Assembly (NCBI GenBank): GCA_018993155.1
Contig: JAGKSX010000004.1
Coordinates: forward strand, 1-64,000
Length of the DNA stretch: 64,000 bases
Origin: Hydrogenophaga sp.
Lineage (GTDB): Bacteria > Pseudomonadota > Gammaproteobacteria > Burkholderiales > Burkholderiaceae_C
Direction: 5' to 3'
In this document: piece after piece, positions 1 through 64,000 of the stretch
Layout: each line of letters opens with the position of its first letter
How positions within the stretch are numbered: the stretch's first letter is position 1
The notes under the pieces: generated by a model
Seen by the model: the letters and a program-made list of their open reading frames with translations, nothing else
What the model was told of the DNA's origin: nothing
The model's database searches: none
Made by a program: the position numbers and the translations under genes

Positions 1-340
1 GGGGGGGGGGGGCCCGGGCCGGCGGGGGGCGCCGGGGCCCCGCCCGGGGGGGGGCCGAAAGCCCGCCAAGGGGGTGCCCAACGTGGCCTGCGGCGACCCC
101 CCCAGGGGGGGGGACACGCACATCTCCCGCGGGAGCACCCGCCCCGGCCGGGCGCGGGGCAAGCCGCCGCTGGCGGTGGAGCTGCAGCTGATGAAGCGCG
201 TGCCGCCCGCCTACGCGGTGGACTCGCACCACTGGCTGATCCTGCACGGGCGCTACGTGTGCCAGGCGCGCAAGCCGCTGTGCCCGCGCTGCGCGGTGAT
301 CGCCTGCTGCGATTTCAGGGAAAAGACCCTCGTTCTCTGA
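1..340 (+). CDS. nth: Endonuclease III, C-terminal part (5' end missing, sequence degraded)
   Basis: DNA glycosylase/AP lyase of base excision repair; only the C-terminal part lies in the window. The frame from about 74 onward carries VDSHHWLILHGRYVC and the iron-sulfur ligand pattern C-x6-C-x2-C-x5-C (CQARKPLCPRCAVIACC), which is diagnostic of the Nth [4Fe-4S] loop. The catalytic Asp region survives as GDTHI. Before about base 160 the family pattern (NVAFGDPT.AVDTHIFRV) is still recognisable in frame but is peppered with changes to G or C, and bases 1-60 are almost pure G/C runs. This looks like a low-quality contig end rather than a diverged gene. The true start lies outside the window. Confidence 0.85.
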   Translation, partial: GGGGPGRRGAPGPRPGGGRKPAKGVPNVACGDPPRGGDTHISRGSTRPGRARGKPPLAVELQLMKRVPPAYAVDSHHWLILHGRYVCQARKPLCPRCAVIACCDFREKTLVL

Positions 341-459
341 GCCGCCCGCTCGGGCGCACTGCCGTCCAGGCGTGCTGAATGTCACGTTCGTCGCCAGGGT
401 CGAGGCGCACACCTTTGGTGCATCTAGGATGAACTCTTTCCATCCAGGGGAATATCAGA

Positions 460-1272
460 ATGAAATCATTGTTTGCGCGCAGCGTGCTGGCCCTGTCGCT
501 GTGCGCGGGATCGGCCCAGGCCAAAGACCTCATCCTCGCCATCAGCGAAGGCACGTCCGGCGGCACCGACCATGCGCGCGTGATCGCCAAGTACCAGGGC
601 CTGGCCGATGCCATCGGCAAGAGCATCAACCAGAAGGTGAACGTGGTGTTCATCCGCGAGTTCTCCTCGCTCGAAGAGGGCATGAAGGAGCGGCGCTTCG
701 CCCTGGCCATGGCGCGGCCGAGCGACTTCCCGGCCCGGGGCATGCGCGACTACGGCTACCGCTATGTGGCCTCGGCCAAGCCCGACGGGCAGTGCCTGAT
801 CGTCGTGCCCAAGGAATCGGCGTACAGGACGGTGGCCGACATCAAGGGCAAGCGTCTGGTGCTGCCCGAGCCGGCGGCCTACATGGCCAAGTTCTGCGCT
901 TCGGCCCTGCGCGACGCGGGCATCGACATCGGCAAGGAGAACGTGCAGCGCGTGCGCGAACAGGGCGCGGTGCCGTTCTACCTCACCAACAAGTTCGCCG
1001 ACGTGGGCGGCGTGGCCTCGTACTCGGGGGTGGCCAAGTCGCTGGACAAGAGCGGCCACCGCGTGCTGCACACCAGCGTGTCGCAGCCCTACTTTCCGCT
1101 GATCGTGGACCGCGATTTCACCCCGGCCCAGATCGACGCCATGCAGAAGGCCCTGATCGCCCTGCCTGACAACGAAGCCGGGCAGGCGGTGCTCAAAAGC
1201 GTGGGCATCCAGGCCTTCGACACCAGCACCGAGAAGAAGCTGCGCGAGCTGCTGGGCTGGCTCGGGCTGTAG
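460..1272 (+). CDS. PhnD-type phosphate/phosphonate ABC substrate-binding protein
   Basis: 270 residues with a Sec signal peptide (basic MKSLFAR, hydrophobic core, cleavage after about AQA, residue 21). The mature part is a periplasmic binding fold of the PhnD/PF12974 type: an N-terminal strand LILAIS, a RFALAMARPSDF segment matching the family's ligand-loop region, and the hinge phrase IVVPKESAYRTVADIKGKRL. Such proteins bind phosphate, phosphite or phosphonates, but orphan members occur and no permease or ATPase gene is adjacent, so the ligand is unknown. The start at 460 follows a weak AGGGG ribosome site. The gene is convergent with the cobalamin locus, with only 12 bases between the stop codons, so it is probably an independent unit. 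Confidence 0.75.
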   Translation: MKSLFARSVLALSLCAGSAQAKDLILAISEGTSGGTDHARVIAKYQGLADAIGKSINQKVNVVFIREFSSLEEGMKERRFALAMARPSDFPARGMRDYGYRYVASAKPDGQCLIVVPKESAYRTVADIKGKRLVLPEPAAYMAKFCASALRDAGIDIGKENVQRVREQGAVPFYLTNKFADVGGVASYSGVAKSLDKSGHRVLHTSVSQPYFPLIVDRDFTPAQIDAMQKALIALPDNEAGQAVLKSVGIQAFDTSTEKKLRELLGWLGL

Positions 1273-1284
1273 GCGCTCCTCCGA

Positions 1285-1836
1285 TCAGAGTTCGACCGTC
1301 ACCCACCCGCCCGGCTCGGGCGCGTCCTTGGGCCACTCGGCCGCTTCGCGGATATGCACACCCTGGGCCAGGATGTGCCGCACCGCGCGGATCACGCCGG
1401 CGTGGGTGATCCAGAGCACGTCGGTGCTGGTCGCGGGCCGCAGCTCGCCCAGCGCGGCGGCCACGCGGTAGAGCAGCATCTGCGTGCTCTCGACACCGCC
1501 GAAGCGGTGGTGCGCGAAGTCGGCCATCCAGGCGTCGAAGGCCTCGGGTGGCACGGCGTCCCAGCGCTGCAACTCCCAGACACCGAAGTCCATTTCGTTG
1601 AGCCGCGTGTCGATGCGCGCGGCGCCCAGGTCGCTGCGCTCGGCCTGCAGCGCGGCCGCGAGCTGCTGCGCGCGCAACAGGCCCGACACCCACACCGGCG
1701 TGCCCGGCGGCAGCAAGGGCGAGACTGCCATGGCCGCTTCCCGCGTGAGCGCGGCATGGGCCGGCACGTCGCTCGACCCATAACACAGGCCCGGGCCCAG
1801 CATCACCGGGGCATGCCGCAGCAGCCAGAGTTTCAT
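1285..1836 (-). CDS. cobC: Histidine phosphatase, probable alpha-ribazole phosphatase
   Basis: 183-residue histidine phosphatase (phosphoglycerate mutase-like). LLRHAP at residues 5-10 holds the phospho-accepting His, NEMDFGVWE near residue 80 supplies the acidic residue, and WITHAG near 142 carries the second catalytic His. Its start overlaps the cobS stop by four bases (ATGA) and it is the last gene of the long minus-strand cobalamin run. That placement suggests removal of the phosphate from alpha-ribazole-5'-phosphate or adenosylcobalamin-5'-phosphate. The family is broad, so the substrate assignment rests on context. Confidence 0.8.
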   Translation of the reverse strand: MKLWLLRHAPVMLGPGLCYGSSDVPAHAALTREAAMAVSPLLPPGTPVWVSGLLRAQQLAAALQAERSDLGAARIDTRLNEMDFGVWELQRWDAVPPEAFDAWMADFAHHRFGGVESTQMLLYRVAAALGELRPATSTDVLWITHAGVIRAVRHILAQGVHIREAAEWPKDAPEPGGWVTVEL

Positions 1837-2645
1837 GCGAGCACCGGCAGCGCCAAGGCCAGCCCCAGGTAGAACAACAGCTCGCCCACCTGCTGCGTGG
1901 CGCCCAGGCCATCGCCGGTGAAGCCCTGCAGGCGGCGCTGCAGCAGGCGCCACATCCAGACCAGCCCAACCAAGGACCCCAGCACGCCAGGCCCCCAGGG
2001 TGCCCCTGGCAGCAGCCACCACGCCAGCACCATCGCCAGCGCCCACCAGACCAGGCCGGCGATCAGGCCGGCGTTGGACAGGCTCTCGGCCAGCGGCTTG
2101 CTCTTGGACTGCGGCGTGTCCCCCACGTGCGGCAGCGTGCGGATCACGAACAGGGGCAAGGTCCGCGAGGTGACGTGCGCGGCGAACAGCGCCACCACCG
2201 CCAGCCACCCGCTGCCCTGCGCCAGCAGCACGAGCAGCGCCACCTTGGTGAGCAGCACCAGCACCAGCGCGATGGCGCCGTAGCTGCCGATGCGCGAGTC
2301 CTTCATGATCTCCAGCGCGCGCTCGCGCTGCGCGCTGCCGCCCAGGCCGTCGGCCAGGTCCGCCAGGCCGTCTTCGTGGAAGGCGCCGGTGAGCATCACG
2401 CTGAACACGGTGCTGAGCACCACCGCCACCCACAGCGCGGCAGGCACCGGCGGCAGCAGCGCGAGCAGGCCCCACAGCACCGCCGCCGTGAGCCCGCCCA
2501 CCACCCAGCCCACGCCGGGAAAATGCGCCGCGCTCGCGCGCAGCATGGCCGGGCTGAAGCCCACCCAGGCGGCCAGCCGCCCCGTCACCGGGATGCGGGT
2601 GAAGAACTGGAGGGCCAGCAGGAAGTGGCGGGCGAACGTGGTCAT
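1833..2645 (-). CDS. cobS: Adenosylcobinamide-GDP ribazoletransferase
   Basis: 270-residue integral membrane enzyme that joins adenosylcobinamide-GDP to alpha-ribazole (phosphate), the last step of nucleotide loop assembly. The family signature FHEDGLADLADGLGG lies near residues 88-102 and is followed by ALEIMKDSRIGSYG, the conserved metal/substrate motif. Several hydrophobic helices follow, and GFTGDGLGATQQ near the C terminus is a second conserved CobS block. Length is normal. One base separates its start from the cobT stop, and it overlaps cobC downstream, indicating translational coupling. Confidence 0.95.
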   Translation of the reverse strand: MTTFARHFLLALQFFTRIPVTGRLAAWVGFSPAMLRASAAHFPGVGWVVGGLTAAVLWGLLALLPPVPAALWVAVVLSTVFSVMLTGAFHEDGLADLADGLGGSAQRERALEIMKDSRIGSYGAIALVLVLLTKVALLVLLAQGSGWLAVVALFAAHVTSRTLPLFVIRTLPHVGDTPQSKSKPLAESLSNAGLIAGLVWWALAMVLAWWLLPGAPWGPGVLGSLVGLVWMWRLLQRRLQGFTGDGLGATQQVGELLFYLGLALALPVLA

Positions 2646-2646
2646 G

Positions 2647-3693
2647 TCAGTGGCGCGCGGGGGTGGCCTCGTCCTGGCGCGACACGCCGGCCGATTCGAA
2701 GCTGGCCATCTCGCGCAGCAGCGCGCAGGCGCTCACCAGCAGGGGCCAGGCCAGCGCGGCGCCCGAGCCTTCGCCCAGGCGCAGGCCCAGGTCGAGCAGC
2801 GGCACGGCCTTGAGGTGCGCGAGCATCAGCGCGTGGCCGCGCTCGCCCGAGCAGTGCGCAAACACGCAGCGCTGCAGCACGTGGGGTTGCAGGTGCGCGG
2901 CCACCAGCACGGCGGCGGTGGCAATGAAGCCATCGACCAGGATCACGCGCCGTTCTTCGGCCGCCTGCAGCACCGCGCCGGTGAGCGTGGCGATCTCGAA
3001 ACCGCCGAAGGCGGCCAGCGCGTCCAGCGGCGCGGTGGCCTCGGCATGGCGCGCCAGCACTTCGCGCAGGATGCCGATCTTGCGCTGCACCGCCGCCGCG
3101 TCCAGGCCGGTGCCGGCGCCGGTGACGTCGGCCACATCCAGCCCGGCCAGGCGCGCCAGCAGCATCGACGCCGACGAGGTGTTGCCGATGCCCATTTCGC
3201 CCAGCAGCAGCGCGTTGCCCGGCAGGCCGCGCAGCACCTCGCGCCCGTTCTCGATGGCTTGCGCGCATTGGGCCGCGCTCATGGCGGGGCCGTCGAGCGC
3301 GTCGGCCGTGCCGGGCGCGACCTTGCGGATGAACAGGCCTTCGCGCGCCGCGAAGTCGTGCCGCACGCCGCAGTCCACCACGTTCAGGCCGATGCCGTGC
3401 TGGCGCGCCAGCACGCTCACCGCCGCGCCACCGGCGAGGAAGTTCTCGACCATCTGCCAGGTCACGTCGCTCGGAAAGGCCGACACGCCGCGCGCGGCCA
3501 GGCCGTGGTCGGCCGCGCACACCAGCATCTGCGGCGCGCGCAGCTCGGGCCGCTCGGTGCCCAGGATCAGGCCGATGCGCTGCGCCAGGGTTTCCAGGCG
3601 GCCCAGCGAGCCCACGGGTTTGGTCTTGCTGTCCAGCGCGCGCTGCAGCGCTTGAGCGAGCTCGGGTTGGGTGATGTCGGTGAGGGGATTCAT
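2647..3693 (-). CDS. cobT: Nicotinate-nucleotide--dimethylbenzimidazole phosphoribosyltransferase
   Basis: 348 residues, normal for CobT. It activates 5,6-dimethylbenzimidazole to alpha-ribazole-5'-phosphate with nicotinate mononucleotide as donor. Conserved landmarks are KPVGSLGRLE near the N terminus, CAADHG, the loop LGEMGIGNTSSAS, and RLGEGSGA near the C terminus, which holds the catalytic Glu. The start at 3693 is chosen because MNPLTDITQPELAQAL begins right after the cobQ stop with a one-base gap; longer upstream versions would run far into cobQ. It sits in the order cobQ-cobT-cobS-cobC. Confidence 0.95.
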   Translation of the reverse strand: MNPLTDITQPELAQALQRALDSKTKPVGSLGRLETLAQRIGLILGTERPELRAPQMLVCAADHGLAARGVSAFPSDVTWQMVENFLAGGAAVSVLARQHGIGLNVVDCGVRHDFAAREGLFIRKVAPGTADALDGPAMSAAQCAQAIENGREVLRGLPGNALLLGEMGIGNTSSASMLLARLAGLDVADVTGAGTGLDAAAVQRKIGILREVLARHAEATAPLDALAAFGGFEIATLTGAVLQAAEERRVILVDGFIATAAVLVAAHLQPHVLQRCVFAHCSGERGHALMLAHLKAVPLLDLGLRLGEGSGAALAWPLLVSACALLREMASFESAGVSRQDEATPARH

Positions 3694-3694
3694 G

Positions 3695-5230
3695 TCAGTT
3701 CCCGATGAGTTGGTCGAGCACGCGAGGCTCGATGTGGGTGGCAAGGAAATCGGCCAGGCCGTCGAACACGGTCTCCAGCGTGGGCGCGGTGGCACCGAAC
3801 AGCGCGTGCAGCACGCGCGGGTCTTCGAACAGGCCGTGCAGGTAGACGCCGAGCACGTTGCCCTGCGCGTTCTGCCAACCCAGGCCGGCGGGCAGCGCCT
3901 CGCGCGCCAGGTCGCCGGCGGCGGCCATGGCCGCGTGCGGCAGCGTCTGGCCGTGGTGGATCTCGTAGCCCGCTGCGTCCACATCCGAGAGCGCGGCCCA
4001 CACCCCGGTGAGGCGGCCGAAGCGGGCCTGCGTGTGTCGCACGGTCTTCTGCGGCTCGAACTGCGTCACCAGCGGCAGCAAGCCCAGGCCGGGCGCATTG
4101 CCGTCGATGCCATGCGTGTCGATCAGCGCCTCGCCCAGCATCTGCAGGCCGCCGCACACCCCCAGCACCGCCCCGCCCCGCGCGGCATGCGCGGCGATGG
4201 CACGGTCCAGCCCTTGCGACCGCAGCCAGGCGAGATCGGATGCGGTGGCCTTGCTGCCGGGCAGCACGATCCAGTCGGCCCCGGCGCAATCGGCCGGGGC
4301 GCGCGCCCACACCAGGCGCACGCCAGGCACGTTCTTGAGCGGCTGGAATTCGTCGAGGTTGCTGATGCGCGGGTAGGCGATCACCGCGATCGTTTTGTGG
4401 ACGGCGCCCGAGGCGCGCGTGCGGTCGTCGAACACACCGTCTTCTTCCGGCAGGCCGTGCTGCCACCACATCGGCAGCACCGCCACCGTGGGCACGCCGG
4501 TCAGTTCCTCCAGCTGTTGCGGCGCGGGCGCCAGCAGGCTGGCGTCGCCCCGGAACTTGTTGAGCACGAAGCCGTGGATGAGCGCGCGCTCCTCGGGTGG
4601 CAGCAAGGCCCAGGTGCCGTAGAGGTGGGCGAAAGCGCCGCCCCGGTCGATGTCGGTCACGAGCAGGCAGCGCGCCTGCGCGTGCAGGGCCACGCGCATG
4701 TTCACGATGTCGCTGGCGTGCAGGTTGATCTCGGCCGGCGAGCCCGCGCCTTCGATCACCACCACGTCGTTCTCCTCGCGCAGCGCATCGAGCGCGGCGG
4801 CGATCTGCGGCCACACATGCAGGCTGCGCCCGCGCCAGGGCATGCCGGACAGGGCTTCGTTCACCTGCCCCAGCAGCACCACCTGACTGCGTGTGTCGGC
4901 CTCGGGCTTGAGCAGCAGCGGGTTCATGCGCACCTCGGGCTCGGCGCGCGCGGCGAGGGCCTGAAAATACTGCGCCGAACCGATCTCCCCGCCAAGCCCC
5001 CGATTTTCCGCCGGGCCGCCCCAAGGAAAATCAGCCCCCTCGGGGGGCAGCGACCCGCGCGAGCGGTGGAGCGTGGGGGCAACAACCCGGGCGTTGTTGC
5101 TCATGTTCTGCGCCTTGAACGGCGCCACCCTCAGGCCCTGGCGCGCGTAGTGACGGCACAGGGCGGTGGTGAGCCAGCTCTTGCCCGCGCCGCTGGTCGT
5201 GCCCAGCACCATCACGCAACGCGCCGTCAT
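3695..5230 (-). CDS. cobQ: Adenosylcobyric acid synthase with a 28-residue repeat-derived insertion
   Basis: 511-residue glutamine-dependent amidase that amidates positions b, d, e and g of adenosylcobyrinic acid a,c-diamide. The N-terminal P-loop GTTSGAGKS and KAQNMSNNARVV mark the synthetase domain. The C-terminal class I glutaminase domain has the nucleophile in GVCGGLQMLG and the His in YLHGLF. Between NARVVA and GGEIGSAQ, which are normally adjacent, lie 28 extra residues rich in P, G and R. They are encoded by a hairpin-forming GC-rich repeat (4994-5077). The frame is kept and downstream motifs are intact, so activity may survive. The start overlaps the upstream aminotransferase stop (ATGA). 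Confidence 0.92.
   Translation of the reverse strand: MTARCVMVLGTTSGAGKSWLTTALCRHYARQGLRVAPFKAQNMSNNARVVAPTLHRSRGSLPPEGADFPWGGPAENRGLGGEIGSAQYFQALAARAEPEVRMNPLLLKPEADTRSQVVLLGQVNEALSGMPWRGRSLHVWPQIAAALDALREENDVVVIEGAGSPAEINLHASDIVNMRVALHAQARCLLVTDIDRGGAFAHLYGTWALLPPEERALIHGFVLNKFRGDASLLAPAPQQLEELTGVPTVAVLPMWWQHGLPEEDGVFDDRTRASGAVHKTIAVIAYPRISNLDEFQPLKNVPGVRLVWARAPADCAGADWIVLPGSKATASDLAWLRSQGLDRAIAAHAARGGAVLGVCGGLQMLGEALIDTHGIDGNAPGLGLLPLVTQFEPQKTVRHTQARFGRLTGVWAALSDVDAAGYEIHHGQTLPHAAMAAAGDLAREALPAGLGWQNAQGNVLGVYLHGLFEDPRVLHALFGATAPTLETVFDGLADFLATHIEPRVLDQLIGN
4994..5077 (-). repeat. GC-rich hairpin repeat inserted in frame in cobQ
   Basis: 84 bases encode the 28 residues that interrupt the conserved NARVVA/GGEIG junction of CobQ. 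On the coding strand the segment contains the hairpin GCCCCC-CGA-GGGGGC and a second inverted repeat GATTTTCC/GGAAAATC flanking a G/C core. Similar GC-rich small repeats are common in Comamonadaceae intergenic regions (known generally; copy number here cannot be counted). The length is a multiple of three and no stop is introduced. Confidence 0.7.
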
Positions 5231-6219
5231 GCCACGCGCTCCTCTTGCGCCGCCAGGGCCGCGCGCAAGGCCGCCTGCGCCTCGGGTGGCTGGGCACTCA
5301 GGCGCCATTGGCCGGGCAGGCCGAACGAGTTGGCATCGCGCAGCTTGATGCCTTGCGAGCGCAGGGACGGGGCGTCGAGTGTCTGCGGTGGCTCGGCACA
5401 GAAATAAGGTGCGTCGCTGGCTTGCACGGCCCACCCCAGGCTGGCCAGCAAGGCCCGCAGGTCGCCCGTCCAACGGGCCAATGTGGGCCGGGTCTGCGCC
5501 ACCCAGGCCTGCGCGTCGGGTGATGTCCAGGCTTCGAGCAGGGCCACGCCGTGCGCGCCGAGCGGCCACGAAGGCGCAAGCCGATCGAGCGAGCGCGCCA
5601 TGTTTTCCCCGCCCACCGGGGCGATGGCGTAGCTGCCGCGCACCCCCGTGAGGCCCAGCGCCTTGTTGGGGGTCCAGAGCTGCCAGACCCGGTCCAGGGC
5701 CGCCGGGTCGAGGCTGCCCTGCCCGCTCAGGCGCAGGGGGTCGTAGGCGCGGTCCAGCACGACCGTGGCAGCGCCCGACGCCGCCACGGCGCGCGCCCGG
5801 GGCTCGGCCTGGCCCAGCGGGCTGGCCGGCTCGCACAGCCAGGCCAGATCGGCCTGGGCCGGGTCCGGCGTGCGCTCCAGCCGCCAGGCACTGGCCGCGC
5901 GGGCGTAGTCGCCGTAGGCCAGCGCGGGCAGCCAGACGCGCCGGCCGCCTTCGCGCGCCACCCAGGCGGTGATGCGGCCGATGAATTCGCTGGCGCTGCC
6001 GGCGATCACGATGCGCTCGACCGCCACCGCGTGGAAGGCCGCGAGCGATGCGCGCAAGGCGGTGTAGGCCGGGTCGGGGTAGTGCCGCGCATCGGCCCGC
6101 AGCACCCTGGCCTGCGCGGAGGGACAGGGCCCGCAGGCGTTGGCGTTGGTGGAGAAGTCCCAGGTCGGCACGCCCAGCGCGTCGGGGCCTCCGTGGAAAG
6201 TCGACTGTGCGTGCGTCAT
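5227..6219 (-). CDS. cobD: Threonine-phosphate decarboxylase-like PLP aminotransferase
   Basis: 330-residue fold-type I PLP enzyme related to histidinol-phosphate aminotransferase. In B12 synthesis this family (CobD of Salmonella, CobC of Paracoccus/Pseudomonas nomenclature) makes (R)-1-amino-2-propanol-O-phosphate from threonine phosphate. WDFSTNANACGP matches the family's N-terminal substrate loop, VVLDRAYDPL holds the PLP-contacting Asp and Tyr, and WTPNKALGLTGVRG carries the Schiff-base Lys. The start at 6219 overlaps the cbiB stop by four bases and its own stop overlaps the cobQ start. The position next to cbiB, its pathway partner, strongly supports the role. Confidence 0.85.
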   Translation of the reverse strand: MTHAQSTFHGGPDALGVPTWDFSTNANACGPCPSAQARVLRADARHYPDPAYTALRASLAAFHAVAVERIVIAGSASEFIGRITAWVAREGGRRVWLPALAYGDYARAASAWRLERTPDPAQADLAWLCEPASPLGQAEPRARAVAASGAATVVLDRAYDPLRLSGQGSLDPAALDRVWQLWTPNKALGLTGVRGSYAIAPVGGENMARSLDRLAPSWPLGAHGVALLEAWTSPDAQAWVAQTRPTLARWTGDLRALLASLGWAVQASDAPYFCAEPPQTLDAPSLRSQGIKLRDANSFGLPGQWRLSAQPPEAQAALRAALAAQEERVA

Positions 6220-7184
6220 GCGGTGTTCCCCCAGGCGAACGTGGCCCACAACACGGCCGCGGCTGCCAATGCTTGTACCACCCCGCCCGCCAGTTGCAGG
6301 GCCCGCGCGGTATCGGTGGCCTGCGGGCTGCGGCCCTCGGCATTCAATGTATAGATACCCGGTTTGCCCAGGCGCACATTCAGCGCGAGCGCCATCGCGG
6401 CCATGGGCCAGCCGCTGTTGGGCGACGGTGTGCGGCGCGCCTGCGCCGGCAGCGCGCGCCAGCCCCGGAAAGCGCCCAGAAAACCCAGCAGGACCCCGGT
6501 GAGGCGCGCGGGCAACCACGAGAGCGCATCGTCGGCGCGCGCCGCCCATTTGCCGGCCCAGGTCCAGTCGCGGCCCTGGCGCTCGCCCCGGTAGCCCCAC
6601 ATGGCGTCGGCGGTGTTGGCGAAGCGGTAGAGCGCCGCGCCCGGCAGGCCGGCGATGGCGAACCAGAACAGCGGCGCCACCACCGAGTCGTTGAGGTTTT
6701 CGGCCAGCGATTCGATGGCGCTTTCGCGCACCTGCGCCTCGTCCAGCGCGCTCACGTCGCGGCTCACCAGCCAGCCCAGGCGCTCGCGCCCCGCCGCCAG
6801 GGAGTCGCCCAGCGCCGCTTCGACCGCGACCACCTCCTCACGCAGCATGCGCCACGCCAGCAGGGGCTTGAGCAGCAGACCCGTGACAAGGACTTGCAAC
6901 CACACCGGCCCACCGCTCACGAACCGCATCAGCGCGAAGGCAATGGCGACCACCAGCAGCGCGCCGGCCATCCAGGCCAAGGCACCGAGCACGAATGGCC
7001 GCACGGTGCCGGCGGGTGCGCCCCAGGCCGGCGCGATGCGCGGGCCCAGCACCCCGAGGTAGCGCCCCATCCCCACCACCGGGTGCCAGCGCGCGGGCGG
7101 CTCGCCCCAGCAACGGTCCACCAGCAGGGCCACCAGAATGGCCGCCGGCGCCAGAAAAGAAGGAAGGTCCATCGGGAAGCTCAT
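6216..7184 (-). CDS. cbiB: Adenosylcobinamide-phosphate synthase
   Basis: 322-residue membrane protein (CbiB/CobD of aerobic nomenclature) that attaches aminopropanol or its phosphate to adenosylcobyric acid. Landmarks are [18 protein letters not shown] at the N terminus, [12 protein letters not shown], the strongly conserved [17 protein letters not shown], and [13 protein letters not shown]. Four or more hydrophobic segments are visible. The ATG at 7184 overlaps the bioF stop (ATGA); a second in-frame ATG at 7172 is a possible alternative. The overlap physically ties the biotin genes to the lower-ligand block of the B12 genes. Confidence 0.93.
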
Positions 7185-8401
7185 GCCGGCAGCGCCGCCG
7201 TGGAGGCGGCGGCGATCCGCAGGGCGCGCAGCAGCGCGTCGATGTCCGCCGGCTGGTGCGCGGCCGAGAGCGCGATGCGCAGCCGCGCGGTGCCTGCGGG
7301 CACGGTGGGCGGGCGGATCGCGGGCACCCACAGCCCTTGTTCGCGCAGCACGGCCATCACGGCCAGTGCGGCGGCGTTGTCGCCGATCACCAGCGGCTGG
7401 ATCGCGGTGGCCGAGGGCATCAGGGCCCAGCCGGCCGCGTCGAGCACGGCATCGGCCCCCGGTGCCAGGCCTTCGCGCAACTGCGCGATGAGCGCCTGCA
7501 GATGCCGCCGGCGGCGTTCGCCGTCGGGCCCGAGCACGCAGCGCAGGCCGGCGCGCACCGCCTCGGCCAGCAGCGCGGGCGCGGCCGTGGCGTAGGTGTA
7601 GCTGCGGGTCTTCTGCAGCAGCCACTCCACCAGGCGATCGGGGCCGGCCACGAAAGCACCGGCCACGCCCAGGGCCTTGCCCAGCGTGGCCATGTAGAGC
7701 ACCCGCGGCGAGGCCTGCGGGCCGGTCAGTTCCGCAGCGGCCAGGGCGCCGCGCCCTTGTGGCCCGAGCACGCCGAAGCCGTGTGCGTCGTCCAGCAGCA
7801 GCAAGGCGTCGTGCCGTTCGCACAGCGCGTGCAACGCCGCGATGTCGGCGACGTCGCCGTCCATGCTGAACACCGCGTCGCTGATGACCAGCTTGCGCCG
7901 CGCCGGGCTGGCTGCCAGCAGCGCGTCGAGCCGCGCCAGATCGGCATGGGGGTAGCGGTGCACCGTGGCGCGAGACAGGCGCGCGCCGTCAATCAGGCAG
8001 GCGTGGTTCAGCGCGTCCGAAAACAGGGCATCGCCCTCGCCCACCAGGGCCGGCACGATGCTGGCGTTGGTGGCGTAGCCGGCGTAGAAATAGAGCGCGC
8101 GCGGCAGGCCCACGGCCTGGGCGAGTTCGCGCTCCAGCGCCGCGTTGGCCGCGCTGTGGCCGCTGACCATGGGCGAGGCACCGGACCCCACGCCGTAGCG
8201 GTCCACGGCGGCGTGCACCGCTTCGCGCAAGAGCGGGTCCTGCGCCAGACCGAGGTAGTCGTTGCTGCAGAAGGCCAGCAGCGATTCCCCATCGACGCAC
8301 AGCCGCGCGCCCTGCTGCGGCACCACCTCGCGGCGGCGGCGGCGCAGCGACTGCGCGTCCAGCGCGGCCAGGCGCTCGTCGAATTCATCCAACCAGGTCA
8401 T
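7181..8401 (-). CDS. bioF: 8-amino-7-oxononanoate synthase
   Basis: 406-residue PLP enzyme condensing pimeloyl-ACP/CoA with alanine in biotin synthesis. [55 protein letters not shown] (Asp binding the PLP nitrogen) and [12 protein letters not shown] (Schiff-base Lys) are all present. The start [11 protein letters not shown] at 8401 matches typical BioF N termini; it overlaps bioD by 17 bases. A longer version from 8425 is possible but adds atypical residues. Confidence 0.94.
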
Positions 8402-9068
8402 GGGGCAGCTCCAGCGCAATGTCATGGGCCTTCGGGGCGGCGGCCTGCCAGGGCACGCGGCCCAGCAGCGGTGCCGGCAGCCAGCGGCGCAGCGTCTCGA
8501 TGTTCTCTTCGCGGCAAGGCATGTCGGGGTCGATGGCGTTGGCCACCCAGCCCGCCAGGATAAGGCCGTCGGCGCGGATGGCCTCGGCCGTGAGCAGCGC
8601 GTGGTTCAGGCAGCCCAGGCGCAGCCCCACCACCAGCACCACCGGCGCACCGATGGCGCGCGCGAGGTCGGCCAGGGTTTCCTCTTCGTTGACCGGCACG
8701 CGCCAGCCGCCCGCGCCTTCGACCACCACCACGTCGGCGTGCGCACGCAGCGCGCGGTGCGCGGCCAGCAGTTCGGCCACGGTCACGGTGCGGCCCGCGC
8801 GCTCGGCCGCGAGGTGGGGCGCGATGGCCTCGGGCAGGGCCACCGGGTTGTCGAGTTCGGCCGGCACCACCACCGTGGACGCCGCGCGCAAGGCCAGCAC
8901 GTCTTCGCTGACCCATTGCCCCCGGTGCTCGATCAGGCCCGCCGCCACCGGCTTCATGCCGACCACGCGGCGGTGGTGCCGCGCGAGCGTGTGCAGCAGC
9001 GCGGCGCTGACCAGGGTCTTGCCCACGCCGGTGTCGGTGCCGGTGACGAAGCAGCCGTCAAACGCCAT
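8385..9068 (-). CDS. bioD: Dethiobiotin synthetase
   Basis: 227-residue ATP-dependent enzyme that closes the ureido ring of dethiobiotin. The P-loop GTDTGVGKT (residues 8-16), MKPVAAG and [17 protein letters not shown] are the classic BioD motifs, and [17 protein letters not shown] matches the family's nucleotide-site block. The start [14 protein letters not shown] at 9068 gives the normal distance to the P-loop. It overlaps bioA upstream by 11 bases and bioF downstream by 17 bases, consistent with one translationally coupled bioBADF unit. Confidence 0.95.
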
Positions 9069-10440
9069 CGCGCACCTCCGCGATGCCAGCGGGGCTCGCA
9101 CCGGTTGCCTCTTCCGCCAGCGTGGCTTCCAAGGCGGCCAGCGCGCCCCGCGCCAGCCAGTCGCTTTCGGCTTCGTCGATCACGTAGGGCGGCATGGCGT
9201 ACAGCGTGTGCCCGATGGGCCGCAGCACCAGCCCGCGCTCCAGCGCGTGGCGGGCATAGCGGCGGCCGAAGTCGGGCAGGCTGCTGGCCACGTCCCACGC
9301 GAACACCATGCCCTGGCGGCGCGCGTGGCGCACACGTGGGTGCGCCGAGAGCGGTGCGAACTGCGCGGCCAGGCGTTCGGCGGTGGCCCCATTGCGCCGC
9401 AGCGCGTCGGTCTGCTCGAACAGGTCAAGCGTGGCCAGTGCGGCGCGGCAGGCCAGCGGGTTGCCGGTGTAGCTGTGCGAATGCAGGAAACCGCGCGCGA
9501 CCTGGTCGTCGTAGAAGGCGGCGTAGACCTCGTCGGTGGTGAGCACCACCGACAGCGGCAGCGTGCCGCCGGTCAGCCCTTTGGAGAGGCACAGGAAGTC
9601 GGCGCGGATGCCGGCCTGCTGGTGCGCGAACAGCGTGCCGGTGCGGCCGAAGCCGACCGCGATCTCGTCCAGCACCAGGTGCACCTCGTAACGGTCGCAC
9701 AGCTCGCGCGCGCGCCGCAAATAGTGGGGGTCGTGCATCGCCATGCCGGCGGCGCACTGGATCAGTGGCTCGACGATCAGCGCCGCCGTGTCCTCATGGT
9801 GTTCGGCCAGCCAGTCGGCCAGCACCTTGGCGGCGCGCTCGGCCACGTCGGCGGCGGACTCGCCCGGCAGCGCCGCGCGCGCATCGGGGCTGGGCACCGT
9901 GGCCGCCAGGCGCACCAACGGCGCGTAGGCCTCGCGAAAGAGCGCGATGTCGGTCACGGCCAGCGCGCCCACGGTCTCGCCGTGGTAACCGCCCGCCAGC
10001 CCGACGAAGCAGCTCTTGCCGGGCCGCCCCGCGTTGCGCCAGTGGTGCGCGCTCATCTTGAGCGCGATCTCGGTGGCGCTGGCGCCGTCGCTGCCGTAGA
10101 AGGCATGGCCCAGCCCGGTGGCCGAGGACAGGCGCTCGGACAGCTCCACCACCGGCGCGTGGGTGAAGCCGGCCAGCATCACGTGGTCCAGCCGGTTCAG
10201 CTGGTCCGTGAGCGCGGCGCGGATGGCGGGGTGGTTGTGCCCGAACAGGTTGACCCACCAGGAGCTGATGGCGTCGAGGTAGCGCCGGCCGTCGTGGTCG
10301 TGCAGCCAGACCCCTTCGGCCCGCGCCACCGGCACCAGCGGCAGGGCCGCGCCCTCGGGCGCGTGCAGCTTCATCTGGGTGCAGGGGTGCCACACCGCCG
10401 CGAGGCTGCGCTGGCGCCAGGTCTCGTTGAGCGAGGACAT
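9058..10440 (-). CDS. bioA: Adenosylmethionine--8-amino-7-oxononanoate transaminase
   Basis: 460-residue class III aminotransferase converting KAPA to DAPA with S-adenosylmethionine as amino donor. WHPCTQMK near the N terminus and DAISSWWVNLFGHNHP are BioA-specific blocks. GSDGASATEIALKM, GGYHGETVGALAVTD, LVLDEIAVGFGRTG (PLP Asp) and LCLSKGLTGGTLPL (Schiff-base Lys) follow in the expected order. The start at 10440 lies 11 bases after the bioB stop. Its stop runs into bioD, forming the second joint of the biotin operon. Confidence 0.96.
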   Translation of the reverse strand: MSSLNETWRQRSLAAVWHPCTQMKLHAPEGAALPLVPVARAEGVWLHDHDGRRYLDAISSWWVNLFGHNHPAIRAALTDQLNRLDHVMLAGFTHAPVVELSERLSSATGLGHAFYGSDGASATEIALKMSAHHWRNAGRPGKSCFVGLAGGYHGETVGALAVTDIALFREAYAPLVRLAATVPSPDARAALPGESAADVAERAAKVLADWLAEHHEDTAALIVEPLIQCAAGMAMHDPHYLRRARELCDRYEVHLVLDEIAVGFGRTGTLFAHQQAGIRADFLCLSKGLTGGTLPLSVVLTTDEVYAAFYDDQVARGFLHSHSYTGNPLACRAALATLDLFEQTDALRRNGATAERLAAQFAPLSAHPRVRHARRQGMVFAWDVASSLPDFGRRYARHALERGLVLRPIGHTLYAMPPYVIDEAESDWLARGALAALEATLAEEATGASPAGIAEVRDGV

Positions 10441-10451
10441 GCGCGGTGGCT

Positions 10452-11504
10452 TCAGTCGGCCGAGACGTGGCGCGGCCGCAGGCCCAGCTTGGCGAGAAGG
10501 CCCATGTCGGCCGCCACGTCGGGGTTGCCGGTGGTGAGCAGCTTCTCGCCGTAGAAGATGGAATTGGCGCCGGCCAGGAAACACAGGGCCTGCACCGCCT
10601 CGCTCATCTGCTGGCGCCCGGCCGACAGGCGCACCCGCGCGCGCGGCATGGTGATGCGCGCCACCGCGATGGTGCGCACGAACTCGAGCGGGTCCAGGTC
10701 GGGCTGATCGGCCAGCGGCGTGCCCTGCACTTTCACGAGGTGGTTGATCGGGACCGACTCGGGGTAGTCGGGCGCGAGGTTGGCGAGCTGGGCCACAAGC
10801 GCGGCGCGCTGCAGGCGCGACTCGCCCATGCCCACGATGCCGCCGCAGCAGACCTTCACGCCCGCGCCGCGCACGCGCGCCAGCGTGTCCAGGCGGTCCT
10901 GGTAGTCGCGCGTGGTGATGATCTCGCCGTAGAAGTCGGGCGCGCTGTCGAGGTTGTGGTTGTAGTAGTCCAGGCCCGCGTCGCGCAGGATCTCGGCATG
11001 GCCGTCGGACAACATGCCCAGCGTGGCACAGGCCTCCAGGCCCTCGGCTTTCACGGTGCGCACGAGTTCGGCCACGGCATCCACGTCGCGGTCTTTTGGC
11101 GCGCGCCAGGCCGCGCCCATGCAGAAGCGCGTGGCACCGGCCTGCTTCGCGCGCTGCGCGGCCTCGCGCACCGCGTCCACGCCCATGAGCTTGCCCGCGG
11201 TGAGGCCGGTGTCGAAATGCACCGACTGCGGGCAGTAGCCGCAGTCTTCCGGGCAGCCGCCGGTCTTCACCGACAGCAGCGTCGCGAGCTCGACCTCGGC
11301 GGGGTCGAAGTGTTCGCGGTGCACGGTCTGCGCGCGGTGCAGCAGATCGGAGAACGGCAGGTCGAACAGCGCCTGCACGTCTTCCACGCGCCAGGCGTCC
11401 GTGCCGGCGTCGGTGGCGGGCTGGGGCGCGGGCTTGGCGTGGAAATGCAGGGGCTGCGCGGCGCTGGCGGCCTGCGGCGGGGCGATGTCGGTGATGGTCG
11501 TCAT
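10452..11504 (-). CDS. bioB: Biotin synthase
   Basis: 350-residue radical-SAM enzyme inserting sulfur into dethiobiotin. [13 protein letters not shown] holds the CxxxCxxC ligands of the [4Fe-4S] cluster, and the [2Fe-2S] ligand regions ([29 protein letters not shown]) are present. The sequence upstream reads AAGGACTATGAACATG; the AAGGA core is only 2 bases from the first ATG (11510) but 8 bases from the second, so 11504 is preferred. It is the first gene of bioBADF; a 70-base spacer with a strong stem-loop separates it from cbtA, the only clear break in this part of the minus-strand run. Confidence 0.95.
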
Positions 11505-11537
11505 GTTCATAGTCCTTTCGACTTAGGGGAGCGGTAT

Positions 11538-11563
11538 TCTGCCTGTCCTCGCGGACAGGCAGA
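11538..11563 (-). promoter_or_regulatory. 11-bp stem-loop between cbtA and bioB
   Basis: Perfect inverted repeat TCTGCCTGTCC / GGACAGGCAGA closing a four-base GCGA loop (GNRA type on the coding strand). It has no U-tract behind it, so it is not a standard intrinsic terminator. It sits at the boundary of the B12/cobalt genes and the biotin operon and could be an attenuator, an mRNA-processing or stability element, or an operator. Confidence 0.6.
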
Positions 11564-11574
11564 CTGCCACCTCG

Positions 11575-12372
11575 TCAGGCCGCTTGCGGCAGCTTGCCGG
11601 CTTCGCCGAAGGTGGCGCGCAGGATCGGTTGCACCCAGCGCTGGAACGCCAGGCCTGCGGCCACGCCCATGCAGAGCCAGAAGGTCAGCGAGATCCAGGT
11701 GGTCGCCCAGACGAACTGGCTACCGAGGTCGCGCAGCGCAGCCTGTGCTTCACCCTGGAAACCGGCCAGCGGATCGGCGGTGATGTGCGGCGCACCCACC
11801 ACATAAGGCAAGGCCAGCAGCGCGGCGGCGAGCAGCCAGCGCAGGGGGCTCTTGAAACCGGCCACGGAGGCACAGGCCAGCGCCGCGCTCACCGCGGCGA
11901 GGGTCCACCAGCCCTGGCGCGAACCCAGGCGGGCCGCGTCCATGCCGGGAATCTCGGCGTGCAGGCCGATGGAAGGCCAGAAGTGGAACACCAGCCAGCC
12001 GGCAGCGGCGGTCACCAGGGCCAGCGGCAGCGCGCGCAGCGTGGTGCCGCGCCACAGGGCCACGCCCATCACGGCGAACACCAGCAGCGCCATGCTGAAG
12101 GCGTGCAGCACGTTGGCGGCGAAGGTCCAGGCGGTGCGCTCGAAGCCGTCGGCCGGGGCCCACGCTTCGGCTTCCTCGGCCATCGCATGGCCTTCATGAC
12201 CGGCATGGGCGTCGGCCGGTGCGGTGGTCGCGGGCGCTTCGATCTTCTGGTCTTCGTAGGCCTCGGCGGCCAGGATGATGGGCACGGCCTGCAGGTGCTG
12301 CACACCGGTCTGCACGATGCCCACGGCGAGGGCCACGGCGAGCCCGGCCCAGATCAGTCGTTGAAAAATCAT
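11575..12372 (-). CDS. cbtA: CbtA-family cobalt transporter subunit
   Basis: 265-residue membrane protein. The opening IFQRLIWAGLAVALAVGIVQTG is a hydrophobic helix with the CbtA-typical N terminus; about five further hydrophobic stretches follow. A loop near residues 50-70 is rich in His, Asp and Glu (ADAHAGHEGHAMAEEAE) and is a plausible metal-binding site. CbtA occurs with the His-tailed CbtB in B12-regulated cobalt uptake loci, and cbtB lies directly upstream here. The ATG at 12372 follows GGAG with seven bases between; the spacer to cbtB is filled by the repeat at 12418-12491. Confidence 0.88.
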   Translation of the reverse strand: MIFQRLIWAGLAVALAVGIVQTGVQHLQAVPIILAAEAYEDQKIEAPATTAPADAHAGHEGHAMAEEAEAWAPADGFERTAWTFAANVLHAFSMALLVFAVMGVALWRGTTLRALPLALVTAAAGWLVFHFWPSIGLHAEIPGMDAARLGSRQGWWTLAAVSAALACASVAGFKSPLRWLLAAALLALPYVVGAPHITADPLAGFQGEAQAALRDLGSQFVWATTWISLTFWLCMGVAAGLAFQRWVQPILRATFGEAGKLPQAA

Positions 12373-12417
12373 GTTCAAACTCCAAAAAATGTCGAACAGG
12401 AATGGTCTATTCCAGAG

Positions 12418-12491
12418 GTGCCGCGGAACCGGCTCTGCCGGGCCGCAGGCGCCGCCCCCTTGAGGGGGTCGCGCGGAGCGCGGCGGGGGTG
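12418..12491 (-). repeat. 74-bp multi-hairpin repeat, copy 1
   Basis: Read on the minus strand, it begins 4 bases after the cbtB stop and matches the element at 47726-47800 at nearly every position. Shared parts include CCCCCTCAAGGGGG, GCGGCCCGGC and GCCGGTTCCGCGG. Three small hairpins can form. Both copies lie between two genes of one operon in the same orientation relative to transcription. Confidence 0.8.
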
Positions 12492-12495
12492 CGTC

Positions 12496-12681
12496 TCAAT
12501 GGCAAGGCTTCACGGTGACGTGGCGCACGTCGTGCGCCGCGTTGTGCGCGACCGGGCTCTCGGCGAACGCCACACCGTAGAGAACCACCAGCCCGAGGGC
12601 GGCGGCGGCGGCCAGTTGCAGCAGCAGGCTGCGCACGGCGGACGTGACGCCCGAGGGCGCCGTGGTGCTGGTTCCAATCAT
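12496..12681 (-). CDS. cbtB: CbtB-family cobalt transporter subunit, His-tailed
   Basis: 61 residues: one transmembrane helix (about residues 15-37, LLLQLAAAAALGLVVLYGVA) followed by the CbtB signature tail ESPVAHNAAHDVRHVTVKPCH, whose four His and terminal Cys are the presumed cobalt ligands. The ATG at 12681 is preferred because GGAG sits six bases before it; a second ATG at 12693 would add four residues but lacks a ribosome site. With cbtA it is expected to form a small cobalt importer feeding CobN. Confidence 0.88.
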   Translation of the reverse strand: MIGTSTTAPSGVTSAVRSLLLQLAAAAALGLVVLYGVAFAESPVAHNAAHDVRHVTVKPCH

Positions 12682-12772
12682 GGGGTGCTCCATTTCAAGA
12701 AGGGTTGAGGCGTGCGGACAGGGAAGCCGGGGCGCCGCGCCTTTCGGCGCTCCGGCAGGAACAGGTGGGGGC

Positions 12773-13165
12773 TCATGGCTCCGCCCCCGTGAGGTTGGGG
12801 GGCAGGCGCGCGAGGATGCCGCTGCGCAGGCGCTCCGGCCGCGCGTTGCGCAGCAGGTTGCCGTCGCTCGCGGCCGCGTGCAGGCCGGCGCAGACGAGCA
12901 CGTGCTCCGCCGTCTCGGCATCGGGCACCAGATCGCCGAACAGGTAGGTGTGTTTGCCCGGCGCCTGAAAGGCCACCGAGCAGGCGCGCGAGCAGCTGCT
13001 GAGGCAGGCCATGCCCCGCACCCGCACCAGGGGCTCGGCGTTGCGCCCTTGCACGGCCTGCACGGCCTCGAACAGCAGCGCGCCGGCCGCCGGCTCCTCG
13101 CGCGAAGCGCCCGGGGGCCGGCAGGTGGTGCAGACGATCACTTCGGTGATGGGTGTCAGGGACAT
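12773..13165 (-). CDS. DUF1636 family metal-binding-like protein
   Basis: 130 residues. It opens with VIVCTTCRPPG and has a second Cys group MACLSSCSRACSVAFQ, then the thioredoxin-like-ferredoxin end HTYLFGDLVPD. The C-x2-C plus C-x3-C-x3-C pattern resembles a (2Fe-2S) ferredoxin-like or metal-binding fold. DUF1636 proteins recur beside cobN, cobW and cbtAB in proteobacterial B12 loci; no reaction is established. It lies between the VWA protein and cbtB, with a 16-base gap upstream. Confidence 0.8.
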   Translation of the reverse strand: MSLTPITEVIVCTTCRPPGASREEPAAGALLFEAVQAVQGRNAEPLVRVRGMACLSSCSRACSVAFQAPGKHTYLFGDLVPDAETAEHVLVCAGLHAAASDGNLLRNARPERLRSGILARLPPNLTGAEP

Positions 13166-13181
13166 GGTGTGGGCTGCGTGA

Positions 13182-13865
13182 TCAGGCCGGCAGGCGGTGT
13201 TCGGCCTGCCAGCGCTCGGCCCAGGCCGCGCACCGGCCCAGGGGCCGCAGAGGGTCGTCGAAATCCACGACGACGATGTGGCCCGCCGAGCCGGGGGCCA
13301 TGGGTTGTTCGAGCGTGCGGCCGTCGGTGAGCAGCCACAGGCAGTCGCCACCCGCCGCGCCGCGCTGCCGCTGCGTCTTGCGCAGCAGGCGATCGGCCTC
13401 GTTCAGGCAGGCCGACAGCGGTGTGCCGCCGCCGCCACCCACCGGCCGCACGCGCTCGCGGCCGGCCGCGCGGGCCGGGCCGGGTGGCAGCAACAGCTGC
13501 ACGCCCTGGCCGCCGAAGCTCAGCAGCGCCACGTGGTCGCCGGCGCGCGCAGCCTGCTCGATCAGGCGCGCGGCATAGCCCTTGGCCCAGGCCAGCCGCC
13601 CGCCCCGGCGCATCGAGCCCGAGGTGTCGAGCGCGATCAGGTGCAGCGGGGGCGTGCGCGGGCTCACCGGCCGGTGGCGCAGGTGCACGGGCGCGAGGCG
13701 CTGCGACCCTTTGGCCTGCAAGGTGCGCAGCCAGTGAATGCCGGCGCCCGCCGCGTCGGCCGGGCGCACTGCGTGCCGGGCCAGGCCCGGTTTCGGGGAG
13801 AGGTTCGGGGCAAGCCACCGCCGGCCGCCGCTCGCCATGGGCGCGCGCGGGCCGGGGTGGCTCAT
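13182..13865 (-). CDS. VWA-domain protein, BchD/ChlD C-terminal-like chelatase subunit
   Basis: 227 residues with a von Willebrand A domain. The metal-ion-dependent adhesion site is complete: DTSGSM near residue 80, GGTPLSACL near 150 (Thr), and LLTDGR near 180. The RLAPVHLRHRPV stretch before it matches the Mg-chelatase D subunit. It lacks the AAA+ domain that D subunits carry in front of the VWA domain. The ATG overlaps the ATPase stop (ATGA), and the upstream frame can enter this one by a -1 shift at the A7 run (13868-13874). The product may be made alone by reinitiation, as a 577-residue fusion, or both. CobT of classic cobaltochelatase is the functional equivalent. Confidence 0.85.
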   Translation of the reverse strand: MSHPGPRAPMASGGRRWLAPNLSPKPGLARHAVRPADAAGAGIHWLRTLQAKGSQRLAPVHLRHRPVSPRTPPLHLIALDTSGSMRRGGRLAWAKGYAARLIEQAARAGDHVALLSFGGQGVQLLLPPGPARAAGRERVRPVGGGGGTPLSACLNEADRLLRKTQRQRGAAGGDCLWLLTDGRTLEQPMAPGSAGHIVVVDFDDPLRPLGRCAAWAERWQAEHRLPA

Positions 13866-14914
13866 GCTTTTTTTGGGGGCCAGGCCCCCGTGTGTTTCAC
13901 CGACGCCATGGCCTCGGGCTGCGGCGGCAAGGCGCCCCAGTCGCCGTCGGGCTCGGTGCCGTTCGACGCCGCGGCGGCACCCTGCCCGCCCGCCGGGGCA
14001 TGGGAAGGACGGGACATCGGCGGCGTGGCGCTGTCGGGCGCGCGGCGGTGTGCCAGCGCGAGTTCGGCCACCGCGTCCACATCGGCCACGCCCACGTGGT
14101 CGCGCTGCTCCAGCGCGGCCAGGGCGCGCGCGGCGCGCAGCATGACGAGGTCGGCGCGGATGCCGTCGACACCGGCGGCCAGGGCGAGGTGCGCGGCGTG
14201 CTGCACCACAGCGTCCGGCCACGGCAGCTGCGCCAGCGCGGCGCGCGCGGCGGCCAGCGTGGCCACCAGCCGGGACTGCGCGGCGGCGTGTTCGGCCAGC
14301 AGCGCGTGCGGGTCGGCGTCGAAGGCCAGGCGTGCGCGCACGATGGCCTGGCGCTGCGCGGCATCGTCGGGGTTGGCGAGCGCCACCGACAGGCCGAAGC
14401 GGTCCAGCAGCTGCGGGCGCAGCTCGCCCTCTTCCGGGTTCATGGTGCCCACCAGCACGAATTGCGCGGCGTGCTGGCGCGAGACGCCGTCGCGCTCCAC
14501 CGTGTTCACGCCGCTGGCGGCCACGTCGAGCAGTGCGTCCACCAGCGCATCGGGCAGCAGGTTGACTTCATCGACGTACAGCACACCGCCGTGCGCGCGC
14601 GCCACCAGGCCGGGCGCGAGCCGCACCTGGCCGTCGCGCAGCACGTCTTCGAGGTTGAGCGTGCCCACCAGCTGTTCCAGGCTGGCCGCCAGCGGCAGCG
14701 TGACGAAGGGCGCCTGCGGCAGCAGCGCGGCCAGCGCGCGCGCCGAGGTGGACTTGGCCGTGCCGCGCGGCCCGCTGATGAGCACGCCGCCCATGCCAGG
14801 GTCGATGGCGGCGAGCAGCAGCGCGCGCTGCAGCGCGTCGTGGCCGACCAGGGCGGTGAAGGGAAAGGTGGCGTGGGACGCCGCGTGCAGTTCGGGCAAG
14901 GCGGTGTTCGTCAT
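13862..14914 (-). CDS. AAA+ ATPase, BchI/ChlI-like chelatase subunit
   Basis: 350 residues. FTALVGHDALQRALLLAAIDP is the standard I-subunit opening, the Walker A is SGPRGTAKS, Walker B is GVLYVDEVNLLPD, and FVLVGTMNPEEGELRPQLLDRFGL carries sensor 1 and the arginine finger. After the AAA lid comes a disordered P/A/G-rich tail of about 60 residues, typical of the linker in D subunits rather than the end of an I subunit. The frame ends in CCA AAA AAA GCA TGA, giving PKKA. Next to cobN and without cobS/cobT genes, it should provide the motor for cobalt insertion. The ATG overlaps the cobN stop. Confidence 0.88.
   Translation of the reverse strand: MTNTALPELHAASHATFPFTALVGHDALQRALLLAAIDPGMGGVLISGPRGTAKSTSARALAALLPQAPFVTLPLAASLEQLVGTLNLEDVLRDGQVRLAPGLVARAHGGVLYVDEVNLLPDALVDALLDVAASGVNTVERDGVSRQHAAQFVLVGTMNPEEGELRPQLLDRFGLSVALANPDDAAQRQAIVRARLAFDADPHALLAEHAAAQSRLVATLAAARAALAQLPWPDAVVQHAAHLALAAGVDGIRADLVMLRAARALAALEQRDHVGVADVDAVAELALAHRRAPDSATPPMSRPSHAPAGGQGAAAASNGTEPDGDWGALPPQPEAMASVKHTGAWPPKKA
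13868..13874 (-). promoter_or_regulatory. A_AAA_AAA slippery heptamer, candidate -1 frameshift site
   Basis: On the coding strand the zero frame reads CCA AAA AAA GCA TGA. A -1 slip on the two Lys codons re-pairs perfectly (AAA AAA) and continues AGC ATG AGC CAC into the VWA gene, joining both domains into about 577 residues. GGGGG (13885-13889) ends exactly ten bases upstream, able to pair with the anti-Shine-Dalgarno as in dnaX, and together with CCCCC (13875-13879) can also form a stem. Programmed frameshifting that makes small and medium subunits from chlD-type genes is known in cobalamin producers. Confidence 0.7.
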
Positions 14915-17900
14915 TTCAGGGGTCCTTCTTCCAGTGCGTGTTCGAGCGCCAGCAGGTGCTGTTCGATGCGTTCCCGGTGCTCGCCCGGCTCGGCCCACAG
15001 GCCGCGCTGCATGGCTTCGAGCAGGCGCTCGCCGATGCCGCGCAGGGCCAGCGGGTTGTGTTGTTGCAGGAAGGCGCGCGTGGCGTCGTCGTGCAGGTAG
15101 GCCTCGGCCACCAGCGCGTACTGGTGGTCGCCGACCACGCCGGTGGTGGCGTCGAAGGCGAACAGGTAGTCCACCGTGGCGGCGATCTCGAACGCGCCCT
15201 TGTAGCCGTGGCGTTTCACACCGTCGATCCACTTGGGGTTGACGGCGCGCGAACGCACCACGCGGGCCACTTCCTCGCCGAGCGTGCGCACGCGCGGCGC
15301 GCCGGGCGTGCTGAAGTCGCCGTGGTACAGCGCGGCGCTCGCGCCGCTCAGGTGCTGCACGGCCGAGGCCATGCCGCCCTGGAACTGGTAGTAGTCGTCG
15401 GAGTCGAGGATGTCGTGCTCGCGGTTGTCCTGGTTGTGCAGCACCGCGTCCACGCGCGCCAGGCGCTGCTCGAAGGCCTCGCGCGCGGCCGTGCCGTGGC
15501 CGTCCTGCCCGTAGGCGAAGGCGCCCGCGCGCAGGTAGGCCTGCGCGAGGTCGGCGTTGCCGCTCCAGCGCCGGCTGTCGATCAGCTCCTGCAGGCCGGC
15601 GCCGTAGCCGCCAGGAGGCGGGCCGAACACGCGCCAGGTGGCGCGGCGTTGCGCGTCCTCGTCCGCCGCGCCGGCCGCCATGGCCTCCGCGGCTTCGCGC
15701 TGCACGCGCGCGCGGATCGGGTTCACCTCGTCCGGCTCGTCGTCCTGCGAAATCGCGGCGACGGCGCGCACCGCCGTGTCGAACAGGTCGATCACGTTGG
15801 GAAAAGCGTCGCGGAAGAAGCCGGAGACGCGCAGCGTCACGTCGATGCGCGGCCGGTTCTTGATGGCCATGGGCAGCACCTCGATGTCCACCACCCGGTG
15901 GCTGCCGGGCGCCCACTTCGGCCGCACGCCGAGCAGCGCGAAGGCTTGGCCGATGTCCTCGCCGCCGGTGCGCATGGTGCTGGTGCCCCACACCGAGAGG
16001 CCGACCGCCGTGGGGAAGCTGCCGTGGTCCTGCAGGTGGCGCTCGATCACACGGTCAGCCGCGAGCGCGCCCATGGCGTAGGCGGTGGGCGTGGGCACGG
16101 CGCGCGTGTCGACCGAATAGAAGTTGCGCCCGGTGGGCAGCACGTCGGGGCGGCCGCGCGAAGGTGCGCCGCTCGGGCCGGCGGGCACGAAGCGGCCTGC
16201 GAGGCCGCGCAGGAGCTGGCTGGTCTCATTCGGGCCGCAGGCGTCGAGCCGGGGCGCGAGGGTTTCGCGCATGCGATGGATCACCGGGGCCGTGTGCGGC
16301 CAGGCCTGCGCATCGAGCAGCGTCCCGTCCGCGCCCAGGTGCTTGTCGACGAGCGCGGCGGCCAGCCACTCCAGCCGCTCGCGGGTGTGGCCGGCGTGGC
16401 GCCAGGGCTCGTCGCCCATGGCCTGCAGCGCCTCCGGGCGTGGGCCGTTCCAGGCCTCGGCCCACTCGGGGCTGAGCGGGTCGAAGCCGTCCAGGCCCAG
16501 GTCGTTGGCCAGTGCCACCAGCAGGCTGCCCTGCCCCGCCGCCTGCCCGCCGGGGAAGCGCGCGAGCGCCACCAGGGTGTCGGTGCGCTGGCGGCCCTGC
16601 GGCGAGCGGCCGAGGATGTGCAGGCCGTCGCGGATCTGCGATTCCTTGATCTCGCACAGGTAGGCGTCGAGCTTCGCGAGCAGCTGTTCGCGCTGCGCCT
16701 CGTCGGCCGGCGGCTGGAAGCCCAGCTCGCGGTGCAGCTGGTGTTTCAGCACCTGCGCCAGGATGCCTTCGCGCAGCAGCCTGGCGCGGCGCGGGTCGAG
16801 CGCGAGCGCTTCGTAGAACTCGTCCATCTGGCGCTCGAGCTCCTGCAGCGGACCGTAGGTCTCGGCGCGCGTGAGCGCGGGCATGAGGTGGTCGATGATG
16901 ACCGCCTGCGTGCGGCGCTTGGCCTGGCTGCCCTCGCCCGGATCGTTGACGATGAAGGGGTACAGGTGCGGCAGCGGGCCCAGCAGCACGTCGGGCCAGC
17001 AGGCCGCCCCCAGGGCCACGCTCTTGCCCGGCAGCCATTCGAGGTTGCCGTGTTTGCCCACGTGCGCCACGGCATCCACCGCGAAGGCGCGCCGCAGCCA
17101 GAAATAGAAGGCCAGGTAGCCGTGCGTGGGCACGAGGTCGGCGTCGTGGTAGCTGGCGACCAGGTCGAGGTCGCGCCCGCGCGCGGGCTGGATGCCCACG
17201 AAGACCTGGCCCAGGCGCAGGCCGGGCACCATGAAGCGGCCGCCACGCTGCATCGGGTCCTGCTCGGGCGCACCCCAGAGTGCGTTGACCGCGGCCTGGC
17301 TCTCGGGCGGCAAGGCCTGGAAGTCGCGCAGGTAGTCCGCCATGGCGAGGCTCTGGCCGGCCGGCCGGTGGTGATTGGCGTCGGTGTCGTTGGTGACGCC
17401 CTGCACCAGGCACGCCATGAGCGCATCGCCATCGGCCGGCAGCTCACCGGTGGAGTAGCCCGCGTCGCGCAAGGCGCGCAGGATGAGTGCGGTGGACGCG
17501 GGCGTGTCCAGGCCCACACCGTTGGCCAGCCGGGCGTCGTCGTTGGGGTAGTTGGCGAGGATGAGCGCGAGGCGCTTGTCGGCGGGCGGCTTGTCGCGCA
17601 GCGCGCACCAGCGGCGCGCGAGCTCGGCCACGAAGCGGATGCGCTCGGGCTCGGGCTGGTAGCGCACCACGTCCACCTCGGTGCGCTCGCAGCGCCAGGC
17701 CAGGCCCTTGAAGCTGATGGCGCGCGTGCCGATGCGGCCGTCCACCTCGGGCAGCACCACCTGCATGGCGAGGTCGCGCGGCGCGAGACCATGCGGGTCG
17801 GCCGCCCACTGTTCCTGCGAGCAGCCGGCGGTGATGAGCTGCAAGACCGGCGCGTCGCCGGCCAGCGCCACCGCCTCGGTGCTGTCGCCGTCGAGCGAGG

Positions 17901-18696
17901 CCACGGCGAAGCTGGTGGCGTTGAGCACCACGCCCACGCCACGCTCGGCGGCCAGGGCCTGCAGCTCGGCCAGGCTCTCGGGGTTTTTCAGGGAGTCCAC
18001 CGCCACCGCGAGGGCGTTGAGCCCTTCCTCGGCCAGGGCGGCGAGCAGGGCGTCGAACACGGCGGTGTTGCCGGCCTGCAGGTGCGCGCGGTAGAACACC
18101 AGCAGCGCCACCGGCGCGCCATCGATCCAGGGCGCGGCGGCCTGCGGCGTGTAGGGCATCACCGGCGGCAGGGGCCGGGGCGGCGGTGGCTTCGGGCCCC
18201 GGCCAAAGGCCGCGTGGCCGATGAGCGAGAAGAAGGCCAGCGCGTTCTCGCGCCCGCCTTCGCGCAGGCAGCGCCAGAGCCGGTCGCAGTCCTCGGGCGC
18301 GGCGGTGCTGCGCATCAGCAGCTGCGGGTCCTGCGCGTTGTCGCCCGAGAACAGGGCCAGCCACTGGCCGTGTTTCGCCGCCAGCGAGACCGCCTGCTCC
18401 ACCACGTAGGCCCAGTCGCTCGGCGCGCCCAGGTGGTCGATGACGACCACGCGCGCGTGGCGCAGCACGTCGTCCACGTACAGGTCGGTGGACGCGGGCT
18501 GGCGCAGCCACATCAGGTTGCACAGCCGCACGCTGGGGAAATCGCTGCCCAGGCCCGCGGCGGCGTCGGCCAGCAGCGAGAGCGTGGTATCGGCGGCGCT
18601 GAGCACCACGATGTCGCCGGGGGTCTGCTCCACGCGCACGATGCCCTGCCCGCCGTCTTCGACGTGGCCGCCCGGGCGTGTGGACAGGAGGTGCAT
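14911..18696 (-). CDS. cobN: Cobaltochelatase large subunit CobN
   Basis: 1261 residues, the usual CobN length. It binds hydrogenobyrinic acid a,c-diamide and cobalt and, with an AAA+/VWA partner complex, inserts the metal. The family blocks VGKHGNLEWLPGKSVAL, PFIVNDPGEGSQAKRR, GYLAFYFWLR, FYSVDTRAVPT, and SVWGTSTMRTGGEDI are present in order. The N terminus (MHLLSTRPGGHVEDG) lies one base after the cobW stop. Because the partner genes are of Mg-chelatase I/D type, the enzyme is probably a mixed CobN-ChlI-ChlD chelatase. The start at 18696 follows ACAGGAGGTGC, a strong ribosome site. Confidence 0.97.
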   Translation of the reverse strand: MHLLSTRPGGHVEDGGQGIVRVEQTPGDIVVLSAADTTLSLLADAAAGLGSDFPSVRLCNLMWLRQPASTDLYVDDVLRHARVVVIDHLGAPSDWAYVVEQAVSLAAKHGQWLALFSGDNAQDPQLLMRSTAAPEDCDRLWRCLREGGRENALAFFSLIGHAAFGRGPKPPPPRPLPPVMPYTPQAAAPWIDGAPVALLVFYRAHLQAGNTAVFDALLAALAEEGLNALAVAVDSLKNPESLAELQALAAERGVGVVLNATSFAVASLDGDSTEAVALAGDAPVLQLITAGCSQEQWAADPHGLAPRDLAMQVVLPEVDGRIGTRAISFKGLAWRCERTEVDVVRYQPEPERIRFVAELARRWCALRDKPPADKRLALILANYPNDDARLANGVGLDTPASTALILRALRDAGYSTGELPADGDALMACLVQGVTNDTDANHHRPAGQSLAMADYLRDFQALPPESQAAVNALWGAPEQDPMQRGGRFMVPGLRLGQVFVGIQPARGRDLDLVASYHDADLVPTHGYLAFYFWLRRAFAVDAVAHVGKHGNLEWLPGKSVALGAACWPDVLLGPLPHLYPFIVNDPGEGSQAKRRTQAVIIDHLMPALTRAETYGPLQELERQMDEFYEALALDPRRARLLREGILAQVLKHQLHRELGFQPPADEAQREQLLAKLDAYLCEIKESQIRDGLHILGRSPQGRQRTDTLVALARFPGGQAAGQGSLLVALANDLGLDGFDPLSPEWAEAWNGPRPEALQAMGDEPWRHAGHTRERLEWLAAALVDKHLGADGTLLDAQAWPHTAPVIHRMRETLAPRLDACGPNETSQLLRGLAGRFVPAGPSGAPSRGRPDVLPTGRNFYSVDTRAVPTPTAYAMGALAADRVIERHLQDHGSFPTAVGLSVWGTSTMRTGGEDIGQAFALLGVRPKWAPGSHRVVDIEVLPMAIKNRPRIDVTLRVSGFFRDAFPNVIDLFDTAVRAVAAISQDDEPDEVNPIRARVQREAAEAMAAGAADEDAQRRATWRVFGPPPGGYGAGLQELIDSRRWSGNADLAQAYLRAGAFAYGQDGHGTAAREAFEQRLARVDAVLHNQDNREHDILDSDDYYQFQGGMASAVQHLSGASAALYHGDFSTPGAPRVRTLGEEVARVVRSRAVNPKWIDGVKRHGYKGAFEIAATVDYLFAFDATTGVVGDHQYALVAEAYLHDDATRAFLQQHNPLALRGIGERLLEAMQRGLWAEPGEHRERIEQHLLALEHALEEGPLK

Positions 18697-18697
18697 G

Positions 18698-19762
18698 TCA
18701 GGCCACGCTGGTGTCGGTGCTCAGGGCCGACTGGAGTTCGTTCTGCAGCGTGTCGCGGTCGAGGTGGTCGCCGATGAACACCAGCCGCGTCGCGCGCGCG
18801 TCGTCGGCGCGCCAGGGCCGGTCGAAGTGGCTGTCGAAGCGCTGGCCCACGCCCTGCACCACCAGGCGCATGGCCGCGCCGGGCAGGGCCACGAAGCCCT
18901 TGACGCGGTAGATCTCGTGGCGCTGCACCAGGGCCACGAGCGCGTCCAGCAGGCGCTGGCGGTCTGCCACCTCCAGCGTGAGCGAGACCGAGTCGAACTC
19001 GTCGTGGTCGTGGTCCTCTTCCTCGTCGTGGTGGGTCTTGCGCTGGTCGATCACGTCTTCCACCGCGCGCTCCAGACCGAGCAGCACGCCCAGGTCCAGC
19101 TTGCCGTGCTGCGCATGCACCAGCTTCACGCCGGCCGGCGTCTCGGCGCGGATGATGGCCTCCACCTCGGCCAGCGTGGCGGCGTCCAGGCCATCGGTCT
19201 TGTGCACCACCACCAGATCGGCGGTGGCCAGTTGGTCCTCGAACAGCTCGGCCAGCGGCGAGTCGTGGTCCAGGTTCTCGTCGGCGCGGCGCTGCGCGTC
19301 CACCGCCACCGGGTCTTCGGCGAAGCGGCCGGCGGCCACGGCCGGGGCGTCCACCACGGTCACCACGGCGTCCACCGTGAAGGCGTTGCGCAGCGCGGGC
19401 CACTGGAAGGCCTGCACCAGCGGCTTGGGCAAGGCGAGGCCGGAGGTTTCGATGACCAGGTGGTCGATCTGGTCGCGGCGCGCGGCGAGCTGCTCCATCA
19501 CGGGCGCGAACTCTTCCTGCACCGTGCAGCACAGGCAACCGTTGGCGAGCTCGAACAGCTGGCCGTTCTCTTCGCCGTTCTCGTCGCAGCCGATGCCGCA
19601 GCCGCGCAGCAGCTCGCCGTCGATGCCGAGTTCGCCGAACTCGTTGACGATGACGGCGATGCGCCGGCCCTGCGCGTTCGTGAGCAGGTGGCGCAGCAGC
19701 GTGGTCTTGCCGGCACCGAGGAAGCCGGTGACGATGGTGGCGGGGATCTTGCGGGTTTGCAT
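18698..19762 (-). CDS. cobW: CobW GTPase metallochaperone
   Basis: 354-residue COG0523 G3E GTPase. The P-loop GFLGAGKTT is at residues 12-20, the metal-binding CxCC motif reads GCLCCT, and HKTDGLD is the guanine-specificity loop. A His/acid-rich segment (HHDEEEDHDHDEFD) precedes the CobW C-terminal domain and probably binds cobalt. The start MQTRKIPATIVTG follows AGGAG with seven bases spacing. CobW is thought to deliver Co(II) to CobN, the next gene. Confidence 0.94.
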   Translation of the reverse strand: MQTRKIPATIVTGFLGAGKTTLLRHLLTNAQGRRIAVIVNEFGELGIDGELLRGCGIGCDENGEENGQLFELANGCLCCTVQEEFAPVMEQLAARRDQIDHLVIETSGLALPKPLVQAFQWPALRNAFTVDAVVTVVDAPAVAAGRFAEDPVAVDAQRRADENLDHDSPLAELFEDQLATADLVVVHKTDGLDAATLAEVEAIIRAETPAGVKLVHAQHGKLDLGVLLGLERAVEDVIDQRKTHHDEEEDHDHDEFDSVSLTLEVADRQRLLDALVALVQRHEIYRVKGFVALPGAAMRLVVQGVGQRFDSHFDRPWRADDARATRLVFIGDHLDRDTLQNELQSALSTDTSVA

Positions 19763-19776
19763 CAGGGGTCTCCTAT

Positions 19777-20610
19777 TCAGGGGCGAGGGGGCAAGGCGAG
19801 CAGGCAATCGACCAGCATCTGCGCGGCCTCGCCCAGGCGGGGACCGGGGCGCGAGAGCAGGTCCATTCGGTCGGCGTCGAGCTGGCAGACCTGCTGGCGG
19901 CGCAGCGCCTGCAGGCCGGCCCAGCCGGGGCGCTCGGTCATGCCCGAGAGCGTGGACTGGGGGCCGATGATCAGATCGGGCGAGCGGCGCACCACCATCT
20001 CGGGGTTGACGCGCGGGAACAGGCCGGCGTCGCCGCTCACGATGTTGACGAGGCCGAGCCGCGCCACGGTTTCGCCGATGAAGCTTTTGGCGCTGGCGGC
20101 GGTGGGACCGATGCCGACCTCCACATACACCGTGCGGCCGCGCAGGGACGCCGGCACGCGGCGCGCGGCGGCGTCGAGCTCCTGGTCGATGCGCCGCACC
20201 AGTTCGAGGGCGCGCGCCGTCTCGCCCAGCGACTGGCCGAGCGCGAGCAGCATGCGCTTGAGGTCGGCGTGGGTGCGCGCGTCGAAGGTCTGCACCGGCA
20301 CGCCGAGTTCGGTCAGGCGCTCACCGGCGCGGCTGCGCGGCCCGAGCAGCACCATGTCGGGCCGCAGCGCCACGATGTGTTCGATCTGCGCATCGGCCAG
20401 GCCGCCGACCTTGGGCAGCTTGGACACGCTGCCCGGCCAGCTGGAATGGCGGTCGGTGCCGACCAGTTCGGCGCAGTGACCGAGCGCGCACACGGCCTCG
20501 GTGAGCGAGGGCGACAGCGTGACGATGCGGTGCTGCGCGAGCGCCGGCACGGCCATGCCGCCGAGCAGCCCCAGCATCGCCAGCGTTGGCACGGGCAGCA
20601 TGGCGCCCAT
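19777..20610 (-). CDS. BtuF-like periplasmic corrinoid/metal-complex binding protein (paralog 2)
   Basis: 277 residues with a signal peptide (hydrophobic core LAMLGLLGGMAVPALA, cleavage after about ALAQ). The PF01497 helical-backbone fold is shown by RIVTLSPSLTEAVCALG, LVGTDRHSSWP and LPKVGGLADAQIEHIVALRPD. It is close in pattern to the BtuF at 22964-23848 (SLTE..CALGHC versus SLTE..CELGQC) and probably arose by duplication. The start shares one base with the cobO stop (TGATG). A different corrinoid or a spare receptor for BtuCD are both plausible. Confidence 0.88.
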   Translation of the reverse strand: MGAMLPVPTLAMLGLLGGMAVPALAQHRIVTLSPSLTEAVCALGHCAELVGTDRHSSWPGSVSKLPKVGGLADAQIEHIVALRPDMVLLGPRSRAGERLTELGVPVQTFDARTHADLKRMLLALGQSLGETARALELVRRIDQELDAAARRVPASLRGRTVYVEVGIGPTAASAKSFIGETVARLGLVNIVSGDAGLFPRVNPEMVVRRSPDLIIGPQSTLSGMTERPGWAGLQALRRQQVCQLDADRMDLLSRPGPRLGEAAQMLVDCLLALPPRP

Positions 20611-21179
20611 CAGTCTTCAATGCCTCGCTGTGCGGGAACGCCGGCCTTGAAGTGGTGCTTGATCAGCGTCATCTCGGTCACCGTGTCGGCCAGCTCGATG
20701 AGTTCGGCCGGCGCCCCGCGCCCGGTGAGCACCACGTGGACGTGCGGCGGTCGCTCGCGCAGGCAGGTCAGCACCGCCTCCAGCGGCACCCAGCCGTAGC
20801 GCAGCGGGTACATGATTTCGTCCAGCACCACCATGAAGTGTTCACCCGCGCGGATGGTGGCCTCGGCCTTGGCCCAACCGTCGAGCGCGAGTTCGGCCGA
20901 GTGGTCCAGGTCGCGGCTCTTCCAGCTGAAGCCGTCGCCCAGGCCTTCGATGGGAATGCCCAGCTGTTCGAACAGGCGGTGCTCGCCGAAGCGCGCCGAG
21001 GGCACCTTCATGAACTGGTAGACCTTGACCGCCTTGCCCCGGCCATGGGCGCGCAGCGCCAGGCCGAAGGCGGCCGTGCTCTTGCCTTTGCCGGTGCCGG
21101 TGTGGACGAGCACCAGGCCGCGCCGTTCACCTTGGGGTTTGGGGGTGTCGCGCAGGACGGGAGGGGCTTCGATCTGCAT
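20610..21179 (-). CDS. cobO: Cob(I)yrinic acid a,c-diamide adenosyltransferase
   Basis: 189-residue CobA/BtuR-type ATP:corrinoid adenosyltransferase. The phosphate loop GTGKGKSTAAFG, KVYQFMK, WKSRD, VVLDEIMYPLRYG and LTGRGAPAELIELADTVTEM are the family's conserved blocks, and the C-terminal KHHFKAGVPAQRGIE is typical. It adds the 5'-deoxyadenosyl group to Co(I) corrinoids made by CobN/CobB or taken up through BtuBCDF. It lies 25 bases after btuD. Confidence 0.96.
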   Translation of the reverse strand: MQIEAPPVLRDTPKPQGERRGLVLVHTGTGKGKSTAAFGLALRAHGRGKAVKVYQFMKVPSARFGEHRLFEQLGIPIEGLGDGFSWKSRDLDHSAELALDGWAKAEATIRAGEHFMVVLDEIMYPLRYGWVPLEAVLTCLRERPPHVHVVLTGRGAPAELIELADTVTEMTLIKHHFKAGVPAQRGIED

Positions 21180-21204
21180 GGTGCGGGCTCCGTGAAAAAG
21201 AGGG

Positions 21205-21966
21205 TCAGCGGGGCAAGGCGACCCACTGGTCGCCCAGCGGGTGGATCGCGATGCGGTGGTCAAAGACCTGTTCGAGGGCCTGGTGGGTGGCCGCGTCGTC
21301 ACAGGCGCCCTGGTGGTGCACGCGGCCCTGGGCCATCACCACCATCTGGTCGGCGTGCAGGGCCATGCCGATTTCGTGCAGCACGCTGACGACGGTCTTG
21401 CCCTGCGCCACCAGCTCGCGCACCAGCAGCAGCCAGTCGGCCTGGTGCGGTGGGTCGAGGTTGGCCAGCGGTTCGTCCATCAGCATCACCTCGGCCTGCA
21501 CCGCGAGCAGGCGCGCCAGCAGCACGCGCTGGCGTTCGCCGCCGGAGAGCGCGCCCAGCGGGCGCTCGCGCCAGTCCCAGGCCTGGGTGGCGCGCAGGGC
21601 CTGCTCGACCGCGGCGCGGTCGGCCTCGGACGGCGGGGCCAGCCAGGGCTGGTGCGGCAGGCGGCCAAGCATGGCCACGTCCCACACGCTGAGGTCGTCG
21701 GCACCCTGCTCGCCCTGCCCGAGCCAGGCCAAGCGGCGCGCGCGCTCGCGGCCACGCCATTGCATCAGCGGGCGGTCCAGCAATTGCACCTCGCCGCTGT
21801 GCGGCAGCAGGCCGGCGAGGGTCTTCAAGAGGGTGGACTTGCCCGCGCCGTTGGGGCCGACCACGCTGGTCCAGCGCGCGGCGGGCAGGCTCACCTCGAT
21901 GCCGTGCAGCACCGGCGTGCCGCCCAGCGCCACGCCGATGTTCCGGGCCTGCAGTGCGACCGTCAC
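21205..21966 (-). CDS. btuD: Cobalamin ABC importer ATP-binding protein
   Basis: 253-residue ABC ATPase. Walker A is GPNGAGKST, the signature is LSGGERQRVLLARLL, Walker B is VMLMDEPLANLD and the H-loop His follows in VLHEIGMALH. A GTG start at 21966 is chosen: it overlaps the btuC stop (GTGA) and has GGGAGG six bases upstream; no in-frame ATG gives a complete N-terminal strand. It powers the BtuC permease encoded immediately upstream. Confidence 0.93.
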   Translation of the reverse strand: MTVALQARNIGVALGGTPVLHGIEVSLPAARWTSVVGPNGAGKSTLLKTLAGLLPHSGEVQLLDRPLMQWRGRERARRLAWLGQGEQGADDLSVWDVAMLGRLPHQPWLAPPSEADRAAVEQALRATQAWDWRERPLGALSGGERQRVLLARLLAVQAEVMLMDEPLANLDPPHQADWLLLVRELVAQGKTVVSVLHEIGMALHADQMVVMAQGRVHHQGACDDAATHQALEQVFDHRIAIHPLGDQWVALPR

Positions 21967-22967
21967 AAGCCACCTCCCGGCCGGCGGCGCCGGTGCATCA
22001 GCCACAAGAGGTAGCTGCCGCCCAGCACGGCGGTGAGCACACCCACCGGCAGCTCCTGCGGCGCGATGATCCAGCGCGCGAGCACGTCGGCGGCCATCAG
22101 CAGCAGGCCGCCCATCAAGGCGCTCAGCACGATCAGGCGGCCGTGCGTGGTCTTCACGATGGAGCGCACCAGGTGCGGCGAGGCCAGACCCACGAAGGCG
22201 ATCAGGCCGGTCTGCGCCACGGCCGCACCGGTGGCCAGCGCCAGCACCGCCACCAGCACGGCGCGCACGGCCACCAGCGGCAGGCCCAGGCTGATCGCGG
22301 TGGCTTCGCCCAGCGCCAGGCCGTCGAGCACGCGGCCGAGCGAGGCGGCCACCAGCAGCGCGGCCAGCCCCATCGCGGCCATCACGCCGCAGGCGGCCCA
22401 GCCCACGAAACCGGTGCTGCCCAGCATGAAGCCCTGCATGGCCTGCAGGGTGTCGGGCGAGGCGATGGTGACGAGGTCGCGCGCGGCGCCCAGCACCACG
22501 CCCACGATCACGCCGGCCAGCAGCAGGCGCAGGGTGTGCTGCACGCCCTTGGCGAGCATGAGCGTGAGCACCACACCGACCACCGCACCGGTGAAGGCCG
22601 CGCCGGTCAGGCCCAGGCGCACGGCCCATTGGGTGGCGAAGGGGGTGGTGCCGAACAGGGCCAGCGCCAGGGCCACGCCGAGCGCCGCGCCCGAGGCGCT
22701 GCCCAGCAGATAGGGGTCGGCCAGCGGGTTGCGGAACAGGCCTTGCGCGACCGCGCCGGCCAGGCCGAGCAGGCCGCCGGCCACCCAGGCACCGAGCGTG
22801 CGCGGCAGGCGGATGTCCCACAGGATCTGCCAGGCCACCGGGTCGTGCCGTGCGTGCAGCACGCTGTCGAAGCCGGTGCTGCCCACGCCCGCGCCCAGCA
22901 GCAGCACCGCCACGGCCGCGATCAGCAGTGCGCTGCCGAGCCAGAGGCTGTGGCGGGCGCCGCTCAC
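21963..22967 (-). CDS. btuC: Cobalamin ABC importer permease (FecCD family)
   Basis: 334 residues with about ten hydrophobic segments. RLPRTLGAWVAGGLLGLAGA followed by QGLFRNPLADPYLLG is the FecCD/BtuC family signature, and GLASPHLVRSIVKTTHGR matches the coupling-helix region. The start is GTG at 22967, overlapping the btuF stop as GTGA and preceded by AAGGG at six bases. Gene order btuF-btuC-btuD is the complete importer. Confidence 0.93.
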   Translation of the reverse strand: MSGARHSLWLGSALLIAAVAVLLLGAGVGSTGFDSVLHARHDPVAWQILWDIRLPRTLGAWVAGGLLGLAGAVAQGLFRNPLADPYLLGSASGAALGVALALALFGTTPFATQWAVRLGLTGAAFTGAVVGVVLTLMLAKGVQHTLRLLLAGVIVGVVLGAARDLVTIASPDTLQAMQGFMLGSTGFVGWAACGVMAAMGLAALLVAASLGRVLDGLALGEATAISLGLPLVAVRAVLVAVLALATGAAVAQTGLIAFVGLASPHLVRSIVKTTHGRLIVLSALMGGLLLMAADVLARWIIAPQELPVGVLTAVLGGSYLLWLMHRRRRPGGGL

Positions 22968-23848
22968 TTCAAGCCCTTTTCGGTGATGCAGCGCGCCATG
23001 AGGCGCGCGGCCTCGGCCATGCGCGGGCCCGGGCGCACCAGCACGTCGGACTCCTCGGCCGTGAAGACGCAGAGGCGGCGCTCGCGCAGCGCACGGATGC
23101 CGCGCCAGCCCGGCCGGGTTTCCAGGCCCTGGACGTTGCGCGAGCCGATCATGATGAGGTCGGGGTTGGCGCGCACCACGTACTCGGGGTTGACGCGCGG
23201 GAACGGCCCCAGCCCGGGCGCAACGATGTTCTGCACGCCCAGGCGCGCCATCATCTCGCCGATGAAGGAGCCGGTGCCGGCGGCGTAGCCCCCGGCACTC
23301 ACCTCGTAGTACACACGCAGCTGGCGCGCGCCCGGCGGCAGCGACTGCGCCACCGCCGACACGCCGGCGTCGATCGCGCGCCAGATGCGCTGCGCATCGG
23401 GCACTTCCAGCAGCTGGCCCAGCTTGCCCATCACGCGCTGCGCGTCGGCCGAGCTTCGGGGCTCCATCGCCAGCACCTTCACGCCCAGCGACTCCAGCCG
23501 CTGCACGCCGCGCGACGAGGTGGCCATGAGCACCACGTCGGGCTTGAGGGCCACGATGGCCTCGATGTTGGGGTCGATGCCGCCTCCCACTTGCGGCAGG
23601 TTGCGCACGCTGGCCGGGTAGTTGGAATAGCGGTCCACCCCCACGAGGCGGTGGCACTGGCCCAGCTCGCACACGGTTTCCGTGAGCGAGGGCAACACGG
23701 AGACGATGCGCTGGGGCGATTGGGCCAGCGTCACCGTCACGCCCCGGTCGTCGGTCAGGGTCACATCGGCCGCGTGCGCCGCGCCACCGATCAGGCAGCC
23801 CAGGGCCAGAATGCGCCAGAAACGAAGGGACATGGATCGGACTTTCAT
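22964..23848 (-). CDS. btuF: Cobalamin ABC importer periplasmic binding protein
   Basis: 294 residues with a signal peptide (FWRILALGCLIGGAAHA, cleavage near residue 26). VTLTDDRGVTVTLAQSPQRIVSVLPSLTE... is the standard opening of BtuF-type receptors; the Trp and acidic residues that contact the permease occur later in RPGWRGIRALRE. It is fused by overlaps to cobU upstream (ATGA at 23845-23848) and to btuC downstream. The start MKVRSMSLRF is chosen for that overlap; MSLRF at 23833 is an alternative. Confidence 0.92.
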   Translation of the reverse strand: MKVRSMSLRFWRILALGCLIGGAAHAADVTLTDDRGVTVTLAQSPQRIVSVLPSLTETVCELGQCHRLVGVDRYSNYPASVRNLPQVGGGIDPNIEAIVALKPDVVLMATSSRGVQRLESLGVKVLAMEPRSSADAQRVMGKLGQLLEVPDAQRIWRAIDAGVSAVAQSLPPGARQLRVYYEVSAGGYAAGTGSFIGEMMARLGVQNIVAPGLGPFPRVNPEYVVRANPDLIMIGSRNVQGLETRPGWRGIRALRERRLCVFTAEESDVLVRPGPRMAEAARLMARCITEKGLK

Positions 23849-24399
23849 TTCAGGGTCAGCGGCAGGCCCGCCGCCATCAGCGTGACGCGCTCGCAGGCGG
23901 CGGCCACGGCCTGGTTCAGGCCGCCAAGCGCGTCCACGAAGGCGCGCACCTCGCGGCCCATGGGGATCACGCCCAGGCCGATCTCGTTGCCCACCAGCAC
24001 CACCGGGCCGCGCGCGGCGCCAATGGCCTGGCACAGGCTGCGCGTCGGCTCGCCGGGATCGGCCGCCGCGCCTTCGGCGGGCATCAGCAGGTTGGTCAGC
24101 CACAGCGTGAGGCAGTCCACCACCACCAGGGTGTGCGGCGCGCTGTGTTCGCGCAGGGCCTCGGCCAGGGCCCGCGACTCTTCCACCGTGGCCATGCCGG
24201 GCACGCGCTCGGCACGGTCGCGCTGGTGGCGCGCGATGCGCTCGCGCATCTCGTCGTCCCAGGGCTGGCCGGTGGCGATCATCACCGCGCGGTGATCGGG
24301 ACTTTGCGCCAGCCACTGGCGCGCGAGCAGTTCCGCGCGGCGCGACTTGCCGCTGCGCTGGCCGCCCAGAATGAACTCGCTGCGGGCGATCTCAACCAT
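23845..24399 (-). CDS. cobU: Adenosylcobinamide kinase / guanylyltransferase
   Basis: 184 residues, bifunctional CobU/CobP. The P-loop GGQRSGKS lies at residues 12-19; ARHQRDRAERVP carries the active-site His that receives GMP, and VVVDCLTLWLTNLL and VGNEIGLGVIPMGREVRAF are strongly conserved. It phosphorylates adenosylcobinamide and converts it to the GDP form used by CobS. It overlaps the upstream gene by eight bases. Confidence 0.95.
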   Translation of the reverse strand: MVEIARSEFILGGQRSGKSRRAELLARQWLAQSPDHRAVMIATGQPWDDEMRERIARHQRDRAERVPGMATVEESRALAEALREHSAPHTLVVVDCLTLWLTNLLMPAEGAAADPGEPTRSLCQAIGAARGPVVLVGNEIGLGVIPMGREVRAFVDALGGLNQAVAAACERVTLMAAGLPLTLK

Positions 24400-25213
24400 G
24401 CTGCGCCATCCATTCGGTGACGATGCGGTGCAGCTGCGCCACGCCGTCGGTGAGCGCAGCCGGCCCGGGCTGCAGGATGTCGGCCGACTTGATCTCGAAC
24501 AGCTGGCCGTGCTTCACCGCACTCACGTCCTGCCAACCGGCGCGCGCGGCCACCTTCTCGGGTCGGAATTTCTTGCCGCACCAGGAGCCGATCACGATGT
24601 CGGGGTTGCGGCGCACGATCTCGGCGCCGTCGGCAATGATGCGGTCCTTGCCCAGCGGCATGCGCGCGAGTTCGGGGAACACGTCGTCGCCCCCCGCGAT
24701 GCCCATCAGCTCGGAGACCCAGCGGATGCCGCTGATGTGCGGCTCGTCCCACTCCTCGAAGAACACGCGCGGGCGGCGTTTGCCGCCGGCTTGCAGGGTT
24801 TGCACGGCGGCGCGCAAGCCGTCGAGCCGGGCCCGCGTGGCCTCGATCCAGGCCAGCCCTTCGTCGGCACAACCCACGATCGCCGCCACCTGGTACAGCA
24901 TGGACAAAATCTCGTCCACGCTGCGCTGGTTGAACACCGTCACCTGCACGCCCGCGCGGATGAGTTCGGCCGCGATGTCGGCCTGCAGGTCGGAGAAGCC
25001 GAACACGCAGTCGGGTTGCAGCGCGAGGATCTTGTCGATCTTCGCGTTCAGGAAGGCGCTGACCTTGGGCTTCTCGTCGCGCGCGCGGCGCGGGCGCACG
25101 GTGTAGCCGGAGATGCCGACGATGCGGTGCTCCTGCCCGAGCAGGTACAGCCACTCGGTGGTTTCTTCGGTCAGGCAGACGATGCGCTGCGGGCCGAGGG
25201 ATGCCGTGTTCAT
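24392..25213 (-). CDS. Cytoplasmic BtuF-like cobalamin-binding protein without signal peptide
   Basis: 273 residues of the PF01497 receptor fold: RIVCLTEETTEWLYLLGQEHRIVGISGYTVRP, KIDKILALQPDCVFGFSDLQ, and a C-terminal block GWQDVSAVKHGQLFEIKSADILQPGPAA. Unlike the two other BtuF-like proteins in the window it starts directly with MNTASLGPQRIV and has no hydrophobic leader. The ATGA overlap with cobB fixes the start at 25213, so a missed signal peptide is unlikely. This subfamily is often found in B12 loci; it may buffer corrinoids in the cytoplasm, but its role is not established. Confidence 0.85.
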   Translation of the reverse strand: MNTASLGPQRIVCLTEETTEWLYLLGQEHRIVGISGYTVRPRRARDEKPKVSAFLNAKIDKILALQPDCVFGFSDLQADIAAELIRAGVQVTVFNQRSVDEILSMLYQVAAIVGCADEGLAWIEATRARLDGLRAAVQTLQAGGKRRPRVFFEEWDEPHISGIRWVSELMGIAGGDDVFPELARMPLGKDRIIADGAEIVRRNPDIVIGSWCGKKFRPEKVAARAGWQDVSAVKHGQLFEIKSADILQPGPAALTDGVAQLHRIVTEWMAQHG

Positions 25214-26529
25214 GGGGCAGCTCCTGCGAGAAACAGCGAGGCGGTGGCCGCCGGGCTGGACGGGAACCAGGCGTGGAAGTAACTGGCCTGCACCGGCCCC
25301 ACACGGTACACGGCCTCGCCGGCACCGCCGCGCGCCGGCTCGGTGCGGTGGGCCGGCGCCAGCGCGGTCTCGCAGCGCGAGTAATGGAAGGTGTGGCCGC
25401 GCAAGGTGCCCGCCGGCAGCGCGAGTTGCTGCAGCCCCAGGGCCGCCAGCCGCTTCTGCATGAGCACCTGGCCTGGCAGCAGGCCCCAGAGGGCGACGGC
25501 CTCGCCGTCGCTGGACACGATGTGATCGAACAGCGGCATCATGCCGCCGCATTCGGCCCACACCGGCCGCCCGGCCTGGGCGTGTGCGCGCAGGCCGTCG
25601 CGGGTGCGGGTGGCCGCCGCCAGTGCGCCGGCGTGCAGCTCGGGGTAACCGCCGGGCAACCAGACCGCGTCGCACGCAGGCAGCGGCTCGTCGGCCAGCG
25701 GCGAGAAGAACACCAGTTCGGCACCGAGCGCGCGCAGCACATCGAGGTTGGCCGGGTAGATGAAGCAGAAGGCCGCATCGCGCGCGACGGCGATGGTCCG
25801 GCCGGCCAGCAGCGGCGGCTGGGCGGGCACGGCGGCGGGCGCCTCGAAGGCCACCGACCAGCGCGCCAGCGCGGCGCCGTCCATCTGGCCCAGGGGCGTG
25901 CGGGACAGCGCATCGGCGGCGGCATCGAGCCGGGCCAGCGCGTCGGGCAACTCGGCGGCCACCGTCAGGCCCAGGTGGCGTTCGGGCAATGAAAAAGTGG
26001 CGTCGCGCATGACCGCACCCAGGAACTGGGCCTCGTCATCGGCCAGCGCCTCGCGCAGCATCTGCGCATGGCGCTCGCTGCCCACGCGGTTGGCCAGCAC
26101 GCCGGCCCAGGGCAGGCCGGGGCGGAAATGGCGCAGGCCAAATGCCAACGCACCGAAGGTGCCCGCCATGGCCGACGCATCGATCACCGCGAGCACCGGC
26201 AGGCCGAAGCGCTGCGCCAGGTCGGCCGCGCTGGGCTCGCCGTCGAACAGGCCCATCACCCCTTCGACCACGATCAGGTCGGCCTGCGTGGCCGCTTCGT
26301 GAAGGCGCGCTCGCGCATCGTGCTCGCCCGTCATCCACAGGTCGAGGTTGTGCACCGGGTGGCCGGTGGCGAGCGCGAGCCAGTGCGGGTCGAGAAAGTC
26401 GGGCCCGCACTTGAAGGCGCGCACGCGCCGGCCGGCGCGCGCATGCAGGCGCGCCAGTGCCGCGGCCACGGTGGTCTTGCCCTGGCCCGAAGCCGGGGCC
26501 GCCACCAGAATGGCCGGGCAATGCGCCAT
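25210..26529 (-). CDS. cobB: Cobyrinate a,c-diamide synthase
   Basis: 439-residue two-domain amidase. The N-terminal synthetase domain has the P-loop APASGQGKTT and FKCGPDFLDPHW; the C-terminal glutaminase domain has WAECGGMMPLF with the nucleophilic Cys and GHTFHYSRCE with the partner His. It amidates the a and c side chains of hydrogenobyrinic or cobyrinic acid. The start at 26529 shares one base with the btuB stop (TGATG). Confidence 0.94.
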   Translation of the reverse strand: MAHCPAILVAAPASGQGKTTVAAALARLHARAGRRVRAFKCGPDFLDPHWLALATGHPVHNLDLWMTGEHDARARLHEAATQADLIVVEGVMGLFDGEPSAADLAQRFGLPVLAVIDASAMAGTFGALAFGLRHFRPGLPWAGVLANRVGSERHAQMLREALADDEAQFLGAVMRDATFSLPERHLGLTVAAELPDALARLDAAADALSRTPLGQMDGAALARWSVAFEAPAAVPAQPPLLAGRTIAVARDAAFCFIYPANLDVLRALGAELVFFSPLADEPLPACDAVWLPGGYPELHAGALAAATRTRDGLRAHAQAGRPVWAECGGMMPLFDHIVSSDGEAVALWGLLPGQVLMQKRLAALGLQQLALPAGTLRGHTFHYSRCETALAPAHRTEPARGGAGEAVYRVGPVQASYFHAWFPSSPAATASLFLAGAAP

Positions 26530-28391
26530 CACCGCTGCGGCGCCCACTTCAGGCCGATATAGAACGTCTGACCGGCGGTGGCGTAGCCGCGCGCGGTCTG
26601 GTAGTCCTTGTCGCCCACGTTGTCCACGCGCGCCAGCAGCGTCCAGTCAGGCCCCAGCCGGGTGCTGGCGTACAGGTTCACCAGCCCGTAGCCGTCCAGG
26701 CGCTGGGTGTTGGCGGCGTCGTTGTAACGGCGGCCCACCAGCTCCAGCTCGGACCCCAGCGTCCAGCCGGCCACTTGCGTGTCGGCGCTCAGCTTGGCCA
26801 TCTCGCGCGGCCGCCGTGCCAGTTCCTTGCCGGTCGCCAGGTCCTTGGGGTGTTGCAGGTCGAGCGAGCCGTTCAGCCTCACCGCCCCCACCTGCCCGCC
26901 GGCCTCCACCGTGATGCCCGAATACTCGGCGCGGGCGGTGTTGGCGTAGCAGCCGGGGAACGCGCCCGTCCCGTTGATGCAGGCACCGGCCCCGCCCACG
27001 TAGGTGATCAGGTCGGACACCTTGTTGCGGTAGGCCACCACGCTGAAGAGGCTGCTGCCGACCTCGCGCTTCAGGCCCACTTCGACGTTGCGCGAGGTTT
27101 CCGGGCGCAGCGAAGGCACGCCGTAGATGCTGAAGCGCTGGTACAGCGTGGGCACGCGGAAGGCCGTGCCCGCCGAGGTCATGACACGCCAGCCCGGCGC
27201 GAAGGCATAGGCATAGGCCGCGCTGCCGGTCGACTTGGCGCCGAACTCGCTGTCGTCGTCCTGGCGCGCGTTGAGTTGCAGCGTGTGTTTGCCCTCGCGC
27301 CAGCCATAGCCCAGTGCCAGTGCGTTCTGATGCCGGTTGGTCGCGGCGGGCCGGGTCTCGGCGTTGTCGAAGCGGTCCTCGCGCCGCTCCAGCGTCGCCG
27401 TCAACTGGTGCGCGCCGAGCTGCCAGCGGTTCTGCCACAGGTAGTTGCTCAGGCGGGTCTTGGACACGTAGGGCGAAGGCCGGGTGGCGTAGCGGTCGGT
27501 GCCTTGCGTGACACCGACCTGCGTGCTGTACACCTCGCTCCAGCGCGCCGACCAGGTCAGGCCCAGCGTGTTCACCTCGCTCAGCGCGTGGTCGTCGCGG
27601 CGCGGTGTGGTCGAGTCGTACTGCGCATCCAGGTCGCTGGACAGCAACGTGGCCTCCAGCCGGTGGCCGGGCGCCACTTTCAGACCCAGGCGGGCCGATG
27701 CCGAGGTGCTGCGAAAGCCGTCGTGGTCCGGGTTGGCCGAGGGCTGCGCGTTGAAGCCGTGGCTGGTTTCGCGCGTGACGCCGAAGGCGTAGTCGAAGTC
27801 GCCGGCGGCGCCGCTGAAGGAGGCATCGAGCTTGGCCGTGCCCTGGTTGCCGAGACCGAACTCGATCGAGGGCGTGAAGCCGCCCTCGCCCTGGCGCGTG
27901 AAGATCTGGATCACGCCCGCCATGGCGTCCGAGCCGTAGACCGCCGCCGCCGGGCCGCGCAGCACTTCGATGCGCTCGATGCGCGACAGCGGGATCGCGC
28001 TCCACGATGCGCCGCCGCTGCCGCCCTGCGACTCGATGCGCACGCCGTCCACGTAGACAGCGGTGAAGCGGGTTTCGCCGCCGCGGACATAGACGCTGGT
28101 GGTGGCGCCCGGGCCACCATTGCGGCTGATGGAAATGCCTGGCACCCGGGCCAGCACGTCGGCCAGACCGGTGGCGCCGCTGCGCTCGATGGCCGCGCGG
28201 TCCAAGATGGACACGTCGGCAACGACGTCGGTCAACGGCTGCTCGACGCGGGTGGCCGTGACCACTGTTTCCTTCAGGGTGGCGTCAGCGGGGGAGGAAG
28301 AAGTTTGTGCGCAGGCGACGGACGAGCCAAAGCCCGCCAGCAACGCCAGCGGTAGCACGGCCAGGGGCGCGCGCAGGGTGCGATTTTTCAT
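26529..28391 (-). CDS. btuB: TonB-dependent vitamin B12 outer membrane receptor
   Basis: 620 residues: signal peptide (LAVLPLALLAGFGSSVACAQ), TonB box near ATLKETVVTAT, plug domain (VADVSILDRAAIERSG to VLRGPAAAVYGSDAMAGVIQIFT, the classic plug end) and a C-terminal beta-barrel with alternating aromatic strands to FYIGLKW. It lies directly behind a cobalamin riboswitch and heads the B12 gene run, so corrinoids are the expected ligand. The start region lacks a strong ribosome site, fitting riboswitch control of translation. Confidence 0.93.
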   Translation of the reverse strand: MKNRTLRAPLAVLPLALLAGFGSSVACAQTSSSPADATLKETVVTATRVEQPLTDVVADVSILDRAAIERSGATGLADVLARVPGISISRNGGPGATTSVYVRGGETRFTAVYVDGVRIESQGGSGGASWSAIPLSRIERIEVLRGPAAAVYGSDAMAGVIQIFTRQGEGGFTPSIEFGLGNQGTAKLDASFSGAAGDFDYAFGVTRETSHGFNAQPSANPDHDGFRSTSASARLGLKVAPGHRLEATLLSSDLDAQYDSTTPRRDDHALSEVNTLGLTWSARWSEVYSTQVGVTQGTDRYATRPSPYVSKTRLSNYLWQNRWQLGAHQLTATLERREDRFDNAETRPAATNRHQNALALGYGWREGKHTLQLNARQDDDSEFGAKSTGSAAYAYAFAPGWRVMTSAGTAFRVPTLYQRFSIYGVPSLRPETSRNVEVGLKREVGSSLFSVVAYRNKVSDLITYVGGAGACINGTGAFPGCYANTARAEYSGITVEAGGQVGAVRLNGSLDLQHPKDLATGKELARRPREMAKLSADTQVAGWTLGSELELVGRRYNDAANTQRLDGYGLVNLYASTRLGPDWTLLARVDNVGDKDYQTARGYATAGQTFYIGLKWAPQR

Positions 28392-28479
28392 GATGAAGAA
28401 ACAGACAGGAGACCCTCACCATCTTCCCCGACGGTGCATGGGCATCACGGTGGAGCGCCTGTCGCCAGACGCACCACCA

Positions 28480-28712
28480 CCTTGTTGGCCGGTATCCGGG
28501 CTGACAGACCGACCTCCATCGCCTTCCCAGATGACACGGTGTGTCGTCCAGTGGCTGTCGGATGGAGGCTGAGGACCGTTCGCGCACGCGCTCATGGCCA
28601 CTCGTCTGCTTACCGTTGCGGGGGCAGCGCAGGTTAGGTCCCATCCCTGGGGTGTGACCCTCCTGCTTCCCGTTGAACTGCGGCATGTGAACCACACCGC
28701 GAGCACCAACAA
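28480..28712 (-). promoter_or_regulatory. Cobalamin riboswitch upstream of btuB
   Basis: On the minus strand the conserved elements occur in the right order: GGTG (about 28709-28712), AACGGGAAG (28666-28674), GCCCCCGCAACGGTAAGC (28608-28625), GCCACTG, GGGAAGGCG, and the B12 box region GTCAGCCCGGATACCGGCC (28487-28505). This is the AdoCbl-type aptamer consensus. The remaining ~90 bases to the btuB ATG form the expression platform; no clear U-tract is seen, which favours control of ribosome access. It may govern the entire downstream run of minus-strand genes. Confidence 0.94.
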
Positions 28713-28774
28713 CCGGCATTCTACGGCGCGCGCACCCGGGGCAACCCTACAATGTGAAAACTTCGAGTCCCACC

Positions 28775-29014
28775 ATGGCCGATCCCAAGCACTTTGATCA
28801 GATCACCGAACGTGTCGAGCGCCTGTTGCTGCGGCACGAAGAACTGCAGCGCACCAACAGCCTGCTGGTGGAACAGGTGCATGCGCTGCAGGCCGAACGC
28901 GACTCGCTCAAATCCAGGTTGATGGCCGCCCGCGCCCGCATTGATGCCTTGTTGGATCGCCTGCCACCCGGCATGACCGATGCCACTCCAGACACCCGCA
29001 AGGAAAGATCATGA
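28775..29014 (+). CDS. ZapB-like small coiled-coil protein (TIGR02449 type)
   Basis: 79 residues forming a continuous coiled coil from about residue 5 to 60 (heptads of L, R, E: ITERVERLLLRHEELQRTNSLL). Small proteins of this type are encoded directly before zapA in many proteobacteria and are thought to be ZapB-like Z-ring factors. The ATG at 28775 is used; TACAAT at 28748-28753 is a good -10 element just upstream, so the transcript leader would be short. Its stop overlaps the zapA start (ATGA). Confidence 0.82.
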   Translation: MADPKHFDQITERVERLLLRHEELQRTNSLLVEQVHALQAERDSLKSRLMAARARIDALLDRLPPGMTDATPDTRKERS

Positions 29015-29394
29015 GCAAGCCCGGCAGCAAACAGATTGAAGTGCAGATCATGGGCCAGAGCTACCTGCTCTCGTGCCCACCGGGTGGCGAGGCCTCGCTG
29101 CTCGACGCGGTGGAGCGCGTGGACACCGCCATGTGCCGCATCCGCGATGCGGGCAAGGTGAAGGCGCGCGATCGCATCGCGGTGCTCGCCTCGCTCAACC
29201 TCGCGTTCGAACTCTCGCAGAAGGAAGCCGAGAGCTTCCAGGCCTCGTCGTTCGGCCAGCCCGAGCCGAGCGCGTTCGCCGAAGCCGGTGGCGGCTTCGA
29301 GAGCGAGCCGCTCGACCCCCAGACGCAGGCCCGCGTGGAAGAGCTGATGCGCCGCCTGGACCAGACGCTCGACAAGGACGGGCGCCTGCTCTGA
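29011..29394 (+). CDS. zapA: Cell division protein ZapA
   Basis: 127 residues. The N-terminal domain reads KQIEVQIMGQSYLLSCPPGGEASLLDAVERVD, the standard ZapA opening, followed by the long helix RIAVLASLNLAFEL and a C-terminal coiled coil. ZapA promotes FtsZ bundling at midcell. The tail is a little longer than in enterobacteria (about 109 residues). The 6S RNA gene follows, the conserved proteobacterial arrangement. Confidence 0.92.
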   Translation: MSKPGSKQIEVQIMGQSYLLSCPPGGEASLLDAVERVDTAMCRIRDAGKVKARDRIAVLASLNLAFELSQKEAESFQASSFGQPEPSAFAEAGGGFESEPLDPQTQARVEELMRRLDQTLDKDGRLL

Positions 29395-29470
29395 CGCGCC
29401 GCCGGTCACTGCGCGCGAATATATCGACCGATGGTCCTCGTGGGCCGCATGCAGCGCCTACAATTTGAAC

Positions 29471-29643
29471 TGTCTGCAGTGCGCGCCGGGCTTTATATTT
29501 CCTTGAACCAATGCTCATAGAGCCCGGGCTTGGTACATTGCGTGGCTGGTGCGAGCGTCTCGCGTCAGACGAACCCGAAGCCCCGCTGCCCTCGCCCACC
29601 TGAACCCCGGTTCAGGATGCCGGTCCGGCGGCACTTGCAGACA
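29471..29643 (+). ncRNA. ssrS: 6S RNA
   Basis: 173-base regulator that mimics an open promoter and binds sigma-70 RNA polymerase. The ends pair perfectly (TGTCTGCA at 29471-29478 with TGCAGACA at 29636-29643), continued by GTGC/GCAC and CGCCGG/CCGGCG after single bulges: the closing stem. The 3' half contains CACCTGAACC-CC-GGTTCAGG then CGGCGGCA, which matches the small hairpin and stem of E. coli 6S. A consensus-like -10 TACAAT (29459-29464) lies seven bases before the 5' end. Placement just after zapA is the classic ssrS location. Confidence 0.92.
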
Positions 29644-29649
29644 CCTTTC

Positions 29650-30465
29650 ATGCCTCTAGACCCCCTCCTGATTCTCGAGTTGGCCGCGCTCGGCCTGGGC
29701 ACCGGATTCCTGGCCGGCTTGTTGGGCATCGGTGGAGGCATGCTGATGGTGCCCTTCATCACCTTCATCCTCGCGGGACGCGGTGTGGAAGCGGATCTCG
29801 CGGTCAAGATGGCCATCGCCACCTCCATGGCCACCATCATCTTCACGTCCATCTCCAGCGTGCGCGCGCACCACAAGCGCGGTGCCGTGCGCTGGGACAT
29901 CGTCAAGGGCCTCGCCCCCGGCATCGTGCTGGGCTCCGCCATCGCCAGCCTGGGCATCTTCGCCTTGCTCAAGGGCTCATGGCTTGCGCTGTTCTTCGCG
30001 GCCTTCGTCGGCTTCTCGGCCACACAGATGCTGCTCGACAAGAAACCCAAGCCCACGCGCACCCTGCCCGGCACCCCGGGCCTGGTGGGTGCCGGCGGCG
30101 TCATCGGCATGCTCTCGGGGCTGGTCGGCGCGGGTGGCGGTTTTGTCAGCGTGCCCTTCATGACCTGGTGCAACGTGAGCATCCACAACGCCGTGGCCAC
30201 CAGCGCGGCGCTCGGTTTTCCCATCGCGCTGGCCAACGCCGTCGGCTACGTGATCGCAGGCCAAGGCCTGAAGGATCTGCCGGCCGGCTCGTTCGGCTAC
30301 ATCTACCTGCCTGCGCTGGTGGTGATCGCGCTCTTCAGCGTGTTGATGGCGCCGGTGGGCGTGAAGGCGGCGCATGCGCTGCCGGTGAAATCGCTCAAGC
30401 GCGTGTTCGCCGGCCTGCTGTACATGCTCGCCACCTACATGCTCTACAAGGGCATCACCGCCTGA
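29650..30465 (+). CDS. TSUP-family permease (TauE/SafE, putative sulfite/organosulfonate exporter)
   Basis: 271 residues with about eight transmembrane helices in two repeats. GTGFLAGLLGIGGGMLMVPF and SGLVGAGGGFVSVPFM are the paired GxGGG TSUP motifs. The ATG at 29650 lies only six bases after the end of the 6S RNA closing stem, with no Shine-Dalgarno sequence, so translation would depend on how that RNA structure is treated. Substrate cannot be told from sequence. Confidence 0.88.
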   Translation: MPLDPLLILELAALGLGTGFLAGLLGIGGGMLMVPFITFILAGRGVEADLAVKMAIATSMATIIFTSISSVRAHHKRGAVRWDIVKGLAPGIVLGSAIASLGIFALLKGSWLALFFAAFVGFSATQMLLDKKPKPTRTLPGTPGLVGAGGVIGMLSGLVGAGGGFVSVPFMTWCNVSIHNAVATSAALGFPIALANAVGYVIAGQGLKDLPAGSFGYIYLPALVVIALFSVLMAPVGVKAAHALPVKSLKRVFAGLLYMLATYMLYKGITA

Positions 30466-30708
30466 TCGAGGCACGAAGCCAGCCGCCGTGAAGCCGGCAA
30501 AAACGCCCTCCCGCCAAGGCACTGAGCGGCCTCCTCGCGAGGAAGTGTTGTTTTCCCCGCCAAAAACCCGCGTCTCCCCTGCGCAAAGCTTGAAAAAAGC
30601 GCGTTCTCCACCTTGGATTGCGGGTGCATCTCCATTAGCATGCGAGACACCAGTGAGAAAGCGCGTTTTCCGCTGGCGAATCGTCAACTTCTAGAAGGAA
30701 ATTCAATC

Positions 30709-31152
30709 ATGGCAACTGCGAAAAAAGCGCCCGCTAAAAAGGCGGCACCGGCCAAGAAGGCCGCTCCTGCGAAGAAGGCCGCTCCGGCCAAGAAGGCAGC
30801 CCCTGCGAAGAAGGCCGCTCCGGCCAAGAAGGCAGCCCCTGCGAAGAAGGCCGCTCCGGCCAAGAAGGCAGCTCCTGCGAAGAAGGCCGCTCCGGCCAAG
30901 AAGCGCACCCCCAACGCCGCGTTCATGAAAGCGCTGACCCCCAGCGCCGCTCTGGCCGCCATCGTGGGCAGCTCGCCCCTGCCGCGCACCGAAGTCACCA
31001 AGAAGATCTGGGACTACATCAAGAAGAACAAGCTGCAGGACTCGGTCAACCGCCGCATGATCAACGCCGACGCCAAGCTGAAGGAAATCTTCAAGAAGGC
31101 CCAGGCGTCCATGTTCGAAATGACCAAGCTGGTCAACGACCACCTGAAGTAA
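30709..31152 (+). CDS. SWIB/MDM2-domain protein with lysine/alanine-rich histone H1-like tail
   Basis: 147 residues. Residues 5-66 are a basic low-complexity tail containing nine KKAAPA copies, like bacterial H1-type DNA-binding tails. Residues about 70-145 (RTPNAAFMKALTPSAALAAIVG, LPRTEVTKKIWDYIKKNKLQD, MINADAKLKEIF) form a complete SWIB domain, the fold related to MDM2 and found in chromatin proteins and Chlamydia. The product is probably a nucleoid-associated protein. Start at 30709 follows GAAGGA. A strong terminator follows. Confidence 0.9.
   Translation: MATAKKAPAKKAAPAKKAAPAKKAAPAKKAAPAKKAAPAKKAAPAKKAAPAKKAAPAKKAAPAKKRTPNAAFMKALTPSAALAAIVGSSPLPRTEVTKKIWDYIKKNKLQDSVNRRMINADAKLKEIFKKAQASMFEMTKLVNDHLK
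30736..30897 (+). repeat. Tandem 18-bp repeat coding for nine KKAAPA units
   Basis: Nine in-frame copies of an 18-base unit (AAGAAGGCNGCNCCNGCN). Synonymous positions alternate (CCGGCC versus CCTGCG), giving a 36-base higher-order period and indicating amplification by unequal exchange or slippage of pairs of units. Copy number is likely to vary between strains. Confidence 0.9.
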
Positions 31153-31189
31153 GCCTTCCTTCTTCACCTTCACGGGTGCAATGAAGATC

Positions 31190-31223
31190 AGCAAAGCCGG
31201 CGCAAGCCGGCTTTGCTGTTTTT
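31190..31223 (+). terminator. Rho-independent terminator after the SWIB gene
   Basis: Perfect 12-bp stem AGCAAAGCCGGC / GCCGGCTTTGCT with a GCAA tetraloop, followed by GTTTTTG. It ends the plus-strand run and separates it from the cyclase operon that starts 70 bases on. Confidence 0.92.
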
Positions 31224-31293
31224 GCGCCTTCGCGTCTCAGCATCGCGCGCGACATGTGAGAAACTGCAACAAAATTTTGACAATCCCTCAGGC

Positions 31294-33129
31294 ATGACCG
31301 CCCGCCAGCCCGTGACCGCTTCGAAATTTCAAGAAGGCCAGGACCCACCATCGACGACCATGCCTCCGTTGCCACAGCAACGGCACAAGGTCGTGTTGGT
31401 GATCGACCTGGTGGAATCGGTGCGGCTCATGGCGGCCAACGAAGCCGCGGTCGTGAACCAATGGCGCGGGTTCATGCACCACGCCACCTCCCAGGTGCTG
31501 CCCGCGTGCCGGGGTCGCCTGGTCAAGAGCCTGGGCGACGGCATGCTGGTCGAGTTCGACCAACCCACCGACGGCGTGCGAGCAGCCCTCGCCCTGCACC
31601 AATACTTCGCGCCGCTGAACCAGACGCTGCCGCCCGCCCAACAACTGCACCTGCGCGCCGGCCTCAACGCCACCAACCTGTACGTGGACGAGAACGACGT
31701 GTACGGCCACGGCGTGAACCTGGCCGCGCGCGTGGCCGACCTCGCCTCGCCCGGTGAAACCCTGGTGACCACCAGCGTGTTCGACGGCATCGTGGTCGGC
31801 GTGGACGCCGAGGTCGAAGACCGCGGGGAGAGTTACCTCAAGCACTGGCCCGAGCCGGTGCGCACCTGGCAGCTGTACCCGGTCTCCAGCACGTCGGCGG
31901 CCGTGCGCCCGCGCGTGCCCGAAGGCGCCGCCACCGACTTCCGCCCCTCCATCGCTGTGGTGCCCTTCGAGACGCGCAGCCACGCGGCCGAGCAGTTCGT
32001 GATCGGCGAGCTGATCGCCGACGGCGTGATCGCGCAACTCGCGCGCAGCCAGAACCTGCGCGTGATCTCCCGCATGTCCACCACCGCCTTCCGTGGCCGC
32101 CAGAGCAGCACGGACGAGATCGGCCAGCGCCTGGACGCGGCCTTCGTGCTCGGCGGCAGCTACGTGACCTACGGCGACAAGGTTGTCATCATGGCCGAGC
32201 TCTCCGACCGCAAGCGCGGCGAAGTGATCTGGGCCGACCGGCTCACGGGCGACACGCGCGACCTGCTCGAAGCCCAGAGTCAGTTGCTCGACGCCCTGTG
32301 CGCCGCCTGCGCCAAGGCCTTGCTCAACGACGTGGTGCAGCGCACGCTGGTGCTGCCCGTGCCACAGCTCGACAGCAATGCCCTGATGCTCGGCGGCATC
32401 ACGCTCATGCACCGCTCCACGCCGCGCGACCTGCAGCGCAGCCTGCAGCTGATCGAGGCCGTGGTGGAGCGCCACAAGCGCGTGGCCACGCCCTGGGCCT
32501 GGCTGGCCAAGTGGCACATCATGCAGGTGGTGCAAGGCCTCTCGGGCGAGCCAGCGCGCGACTTCCAGCGCGCCATCGACACCGCCGACCGCGCGCTCGA
32601 CCTCGAACCCAGCAGTTCGCTGGCCATGGCGATCAAGGGCCATGCGCTGTGCCACCTCGGCGAAGACGTGGACGCCTCGCACCGGCTGCTGCAGGAGGCC
32701 ACGCAGAGCAACCCGAACGATCCGATGGCCTGGCTGTACAACAGCGTGTGGTCGACGATGTGGGGCACGCCCGAGGATTCGATGAACGAGGCGGAAAACG
32801 CGCTGCAGCTCTCGCCACTGGACCCGCAGAAGTACTATTTCGAGATGATGCTAGCCACCAGTTGCGCGGCCCTGGAACAGTGGGATCGGGCCATCGAGCT
32901 CTGCAAGGCCTCGCTGATGAAGAACCGCTACCACCTGCCCACGATCCGTTGCCTGATCGTCGCGCAACTGGAAAGCGGGAGCACCGACGCGGCCAGGGAG
33001 TCGTTCCAGCTGATGCGCACGCTGCAACCCGACCTGACCATCACGAAGTACATGGCTTCCGGGGGGCAGAGCCCTCTGCGAAAGCGCGTGGCACATGCAC
33101 TGACCCAACTGGGTCTCCCTGTCCATTGA
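31294..33129 (+). CDS. Class III nucleotide cyclase with TolB-like and TPR regions
   Basis: 611 residues. The N-terminal cyclase domain (about 30-165) keeps both metal-binding motifs, VLVIDLVES (Asp38) and KSLGDGMLVEF, and the transition-state pair in GHGVNLAARV, so it looks catalytically competent; the Lys before SLGDG favours ATP as substrate. A middle part (about 215-335, SIAVVPFETRS... FVLGGSYVTYGDKVVIMAEL) resembles the TolB-like N-terminal domain. The C-terminal half contains TPR-like helices (AIDTADRALDLEPSSSLA, MNEAENALQLSPLDPQ). No signal peptide or membrane helix is seen. ATG 31360 is an alternative start. It is followed after 16 bases by the PAP2 gene. Confidence 0.85.
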   Translation: MTARQPVTASKFQEGQDPPSTTMPPLPQQRHKVVLVIDLVESVRLMAANEAAVVNQWRGFMHHATSQVLPACRGRLVKSLGDGMLVEFDQPTDGVRAALALHQYFAPLNQTLPPAQQLHLRAGLNATNLYVDENDVYGHGVNLAARVADLASPGETLVTTSVFDGIVVGVDAEVEDRGESYLKHWPEPVRTWQLYPVSSTSAAVRPRVPEGAATDFRPSIAVVPFETRSHAAEQFVIGELIADGVIAQLARSQNLRVISRMSTTAFRGRQSSTDEIGQRLDAAFVLGGSYVTYGDKVVIMAELSDRKRGEVIWADRLTGDTRDLLEAQSQLLDALCAACAKALLNDVVQRTLVLPVPQLDSNALMLGGITLMHRSTPRDLQRSLQLIEAVVERHKRVATPWAWLAKWHIMQVVQGLSGEPARDFQRAIDTADRALDLEPSSSLAMAIKGHALCHLGEDVDASHRLLQEATQSNPNDPMAWLYNSVWSTMWGTPEDSMNEAENALQLSPLDPQKYYFEMMLATSCAALEQWDRAIELCKASLMKNRYHLPTIRCLIVAQLESGSTDAARESFQLMRTLQPDLTITKYMASGGQSPLRKRVAHALTQLGLPVH

Positions 33130-33145
33130 CCAACAAGGAGTTGAC

Positions 33146-33229
33146 ATGAGTGGAGGAATGAGCGGAGGGATGAGCGGCGGCATGAGTGGGGGAATGAGCG
33201 GTGGCATGAGTGGGGGCATGAGCGGAGGG
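33146..33229 (+). repeat. Seven 12-bp repeats coding for MSGG at the start of the PAP2 gene
   Basis: ATGAGYGGNGGN repeated seven times from the start codon itself; every unit begins with an in-frame ATG and most contain GGAGGR, which resembles a Shine-Dalgarno sequence. Slippage would change the N-terminal length and the number of possible starts. Confidence 0.9.
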
Positions 33230-34246
33230 ATGGGCACCATGGGAGGCGCCATGGTCTCGGCCGATTCCCTGATCCTCAGCCGCGCGGCCATCGTCGGCCC
33301 GTTCAACGGGGCGGTGCTGCACGTCAACGAGCCGGCGTTCGACAGCCCGCCGAACCTGGCGCTCTGGGCCGATGGCCCGCGCCATGAAGCCATCTTTACC
33401 CAGCTCGTCGAAGGCCTGCTGTTCAAGACCCGCAGCGGCCCCAAGGACGCCACGCTGGAGTTCGCCAACCTCCAGGCCAGCACCATTCAGCGCAAGCCGC
33501 TCGTGCGCATGCGCGCGCCCACCAAGGCGCAGTTCAAGAAGCAGCTCGATCTGGTGGCCTCCTATGCGGACCTGCGAGCCGACCGCGCGATCGAGATCGT
33601 GGACCAGCGTACCCCGCCGATCCTGTTCTGGTCGTCCCTGCTCGGCCTCACGGCGCACCGCCACAAGAAGACCCTGCAGCTGATCGACCTGGTGTTCTCC
33701 CTGAGCGTGCTGGTGGAGATGCGCTTCAAGCAGATCTTCGCCAGCATCCGCCCGGTGGCGTTCTCGCCGCAGATCCAGCCCATGATCGAGACCCCGGGAC
33801 ACGGCAGCTGGCCCAGCGGCCATGCCACCGAGGCCTTTGCCGTGGCCACGCTGATGCAGGCCCTGCTGGATACCGTACCAGGTACAGGATCGCCGCCCAA
33901 CGGCACGCTGAACCGCGAGCAGATGCAGCGGCTGGCCGCGCGCATCGCGACCAACCGCGTGGTGGCCGGCGTGCACTACCCGGTCGACAGCGCCGGCGGG
34001 CGCCTGCTGGGCACGGCGCTGGCCGAGTTCCTGGTGGCGCGCGCCACCGGCACCCGCGTGCACGAGCGCGGCTTCGACGGCCGCCTGTTCGAAGGCCCCA
34101 ACGGCGAGCCGCTGGACTTCAGCCTGAACCAGTCGATGGACCACACGAGTGGCAACGCCTACACGCGCTCGGCCACGTCCACCGCCGTGGGCAACGCGCC
34201 GCTGCTGAACTGGCTTTGGGAGGAAGCACTCAAGGAGTGGAAATGA
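33146..34246 (+). CDS. PAP2 / vanadium-dependent haloperoxidase-like protein with MSGG repeats
   Basis: 366 residues. After an N-terminal low-complexity stretch of seven MSGG units comes a vanadium-haloperoxidase-like protein. The acid-phosphatase superfamily pattern is present: KQIFASIRP (K-x6-RP), HGSWPSGHATEAFAVATL (PSGH) and TNRVVAGVHYPVDSAGG (R-x6-H). These residues bind vanadate or phosphate. The length and the helical insertion between motifs look more like haloperoxidases than small lipid phosphatases. There is no signal peptide or clear membrane anchor. A strong AAGGAG lies five bases before the ATG. Confidence 0.82.
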   Translation: MSGGMSGGMSGGMSGGMSGGMSGGMSGGMGTMGGAMVSADSLILSRAAIVGPFNGAVLHVNEPAFDSPPNLALWADGPRHEAIFTQLVEGLLFKTRSGPKDATLEFANLQASTIQRKPLVRMRAPTKAQFKKQLDLVASYADLRADRAIEIVDQRTPPILFWSSLLGLTAHRHKKTLQLIDLVFSLSVLVEMRFKQIFASIRPVAFSPQIQPMIETPGHGSWPSGHATEAFAVATLMQALLDTVPGTGSPPNGTLNREQMQRLAARIATNRVVAGVHYPVDSAGGRLLGTALAEFLVARATGTRVHERGFDGRLFEGPNGEPLDFSLNQSMDHTSGNAYTRSATSTAVGNAPLLNWLWEEALKEWK

Positions 34247-36177
34247 GCGGCCCGACCTGGCAGCCGCTGCCCACCGGCGAGTTCACCGGCATCGACTGGA
34301 ACGCCCCCGGTGCCATCGACGGTGAAGACCCCTACCTGGTCTGGGCGGAAGCCGACCAGTTCGCGGGCTACCACTTCGGGCGCGGCAAGAAGCCGCCCAA
34401 GTGGCTGCCGATCGTGATCGAGCTCACCAGCGAGGCCGACGTGCCGGCGCTGGTGGCGGCCTCCTCCACCGCCTGGCTGCAGATTCCGCGCGTGTACCTC
34501 AACGTGCCCGGGCTGCGCTTCTGCACCGCGCGGGTGAAGAAGCGCTTCTTCGACCAGTTGCGCAACAACCCGCACTTTCGCGGCCTCATCCTGCGCTTCG
34601 AGCTCGGCCTGCCGGTGGGCCACCACACGCACCCCCTGGTCGACCCCTGCACGCCCGACAGCCACCCCGACCACGCCCCCGGCCTGCTCGAGGGCAAGGT
34701 GCTGGGCCTGATCGACGGCGGCCTGGCCTTCGCCAACGAGCAGTTTCTCGATGCGCTGGGCCACACGCGCGTGAAGCACTTCTGGCGCCAGGACGACACG
34801 GTGAATGGCAACTGGCCCGGCAACCAGCCGCACCACTGCGTGCCGCTGGACCCCGCGCGCGCCGGCCCGACCCCGTGCGACATGGGCTACGGGCACGAAC
34901 TCTCGGGCGCGGCCATCGACGCGGCCATGGCCGCCTACACGCGCCACGGCCAGCTGGACGAGGACGCGCTCTACGAACACCTGCAGCTCTGGGACCTGAC
35001 GCGCCCGGTGAACCACGGCACGCACGTGATGAGCCTGGCCTGCGGCAAGGGCAGCCTGCTGCACCCCAAGGACGACGAGGCCAGCCGCTGCGATCTGGTG
35101 GCGGTGCAGCTCGACTGGTCCAACGTGCTCGATACCTCGGGCGGCGCCATGAACGTGAGCGTGCTCGACGGGCTGATGTACATCCTCGCGCGCTGCGCGC
35201 CCAGCGCCCAGCTGGTGGTCAACATCAGCTGGGGCACGCTGGCCGGTCCGCACGACGGCACCTCGGTGCTGGAAGCGGCGATGGACCAGCTGGTCGCGCT
35301 GCTCGGCGGCCGCCTGCAGATTGCCGTGCCCGCCGGCAACGCCTACCAGAGCCGCACCCACGCCAACGCCACACTGCCCCCTGGTGGCTCGGTGGCGCTG
35401 CACTGGCGCGTGCAACCCGACGACCGCACCGAGAGCTACCTGGAGATCTGGCTGCCCGCAGGCGCGCAGAACGTGCGCATCAGCGTGACGCCGCCTGGCC
35501 ACACCCAGCCTTTGCCCCCCATGGCGATGGGCCACGGTGGCACCTGGGTGAACGCGCAAGGCGCGCCGCTGTGCGGCCTGATCTACCCCACGACCTCGGC
35601 GCTGGGCAGCCACGGCACCTGCGCTCTGCTGGCGCTGGCGCCCACGTTCAGCCGCAGGAAGTCGGTGGTCACCGGGCCCTTCGGCACCTGGAAGGTGGTG
35701 CTGAGCAACACCGGCTCGACGCCCACGCTGTTCGACGCCTACATCGAACGCGACGACGTGGCCATCGGCCAGAACACGGGCGCGCGCCAGTCCTATCTGG
35801 AAGACGTGTTCTACGACACCAGCGGCAACCTGGGTTCGTTCGTGGACCATGCCGACAACCCCACGCCCGTGCGCCGCAGCGGCACCTTCAACAGCCTCTC
35901 GACCGGCCAGAACACCGTGAGCGTGGGAGGCCTGCGCGCGCAGTCGTCGGCGGGCGGGCATTTCGCGCTGTACTCCCCCCGCAAGCCCGACCCCGATGCC
36001 GGCCGACCTCAGCGACCGGGCGTGAAGATGGTCCCCGAGACACTCAAGGCCAGCGACGACAACCCGGCCCTTTGGGGTCTGCTCGGCGCGGGCAGTCGCA
36101 GCGGCAGCGTGGTGCGCCTCGTGGGCACCAGCTCGGCCACGCCGCTGGAGGCGCGGGACATGGTCAACGGCCTCTGA
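34243..36177 (+). CDS. Subtilisin-like (S8) serine peptidase
   Basis: 644 residues. The S8 triad is visible: Asp in KVLGLIDGGLAFAN (about residue 167), His in NHGTHVMSLACGKG (about 262), and Ser in VGTSSATPLEA (about 636); the oxyanion Asn lies in IAVPAGNAYQS. The Ser sits very close to the C terminus because a beta-rich insertion of about 200 residues lies between Asn and Ser, an unusual layout. No signal peptide or propeptide is recognisable, so the enzyme may act in the cytoplasm or need another route. The start overlaps the PAP2 stop (ATGA) and has AAGGAG upstream. Confidence 0.87.
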   Translation: MSGPTWQPLPTGEFTGIDWNAPGAIDGEDPYLVWAEADQFAGYHFGRGKKPPKWLPIVIELTSEADVPALVAASSTAWLQIPRVYLNVPGLRFCTARVKKRFFDQLRNNPHFRGLILRFELGLPVGHHTHPLVDPCTPDSHPDHAPGLLEGKVLGLIDGGLAFANEQFLDALGHTRVKHFWRQDDTVNGNWPGNQPHHCVPLDPARAGPTPCDMGYGHELSGAAIDAAMAAYTRHGQLDEDALYEHLQLWDLTRPVNHGTHVMSLACGKGSLLHPKDDEASRCDLVAVQLDWSNVLDTSGGAMNVSVLDGLMYILARCAPSAQLVVNISWGTLAGPHDGTSVLEAAMDQLVALLGGRLQIAVPAGNAYQSRTHANATLPPGGSVALHWRVQPDDRTESYLEIWLPAGAQNVRISVTPPGHTQPLPPMAMGHGGTWVNAQGAPLCGLIYPTTSALGSHGTCALLALAPTFSRRKSVVTGPFGTWKVVLSNTGSTPTLFDAYIERDDVAIGQNTGARQSYLEDVFYDTSGNLGSFVDHADNPTPVRRSGTFNSLSTGQNTVSVGGLRAQSSAGGHFALYSPRKPDPDAGRPQRPGVKMVPETLKASDDNPALWGLLGAGSRSGSVVRLVGTSSATPLEARDMVNGL

Positions 36178-36189
36178 GCCGCCGCCCGC

Positions 36190-36843
36190 TCACCAGCGGG
36201 CGGGCAAGGGTTTGCGCAGCACGATCCAGCGCTCGCGCACCGCGATGTAGCCGCCGGTCTCCAGGTCCTTGAGCAGGCGGCTCACCATCTCACGCGAGCA
36301 GGCGAGGTGCTGCGACATCTGCTGGTGGGTCAGGCGCTCCTTCAGGGGGCGCTCGCCGTTCCCGTCGGGCTTGCTGCTGGCCAGCTCGTTGAGCAGGCGC
36401 ACCAGGCGGCCGTAGACGTCGATCAACGCCACGCTGCGCGCGCTGTCCGTCGCCAGGCGCGCGCGCCGGATAAGGCGGGCCATGAGTTCCAGCGCGAACT
36501 CGGGGTGGGCCGCGATGTACTCGAGCAAGGTGGCGCGCGACACCACCGCGCAGGTGCTGGCCTCGGCGGCCTCCACGTTGGCCGAGCGCGGCCCGCCGTC
36601 GAGCGACATCTCGCCCACGTACTCCAGCGGGCCGTACATGCCCAGCGTGAGCTCGCGGCCCTGGTTGTCGGCCACGAAAGCCCGCAACCGCCCCTGCAGG
36701 ACGATGTACAGCGTGTCGCCGGTTTCGCCTTCCTGGATCAGCAGCGCGCCACGCCGATAGCGCCGCGCGACCCCGAGGGTCGCGAGCGCTTCAATGTGGG
36801 GGGAGTTGGGAGGGGTTACGAAGGAAACGGCAGGGGCAGGCAT
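36190..36843 (-). CDS. Crp/Fnr-family transcriptional regulator
   Basis: 217 residues. The N-terminal cyclic-nucleotide-binding domain includes YVGEMSLDGGPRSANVEA, which keeps the Glu and the Arg-Ser pair that contact cyclic nucleotide in E. coli CRP; no Cys cluster of Fnr type is present. The C-terminal winged helix has LTHQQMSQHLACSREMVSRLLKDLE. It is convergent with the cyclase-PAP2-peptidase operon, only 12 bases from its end, so it may read the cyclase product, though nothing proves this. Confidence 0.9.
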   Translation of the reverse strand: MPAPAVSFVTPPNSPHIEALATLGVARRYRRGALLIQEGETGDTLYIVLQGRLRAFVADNQGRELTLGMYGPLEYVGEMSLDGGPRSANVEAAEASTCAVVSRATLLEYIAAHPEFALELMARLIRRARLATDSARSVALIDVYGRLVRLLNELASSKPDGNGERPLKERLTHQQMSQHLACSREMVSRLLKDLETGGYIAVRERWIVLRKPLPARW

Positions 36844-36854
36844 CCAGGCTCACG

Positions 36855-37550
36855 TCACGGGTGGGAAAACTCCGTGGCATTGTGAGGCATGGGCGTGATG
36901 ATGCGCAAGGCAGGGACCACCGGCGGCAGGCTGTTGACCCGGTGCAGCAGGCGGCGGATGCTGGGCGCGCCGGCCTTCTCGCGCAAGGTCTTGATCTGGC
37001 TGCGCACGGTGGACTCGGCCACGCCGTGCTGCGTGGCGATCTCGGTGATCTGCAGGCCCCGGCACAGGCCCATGAGCACCGACTCCTCGCTCGGGCTGAG
37101 GTTGAGCGAGCGGGCGAACATGCGCACCGCGAGGTTGTCGCAGGTGCTCTGGCGCGACAGCAGCACCAGCACCGAGGGCGCGTCGGCCTCGAGCGGGTGG
37201 CTCAGCGGCGTGAACGCCAGCGAAAGCTCTTTCTCACCCGACACCAGCATGAGCAGCTTGCGCTGGCCACGGAACGAGGACTCCATGGCCAGCTGGATCT
37301 GCGAGGTGAACTCGGCGCTGCTGCCCAGCAGGCTGTTGCCGTACGACATGATGACCCGCCCATTGGCCAGCTCGTGCCGCGCCAGGTGGTTGGCGTGCAG
37401 GATGTGCCCTTGCGCATCGATGATCAGCATGCCGTAGTCGATCTCGTCGAACACCCGCATGAGGTGCTGCGCGCCCAGGCCCGAACGCAGGCCCATGCCG
37501 CCCGCCACATCCGCGCCGCCGTTCCAAACCGTGTCCGTTGCTTGCCACAT
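36855..37550 (-). CDS. LuxR-type regulator with PAS-like sensor domain
   Basis: 231 residues. Residues about 30-130 look like a PAS domain (VFDEIDYGMLIIDAQGHILHANHLARHELANG). The C-terminal LuxR helix-turn-helix reads LSPSEESVLMGLCRGLQITEIATQHGVAESTVRSQI. The ATG at 37550 is preferred over TTG at 37556. It ends 11 bases before the Crp/Fnr gene starts, so the two regulators may be cotranscribed. Confidence 0.88.
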   Translation of the reverse strand: MWQATDTVWNGGADVAGGMGLRSGLGAQHLMRVFDEIDYGMLIIDAQGHILHANHLARHELANGRVIMSYGNSLLGSSAEFTSQIQLAMESSFRGQRKLLMLVSGEKELSLAFTPLSHPLEADAPSVLVLLSRQSTCDNLAVRMFARSLNLSPSEESVLMGLCRGLQITEIATQHGVAESTVRSQIKTLREKAGAPSIRRLLHRVNSLPPVVPALRIITPMPHNATEFSHP

Positions 37551-37636
37551 GACCAACCCCCGTTGATGGATGGGCCAGTCTAGGCAGGGGCGCTACCGAC
37601 GGGGTGTGTGAAGCTGCCCCGGACTTTGTGACGTAT

Positions 37637-39340
37637 TCACAGGGCCGTGCGCTGGGCGGCCTGGCGGATCGCGCCGAGCGTGCCGCGCGTGGTGATCACC
37701 TCCACGTCCAGCAGCACCTCGATCACCGTGCCCACCGGCGCGGCCAGGGCGCGCTGCAGCGCGGGCTCGAACTCGGCGGTGTGGGTGATGCGCTCGGCCG
37801 CGTAGCCATAGGCCCGGGCGAGCGCGCAGAAATCGGGGTTGGTCAGGCCGGATCCGCTCACGTGCGCCGGGTACTCGCGCTCCTGGTGCATGCGGATGGT
37901 CCCGAAACTGCCGTTGTTGAGCAGCAGCACGATGCTTTTCGCACCGTGCTGCGTCGCGGTGGCCAGCTCCTGCCCGTTCATGAGGAAGTCGCCGTCGCCC
38001 GCGATGGTGAAGGCGGTGCGCCCGCTGACAATGGCCGCGCCGATGCCGGCCGGCACGCCATAGCCCATGGCGCCATTGGTGGGCGCCAGCTGCGTCTTGT
38101 GGCCCTTGGCCAGGCCATGGTGGCGGAAGAAGCGGTGCAGCCAGCTGGCGAAGTTGCCCGCGCCGTTGGTGAGCACGGCATCGGCCGGCAGGTGCCGCTG
38201 CAGGGTGTGGACGAGGGCCGGCATGTCGATGGTGCCGGGCAGCGTGATGCCGCCGTTGGTCACGTCGATGTTGGCAAGGTAGTCGGCATGGCAGGCCTGC
38301 GCCCAGGCGCTCCAGGGCACGGACGGCGGCGCGGTGAGCACCTCGAGGCTGCGCGCGGCGGCGTTCATGGTGGCGTGGATCGCGAGCGTGGGCTGGTACA
38401 CCCGGCCCAGTTCCTCGGCGCTGGCGTGGATGTGCACCAGCTTCTGGGCCGGCACCGGCGCTTCGACCAGCGTGTAGCCGCCGGTGGTGGCCTCGCCCAG
38501 GCGCGGACCCAGCGCGATCAGCAGGTCGCTCTCGCGCACGCGGCGCGCCAGCGCGGGGTTGATGCCCAGCCCCACGTCGCCTGCGTACAGCGGGTGGTGG
38601 TTGTCGAAGGTGTCCTGGAAGCGGAAGGCGTTGGCCACCGGCAGCTGCCAGTTCTCGGCGAAGCGCTGCAGCGCGGCCGCGGCCTGCGGCGTCCAGCCGC
38701 CGCCGCCGGCGATCACCAGCGGCCGCTCGCTCGCCAGCAGCAGCGTGCGCAGCTCGCGCAGCGCGCCCGGGTCGCTCCAGGCCTGCACCGGCTCCACGCG
38801 CGGCAAGGGCTCGGCATCCACCGGCTGCGTGAGCATGTCCTCGGGCAACACCAGCACCACCGGGCCGGGCCGGCCGTTCATGGCGGTGGCGAAGGCGCGC
38901 GCCACGTACTCGGGAATGCGGCGCGCATCGTCGATGCGCTCCACGCGCTTGGCCATGCCCTTGGTGGACGGGCCGAAGAAGGCGGCATAGTCCACTTCCT
39001 GGAAGGCCTCGCGGTCGCGCGCGTCGCTCGCCACATCGCCCACGAACAGCACCATGGGGGTGGAATCCTGGAACGCGGTGTGCAGGCCGATGGACGCGTT
39101 GGTGGCACCGGGCCCACGCGTCACGAAACACACGCCGGGCCGGCCGCTCAGCTTGCCGTGGGCCTCGGCCATGAAGGCCGCGCCCCCCTCCTGCCGGTTG
39201 GTCACGAAGCGGATGCGATCGGCATGGGCGTGAAAGCCGTCGAGCACCGCCAGGTAACTTTCGCCCGGCACGCCGAAGGCATGGGTCACACCCTGGACAA
39301 TGAGGCATTCCACAAGCAGATGGCCAGCGATCCGGGTCAT
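37637..39340 (-). CDS. Thiamine-diphosphate enzyme of the acetolactate synthase family
   Basis: 567 residues. The activating Glu lies in NRQEGGAAFMAEAHGK, the FAD/central domain follows, and the ThDP/Mg motif is GDGDFLMNGQELATATQHGA...LLLNN near residue 430-460. Length and domain order match acetolactate synthase-like carboligases or decarboxylases. No regulatory small subunit gene is nearby and the gene is divergent from a TetR regulator beside a catabolic island, so a dedicated catabolic role (for example decarboxylating a 2-oxo acid) is more likely than branched-chain synthesis. Substrate unknown. Confidence 0.85.
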   Translation of the reverse strand: MTRIAGHLLVECLIVQGVTHAFGVPGESYLAVLDGFHAHADRIRFVTNRQEGGAAFMAEAHGKLSGRPGVCFVTRGPGATNASIGLHTAFQDSTPMVLFVGDVASDARDREAFQEVDYAAFFGPSTKGMAKRVERIDDARRIPEYVARAFATAMNGRPGPVVLVLPEDMLTQPVDAEPLPRVEPVQAWSDPGALRELRTLLLASERPLVIAGGGGWTPQAAAALQRFAENWQLPVANAFRFQDTFDNHHPLYAGDVGLGINPALARRVRESDLLIALGPRLGEATTGGYTLVEAPVPAQKLVHIHASAEELGRVYQPTLAIHATMNAAARSLEVLTAPPSVPWSAWAQACHADYLANIDVTNGGITLPGTIDMPALVHTLQRHLPADAVLTNGAGNFASWLHRFFRHHGLAKGHKTQLAPTNGAMGYGVPAGIGAAIVSGRTAFTIAGDGDFLMNGQELATATQHGAKSIVLLLNNGSFGTIRMHQEREYPAHVSGSGLTNPDFCALARAYGYAAERITHTAEFEPALQRALAAPVGTVIEVLLDVEVITTRGTLGAIRQAAQRTAL

Positions 39341-39349
39341 TTGACTTTA

Positions 39350-39365
39350 TTAACCAATTAGAGAA
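39350..39365. promoter_or_regulatory. Candidate TetR operator A
   Basis: TTAACC-AATT-AGAGAA, the weakest copy of the TTMACY-N4-GGTKAA inverted repeat. It occupies the 35-base divergent spacer between the ThDP-enzyme and tetR genes. A TTGACT at 39341-39346 and AATTAT at 39364-39369 (17-base spacing) form a plausible tetR promoter that this site covers. Confidence 0.55.
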
Positions 39366-39375
39366 TTATGTTGGC

Positions 39376-40026
39376 ATGAGCAGCACACCCACACCGGTCG
39401 CGGAAGAGCGCTTGAGAGACGCCGACCGATCGCAGAATACCATTCTGAACGCGGCGCGAGACGAGTTCTCCGAGCATGGGCTGGGCGGTGCTCGCATGGA
39501 CCGCATCGCCGAGCGCGCCGGCCTCAACAAGCGCCTCATCTACTACTACTTCGAGGACAAGGAGCGCCTGTTCCAGGCGGTGCTGGAACAGGCCTACCGC
39601 GACATCCGCGAAGAGGAACAGCAGCTCAACCTGCTGCACCTCAAGCCCGAGATCGCGCTGCGCCGGCTGGTCGAGTTCACCTGGAACTACTACCTCGAAC
39701 ATCCCGAGTTCCTGACCCTGCTCAACAGCGCCAACCTGCACCGCGCGCGGCACCTCGCGCAGTCCGAGCGGGCGCGCCAGCTCAACTCGCCGCTGATCGC
39801 CACGCTGGCCGAGGTGGTCGAACGCGGCCACGCCGACGGCACCTTCCGCGGCGGTATCGACCCCCTGCAGCTCTACGTGTCGATCGCCGGCCTGTCCTAC
39901 TTCTACCTCTCGAACAACCACACGCTGTCGGCCATTTTCGGGCGCGACCTCATGACGCCCAAGGCGCACAACGAACGGCTCTCCCACATGTGCGATGTGA
40001 TCCTAGGGTATGTCCTGAGGAACTGA
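39376..40026 (+). CDS. TetR/AcrR-family regulator of the catabolic island
   Basis: 216 residues. The N-terminal helix-turn-helix is typical (ILNAARDEFSEHGLGGARMDRIAERAGLNKRLIYYYFEDKERLF); the C-terminal ligand domain is of the TetR_C type seen in regulators of catabolic genes. It is divergent from the ThDP enzyme and 78 bases from the tctC-like gene. The four related 16-base inverted repeats at 39350, 40068, 45309 and 45483 are its probable operators. Confidence 0.9.
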   Translation: MSSTPTPVAEERLRDADRSQNTILNAARDEFSEHGLGGARMDRIAERAGLNKRLIYYYFEDKERLFQAVLEQAYRDIREEEQQLNLLHLKPEIALRRLVEFTWNYYLEHPEFLTLLNSANLHRARHLAQSERARQLNSPLIATLAEVVERGHADGTFRGGIDPLQLYVSIAGLSYFYLSNNHTLSAIFGRDLMTPKAHNERLSHMCDVILGYVLRN

Positions 40027-40039
40027 CACGGCTGGCGGC

Positions 40040-40068
40040 TTGACGTCGCAGGGGGTGGTTTCTAGTAT
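40040..40068 (+). promoter_or_regulatory. Promoter of the tctCBA operon
   Basis: -35 TTGACG (40040-40045), 17-base spacer, -10 TAGTAT (40063-40068). Operator B begins on the last base of the -10 element and covers the expected start site. Confidence 0.6.
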
Positions 40069-40083
40069 TAACCGCTCGGTGAA
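40068..40083. promoter_or_regulatory. Candidate TetR operator B
   Basis: TTAACC-GCTC-GGTGAA, a near-perfect 16-base inverted repeat at the transcription start of tctC. The following ATTAAACC is shared with operator D. Confidence 0.7.
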
Positions 40084-40104
40084 TTAAACCCCTGGAGACA
40101 ACGC

Positions 40105-41112
40105 ATGAAGACCGCCCTGCCCCTTCGCCACCTGTTGATCACCTCCCTGCTGGCCGTTGTCTCGGCCAGCGCCATGGCCCAGTGGAAGCCCGACCGGCCG
40201 ATCACCCTGATCGTGCCCTGGGCGCCGGGGGGCTCAACCGACCAGGTCACGCGCGTCACCGCAGCGGAACTGGAAAAACACCTGGGCCAGAAGATCGTGG
40301 TGATGAACCAGCCCGGCGCCTCGGGCTCGGTGGGCACCAAGAACGCCATGGCCGCCGCACCCGACGGCTACACCTGGACCGCCGGCGGCGCCAAGGACCT
40401 GGGCACCTACAAGGTGCTGGGCATGCTCGACACCTCCGCCACCGACTGGAACCTCTACCTGAACGTGGCGCACATCGCGGTGGTCGGCGTCAACGCCGAC
40501 GCGCCCTACAAGACCATGACCGAGCTGCTGGCGGCCATGAAGGCCAAGCCGGGCGCGGTCTCGGTCGCCACCGCGGGCGTGAATTCCAGCGGCCATTCGG
40601 CCATCGAAGCCATCGCGCGCGCCGCCGGCGTGACCTACAAGCACGTCACCTACGACGGTGGCGCACCGGCCGCTGTGGCCGCCGCCTCGGGCGAGACGGA
40701 AGTGACCACGCAGCTCGCGGCCGAGCAGACCGACATGATCCGAGCCAAGAAGATCCGCCCGCTGGCGGTGGTGGGCGACAAGTCGATCGAGATCGAGGGC
40801 TTCGGCACCATCCCGCCGCTGTCTCAGTTCATCCCCGGCTTCAAGGACCCGATCAACTACTTCGGCATCTTCGTGCCCAAGGCCGCGCCGCCGGTGGTGG
40901 CACAGACGCTGGACAGGATCTGGGCCACCGAAATGGTCAAGAGCGAGGCCCTGAGGAAGTACGCGCAGTCGCGCGGCGCCATGTTCGCGCCGATGGCGGG
41001 CGAAGAGGCGCAGAAAGCCGTGTTCCCGGCCATCCAGTCCTACGCCTGGACGCAGCAGGCGGCCGGCAAGGCCAAGGTGTCGCCCGACACCGTCGGCATT
41101 CCCAAGCCCTGA
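40105..41112 (+). CDS. tctC: Tripartite tricarboxylate transporter substrate-binding protein (Bug family)
   Basis: 335 residues with signal peptide (LLITSLLAVVSASAMAQ). RPITLIVPWAPGGSTDQVTR is the Bug-family N-terminal ligand loop, VVMNQPGASGSVGTKNAMAAAPDGYT follows as usual. It delivers a carboxylated ligand to the TctAB membrane complex encoded next. The exact ligand is not predictable. Confidence 0.92.
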   Translation: MKTALPLRHLLITSLLAVVSASAMAQWKPDRPITLIVPWAPGGSTDQVTRVTAAELEKHLGQKIVVMNQPGASGSVGTKNAMAAAPDGYTWTAGGAKDLGTYKVLGMLDTSATDWNLYLNVAHIAVVGVNADAPYKTMTELLAAMKAKPGAVSVATAGVNSSGHSAIEAIARAAGVTYKHVTYDGGAPAAVAAASGETEVTTQLAAEQTDMIRAKKIRPLAVVGDKSIEIEGFGTIPPLSQFIPGFKDPINYFGIFVPKAAPPVVAQTLDRIWATEMVKSEALRKYAQSRGAMFAPMAGEEAQKAVFPAIQSYAWTQQAAGKAKVSPDTVGIPKP

Positions 41113-41133
41113 TCCACCCACACGGAACACAGC

Positions 41134-41619
41134 ATGAGCGAGGGTGGAAAAACCGCCCGCTCCGACCTCTGGGGCGGTGCGGGCTGGGTGGTGTTCGGCC
41201 TGGCGATCGTGGTCGGCTCGGTGCGCATGGACCGCTTCGAGTCCATGGGCGCGCAGCTCTACACCATGCCGGGCTTCGTGCCCGGCATGATCGGCTGCCT
41301 CGTCGCATTGCTCGGCCTTGTGCTGATGGCGCGCGGCTGGGCGCGCCGGGCCCAGGAGTCCGCAGCGCCCTCAGAGCCGCTGCTGAATCGGCGCATCCTC
41401 GTCACGCTGGCGCTCACGCTCGTGTACGCCGGCCTGCTGATCGGGCGCGCGCCGTTCTGGCTGGTCACGGCCCTGTTCGTTGCGACCTTCGTGGCCTTGT
41501 TCGCCCCCGCGAACCTGGCGCCCGCGCGCCGCGCCACCGTGGCGGTGCTGGCCGGTGTGCTCACCTCGGCCGTCGTCACCCTGGTGTTCGAGCAGGTCTT
41601 CCTCGTCCGTCTTCCTTAG
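41134..41619 (+). CDS. tctB: Tripartite tricarboxylate transporter small membrane subunit
   Basis: 161 residues with four hydrophobic helices (about 17-33, 45-65, 88-115, 130-155), the TctB topology. It lies between the receptor and TctA genes, 21 bases after tctC and 7 bases before tctA, as in known tctCBA operons. Confidence 0.88.
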   Translation: MSEGGKTARSDLWGGAGWVVFGLAIVVGSVRMDRFESMGAQLYTMPGFVPGMIGCLVALLGLVLMARGWARRAQESAAPSEPLLNRRILVTLALTLVYAGLLIGRAPFWLVTALFVATFVALFAPANLAPARRATVAVLAGVLTSAVVTLVFEQVFLVRLP

Positions 41620-41626
41620 GAGCACC

Positions 41627-43126
41627 ATGTTTGACGGACTGATCATGTTCGGGCAGTCGATCGCCCGTTTCAGCGGCCCCGAAACGATTGCCTACGCCCT
41701 GCTGGCCTCGCTGGTCGGGGTGGTCATGGGCGCCCTGCCAGGCCTCACGGCCACCATGGCTCTGGCGCTGATGACCACGCTCACACTCAAGCTGCCACCC
41801 AGCCAGGCGCTGCCGATCCTGATCTGCACCTACGTGGGCTCGATCTACGGCGGCTCGCGTTCAGCGATCCTGCTCAACATCCCGGGCACGCCGGCCTCGG
41901 CCGCGTCCTGCCTGGACGGCTACGCGCTCGCGCGCCAGGGACTGGCCGGCCGCGCCATGGGCATCGCCACCACCGGCTCGGTGATGGGCACGCTGATCGG
42001 CATGTTCTTCCTGGCCACGCTCACGCCTGTGCTGGGTGGCCTGGCGCTGAAGTTCGGCGCCTACGAGTTCTTCTGGCTGGCGCTCTTCGGCGTCATCATC
42101 GCCGGCACGCTCACCGGCGACGACCCGCTCAAGGGCTGGATCGCCGGCATCGCCGGCCTGTTCATCGCCACCATCGGCCAGGAGCCGCAATACGGCTACG
42201 AGCGCTTCGCGTTCGGCGTGAGGGATCTGGCCGGCGGCATTCAGCTGGTGCCCGCGCTGGTCGGCGCCTTCGGCTTTGCCGAGCTGCTCACTGCCATGCG
42301 CGAACGGCAGGCGCCGGTGAAGATCAGCGCCTTCGACACCGTCATCCCCAAGGTGCGCGACGTGCTGCAGTACTGGCGCACCATCCTGCGCTCGGGCCTG
42401 ATCGGCACGGGCGTGGGCATCGTGCCCGGTGTGGGCGAGGACGTGGCGGCCTGGTCGTCCTACGCGGCGGCCAAGCGCGCGAGCAAGGAAAAGGAGAAGT
42501 TCGGCAAGGGCTCGGTTGAAGGCCTGATGGCCGCCGAGACCGGCGACAACGCCTGCGTGCCCGGCGCGGTGATCCCCGTGCTCACCCTGGCCATTCCCGG
42601 CTCGGCGCCGGCCGCCGTGCTGATGGCCGCGATGATCATCCACGGCGTCAAGCCCGGGCCGCTGATCATGGTGGAGAACCCCGAGTTCGTGTACGACGTG
42701 GTGACCATGATGCTGTTCGCCACCATCGGCATCCTGATCTTCGGCCTGGTGCTCACCAAGGCCCTGGTGCAGGTGCTGCGCGTGCCACAGCACCTGATCA
42801 CCCCCATCGTCTTCGTGCTGTGCGCGGTGGGCAGCTTCGCCATCGCCGGCCGCCTGTTCGATGTGTATGTGATGCTGGTCTTCGGCCTGATCGGGTTCGG
42901 CCTGCGCCACTACGGCTACCCGATGGCGCCGCTGGTGCTGGGCATCGTGCTCGGCGACCTGCTGGAGAAGAACCTGCGCCGCGCGCTGGTCCTCTCCGAC
43001 GGCGACCTCTCGCCCTTCTTCACCCGCCCCATCGCCGGCACCGTCGCCGCCCTGATCTTCGCCACCATCGCCTGGAAGCTCTGGGCGCTGTACGGCCGCC
43101 GAAGCCGCACCAGGGCGCCGGCATGA
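41627..43126 (+). CDS. tctA: Tripartite tricarboxylate transporter large membrane subunit
   Basis: 499 residues, about 11-12 transmembrane helices. GALPGLTATMALALMTTLT, YGGSRSAILLNIPGTPASAA, and GIVPGVGEDVAAWSSYAAAKR are the TctA family signatures. The ATG at 41627 follows TAGGAG. Its stop overlaps the next start (ATGA at 43123-43126), so transport and catabolic genes are in one operon. Confidence 0.94.
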   Translation: MFDGLIMFGQSIARFSGPETIAYALLASLVGVVMGALPGLTATMALALMTTLTLKLPPSQALPILICTYVGSIYGGSRSAILLNIPGTPASAASCLDGYALARQGLAGRAMGIATTGSVMGTLIGMFFLATLTPVLGGLALKFGAYEFFWLALFGVIIAGTLTGDDPLKGWIAGIAGLFIATIGQEPQYGYERFAFGVRDLAGGIQLVPALVGAFGFAELLTAMRERQAPVKISAFDTVIPKVRDVLQYWRTILRSGLIGTGVGIVPGVGEDVAAWSSYAAAKRASKEKEKFGKGSVEGLMAAETGDNACVPGAVIPVLTLAIPGSAPAAVLMAAMIIHGVKPGPLIMVENPEFVYDVVTMMLFATIGILIFGLVLTKALVQVLRVPQHLITPIVFVLCAVGSFAIAGRLFDVYVMLVFGLIGFGLRHYGYPMAPLVLGIVLGDLLEKNLRRALVLSDGDLSPFFTRPIAGTVAALIFATIAWKLWALYGRRSRTRAPA

Positions 43127-43953
43127 AACTGGCCTTGTGCAACGAGGTGCTGCAGCCCCTGCCGCTGGCGGCGCAGTGCGAGGCCGCCGAGCGCATGGGC
43201 TACGACGCCCTGGAGATCGCCCCCTTCACGCTGACCGACGAACCCGAGGCGCTCGACAGCGCCGCCGCCCACCGCGTGCGCGCCACCGCGCACAGCCACG
43301 GCCTGGCCGTCTCCAGCCTGCACTGGCTGCTGGTCAAGCCCGCCGGCCTTTCGCTGGTGAGCGATGACAAAGCCTTGCACCGCCGCACGCTGGACCTGCT
43401 GCGCCGCCTGATCGACTTCACCGCCGCCTGCGGCGCGCGCGTGCTGGTGCACGGCTCACCCAGGCAGCGCTCGCCCGGCCCCGGCCAGAGCGTGGCGGAC
43501 GCTGCCGCCCGCTTCGAAGCCGCCATGGCCGAACTCGCGCCACACGCCGCGGACGCGGGCGTGGTCTATTGCATCGAACCACTGGGCCGCTTCGAAACCC
43601 CGGTGGTCAACACCGTGGCCGAGGCCGCCGCGATGGTCGATCGCATCGGCTCGCCCGCCATCCGCACCATGCTCGACGTGAGCGCCGCCTCGCACAACGA
43701 AACCGAGCCCGTGCACGAGGTGCTGCGCCGCTTTCTCGCCAGCGGCCACATCGCGCACATGCAGGTGAACGACAGGAACCGCCGCGGCCCCGGCCAGGGC
43801 GAGACCGACCAGCGCCCCGTGCTGCAGGCGCTCAAAGACGGGCGCTACGCCGGCTGGGTGGCGGTGGAACCCTTTGAATACGTGCCCGATGGCCTGGGTT
43901 GCGCCCAGGCCTCGGCGCAGCATGTGCGTGAGATCTGGAGGACCCTGTCATGA
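43123..43953 (+). CDS. Sugar phosphate isomerase/epimerase-like TIM-barrel protein
   Basis: 276 residues of the AP-endonuclease-2 fold. CNEVLQPLPLAAQCEAAERMGYDALEIAP is the usual first strand and helix; the metal-site residues are suggested by SSLHWLL, CIEPLGR (Glu), MLDVSAASHNE and VAVEPFEYVPDG (Glu). Such proteins isomerise or epimerise keto sugars and related acids. It overlaps tctA and the following enolase-superfamily gene by four bases each. Confidence 0.83.
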   Translation: MKLALCNEVLQPLPLAAQCEAAERMGYDALEIAPFTLTDEPEALDSAAAHRVRATAHSHGLAVSSLHWLLVKPAGLSLVSDDKALHRRTLDLLRRLIDFTAACGARVLVHGSPRQRSPGPGQSVADAAARFEAAMAELAPHAADAGVVYCIEPLGRFETPVVNTVAEAAAMVDRIGSPAIRTMLDVSAASHNETEPVHEVLRRFLASGHIAHMQVNDRNRRGPGQGETDQRPVLQALKDGRYAGWVAVEPFEYVPDGLGCAQASAQHVREIWRTLS

Positions 43954-45305
43954 GCGCTGTGACCCTGCGCGTGCACGAGGTGCAGCTGTACGAGCGCCAC
44001 GTCACGCTGCGCCTGCCCTTCCGTTTCGGTGCCGCCACCGTCACGCAATGCCCTCAGGCCTTCGTGCGCGTGCTCGCCGAGGTGAATGGCCGGCGCGTGG
44101 AAGGCGCGAGCGCCGAACTGATGGTGCCCAAGTGGTTCGACAAATCGCCCACGCTCACCCACGAACAGAATTTCGAACAGCTGCGCGAATCGCTGCGCAA
44201 CGCGCGCGAGGCCGTGCAGGCGACCCGCGAGGCGCTCAGCCCCCATGCGCTGTCGCACGAGGCGGGTGAGGCGGCCATCGCCACCTCGGTGGTGCGGCAG
44301 CTGCCGCGGCTGGCCGCGCAGTTCGGCCCCGCCCTGCTGGACAAGGCCGTGGCCGACGCGGCGTTGCGCGCGGCCGGCCGCTCGTGGGTCGACGGCGTGC
44401 ACGCCGGCGTGCTCGGCGACCCCTGGGGCCCGCGGCTCGATCTGGTGCGCCCCACGCACGTGGTGCTGCGCCACACCGTGGGCCTGGCCGACCGCCTGGT
44501 CGAGAGCGACCAGGGCGCCGATCCGCAGGACGGGCTTCCCGCCACGCTGGAGGCCGCGATCCAGCGCCACGGCCTGCACCACTTCAAACTCAAGCTCGGC
44601 GGGCAGATCGGCGCCGACGTGGAGCGCCTCACCCGCATCGCCGAGGTGCTGCAGCGCCTGGGTGGGGACTACCGCGTCACGCTCGACGGCAACGAAACCT
44701 TCACCGATGCCACCAGCCTGGGCAAGTTCTGGCAGGCGCTGCGCACCACCCCCGCGCTGGCCGATCTGCTGCGCCGCACCCTGCTGCTGGAGCAGCCCCT
44801 GGCGCGCGCGGTGGCGCTGCGCGAATCGATCGCCTCGCTGGGCATCGGCGTGCCCGTGATCCTGGATGAGTCCGACGACCACGCGGCCGCGCTCGACGAG
44901 GGCCTGGCGCTGGGTTACCACGGCATCTCCAGCAAGGCCTGCAAGGGCATCTACCGCTCGCTGCGCAACGCCCACCGCATCGCGCAGGACCCCCGCCTGC
45001 TGCTCTCGGGCGAAGACCTCACCTGCCAGGCCGGCCTGGCGGTGCAACAGGACACCCTGCTCGCGGCCAGCCTGGGCGTGCGCCACATCGAACGCAACGG
45101 CCATCACTATGTGGACGGCTTCGGCCCCGCGCCCGCCGATGAAGCGTTGGCCTTCGCGCGCGCGCACCCCGGCTTCTACGAGACCACGGCGGGCCGCCCG
45201 CACCTGGCGGTGCACCAGGGCCGGCTCGACCTGAACGCCCTGCACGCGCCGGGCTTCGCGACCGCGGCCGTGCCGCAATGGCGCAGCTTGCAGGCCATTG
45301 CCTGA
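43950..45305 (+). CDS. Enolase-superfamily (mandelate racemase-like) enzyme
   Basis: 451 residues. The barrel carries HHFKLKLGG (KxK base motif near residue 211), VTLDGNETF (metal Asp/Glu near 250) and VILDESDDH (near 305), with HGISSKACKGIYRS and SGEDLTCQAG later. The capping N-terminal domain is longer and differs from standard MR/MLE members. It is expected to abstract an alpha proton of a carboxylate (dehydration, racemisation or cycloisomerisation). Substrate unknown. Last gene of the tct operon. Confidence 0.8.
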   Translation: MSAVTLRVHEVQLYERHVTLRLPFRFGAATVTQCPQAFVRVLAEVNGRRVEGASAELMVPKWFDKSPTLTHEQNFEQLRESLRNAREAVQATREALSPHALSHEAGEAAIATSVVRQLPRLAAQFGPALLDKAVADAALRAAGRSWVDGVHAGVLGDPWGPRLDLVRPTHVVLRHTVGLADRLVESDQGADPQDGLPATLEAAIQRHGLHHFKLKLGGQIGADVERLTRIAEVLQRLGGDYRVTLDGNETFTDATSLGKFWQALRTTPALADLLRRTLLLEQPLARAVALRESIASLGIGVPVILDESDDHAAALDEGLALGYHGISSKACKGIYRSLRNAHRIAQDPRLLLSGEDLTCQAGLAVQQDTLLAASLGVRHIERNGHHYVDGFGPAPADEALAFARAHPGFYETTAGRPHLAVHQGRLDLNALHAPGFATAAVPQWRSLQAIA

Positions 45306-45308
45306 AAT

Positions 45309-45324
45309 TTCACCAAATGGTTAA
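45309..45324. promoter_or_regulatory. Candidate TetR operator C
   Basis: TTCACC-AAAT-GGTTAA, full inverted repeat with both half-sites matching the consensus. It lies four bases after the enolase-family stop and 174 bases upstream of operator D, with no obvious promoter of its own. Confidence 0.65.
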
Positions 45325-45444
45325 TTGAAAGCGGTCTGCGGCTCACCACTCGCGGCCGTGGCGGCGGTGGCCGAGCCGCGTCCTGGCGCGCTCAAGCCCG
45401 CAAAACCAAGGGAAAACCCTGAATTCAAGGCCCGCAATCTCCGC

Positions 45445-45474
45445 TTGCGCATCTTTCGCGACCGCTTCTATAAT
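45445..45474 (+). promoter_or_regulatory. Promoter of the second Bug receptor operon
   Basis: -35 TTGCGC (45445-45450), 18-base spacer, perfect -10 TATAAT (45469-45474). Operator D starts nine bases after the -10 element, on the expected start site. Confidence 0.7.
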
Positions 45475-45482
45475 TTCCACTA

Positions 45483-45498
45483 TTCACTGACTGGTGAA
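45483..45498. promoter_or_regulatory. Candidate TetR operator D
   Basis: TTCACT-GACT-GGTGAA, overlapping the predicted transcription start of the 45536-49913 operon. Position and sequence match operator B, including the trailing ATTAAACC. Confidence 0.7.
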
Positions 45499-45535
45499 TT
45501 AAACCAACAACCAGCCTTTTTCACTGGAGACAAGC

Positions 45536-46507
45536 ATGAAACTGATCCACGCCACCGCCCTGGCCGCGTTCGCTCTCGCCACCAGCCTGCCTGCCGCCGC
45601 GCAGCAGGCCTACCCGAACAAGGCCATCCGCGTGATCGTGCCGTTCGCCGCGGGCAGCACCACGGACATCATTGCGCGCGCGATCACGGACAAGATGAGC
45701 CAGAGCATGGGCCAGCCCATCGTGGTGGACAACCGCGGCGGCGCCAGCGGCACCATCGGCCAGGCGGCGGTGGCCGCGGCCGCGCCTGATGGCTACACCA
45801 TCATGATCCACTCGTCCTCGCACACGGTGAGCCCCTCCACCTTCGCCAAGCTGTCCTTCGACACGGTGAACGACTTCGCGGGCGTCACCCCGATCTCTTC
45901 CACCCCCAACGTGCTGGTGATCGCGCCGAGCAGGAACCTCAAGACGCTGCCGCAGCTGGTGGCCAACGCCAAGGCCAACCCCGGCAAGATGAACTTCGCC
46001 TCCGCCGGCCAGGGCAGCGCCACCCACCTCAACGCCGAGAAGTTCAAGATGGCCGCGCAGATCGACGCGGTGAACATCCCCTTCAAGGGCTCCGCAGAAG
46101 CCGTCACCGAAGTGCTCGCCGGCCGCGTGGACTACTACTTCTCGCCCATCGCCCCGGTGATCGGCCAGATCAAGGAAGGCCAGCTGCTGGCCCTGGCCGT
46201 GGGCTCGCCGCGCCGCGCCAGTGCCCTGCCCGATGTGCCCACCACCGCCGAAGCCGGCGTGCCCGGCTCCGAATTCAACTTCTGGATCGGGATGATGGCC
46301 CCGGCCAGGACGCCGCGCGACGTCGTCAACCGCCTGCACGACGAAGTCGTCAAGGCCCTGGCCACGCCGGAAGTGAAGGAACGTTTCCTCAAGCTGGGCG
46401 CCGATGCCTGGACGCTCAAGCCCGAGCAGTTCGATGCCTACATCAAGGAAGAAATCAAGAGCAACGCCGTGCTGGTGAAAGCCGCCGGCCTGCAAGTGAC
46501 CAACTGA
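45536..46507 (+). CDS. Bug-family tripartite tricarboxylate transporter receptor (second)
   Basis: 323 residues, signal peptide (LIHATALAAFALATSLPAAAQ). AIRVIVPFAAGSTTDIIAR and VVDNRGGASGTIGQAAVAAAAPDGYT are standard Bug motifs. It has no membrane subunits of its own here and may share TctAB encoded at 41.1-43.1 kb, or use another set. It heads the second catabolic transcript. Confidence 0.92.
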   Translation: MKLIHATALAAFALATSLPAAAQQAYPNKAIRVIVPFAAGSTTDIIARAITDKMSQSMGQPIVVDNRGGASGTIGQAAVAAAAPDGYTIMIHSSSHTVSPSTFAKLSFDTVNDFAGVTPISSTPNVLVIAPSRNLKTLPQLVANAKANPGKMNFASAGQGSATHLNAEKFKMAAQIDAVNIPFKGSAEAVTEVLAGRVDYYFSPIAPVIGQIKEGQLLALAVGSPRRASALPDVPTTAEAGVPGSEFNFWIGMMAPARTPRDVVNRLHDEVVKALATPEVKERFLKLGADAWTLKPEQFDAYIKEEIKSNAVLVKAAGLQVTN

Positions 46508-46550
46508 CCCCGGCCCCGGGGTTTTCAAAGCGAAGAGAAGGAATTCGACA

Positions 46551-47714
46551 ATGGCCGTTCAACAACTCGGGATCATCATGCACGGCGTGACCGGACGCAT
46601 GGGCATGAACCAGCATCTGATCCGCTCCATCTGCGCGATCCGCGCGCAAGGCGGTGTGACGCTCTCCAACGGCGACCGGGTCATGCCCGACCCCATCCTG
46701 GTCGGCCGCAACGCCGAGAAGATGGAAGCGCTGGCCAAGGCCCACAACATCCCGCGCTGGGGCACCGACCTCGATGCCGCGCTGGCCAACAAGAGCGACA
46801 CCATCTTCTTCGACGCCGGCACCACGCAGATGCGCCCCACCCTGCTGGCCAAGGCCATCCGCGCCGGCAAGCACGTGTACTGCGAGAAGCCGATCGCCAC
46901 CAACCTCAACGAGGCGGTGGAGATCGCGCGCCTGGCGCAGAGCTCGGGCCTCAAGCACGGTGCCGTGCAGGACAAGCTGTTCCTGCCCGGGCTGCGCAAA
47001 CTCGACATGCTGCGCCGCGCCGGCTTCTTCGGCCGCATGCTCAGCGTGCGCCTGGAGTTCGGCTACTGGGTGTTCGAAGGCGACCTGCAGCCCATCCAGC
47101 GCCCGAGCTGGAACTACCGCAAGGAAGACGGCGGCGGCATGATCCTGGACATGATGTGCCACTGGCGCTACGTGCTGGACAACCTGTTCGGTGAAGTGAA
47201 GTCGGTCTCGTGCATCGGCACCACGCACATCCCCACGCGCTGGGACGAAGCCGGCAAGCCCTACGAGTGCACCGCCGACGACGCGGCCTACGCCACCGCC
47301 GAGCTCACCGGCCACAACGGCGAAAACGTGATCGCGCAGCTCAACATGAGCTGGGCCACCCGCGTGAACCGCGACGACCTCGTGACCTTCCACGTCGACG
47401 GCACGCACGGCTCCGCCGTCGCGACGCTGACCGGCTGCAAGGCCCAGAGCCGCGTGAACACGCCGCGCCCGGTGTGGAACCCGGACGTCAAGCAGACGAT
47501 GAACTTCTCCGAGCAATGGCAGGACGTGCCGGACACGCAGGTCTACGACAACGGCTTCAAGATCCAGTGGGAACACTTCATCCGCCACGTGGTGGAGAAC
47601 GAGCCCTACAAGTGGACGCTGCCCGAAGGCGCCAAGGGCGTGCAGCTGGTGGAAGCCGCGCTGGAGAGCTGGGAACAGCGCCGCTGGGTCGATGTGCCCG
47701 AACTGAAAGTCTGA
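46551..47714 (+). CDS. Gfo/Idh/MocA-family NAD(P)-dependent oxidoreductase
   Basis: 387 residues. The N-terminal Rossmann part has GIIMHGVTGRMGMNQHLIRS, and the family's catalytic Lys motif appears as GKHVYCEKPIATN. The C-terminal substrate domain includes GGGMILDMMCHWRYVLDNLFG with the usual D-x3-H-like active-site region. These enzymes oxidise or reduce sugars, cyclitols and their acids. It precedes the DUF993 gene, separated by the cloverleaf-like repeat. Confidence 0.9.
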   Translation: MAVQQLGIIMHGVTGRMGMNQHLIRSICAIRAQGGVTLSNGDRVMPDPILVGRNAEKMEALAKAHNIPRWGTDLDAALANKSDTIFFDAGTTQMRPTLLAKAIRAGKHVYCEKPIATNLNEAVEIARLAQSSGLKHGAVQDKLFLPGLRKLDMLRRAGFFGRMLSVRLEFGYWVFEGDLQPIQRPSWNYRKEDGGGMILDMMCHWRYVLDNLFGEVKSVSCIGTTHIPTRWDEAGKPYECTADDAAYATAELTGHNGENVIAQLNMSWATRVNRDDLVTFHVDGTHGSAVATLTGCKAQSRVNTPRPVWNPDVKQTMNFSEQWQDVPDTQVYDNGFKIQWEHFIRHVVENEPYKWTLPEGAKGVQLVEAALESWEQRRWVDVPELKV

Positions 47715-47723
47715 AGACCGGAA

Positions 47724-47800
47724 GACACCCCCGCCGCGCTTCGCGCGACCCCCTCAAGGGGGCGACACCTGCGGCCCGGCAAAGCCGGTTCCGCGGTGTC
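47724..47800 (+). repeat. 77-bp cloverleaf-like multi-hairpin repeat, copy 2
   Basis: GACACC/GGTGTC form an outer helix enclosing three hairpins: CGCGC-TTC-GCGCG, CCCCC-TCAA-GGGGG and GCGG-c-CCGGC-AAA-GCCGG-tt-CCGC. The core is nearly identical to 12418-12491. It starts ten bases after the Gfo/Idh/MocA stop, in the spacer before the DUF993 gene. Confidence 0.8.
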
Positions 47801-47843
47801 TCTTGATCCGACCATCTCGCGCGTTGCGCTCTGGAGCATCCAC

Positions 47844-49031
47844 ATGACCTTTTCTCTCAAACTGCCCACGGCTTCGGGCCAGGTCGAGGCTTACACCCTG
47901 CGCGGCACCACCCCGGTGAAGCCCGCGCCGGGCGTGAAGTTCAACCGCATCGCCTACTCCGCCGCCCACGTGGTGGCCGACCCGCTCGCCGCCATCGACC
48001 CCTGGCTGCAGTGCGCGGTGGACTGGGACGCGACCATCGCCTACCGCCAGCGGCTCTGGTCGCTCGGCCTGGGTGTGGCCGAGGCCATGGACACGGCCCA
48101 GCGCGGCATGGGCCTGGACTGGCCCACCTCGCTGGAGCTGATCCGCCGCTCGCTCGACGCCGCCAGGGACGTGCCCGGTGCGCTGGTGGCCTCGGGCTGC
48201 GGCACCGACCACCTCGTGCTGGAGAACGTGAAGACGGTCGATGAAGTCATCGCCGGCTACGAAGAGCAGATGGCCGCCATCGAGAAGCTCGGCGGCAAGC
48301 TGATCGTGATGGCCAGCCGAGCCCTGGCCCGCGTCGCGAAGAGCCCGGCCGACTACGAGCGCGTGTACGACCGCATCCTGAGCCAGGCGAAACAGCCCGT
48401 GGTGCTGCACTGGCTGGGCGACATGTTCGACCCCGCACTCAAGGGCTACTGGGGCGACAACGACCCCGACAAGGCCATGGACACCGCGCTGGCCGTGATC
48501 GCGGCACACCCGGACAAGGTGGACGGCATCAAGATCTCCCTGCTCGACAAGGACAAGGAGATCGCGATGCGCCGCCGCCTGCCCCCGGGCGTGCGCATGT
48601 ACACCGGCGACGATTTCAACTACGCCGAGCTCATCGCCGGCGACGGCTTCGGTGCCGAGAAGACGCACGGCCAGAGCGACGCGCTGCTGGGCATCTTCGA
48701 CGCCATCGCACCCGCCGCCAGCGCCGCGCTGGGCGAACTCGCGCAGGGCAACCTGCAGAAGTTCCACGACATCCTCGGCCCCACGGTGCCGCTGTCGCGC
48801 CACATCTTTGCCGCGCCCACGCGCTTCTACAAGACCGGCGTGGTCTTCATGGCCTGGCTCAACGGCCACCAGTCGCACTTCACCATGGTCGGTGGCCAGC
48901 AAAGCACGCGCTCGCTGCAACACTTCGCCGAGCTGTTCCGCCTGGCCGATGCGGCCAACCTGCTGGAGCAACCCGAGCTGGCCGTGCGCCGCATGGGCAC
49001 GCTGCTGGCCCTGCACGGCGTGGAGGCCTGA
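47844..49031 (+). CDS. DUF993 / dihydrodipicolinate synthase-like protein
   Basis: 395 residues resembling the DUF993 group of class I aldolase-like TIM barrels. Recognisable parts are FNRIAYSAAHVVADPLAAIDPW, VASGCGTDHL, PVVLHWLGDMFDPALKGYWG and VDGIKISLLDKDKE, where the Lys is a candidate Schiff-base residue. The ATG at 47844 is preceded by GGAG at nine bases; a TTG-type upstream extension inside the repeat is rejected. With the dehydrogenase before and the isomerase after it, it probably cleaves or dehydrates an oxidised sugar-like intermediate. Confidence 0.82.
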   Translation: MTFSLKLPTASGQVEAYTLRGTTPVKPAPGVKFNRIAYSAAHVVADPLAAIDPWLQCAVDWDATIAYRQRLWSLGLGVAEAMDTAQRGMGLDWPTSLELIRRSLDAARDVPGALVASGCGTDHLVLENVKTVDEVIAGYEEQMAAIEKLGGKLIVMASRALARVAKSPADYERVYDRILSQAKQPVVLHWLGDMFDPALKGYWGDNDPDKAMDTALAVIAAHPDKVDGIKISLLDKDKEIAMRRRLPPGVRMYTGDDFNYAELIAGDGFGAEKTHGQSDALLGIFDAIAPAASAALGELAQGNLQKFHDILGPTVPLSRHIFAAPTRFYKTGVVFMAWLNGHQSHFTMVGGQQSTRSLQHFAELFRLADAANLLEQPELAVRRMGTLLALHGVEA

Positions 49032-49034
49032 TCG

Positions 49035-49913
49035 ATGCGCGACTTCTCCCAAGACCACCGCTGGTTGTCCCTCAACACGGCCACGGTGCGCAAGAGCCGG
49101 GGGCAGGACCTGCCGCTCGATCAGATCCTGGACGCCTGCGCGCGCCACGGCATCCCGGCCATCTCGCCGTGGCGGGACCAGGTCGCCGCCGTCGGGCTGA
49201 AAACCATCTCAGCCCAGGTGAAGTCGCTCGGCCTGAAGCTCTCGGGCTACTGCCGGGGCGGCATGTTCCCGGCGGTGGATGCCGCCGGGCTGCAGGCCGC
49301 TCGTGACGACAACCGCCGCGCGGTGGACGAGGCCTGCGAACTGAACGCACCCTGCCTGGTGCTGGTGGTGGGCGCCCTGCCCGGTGCGCTGGCCGGCCAG
49401 GCCGCGCACAAGGACATCGGCCGCGCGCGCCAGCAGGTGAGCGAAGGCATTGCCGAACTGCTCGAGTACGCCAAGGCCAACGGCATGCCGCTGGCCATTG
49501 AACCCCTGCACCCGATGTACGCGGCCGACCGCGCCTGCATCAACACCATGGAACAGGCGCTGGACGTGTGCGACGGGCTCGACCCGGGCCAGACCGGCGC
49601 GATCGGCGTGGCGGTGGACGTGTACCACGTGTGGTGGGACCCCAAGCTGCAGGCGCAGATCGAGCGCGCGGGCAAGAACCGGCTGCTGGCCTTCCACGTG
49701 TGCGACTGGCTCACCCCCACCACCGACCTGCTCAACGACCGGGGCATGATGGGCGACGGCGTGATCGACATCCCGCGCATCCGCGGCTGGGTGGAAGCGC
49801 AGGGCTTCGCCGGGTTCAGCGAGGTGGAGATCTTCTCCACCGGCAACTGGTGGAAACGCGATCACGACGAGGTCCTGAAGACCTGCATCGAACGGCACCG
49901 CAGCGCGGTGTGA
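49035..49913 (+). CDS. Sugar phosphate isomerase/epimerase-like TIM-barrel protein (second)
   Basis: 292 residues of the xylose-isomerase-like TIM barrel. LSLNTATVRKS and ILDACARHGIPAISPWRDQV begin the barrel; metal ligands are suggested by LAIEPLHPMY (Glu), GVAVDVYHVWWDP (Asp, His), FHVCDWL (His/Asp) and FSEVEIFS (Glu). Three bases separate it from the DUF993 gene. It is the last gene of the second catabolic transcript. Confidence 0.87.
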   Translation: MRDFSQDHRWLSLNTATVRKSRGQDLPLDQILDACARHGIPAISPWRDQVAAVGLKTISAQVKSLGLKLSGYCRGGMFPAVDAAGLQAARDDNRRAVDEACELNAPCLVLVVGALPGALAGQAAHKDIGRARQQVSEGIAELLEYAKANGMPLAIEPLHPMYAADRACINTMEQALDVCDGLDPGQTGAIGVAVDVYHVWWDPKLQAQIERAGKNRLLAFHVCDWLTPTTDLLNDRGMMGDGVIDIPRIRGWVEAQGFAGFSEVEIFSTGNWWKRDHDEVLKTCIERHRSAV

Positions 49914-49948
49914 GCCCCAGGCCCCGCGCACGGCGCGGGGCCCGCCCA

Positions 49949-50146
49949 TCAAGGCCGGCGCAGATCGACGTCCGGGCCGATGTTCTCAGGCCGCCGCTCG
50001 GCCTTGCCCGGGACGGGCGCGCCTTGAGCCGTCTCTGGCCTCTGGAACATGGCCAGCAGCAACTCCCGGATCCGCTGCGCGGCGAGGTCCTGGGTCTCGG
50101 CAACCAGCGAGCGGTGGGGGGTGGTCCACTTTTCGCGAGCGCTCAT
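49949..50146 (-). CDS. Small hypothetical protein
   Basis: 65 residues (MSAREKWTTPHRSLVAETQDLAA start), no recognised domain; the first half can form an amphipathic helix and the C-terminal third is Pro/Arg-rich. Its ATG overlaps the DsrE stop as ATGA, and the codon use is normal for the neighbourhood, so it may be a real translationally coupled gene. Confidence 0.5.
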   Translation of the reverse strand: MSAREKWTTPHRSLVAETQDLAAQRIRELLLAMFQRPETAQGAPVPGKAERRPENIGPDVDLRRP

Positions 50147-50661
50147 TTTTTCAGTTGAGGCTGGTCCATGTAGCGCACGTCCTTGACCGGCAGCGGGATC
50201 GGATTGATGTACCGGTAGCCCTGGGACTGCAGGTAGGCGATCTCCGGAAAGCCTGCGGGCACGACGGTGATGAACCCGTGCATGTCGTTCGGCTGGAAAC
50301 CCGCTGCCCGCATGGCGTTGCTGCACATGCGGAACTCGACCCCGTTCTTCGCCAGCTCGGCCATCTTGTCCACGATGCCCTGGTACTTCTCGTAGTTCTC
50401 CTTCGCGAACACCCGAAGCTCGGGGCCGTGCGTCACCACCACCATCTTGCCCTTGAGCGGCGTGCGGGTGTTGTTGACGAAGTTGTAGAGGATGTTCATG
50501 TCTCCGGGGTTCTCGTAGTTGAGATCGAAGACAGCATTGATGGTCGGGTACTCGTGCATGTCGACCTTGGCAGTGCCGTAGGGCGCGAACTCGTCGGCAG
50601 AGGCCGCGACGGCGCCGAAAACCAACGCCGATGCAAGCAAGGTGCGAGCGAAAAATGTCAT
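50143..50661 (-). CDS. Periplasmic DsrE-family protein
   Basis: 172 residues with a signal peptide (FARTLLASALVFGAVAASA). The mature part has the DsrE/DsrF-like fold: ILYNFVNNTRTPLKGKMVVVTHGPELRVFA, VEFRMCSNAMRAAG with one Cys at the usual sulfur-carrier position, and GFITVVPAGFPEIAYLQSQGYRYINP. Exported DsrE-like proteins are often linked to sulfur or stress metabolism; the role is unknown. The ATG at 50661 follows GGAG. The TetR gene lies 24 bases upstream. Confidence 0.82.
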   Translation of the reverse strand: MTFFARTLLASALVFGAVAASADEFAPYGTAKVDMHEYPTINAVFDLNYENPGDMNILYNFVNNTRTPLKGKMVVVTHGPELRVFAKENYEKYQGIVDKMAELAKNGVEFRMCSNAMRAAGFQPNDMHGFITVVPAGFPEIAYLQSQGYRYINPIPLPVKDVRYMDQPQLKK

Positions 50662-50685
50662 CGTCAAAACTCCAGGGTGAAAAAA

Positions 50686-51276
50686 CTAGCAGGCACTGGC
50701 GCGTGGTTCCAGCGAGCGAAGCCAGGCCTTGATCTGGCGGGCTTCGGTATCGATGACCCTGGGGTCCTTGAGCGCATTGGCCAGGATGCCCATGCCCTGC
50801 AGCGAACACAGCAGCTGAATGGCGTGCTGGCGCGCGCTGCGCGCCAGACCCATCGCCGCGAACTGCCTCGTGCACCACGCCAGCAGAAGAGAAAAAGGCT
50901 TCGAGGCCAGCTGGCCAAGCGTCCCGCCGTCCTTGCCCAGCTCATAGCACAGGCTGCCGACTGGGCAGCCGTGCCGGGTGTCGGACTCCCGGTCGCGCAG
51001 CCAGACATCGGCCAGCGACGCGAGCCGGGCACGCGGGTTCTTGAGCGCATCCCAGCTCGTCAGGCGGCGCTGGATGACGCCGACGCGCAAATCCATGATG
51101 GCGCTGGCGAGCAACTCCTTGGTGGGGAAATAGAAATGCACGCTGCCCAGCGGAATCCGCGCCGCCGTGGCAACGTCGGCCAGGGACGTGTTGGAAAACC
51201 CATGTCGATGGACCAGGTCGGCCGCCGTCTCGGTCAGGTGCTGGCGCTTCAGTTCACTCTCTGCCCGCGATGCCAT
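50686..51276 (-). CDS. TetR-family regulator with self-operator
   Basis: 196 residues. The helix-turn-helix reads TAADLVHRHGFSNTSLADVATAARIPLGSVHFYFPTKELL; the C-terminal part (GCPVGSLCYELGK) is like the YxaF/LmrA-type TetR group. The ATG at 51276 is preferred to TTG at 51288 because GGGG lies seven bases before it. A perfect palindrome at 51293-51308 just upstream is the likely operator controlling this gene and the DsrE gene behind it. Confidence 0.88.
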   Translation of the reverse strand: MASRAESELKRQHLTETAADLVHRHGFSNTSLADVATAARIPLGSVHFYFPTKELLASAIMDLRVGVIQRRLTSWDALKNPRARLASLADVWLRDRESDTRHGCPVGSLCYELGKDGGTLGQLASKPFSLLLAWCTRQFAAMGLARSARQHAIQLLCSLQGMGILANALKDPRVIDTEARQIKAWLRSLEPRASAC

Positions 51277-51292
51277 GTCATGCCCCAAAAAA

Positions 51293-51308
51293 CCAGTTGA
51301 TCAACTGG
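51293..51308. promoter_or_regulatory. Perfect 16-bp palindrome, candidate TetR operator
   Basis: CCAGTTGATCAACTGG, fully symmetrical, 17 bases upstream of the tetR ATG. TetR regulators of this group usually bind such a site to repress themselves. Confidence 0.75.
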
Positions 51309-51334
51309 ATTATGGGATTTCGACACGGAGACTG

Positions 51335-51604
51335 TCAACGAGTGATGAGCTTCTCGTTGCTCGCTGTGAGCACGGCGGCCGGGAGGGGGCCGCGCCGCGC
51401 GGCCTCGTCGGCGAGGATCAGCGACCCTGTCGTGCGCTGCTGCAGGCGGCGCTGCTCGCCGCGTTGCGTGACGTCATTGAGCACCGCCACGAACCACATC
51501 AGCAGCAGGCCGGCGGTCGCCAACAGCAGCCAGACCAAGGCATTGGAAAAGACGCCGAGCCAACCGCTGTCGCGGGGTGGGCTCATGTGGGTGGTGCTGT
51601 TCAT
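51335..51604 (-). CDS. Small single-span membrane protein, hypothetical
   Basis: 89 residues: a short polar N terminus, one transmembrane helix (about residues 16-43, LGVFSNALVWLLLATAGLLLMWFVAVL) and a charged C-terminal tail. GGAG precedes the ATG at 51604. No family is recognised. Confidence 0.6.
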   Translation of the reverse strand: MNSTTHMSPPRDSGWLGVFSNALVWLLLATAGLLLMWFVAVLNDVTQRGEQRRLQQRTTGSLILADEAARRGPLPAAVLTASNEKLITR

Positions 51605-51954
51605 TGCGGGCTCCTCGATGCGGTGTTGGGCTTGCACGGATGATCCGCGCAGGCACCGATCCGGCATGTCGGTGCATGGCGACGCAGCTTGTAGGAGCCA
51701 GCCGACACAGCGGCAATGCCGCACCCAGCGGCTGCGCATGTGCGCGCGGCACAGGCCCTCGCGACTCACTTGACCAGCACGCGCTCGGTGGCGGTGGAAG
51801 CCGTCGTGCCAGGCGTGGAAGGCCGGGTTCTTCTGCATTCGATTGAGGGGTTCTCGAGGATGTCAAGAATCCGTGGCGATATTCCCGAAAGGCGGTGACC
51901 TGCCCCTTGGGGCAGTGCCCAAAAGTGCATGGTGGGCCCAGAATCGACACGCCC
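51605..51954. other. 350-base divergent intergenic region
   Basis: Lies between the small membrane protein and the response regulator. No convincing protein or RNA gene was seen. It ends with the inverted repeat at 51900-51915, close to the response-regulator start. Confidence 0.6.
51900..51915. promoter_or_regulatory. Inverted repeat before the response regulator
   Basis: CTGCCCC-TT-GGGGCAG, seven-base arms, 40 bases before the response-regulator ATG. It could be an autoregulatory binding site or a leader hairpin. Confidence 0.45.
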
Positions 51955-52566
51955 ATGAACCTGCTCCTCATCGATGACCACCCGATGTTCGGCGTCGGGT
52001 TCGTTCACGCCCTCACCCACCTGCGCCCAGGCATCGACGCCCGGGCGGTGCTGCACCTGGAACACGGGCTGGCGCTGGCCCGGCAATGGCCCGGGCTGGA
52101 TGTGGTGCTGATCGACTACCGGCTGGCGGGCGACGATGGGCTGGCCGGCTTGCGGCGCTTCGGCACGCACCACCCGCTCGTCGCACGCGTGCTGATCTCG
52201 GGCCAGGAAGACCGGCACCTGCTGGCGCAGGCGCGCACGGCCGGCGCCGCGGGCTTTCTGGGCAAGTCGTTGCCGATCGCCGAGATCCTGGCTGCGCTGG
52301 AGAAGATCGTGGGTGGTGGCGAACATTTCCACGCGGCGGAAGTTGCCGGCAGGCTTCTCACGGGAGCAGCGACCTCCGGCCCGACAGCCCGACAGCTCGA
52401 GGTGTTGCTGCTGGTGGCGCGGGGCCAGCAGAACAAGCAGATTGCGCACGAACTGGGCATAGCCGAGCGCACCGTGAAGCTGCACGTCACCGCGCTGCTG
52501 GATGCGCTGGGCGCGCGCAACCGCACGCACCTGCTGGTGCTGGCACGCGACTCGGGCCTCATCTGA
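51955..52566 (+). CDS. NarL/LuxR-type response regulator
   Basis: 203 residues. Receiver domain with LLLIDDHPMF (acidic pocket), VVLIDYRLAGDDG (phosphoacceptor Asp) and GFLGKSLP (Lys). The C-terminal helix-turn-helix is PTARQLEVLLLVARGQQNKQIAHELGIAERTVKLHV. The ATG at 51955 is the first that gives a complete receiver. Its stop is immediately followed by the kinase ATG. Confidence 0.92.
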   Translation: MNLLLIDDHPMFGVGFVHALTHLRPGIDARAVLHLEHGLALARQWPGLDVVLIDYRLAGDDGLAGLRRFGTHHPLVARVLISGQEDRHLLAQARTAGAAGFLGKSLPIAEILAALEKIVGGGEHFHAAEVAGRLLTGAATSGPTARQLEVLLLVARGQQNKQIAHELGIAERTVKLHVTALLDALGARNRTHLLVLARDSGLI

Positions 52567-54357
52567 ATGGACCGGTCCACCAGCGCCCCGGGCCCGACCG
52601 CGCTGGAGGTGGACCAGATCAACCGGCTGGTGCGCACCACCCCGGCGGTGTGGTTCCTGAGCACACTGGGCGCGTTGATCTGTTACCTGCAGTTCGCCGA
52701 CTCGCAGACCGATTCGCGCCTGGACTGGTGGCTGGCCGCCTTCTGCGCGGTGAGCACGCAGAGGCTGGTGGCGTCCCTTTTCGTGCACCGCGTACCGCGC
52801 TCGGTCCGCCTGATCCGCTGGTGGCTGAGCAGCACGCTGGTGCATGCCGCGCTGTGGGGCCTGCTGAGCGTGGTCCTGCTGACCCCGGGGCCGCCCCAGG
52901 CGGAGTCCATCCTGCACATCACGCTGGTGGCGATAGCCATGGGCGGCTCGGTGCGCCTGCCCGGCTTTCGCCTCACGCTGATCGCCCATGTGGGTCTGGT
53001 GCTCGGCCCGCTGATCCTGCGCGACCTGTGGACGGCCAACCCATACCACGCGGTGCTGGCGTTCCTGGTGTTCCTGATCGGGGTGTACGCCCTGGTCAGC
53101 GGCCGCAACCAGTCGCTGGCCCTGCGCGAGATCCACGTCCAGCGCCAGCGCAACGAGGAACTGATCGTCGCCTTGCAAAGAGAGAACGAACGCAGCGAAA
53201 CCGCGCGCGGCGTGGCCGAAGAGGCGAACGCGGCACGCACCCGCTTCTTTGCAGCGGCCAACCACGACCTGCGCCAGCCTCTGCACGCCATGCGCCTGCT
53301 GTCTCAGACGCTGCTGGAACAGGGCCACAAGGTGGACGTGGCCGCGGTGTCCACCCACCTGGTCGAGTGCGTGGAGGGCATGGCGGAGGTGATCGACGAC
53401 CTGCTGGAGATCACGCGGCTCGACGTGGGCCACATGGCACCGCACTGGTCGAGTTTTCCGCTGGACGATCTGGTGCGGGAGTGCTGCCGGCCCCACGAAC
53501 CACTGGCGCTGGCCAAGGGCCTGCGGCTGGACATCGATGTGGCCCGGCTGGCCGTGCACAGCGACCGCGCCCTGCTGGCCCGGGTGCTGAGCAACCTGGT
53601 CTCCAACGCCATCCGCTACACCGAGCGCGGCGCGGTGCGGGTGGCCTGCGCCCTGACAAGCGACGAAAGCCACGTCTGGCTGGATGTGGAAGACACCGGC
53701 ATCGGCATCGGTGAAGAGGACCTGCCGCGCATCTTCGAGGAGTTCTACCAGGTGGGCAACCCGGCCCGCGACCGCCACCTGGGCCTGGGACTGGGCCTGG
53801 CCACCGTGAAGCGCCTGAGCGACCTGCTGTCGCTGGATGTGTCGGTGCTGCGCTCGGCGCCCGGCCAGGGCAGCGTGTTTTCCCTGAAGCTGCGGCGCGT
53901 GGCCATGGACGAGGTCACGATGAGCGCCGCGCCCCATCCCGAGCCGGGCGCCCAAGAGGCTTTGCTGCCCGGCCACCGGGTGCTGGTGATCGAGGACGAC
54001 GCCGATGCGCGCGCCGCGCTCACGGGCCTGTTGCGCTCATGGGGTTGCGACGTGCGTTCGGCGGCGGATGCGGCCACCAGCCTGGACCACATTCGGACGG
54101 GGTTCCGGCCCGACGCCCTGGTGGTGGACCTGCGCCTGCCCGACGGTGCCAGCGGCATCGACGCCTTGCGCGATGTGCGCGCGCTGCTGGGTGACGAGCT
54201 GCCCGCCGTGATGGTGACGGGCGACGCCGGAAGCCCGCACATGCGGCTGGCCCAGGACGCCGGCCTGACGGTGATGGTCAAGCCGGTGCGGCCGGTGCAA
54301 TTGCGCGCGTTCCTGGGGCAGGTGTTCGCCAGGGAGCAGGCGCCGCAGCCCGATTGA
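52567..54357 (+). CDS. Hybrid sensor histidine kinase with C-terminal receiver
   Basis: 596 residues. Six membrane helices in residues about 28-180, a coiled linker, the H box FFAAANHDLRQPLHAMRL (about 225-245), the ATP-binding domain with NLVSNAIRYTERG (N box), VEDTGIGI (G1) and GLGLGLATV (G2), then a receiver domain with VLVIEDDADAR, LVVDLRLPDG and MVKPVRP. The receiver may act as a phosphate sink or relay to the NarL-type regulator encoded just upstream. No periplasmic sensor domain is seen, so the signal is probably sensed in the membrane. Confidence 0.92.
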   Translation: MDRSTSAPGPTALEVDQINRLVRTTPAVWFLSTLGALICYLQFADSQTDSRLDWWLAAFCAVSTQRLVASLFVHRVPRSVRLIRWWLSSTLVHAALWGLLSVVLLTPGPPQAESILHITLVAIAMGGSVRLPGFRLTLIAHVGLVLGPLILRDLWTANPYHAVLAFLVFLIGVYALVSGRNQSLALREIHVQRQRNEELIVALQRENERSETARGVAEEANAARTRFFAAANHDLRQPLHAMRLLSQTLLEQGHKVDVAAVSTHLVECVEGMAEVIDDLLEITRLDVGHMAPHWSSFPLDDLVRECCRPHEPLALAKGLRLDIDVARLAVHSDRALLARVLSNLVSNAIRYTERGAVRVACALTSDESHVWLDVEDTGIGIGEEDLPRIFEEFYQVGNPARDRHLGLGLGLATVKRLSDLLSLDVSVLRSAPGQGSVFSLKLRRVAMDEVTMSAAPHPEPGAQEALLPGHRVLVIEDDADARAALTGLLRSWGCDVRSAADAATSLDHIRTGFRPDALVVDLRLPDGASGIDALRDVRALLGDELPAVMVTGDAGSPHMRLAQDAGLTVMVKPVRPVQLRAFLGQVFAREQAPQPD

Positions 54358-54365
54358 GGAAGGGC

Positions 54366-54680
54366 TCAGCGCAACAGGGGGTTGCGCGCGGGCGGCGCGC
54401 CCTTGCGGCTGCACACCGCCTCGGACACCGAGCGCCCCAGCACATTGAAGGACCCGCCGACGAAGCAGCCGTATTCCTGGCCGCTCTTGGTGCGCACGGC
54501 GTAGCGGGTGGTGGTGCCCTCGTCGACGCGGTTGCTCACGGTGAACGCGTTCCGCTCCAGGCCGAGCGCAAAGGCGGTGCGGTCGACGATGGCCTCGTCG
54601 GTCACGGCCATCGAGGCGCAACCGGCGGTGAGCAGCAGCAGCGCGGCAAGGGTGGGTACCCAGAGTCTGGGTGAGTGCAT
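54366..54680 (-). CDS. Small lipoprotein, hypothetical
   Basis: 104 residues with a lipobox LTAGC (Cys21) after a hydrophobic leader. The mature part is a compact beta-rich unit (DEGTTTRYAVRTKSGQEYGCFVG) with two more Cys. It is convergent with the kinase gene (eight bases between stops). No function is recognised. Confidence 0.7.
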   Translation of the reverse strand: MHSPRLWVPTLAALLLLTAGCASMAVTDEAIVDRTAFALGLERNAFTVSNRVDEGTTTRYAVRTKSGQEYGCFVGGSFNVLGRSVSEAVCSRKGAPPARNPLLR

Positions 54681-54766
54681 GGGTTCTCCTGTCATGAAAG
54701 TAGTCGGTTTTGACGGCAAAGGTCTGCCGCGAACCCATGCTAGGCGGGACCTCCCCGGCGGGGAAC

Positions 54767-54817
54767 AGCACCATCGGGCAGGTGATGCGCGCGCGCATCG
54801 CCCTGCCCGATGGTGCT
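54767..54817. repeat. 51-base long inverted repeat in a divergent promoter region
   Basis: AGCACCATCGGGCAGG (54767-54782) pairs perfectly with 54802-54817; after a small bulge GATGCGC pairs with GCGCATC, leaving almost no loop. It is centred between the divergent lipoprotein genes, so it is not a terminator. A large operator or a cruciform-forming remnant of a mobile element are possible. Confidence 0.8.
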
Positions 54818-54877
54818 ATGGAGCCGCGCGCCCTTCGTTCCTAGCATCCGCCCCATGTACAACCATGGAGCACATGA

Positions 54878-56770
54878 ATGAAATGGCAAGGAACGATCGC
54901 ACGGCTGTCCGTGCTGGCGGCGGTGGCCGCCGTGCTGGGCGCCTGTGGAGGCTCGAACAACAGCAGTGGAAGTGGTGGCAACAGCCCCGCTCCCGCTCCG
55001 GACACCAGCAGGCTGGAGGTGACCGTGGTGGGCAGCGGCAACATCAGCTCACTGCCCACCGGGCTGGACTGCAACGACGCCTGCGGCGCACCCTTTGCGA
55101 CCGGCAGCGCGGTGACGCTGACGGCCACACCGGCGGCGGGGCAGCAACTGGCCAGCTGGAGCGGCGCCTGCAGCGGCGCGGCGCTGACCTGCACCGTGTC
55201 GATGGACCAGGCGCGCTCGGCCACGGCCACCTTCGTGGCCACCACGGCCACGCGCTTCGACCTGTCGGTCACGCGCACCGGCAGCGGCGATGTGACTTCG
55301 TCACCGGCGGGCATCAGCTGCGGCAGCAGCTGCGAGGCCCAGTTCAACGCCGGCACCCTGGTCACGCTGACGGCCAGCCCCGCGTCGGGCCAGGTGTTCG
55401 ATGGCTGGAGCGGCGCCTGCCGCAACCAGGCCCTGAGCTGCGACGTGACGATGAGCGCGGCGCGAGCCGTGGCGGCCGCCTTCAAGGCAGCGCCCAGCCA
55501 GGCGGGCTGGGGTGAGCTGGTGAACCTGGCGGGCGCGGGCGCGGCGACGCCGGTGGTGGCCATCGACGACGCGGGCCGGGCCACCGCCGTGTGGCGCCAG
55601 CTGAACCCGGGCACCACCGAGCACCACGTCTGGAGCAGCCGCTCGGTCTCGGGAGGCACCTGGTCCACGCCCGAGCGGCTGGAGAGCAACACCGGCAACG
55701 TGAGCGAACTGCGCTTGTCGGTGGACGCGGCCACGGGGCGCGGCATGCTGCTGTGGATCCAGGCCGGCCCCACGGTGGACCTGCATGCGAGGCCGCTGGA
55801 CCCCACCACCGGCTGGGGCGCCGCCGCGGTGGTGGACAGTGGCGCGGGCATGGTCGGCGTGAGCAGCGTGGGCACGGACCACAGCGGCAACGCGGTGGCG
55901 GTCTGGTCGCAGATCGGCCCGGCGACGCGCTTCAGCATCCACGCCAACCGCTACACGCCCGGCGGCGGCTGGGGTTCGCCGCAGCTGATCGAGACCAACG
56001 AGGTGGTCGGCAGCGTGGACGGTGACCCCGTGGTGGCGGTGACGCCCGCCGGCGACGCACTGACCGTGTGGAAGCGCTCCGGCGGCGGCGGTGACCTCTG
56101 GGGCAACCGCTTCACCGTGGGCGCGGGCTGGGGAACCGCTGCCGCCATCGTGACCGACGCGGGCGCCTTCCAGACCCTGGGCCGGCACGACCTCGCGCTC
56201 GATGCCGGTGGCAACGGCCTGCTGGCCTGGGGCCAGCTCGACATCGCGGGCGGCACCGGCAACAACGCCATCTGGTTCAAACGCTTCAATGCCGGCGCCT
56301 GGCAACCGGCGGTGGGCACCGTGGCACCAGCCGTGCCCAACACGCAAGGCTTCGTCAGCACGCCGGTGCTGCGCATGAACGCGGCGGGCACGGCGGTGGT
56401 GGTCTGGGGCGATGCCGACCAATCGCTGAACGCGGCGGCGGCCGCCCCGCAGGCGGTGGCCTTCAGCGGCCCGACCACGCTGCGCAGCGCCAACGGCGGC
56501 ACCTGGGACAGCCTGCCGGTGGTGGGCATGGACAGCGCGGACCGCGCGATGGTCGCCTGGGTCGATCCCGTGGGCAGCAACGTCACGGTGTCGCGCCTGA
56601 CACCGGGCAGCGGCTGGTCCACGGCGGAGGTGGTGGAAACCTACACCGACCCGTCGTACACCCCGGCCCTGGCCATGAACGGGCAAGGCCACGCGGTGCT
56701 CGGATGGGCGCAGCTCTTCTCCGCCACCGGCACGCAGATTGTGGTGCGCCGCTGGAACGCGGGGCCGTGA
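54878..56770 (+). CDS. Large lipoprotein with InlB B-repeat-like and beta-propeller-like repeats
   Basis: 630 residues. Lipobox LGACGG (Cys23), then a Ser/Gly/Pro linker, then two InlB B-repeat-like units of about 80 residues (VTVVGSGNISSLPTGLDC... LASWSGACSGAALTC and VTRTGSGDVTSSPAGISC... FDGWSGACRNQALSC). From about residue 205 follow roughly seven WxxP/G repeats of 50-60 residues with DxxGxAxAVW cores, suggestive of a beta-propeller. Probably anchored to the outer membrane and facing the surface or periplasm. Ligand unknown. Confidence 0.8.
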   Translation: MKWQGTIARLSVLAAVAAVLGACGGSNNSSGSGGNSPAPAPDTSRLEVTVVGSGNISSLPTGLDCNDACGAPFATGSAVTLTATPAAGQQLASWSGACSGAALTCTVSMDQARSATATFVATTATRFDLSVTRTGSGDVTSSPAGISCGSSCEAQFNAGTLVTLTASPASGQVFDGWSGACRNQALSCDVTMSAARAVAAAFKAAPSQAGWGELVNLAGAGAATPVVAIDDAGRATAVWRQLNPGTTEHHVWSSRSVSGGTWSTPERLESNTGNVSELRLSVDAATGRGMLLWIQAGPTVDLHARPLDPTTGWGAAAVVDSGAGMVGVSSVGTDHSGNAVAVWSQIGPATRFSIHANRYTPGGGWGSPQLIETNEVVGSVDGDPVVAVTPAGDALTVWKRSGGGGDLWGNRFTVGAGWGTAAAIVTDAGAFQTLGRHDLALDAGGNGLLAWGQLDIAGGTGNNAIWFKRFNAGAWQPAVGTVAPAVPNTQGFVSTPVLRMNAAGTAVVVWGDADQSLNAAAAAPQAVAFSGPTTLRSANGGTWDSLPVVGMDSADRAMVAWVDPVGSNVTVSRLTPGSGWSTAEVVETYTDPSYTPALAMNGQGHAVLGWAQLFSATGTQIVVRRWNAGP

Positions 56771-56784
56771 ACGGGCGACGGCCT

Positions 56785-59319
56785 TCAGGCCGCGGCCGAC
56801 TCCGCCGACCTCGACGAGGCGGCGGGGTCGGCCTTTTTCATGGCCTGCAGCGCCTTCTGCACCACACCCTGCTGCGTGTTGACCGGGCGCAACAGGCGGC
56901 TGGCGATCAGGCGTTCGCAGCTGCGCTTGGTCATCGAATGCGGCCGGCCTCCCCGGCTCACGAACATGAACAGCGTGCCCTTGCTGCTGGCCCAGATGAG
57001 TTGGGCGCGCAGCCACTCGCGGTGGGAATACAGGTCCACCCAGTCGCCTTCGTGCAGGCCCACCAGCGTAGCGGCGGCGTTGATGTCTTCCAGTTCGCCC
57101 TCTTCGGCCAGGGCCGCGGCCTGCGAATCGTCCTCGCTGGCGCGGGCCTGCACCTGGGTTTCGATGAGGTCGCCGTAATCGGTCGGCATGGTGTCCTCGA
57201 AACCGGCGGCCTCCAGCTCGCGCTTGCCCAGCCAGGGCTGCGCGCGCGGCTTCGGCTTGCGCTGCTCGGGCGTGGCGGGCAGGGTTTCGTCGAGGTCCAT
57301 GGACATGGAGGAAGGCACCTCCTCCAGGGGCATCGCGCCGGAGTTCTCCATCGGCGGCAGGCCGGAGTGGCTCGCATCGGCGCGGATGCGCGCGCGGCGA
57401 AGGCCGAGCACAGGCTGGTGCAGGCGCATCAGCGCATCGAAAAAAGGCTTGGTTTCCTCGCGCGTCTTGCCCAGCATGTCCAGCCCCGCGTGCAGCGTGG
57501 CGAGCATGCCGGGCACCATGGCGAACAACTCCTTGGGCCGCTTGAGCGTGACTTCCTTCTTCACGCTCCACAGCAGGTTGGACACCACCTTCCGGTAGCC
57601 GCCGGGGTCGGCCTCGTCCGGCTCGTTGAGCTTGGCCGAGGCGATCACCAGCGACCAGGGGCCATAGAGGAAATCGAGGATCACCCCGGGCGCATTGTCC
57701 ACGTCGGGCCGCTGGCTCAGGTCCCAGGCGATCTGGTCGGCCATGGCCTGCCGCTCTTCGGCGTAGCGGATGGACTGCAGGCTGTTGTCCTGCAGCGCGA
57801 GTTCCTTCTGGTCCTGCGCTTCCCAGCCCTGCCGCAGTTCGGTGAGCACGTCGGCGAACGGCTGGGGGTCGCGCGTGGCGGTGGCGTTGAGCTCGTTGAA
57901 CGCGCTCTGCACCGGCTGGAAGAAGCTGTCGAACTCGGGCGCGAACTCGTCGTTGAACTTGAAGCTGCGCTGCGCCACGCTCTCGATCAGGCGCCGCGCG
58001 GGGTGCTCGTCCTCGTTGAAGAAGCGCGGGTTGGCCATGGCCAGGCGCAGCAGCGCCGGCTCCAGCGCCACCACCGCTTCGCGCACCGGCCCGAGCAGCA
58101 AGGGATCGCTCGCCACCTGGCTGACCAGCGTGCGCACCAGGTCCAGGCCCACGGCCTGGCTGACGCGCTGCGCCTTCTGCTTGAGGTGCATGAGCACGCG
58201 CGAGCGCTCGTGCGCGGCGGCGTAGGTGCCCCAGGCCTTGTGGCTGAGCTGGCTGGAGATGCCGATCTCGCGCGCCGGCCGGTCCACCACCGGCAGGTCG
58301 CGGTACTGCGTCTGCTGCTCCAGGATCATGGACTCGTCGAGCACCGGGATCGCGGCAAACGCCTCGATGGCGGCGAGCTCCTCGCTCACCTGCTCGTAGT
58401 AGTCCGGGGTCAGGTGGCGGTCGAAATGCTTGCCGCCCTGCTTCAGGAAGTCATGGAAGACCTGGTGGTCTTCGCCCGGTTGCATGCGCGCCAGCGTCTG
58501 CATGGACGGCAGCGGATCGGCACTGGCCCAGCCCGGCGCGTGGTGGCCGCTGCCCCCGGTGTCGCCGGCGTCCTGCCACTGGCTGCTGGACGGGACGCCC
58601 AGGCCGGCCGCGCGGGACGAAGTGCCCAGGCTGCCCGAGCGCGTGGACAGGCCGCCGGATCGGGTGGACGCGCCCGACTCTTCCACCAGCCGCACGCGGT
58701 AGCCGGCTTCCTGCACGTTGGCGCGCTGCAGGATCAGCGCCACGCGCTCGTAAAGCTTCTGCAACTCGCGGGCCAGCGCGTCGCCCATGTGCCGCAACCA
58801 CAGGGCGCGCACCTCGGGTTCGGATTCGGCCGAGGCCATGAGCTCGCGCAGCGCCCGCACGAAGACCGAGGGCCGCATGGGGTTGCGCTCGGCCTGCACC
58901 GTCTGCAGGCCGATCACCGAACTCATCAGGGCATCGAGCACGCCGAGTTGCTGCTCCACCACCGGCATGAGGCTGTGCACCAGCCGGGCCGATTCGAGCG
59001 ACTCGTTGACCGCGTCGTCCTCCACCAGCGACAGCAGGGAAGACTCGGAGAGCAGGGCCGGGCGCGAGCTGTTCATCTCGGGCGAGGCCATCAAAGCATC
59101 GCGCAGGTGCTGCGAGAAGCTGCGCCCCCACTGGATCTTGTTCTGCAACAGACCCCACCAGGCCAGCGCGAGACGGTCGCGCTGGGCGACTTCCTTGGAA
59201 GCTTTTTCCGCGGCCTGCAGGCTGGCAATGGCCGAGTCGGCGCAGCGCGCCAGCATGTCGGGCGCGCCGGAGAGTGCTTCCTGGAAGCACTGCTGCAGCA
59301 AACGGGAGGGCGCCGTCAT
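56785..59319 (-). CDS. DUF1631 family protein
   Basis: 844 residues, matching the length and layout of the betaproteobacterial DUF1631 family, which is largely helical. Near residues 210-240 is a low-complexity stretch of Ser/Gly/Arg (STRSGGLSTRSGSLGTSS). The C-terminal part (LVGLHEGDWVDLYSHREWLRAQLIWASSKGTLFMFVSRGGR) looks like a PilZ-type or SH3-like beta barrel and could sense a small ligand. No enzyme motif is seen. Confidence 0.82.
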   Translation of the reverse strand: MTAPSRLLQQCFQEALSGAPDMLARCADSAIASLQAAEKASKEVAQRDRLALAWWGLLQNKIQWGRSFSQHLRDALMASPEMNSSRPALLSESSLLSLVEDDAVNESLESARLVHSLMPVVEQQLGVLDALMSSVIGLQTVQAERNPMRPSVFVRALRELMASAESEPEVRALWLRHMGDALARELQKLYERVALILQRANVQEAGYRVRLVEESGASTRSGGLSTRSGSLGTSSRAAGLGVPSSSQWQDAGDTGGSGHHAPGWASADPLPSMQTLARMQPGEDHQVFHDFLKQGGKHFDRHLTPDYYEQVSEELAAIEAFAAIPVLDESMILEQQTQYRDLPVVDRPAREIGISSQLSHKAWGTYAAAHERSRVLMHLKQKAQRVSQAVGLDLVRTLVSQVASDPLLLGPVREAVVALEPALLRLAMANPRFFNEDEHPARRLIESVAQRSFKFNDEFAPEFDSFFQPVQSAFNELNATATRDPQPFADVLTELRQGWEAQDQKELALQDNSLQSIRYAEERQAMADQIAWDLSQRPDVDNAPGVILDFLYGPWSLVIASAKLNEPDEADPGGYRKVVSNLLWSVKKEVTLKRPKELFAMVPGMLATLHAGLDMLGKTREETKPFFDALMRLHQPVLGLRRARIRADASHSGLPPMENSGAMPLEEVPSSMSMDLDETLPATPEQRKPKPRAQPWLGKRELEAAGFEDTMPTDYGDLIETQVQARASEDDSQAAALAEEGELEDINAAATLVGLHEGDWVDLYSHREWLRAQLIWASSKGTLFMFVSRGGRPHSMTKRSCERLIASRLLRPVNTQQGVVQKALQAMKKADPAASSRSAESAAA

Positions 59320-59345
59320 GGGCGGTGTGCGGGAATCGGCCGGGT

Positions 59346-59375
59346 GGGTATATGTATCAAGATGCTTTTATACCC
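59346..59375. promoter_or_regulatory. Inverted repeat upstream of the DUF1631 gene
   Basis: GGGTATA (59346-59352) and TATACCC (59369-59375) are perfect inverted arms around a 16-base AT-rich centre, in an otherwise GC-rich spacer. It is probably part of the promoter/operator of the DUF1631 gene. Confidence 0.45.
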
Positions 59376-59464
59376 GCTGGCAAGGCCCACCGCGTGAAGG
59401 GCGGCAAATATTCGGCAGCCGGGCGCAACACCGGCACCGGCGGCGCCCGGGTGGCCGGCCCGCT

Positions 59465-60709
59465 TCAGGCCGGCGCCAAGACGGTGCGCCGCACCCGGCG
59501 CACGTTGAAAGCGCTCGCGATGAGCACCGCCTGCACCACCGCCAGGCCGATCAGCACGCCCTGGAACTGGCCGTGGTCCATGAGCACGCCGAAGATCAGC
59601 GGCGAGATCGCCTGCCCGATGTCCAGCCCCGAATAGACCACGCCGTACACGCGGCCGGTGGCGTTGTCGGGCGTGGACTTCTTCACCAGCAGGTCGCGCG
59701 ACGGGCCTGCGATACCGGCCGAGAAGCCCATGGCGCCGAACAGAACGGGCACCGCCGCCGCCGGCACGTGGGCAAAGGCCAGCACCAGCGCGAGGCAGGC
59801 CGCCAGGCCGAAGCCCACGCCCACCACGCGTTCGCAGCGCGCCGGGTCGGCGGCCAGGAAGCCACCCAGCACCATGCCGCCGGCCGAGCAGACCATGTAG
59901 ATCGTCAGGCACACCGCCACCAGCGCGATGGGCACACCGTGCAGCTGGCGCGCGGCCTCGGGCGCGAAGGCCTGCACCACGCTGAGCGCCATGGCATAGA
60001 AGAAGAAGAAACCGAAGCACATCCATACCGCCGGGATGCGCAGGAAGGCCATGGGGTTTTCCACCGCCCCGTGGGCGGCGCCCGGCGCGGGCTTGGGCGC
60101 GGCAGGCAGGGCGAGCCGCTCGCGGTTGAACCACAGCACGGCAAGCACCACGAAGGCCAGCACCCCGGCGCTCGCCAGCGCCGCCCGCCACGAATAAGCC
60201 AGGGCGATCGGCACCATCATGGCCGGCGCGAGCGCCCAGCCCAGGCTGCCGGTGATGCCGTGCACGCTGTAGGCGTGCCCCAGGCGGGGCGCGCTCACCT
60301 TGCGGTTGAGCAGGGTGTAGTCCACCGGGTGGAAAACGCCGTTGCCGATGCCGGCCACGATGGCGAAGAAGGCCATCATCCAGTAGCCGGTGCTGGCCGC
60401 GAACCCGAAGGCCGCCACGCCCAGCAGCGCCAGGCCGGCGAACAGCACCGGGCGGGGACCGAGGCGGTCCACCACGAAACCCGAGGCGGTCTGCACCGCG
60501 CACGAGGTAACGAAGAAGATGGTCATCAGGAAACCCAGTTCCGCGTAACTGGCATTGAATGCGTCCTTGAGCCAGGGGAACAGCGGCGCGAGCAGCAGCT
60601 GGCTGAAGTGGCTGACCATGTGGGCCAGGCCGACCAGCCCGATGAGGCTGGCGTCCTGCCGCAGGGCCACGGGCGGCGGCAGGGATGAGGTGGTGCTGGA
60701 GGAGGACAT
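59465..60709 (-). CDS. Major facilitator superfamily transporter
   Basis: 414 residues, 12 predicted helices. The loop 2-3 motif is FVVDRLGPRPVLFAG (D-R-x-G-x-R/K type), and FGAMGFSAGIAGPSRDLLVKKSTP lies in the loop of the second half. Substrate unknown. It is divergent from the AraC gene, with an 83-base shared spacer. Confidence 0.88.
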   Translation of the reverse strand: MSSSSTTSSLPPPVALRQDASLIGLVGLAHMVSHFSQLLLAPLFPWLKDAFNASYAELGFLMTIFFVTSCAVQTASGFVVDRLGPRPVLFAGLALLGVAAFGFAASTGYWMMAFFAIVAGIGNGVFHPVDYTLLNRKVSAPRLGHAYSVHGITGSLGWALAPAMMVPIALAYSWRAALASAGVLAFVVLAVLWFNRERLALPAAPKPAPGAAHGAVENPMAFLRIPAVWMCFGFFFFYAMALSVVQAFAPEAARQLHGVPIALVAVCLTIYMVCSAGGMVLGGFLAADPARCERVVGVGFGLAACLALVLAFAHVPAAAVPVLFGAMGFSAGIAGPSRDLLVKKSTPDNATGRVYGVVYSGLDIGQAISPLIFGVLMDHGQFQGVLIGLAVVQAVLIASAFNVRRVRRTVLAPA

Positions 60710-60792
60710 GGCGTGATCGTAGATCGGCCCGACTTCGCCGAATCGCGACGATCTGTCAGAATTCGTTGAAAATCCGCCAACGCACCAAAACG

Positions 60793-61629
60793 ATGCCTCA
60801 GCGCCCTCGCCCCGGCCCCACGCAGCTCGGAGACACCGACCCCTTCACGCCCGACGCGGCCCGCCCGGTGCGCGTGCGCGCCCGCGACCTGAGCGCGGAC
60901 ACCCACTTCGAACCACACCGCCACCCCTGGGGGCAGCTGGCCTACTGCGCCACCGGCATCGTGCAGGCGATGGCCTCTCCCGACGACCCGAGCCTGCAGG
61001 CGGTGACCTACATCGTGCCGCCCTCGCGCGCGGTGTGGATTCCGCCCGGCATGCGCCACGCCGTCACGGTGCGCGAAGCCGCCGAGTTGCGCACGCTCTA
61101 CATCCACGCGGGCGCCGCGCCCGCCGGCTGGACGGCCTGCCGCATGATCGTCGTCTCTCCCCTGTTGCGCGAGCTGATCCAGGCCATGGACGCGGCCACG
61201 CGGCGCGCGGCCGAACCGGCGCGCGACCGCCTGCTGACCGACCTGGTGCTCGACGAGCTGGCGCACGCCGACACCCAGACCCTGGGCGTGCCGCTGCCGC
61301 GCGACAAGCGGCTGCGCGCCCTGTGCGAGGCGGTGCTGCGCGCGCCCGGCGAACGCGCCACGCTGGCCGAATGGGCGGCCGACACCGGGGCGAGCGAACG
61401 CACCGTGGCGCGGCTGTTCCGCGAGGAACTGGGCACCACCTACCAGCAGTGGCGGCAGCAGGCGGTGCTGGCACACGCCTTGCCTCTGCTCGCCCGGGGC
61501 ATGCCCATCGGTCAGGTGGCGGCGGCCACGGGTTATGCCAGCGACAGCGCGTTCAGCGCGATGTTCAAGGCGGCCATGGGCCACCCGCCAACGCGCTGGG
61601 GCTTGCGGGCAGACGGCCAGCAACGCTGA
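60793..61629 (+). CDS. AraC-family regulator with cupin sensor domain
   Basis: 278 residues. N-terminal cupin with HFEPHRHPWGQLAYC (metal-type His pair) and WIPPGMRH; C-terminal double helix-turn-helix with ATLAEWAADTGASERTVARLFREELG and IGQVAAATGYASDSAFSAMFK. Such regulators often control an adjacent divergent efflux gene, here the MFS transporter. ATG at 60793 is the first in-frame start. Confidence 0.9.
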   Translation: MPQRPRPGPTQLGDTDPFTPDAARPVRVRARDLSADTHFEPHRHPWGQLAYCATGIVQAMASPDDPSLQAVTYIVPPSRAVWIPPGMRHAVTVREAAELRTLYIHAGAAPAGWTACRMIVVSPLLRELIQAMDAATRRAAEPARDRLLTDLVLDELAHADTQTLGVPLPRDKRLRALCEAVLRAPGERATLAEWAADTGASERTVARLFREELGTTYQQWRQQAVLAHALPLLARGMPIGQVAAATGYASDSAFSAMFKAAMGHPPTRWGLRADGQQR

Positions 61630-61669
61630 AGGAGACTCGGCGCGGCCGTCTTCCCCCCCCTTCAAGGGG

Positions 61670-61685
61670 CTGTCATATCTGACAG
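61670..61685. promoter_or_regulatory. Inverted repeat CTGTCA-N4-TGACAG
   Basis: Perfect six-base arms around TATC, 54 bases before the small gene at 61739. Next to it (61650-61669) lies CCCCCCCC-TTCAAGGGG, a possible decayed piece of the multi-hairpin repeat family. Confidence 0.45.
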
Positions 61686-61738
61686 GCAGCATGGGACACG
61701 CTCGGGCCAGAATGGTGCCGAGATTCGGGGAGAAAAAA

Positions 61739-61993
61739 ATGGAATGCAGCAACCAACGCTACGTGAAGACATCCCGCGCCTGGGACGCCCTCACCTGGCC
61801 CGACCGGCTGGGCCGCCAGACACACACCCTCCTGTTGCTGGCCAACGGCCGCCGCAGCGAGCAGGAACTGGTGGGCCTGCTGGGCGACGATGTGAAAGAA
61901 CTTCTGCAGCGCTTGCAGCAAGAAGGTTTGCTGCAGTGCGCCACGACCGGGGCCGCGGCGGAGACCGACGACGATGCGGTGGCGGGTGTCTGA
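61739..61993 (+). CDS. Small hypothetical protein, winged-helix-like
   Basis: 84 residues. The central part (DRLGRQTHTLLLLANGRRSEQELVGLLGDDVKELLQRLQQEGLL) has the helix-turn-helix-helix pattern of a small winged-helix unit; the tail is acidic. GGGGAG precedes the ATG after an A-run. It is convergent with the aldehyde dehydrogenase gene, one base apart. No family is recognised. Confidence 0.6.
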   Translation: MECSNQRYVKTSRAWDALTWPDRLGRQTHTLLLLANGRRSEQELVGLLGDDVKELLQRLQQEGLLQCATTGAAAETDDDAVAGV

Positions 61994-61994
61994 C

Positions 61995-63425
61995 TCAGAG
62001 CCAGCGCTTGAGCAAGCCCATCACACGCTGGAACCGCGCCCCATACGGCGGATAGAACAGCTGGCCCATCGCCCAGCGCGACTGCACCAGCACGGGCTTC
62101 TGCTGCGTGAAGCGCAGGAAGCCGGCCTCGCCGTGGTACGAGCCCCAGCCGCTTTCGCCCACGCCACCAAAAGGCAGGCCTTCGTGCGCGATGTGCATCA
62201 GGGTGTCGTTCACCGTCACACCACCGCTGACCGTGCGGTTCAGCAAGCGATCGCGCGCGGCGGTGTCGCTGCCGAACCAGTACAGCGCCAGCGGCCGGGG
62301 GCGCAGGTTGATGAAAGCGATGGCGTCGTCGATGCCGTCGTAGGCCACCACCGGCAGGATGGGGCCGAAGATTTCTTCGCCCATCAGACGCACGCCCGGC
62401 GCCGCATCGAACACCAGCACGGGATTCATCTGGCGCGCATCACCGCTGGTGCCACCGGGCGGCGCCACATCCACCACGCGCGCGCCGCCGGCCTGGGCTT
62501 CGTCCAGCATCGCGACCAGACGCGCCTGGTGCCGCTCGCTCACGATGGCGGCGTAATCGGGGTTGCCCGCGATGCTGGGGAACAGGCGTGCGACAGCGGC
62601 GGTGTAGGCGCGCTCGAACTCGGCCTCCCGGTCCCGGGGCAGCAGCACGTAGTCGGGCGCGATGCAGGTCTGGCCGGCGTTGAGCAGCTTGCCGTGCGCG
62701 ATCTTGACGGCCGCATCGTTCAGGTCGCACGAGGCATCGATCACGCAGGGTGACTTGCCGCCCAGCTCCAGTGTCGTGGGCGTGAGGTTGGTCGCCGCGG
62801 CCGCCGCCACCTGGCGGCCGACCTGGGTGGAGCCGGTGAAGAACAGGTGATCGAACGGCAGGCGGGAGAAGTCCTGCGCCACGTCCGGCCCGCCCAGCAC
62901 CACGCTGAACTCGTCGGCCGCGAAAGCCTGCTGCACCAGCGTGGCCATGAGGGCCGAGGCGTGGGGCGTGAGTTCGCTGGGCTTGAGCATCACGCGGTTG
63001 CCGGCCGCCAGCGCCGTGGCGGCTGGGCCGAACGTGAGTTGCAGCGGGTAGTTCCAGGGACCGATGACGCCGACCACGCCCAGGGGCTGGCGCTGGATGT
63101 GGGCCCGCGCGGGCTGCAGGTAGAGCGGCGTGGCCACCCGCTGCGGTTTCATCCAGCCGGGCAGGTGCTTGTGCAGCTGGGCCATGCCCGCGCGCAGCAC
63201 GAACAGGTCCGCCGCCTCGGTGAGCTGCGGGGAGCGCACGCCGAAGTCGGCCTCCACCGCCTCGGCCAGAGCCGGCGCGTGGGTGTCGATCAGGGCACGC
63301 AGGCGGGCCAGCCGGTCGCGCCGCAATGCCAGTGGCACGTCCACCTGGGCGCGGCTGGCGTTGTACTGCGCGTCGAACAGCGCCCGCAGAGGCAGGGAGG
63401 GAGGGATCTGGGTCATGGGTTTCAT
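61995..63425 (-). CDS. Aldehyde dehydrogenase, coniferyl-aldehyde-dehydrogenase type
   Basis: 476 residues. The catalytic Glu lies in LELGGKSP, the Cys in NAGQTCIAPDYVLLP, and VIGPWNYPLQLTFGPAATAL and FTGSTQVGR are cofactor-site motifs. The C terminus (FYPPYG) and lack of a long N-terminal arm match the class 3/coniferyl aldehyde group, which oxidises aromatic or medium-chain aldehydes to acids. ATG 63416 is an alternative start. Confidence 0.88.
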   Translation of the reverse strand: MKPMTQIPPSLPLRALFDAQYNASRAQVDVPLALRRDRLARLRALIDTHAPALAEAVEADFGVRSPQLTEAADLFVLRAGMAQLHKHLPGWMKPQRVATPLYLQPARAHIQRQPLGVVGVIGPWNYPLQLTFGPAATALAAGNRVMLKPSELTPHASALMATLVQQAFAADEFSVVLGGPDVAQDFSRLPFDHLFFTGSTQVGRQVAAAAATNLTPTTLELGGKSPCVIDASCDLNDAAVKIAHGKLLNAGQTCIAPDYVLLPRDREAEFERAYTAAVARLFPSIAGNPDYAAIVSERHQARLVAMLDEAQAGGARVVDVAPPGGTSGDARQMNPVLVFDAAPGVRLMGEEIFGPILPVVAYDGIDDAIAFINLRPRPLALYWFGSDTAARDRLLNRTVSGGVTVNDTLMHIAHEGLPFGGVGESGWGSYHGEAGFLRFTQQKPVLVQSRWAMGQLFYPPYGARFQRVMGLLKRWL

Positions 63426-63458
63426 GATAGGCCGCCCCTCCCGTCAAGGGTAGAGCCC

Positions 63459-63485
63459 CTCCTCCATCCACGACGGACGGAGGAG
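63459..63485 (-). terminator. Stem-loop after clpB
   Basis: CTCCTCCATCC / GGACGGAGGAG (11 pairs, one G-T) around ACGAC, ten bases after the clpB stop in its direction of transcription. No U-tract follows, so it may act as a 3'-end stabiliser or weak terminator. Confidence 0.4.
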
Positions 63486-63494
63486 CCCAGGGCC

Positions 63495-64000
63495 TCAGGC
63501 CTGCACGACGCCGTCGCCGAACTCGAACACGCCGGGGTTCTGCACCGGGTCCACGTCCACCGGAATGGACGACTTCGGTGGGTAGCGCCCTTCGAGCAGG
63601 AACTTCGAGAGCGGGTTCTCGATGCGCTGCTGGATCGCGCGCTTGAGTGGCCGCGCGCCGAAGACCGGATCGAAGCCGACCTTGGCCAGCTCGGCCAGGG
63701 CCGCCGGCGAGACATCCAGATGCAGGTCCATCCTGGCCAGGCGCGCCTCGAGCACCTTGAGCTGGATCGCGGCGATCGATTCGATGTGCTTCGCGTCGAG
63801 CGCGTGGAACACCACCGTCTCATCGATGCGGTTGAGGAACTCGGGCCGGAAGTGGTTCTTGAGTTCGTCCCAGACCGCTTCCTTCACCTCGTCGTACGGC
63901 GAGCCGACCATGGCCTGGATCATGTGCGAGCCGATGTTGCTCGTCATGACGATCACGGTGTTCTTGAAGTCCACGGTGCGGCCCTGGCCATCGGTCAGGC
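63495..64000 (-). CDS. clpB: ATP-dependent chaperone ClpB, C-terminal part (5' end outside window)
   Basis: 168 residues of the second AAA+ module's end: TVDFKNTVIVMTSNIGS (sensor 1), FRPEFLNRIDETVVFHAL (arginine finger and sensor), and the D2 small domain with GFDPVFGARPLKRAIQQRIENPLSKFLLEG. ClpB is the Hsp104-type disaggregase working with DnaK. The remaining ~700 residues lie beyond base 64000. Confidence 0.95.
   Translation of the reverse strand, partial: LTDGQGRTVDFKNTVIVMTSNIGSHMIQAMVGSPYDEVKEAVWDELKNHFRPEFLNRIDETVVFHALDAKHIESIAAIQLKVLEARLARMDLHLDVSPAALAELAKVGFDPVFGARPLKRAIQQRIENPLSKFLLEGRYPPKSSIPVDVDPVQNPGVFEFGDGVVQA

Follow-up and report, generated by a model that had tools for sequence, protein, structure and literature searches.

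A well-preserved fs-chlD gene beside cobN in Hydrogenophaga, with a conserved candidate signal for -1 ribosomal frameshifting

Organization of the locus

The window, by which we mean the whole 64,000-nucleotide stretch of Hydrogenophaga DNA that was analysed, carries on its minus strand an open reading frame (ORF) for an AAA+ ATPase and, overlapping its stop codon, an ORF for a VWA protein (Table 1). The ATPase ORF matches the Pfam families AAA_5, AAA_lid_2 and Mg_chelatase, and the solved structures that score best against it are those of BchI/ChlI. By eye, it contains the sequences GPRGTAKST and GGVLYVDE, which we take to be the P-loop and the Walker B motif, respectively. The VWA part contains, again by eye, the sequence DTSGS, presumably the motif of that name, and its one solved relative at an E value of 0.01 or better is the BchD 60 kDa subunit (2x31).

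The ATPase ORF ends with the codons CCA AAA AAA GCA TGA, which give the C-terminus PPKKA followed by the stop, and the run of seven adenines (A7) forms the heptamer A_AAA_AAA in this frame. When the two frames are joined at the heptamer, the product is made of 349 ATPase residues, one serine and the entire VWA ORF. An earlier note, made by a model from the sequence, had described this frame end and the phase of the A7, and had proposed that a -1 slip on A_AAA_AAA reads the whole VWA gene to give about 577 residues. Both points hold, on the minus strand and with a length of exactly 577 aa, as do the positions that it gave for a G5 ten bases upstream of the heptamer and for a C5 before the A-run.

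The 3' end of cobN and the start of the ATPase gene overlap by 4 bases. Other genes in the window are cobW and those for a cobO-type adenosyltransferase, CbtA and a CobB/CobQ-type amidotransferase. A DUF1636 gene, which follows the VWA ORF here, also occurs downstream in the same orientation in 26 of the 122 relatives described below, many of which have short flanks.

Table 1. Features at the ATPase-VWA junction and neighbouring genes, in window coordinates
Feature	Position	Strand	Remarks
DUF1636 gene	12773..13165	-	Next gene downstream of the VWA ORF; PF07845, 4.2e-31
VWA ORF, 227 aa	13182..13865	-	Read from the ATG overlapping the TGA; VWA_2 (Pfam); would be the C-terminal part of the 577-aa frameshift product
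3' hairpin	13812..13863	-	Core GCCACC...GGTGGC; begins 4 nt after the heptamer; probable stimulator
Zero-frame TGA stop	13862..13864	-	One codon past the heptamer
Zero-frame AAA+ ATPase ORF, 350 aa	13862..14914	-	Probable small (ChlI/CobS-like) chelatase subunit; Pfam and solved-structure matches
Slippery heptamer A_AAA_AAA (A7)	13868..13874	-	In phase, at the end of the ATPase ORF
C5	13875..13879	-	Directly abuts the A-run
G5	13885..13889	-	Possible Shine-Dalgarno-like stimulator; ten bases between G5 and the heptamer
cobN, 1261 aa	14911..18696	-	Cobalt chelatase large subunit; TIGR02257, 1557 bits (cut-off 822)
cobW	18698..19807	-	Next gene upstream of cobN; TIGR02475, 510 bits (cut-off 332)

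Homologous loci

The homologues were drawn from named genomes, where the best 80 of 536 confirmed were taken, from 67 genomes of the genus, and from 299 genomes of the family with a threshold of E 1e-80 or better; four further stretches were added by place. This gave 122 junctions, of which 120 are distinct; the duplicate pairs are L004 with L091 and L010 with L123. The 400 bases around the junction are identical in L091, from the same-genus genome G009, and L004, from Hydrogenophaga intermedia. Names and similarity were used to sort the loci manually into three groups: a comamonad-like group (51 loci; the loci of family f1 plus L002-L008 and L010), a Pseudomonas-type group (44 loci, including a Paucimonas genome) and a group of Burkholderia and others (27 loci). 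The set consists of close relatives, many of them near kin of each other, and it favours conservation.

Several loci were set aside. The N-terminal part of L027 contains a stop; its junction also reads A_AAA_AAA_GCC_TGA, with the VWA in the -1 frame. Twenty loci at 45-48% identity (L092-L111) are probably bchI-type loci of phototrophs. Pieces of the window's own genome (L145-L154) were not counted as junctions.

Conservation of the slippery site, its phase and the stop

Taken alone, the site in the window proves little and is not beyond chance. The window contains two A7 runs, compared to 0.26 expected from shuffles, and 5 of 100 shuffles had at least two. In the 4.9 Mb genome, the pattern A7-GC-N-TGA occurs once, and a control pattern, the same read backwards, also occurs once. 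Chance is excluded because the heptamer recurs in the same phase across the junctions.

All 122 junctions have an in-phase heptamer: A_AAA_AAA in 76, A_AAA_AAG in 45 and C_CCA_AAA in one. Thus the A7 and phase on which the earlier note had built its proposal are retained as A_AAA_AA(A/G) in 121 relatives, with C_CCA_AAA in the other. The zero-frame stop follows 3 nt past the heptamer at 120 junctions and 24 nt past it at the other two (L140 and L141), which are still in phase; it is TGA in 83 and TAG in 39. The first lysine codon of the heptamer is AAA in 121/122, although AAA makes up just 152 of the 469 lysine codons found farther upstream in the ORFs.

The frame of the downstream part is likewise constant. 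By tblastn, a VWA match was detected in 120 of the 122 loci (87/89 in the first set and 33/33 in the second), always in the -1 frame; no VWA match was found in L016 and L058. The -1 frame stays open for at least 200 codons from the heptamer in 121/122. In L016 (Cupriavidus basilensis OR16), it ends after 67 codons and is followed by seemingly unrelated sequence, which we take to resemble an AbrB-type antitoxin; the break is an insertion or an assembly join.

The locus with C_CCA_AAA is L125 (genome G359), where this heptamer replaces the A-run in the same phase and a strong hairpin follows. Canonical slippery heptamers obey the rule X_XXY_YYZ. Since C_CCA_AAA fits this rule, L125 speaks for tandem slippage by the ribosome.

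RNA elements flanking the heptamer

A stable hairpin follows the heptamer, a feature that the earlier note had overlooked. The 77 nt that start one base past the heptamer fold with -42.9 kcal/mol (z -3.64), and none of 200 shuffles was as stable. Averaged over the 122 loci, the first 60 nt past the heptamer have an MFE of -34.3 kcal/mol, compared to means of -18.7 to -26.1 kcal/mol at offsets farther off than 60 nt. In 119/122 loci, the value after the heptamer lies below the locus's own mean at these distant offsets, and in 70/122 it lies below every one of them.

The position of the helix is also conserved. A helix of at least 6 bp starts 4-7 nt past the heptamer in 120/122 loci, compared to an average of 49% and a maximum of 90/122 at 55 control offsets. 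When at least 8 bp are demanded, the count is 93/122, compared to an average of 11% and a maximum of 33/122 at the same number of control offsets, and this test gives the stronger contrast. The two exceptions are L023 and L025, in which the outer stem at the tested place reaches just 5 and 4 bp, respectively. In L023, from a Candidatus Paraburkholderia, the signal may be weakening.

The two arms vary together, with GCCACC/GGTGGC, GCCATC/GATGGC, GCCTCC/GGAGGC, GCCCCC/GGGGGC, GGCATT/AATGCC and GGCATC/GATGCC as observed pairs. In an alignment of 40 Pseudomonas-type loci (39 distinct; L025, L067, L075 and L078 are the four of the 44 left out), 94.1% of cells pair, compared to at most 53.5% when the arms are slid, and 14 cells are changed on both sides, compared to 1.0 in shuffles. 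Further pair types in this alignment were no better than in shuffles (154/500). For the comamonad-like group, the count covers 29 loci (28 distinct) and leaves out the 20 of 49 distinct loci without a fixed 48-nt span; because loci were chosen by that span through their outer pairs, the count scores the inner helix only. The inner helix pairs in 131/168 cells, compared to 95.0 when shuffled and no more than 98 when slid; cells changed on both sides number 32, compared to 10.9 in shuffles. The hairpin was found in all three groups compared, and these compensatory changes show it to be conserved as a structure. It is probably the strongest stimulator at the junction.

Upstream of the heptamer, the window's G5 could form a duplex of about -8.6 kcal/mol with the anti-Shine-Dalgarno sequence. 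We scored a Shine-Dalgarno-like element as a duplex of -5 kcal/mol or better at gaps of 6-11, with 19 control places. The comamonad-like group has such an element in 39/51 loci (control mean 7.9, maximum 14). The Burkholderia-and-other group is marginal, with 12/27 (control mean 4.9, maximum 11), and the Pseudomonas-type group is unenriched, with 9/44 (control mean 8.4, maximum 44). The suggestion of the earlier note that G5 acts as a Shine-Dalgarno stimulator is thus partly supported, the element being clear only in the comamonad-like group. Its further suggestion, that G5 can pair with C5 in an upstream hairpin, was rejected as a conserved element, the pairing being kept in 7/122 loci.

Relation to cobalt chelatase

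Among families, TIGR02442 (putative cobaltochelatase) fits the 577-aa product best, although the score of 430 bits falls short of the curated cut-off (779); taken separately, the two ORFs match opposite ends of this model. Matches to the BchI-ChlI and BchD-ChlD families are also below their curated cut-offs: the 350-aa product scores 302 bits against TIGR02030 (BchI-ChlI; cut-off 467), and the 577-aa product scores 266 bits against TIGR02031 (BchD-ChlD; cut-off 500). Outside the locus, no match to TIGR02442 above 31 bits was found in the genome. For the classical partners of CobN, the genome gave no match to CobT and a best match to CobS of 35 bits, compared to a cut-off of 558.55, in an assembly rated 94.2% complete, in which absence is not certain. 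If the genome has no classical CobS or CobT, the fs-chlD gene would have to supply both subunits.

The association with CobN extends to the relatives. In 121/122, CobN is found upstream in the same orientation, within 262 bases in 115 and at 1.1-2.7 kb in six. For the remaining locus, L134, the fetched flank is short; its genome has CobN about 2.2 kb upstream. Among the 299 family genomes, the 32 that carry the ATPase (E 1e-80 or better) are, by eye, the same 32 that have a PF02514 match of more than 1225 bits; all other PF02514 matches listed in family genomes score 1120 bits or less. Because the linkage is to CobN, the enzyme is likely a cobalt chelatase, and the term ‘ChlD-type’, used in the earlier note for a BchD/ChlD-like layout, is right for the layout.

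Two same-genus genomes have a second copy of the gene (L143 in G042:C147 and L144 in G009:C44), 67-68% identical to that of the window. In both, CobN adjoins and the A7 signal is present.

Discussion

The locus has the features of an fs-chlD gene, namely a ChlI-like ATPase ORF followed by a VWA in the -1 frame, a conserved A-rich in-phase site and a downstream RNA structure. It also has those of a CobNST-type system, with CobN adjoining and no classical CobS or CobT found in the genome. We therefore consider it very probable (roughly 93%) that this is an fs-chlD gene, that is, a gene for a cobalt chelatase expressed with the help of programmed -1 ribosomal frameshifting.

Ribosomes staying in the zero frame would stop at the TGA and release the 350-aa AAA+ protein as the small subunit. 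A fraction would be paused by the hairpin that begins 4 nt after the heptamer, slip back by one base on A_AAA_AAA and go on to make the 577-aa AAA+-linker-VWA protein as the medium subunit. In this lineage, a Shine-Dalgarno-like contact at G5 probably assists the slippage. Both subunits would then join CobN, the product of the gene just upstream, in a complex that inserts cobalt during B12 synthesis. The earlier note had likewise proposed that a frameshift yields small and medium chelatase subunits from one gene beside cobN, and the conserved heptamer, phase, stop and VWA frame support this. So does the frameshifting in E. coli reporters described for genes of the published family (Antonov 2013, PMC3711429). 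Slippage in this organism and its rate are inferred; a related cassette carrying A_AAA_AAA gave 10% when measured in E. coli (PMC3711429).

An alternative is translational coupling, in which ribosomes terminate at the TGA and start again on the overlapping ATG, producing a free VWA protein, so that the locus yields two separate proteins and no fusion. The junction in the window offers the means, with an ATGA and the ATG of the VWA ORF at 13865, and the four closest same-genus loci (L083-L086) share the ATGA. Yet the stop is overlapped by ATG in just 8/122 junctions and by GTG in 3/122, and in 79/122 the VWA frame lacks any ATG, GTG or TTG within the stretch that opens 30 nt ahead of the heptamer and closes 45 nt past the stop. 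Coupling would also leave the phase of the heptamer and the hairpin unexplained. We consider coupling in place of a fusion very improbable, and the start-codon counts led us to reject reinitiation as a general route to the VWA. The earlier note had named free VWA as a possible third product. This is possible at the present locus and unlikely to be how the family makes its VWA.

A shifted product could also arise before translation or exist only on paper. A-runs can cause RNA polymerase to slip, and slippage during transcription of the A7 would yield mRNAs of the shifted frame. In its favour, the published efficiency rises with the length of the A-run (PMC3711429). However, 45/122 junctions have only six adenines followed by G and the C_CCA_AAA junction has no homopolymer, and a fixed codon phase with a conserved hairpin at near-fixed spacing fits slippage by the ribosome; we give transcriptional slippage even less credence than coupling. 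Homopolymers are error-prone in some sequencing methods, and the break in frame could be such an error or the decay of a former in-frame fusion. Fused in-frame relatives are indeed known elsewhere (PMC3711429). Against this, the VWA is in the -1 frame in all 120 loci where it was found, across many genera and assemblies, and the slippery site is kept at every junction, so many independent genomes share the position of the break. Sequencing error is excluded by this conservation, and error or decay together is the least credible of the explanations we weighed.

Programmed frameshifting by the ribosome thus remains our reading of the locus, and in the small clade formed by the window and L083-L086 it could be combined with reinitiation. 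There, the common ATGA might allow one junction to give a small subunit, a frameshifted medium subunit and free VWA, with G5 serving both slippage and reinitiation and so tuning the ratio of subunits. This extension is speculative, and we regard it as rather unlikely.

Earlier publications already describe this family, the frameshift in it and the connection to cobalt chelatase, and the locus adds little that is new in principle. Antonov 2013 described 23 magnesium-chelatase genes with -1 frameshifts, from Pseudomonas, Burkholderia, Delftia, Herpetosiphon and two archaeal genera; three of the genes gave 63, 40 and 10% frameshifting in E. coli reporters for A-runs of 11, 9 and 7 (PMC3711429). 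The same group later assigned the fs-chlD family to cobalt chelatase (Kuznetsov 2022, PMC9227772). In the literature searched, no other paper on this frameshift was recognised by title and abstract. Delftia is a comamonad. A 2020 article by Antonov in Mol Biol Evol is reportedly part of the work on fs-chlD and magnesium chelatase. The present locus is like the fs-chlD cluster in its ChlI-like ATPase with the downstream part in -1, its in-phase poly-A site, its downstream RNA structure and its likely use for a cobalt chelatase. It differs in nothing of principle and adds the Shine-Dalgarno-like element enriched in comamonad-like relatives.

Two other systems invite comparison. The E. coli dnaX gene also has an A-rich heptamer, a Shine-Dalgarno-like element about ten bases upstream and a hairpin a few bases downstream, and gives two products. 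The shift in dnaX shortens the product, whereas the shift at this locus would lengthen it, and the dnaX heptamer is A_AAA_AAG, as in Pseudomonas-type loci, in place of the A_AAA_AAA found here. The pairs BchI with BchD and ChlI with ChlD share with this locus an AAA+ small subunit and an AAA+-VWA medium subunit, and BchI/ChlI and BchD are its solved relatives. These pairs are encoded by separate genes, whereas at this locus the medium subunit would match the small one exactly in its ATPase part until the slip, and cobN is the adjacent gene.

We view the locus as a well-preserved fs-chlD gene, with frameshifting predicted from its sequence. It is a clean example of how ribosomal frameshifting can draw two enzyme subunits from a single gene, and the components of the signal are both recognizable and conserved. 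Genes of this kind had been annotated as two adjacent genes (PMC3711429), which makes the medium subunit easy to overlook. What the locus adds is modest: only the comamonad-like relatives show the Shine-Dalgarno-like element clearly, while the hairpin is present in all three groups, which together provide a natural set for comparing stimulators.

Two structured RNAs lie elsewhere in the window. A cobalamin riboswitch (28470-28725, minus strand; Rfam RF00174, 65.2 bits) is found upstream of a TonB-dependent receptor gene and may control downstream B12 genes, and a 6S RNA is found at 29468-29647 on the plus strand (Rfam RF00013, 60.6 bits).
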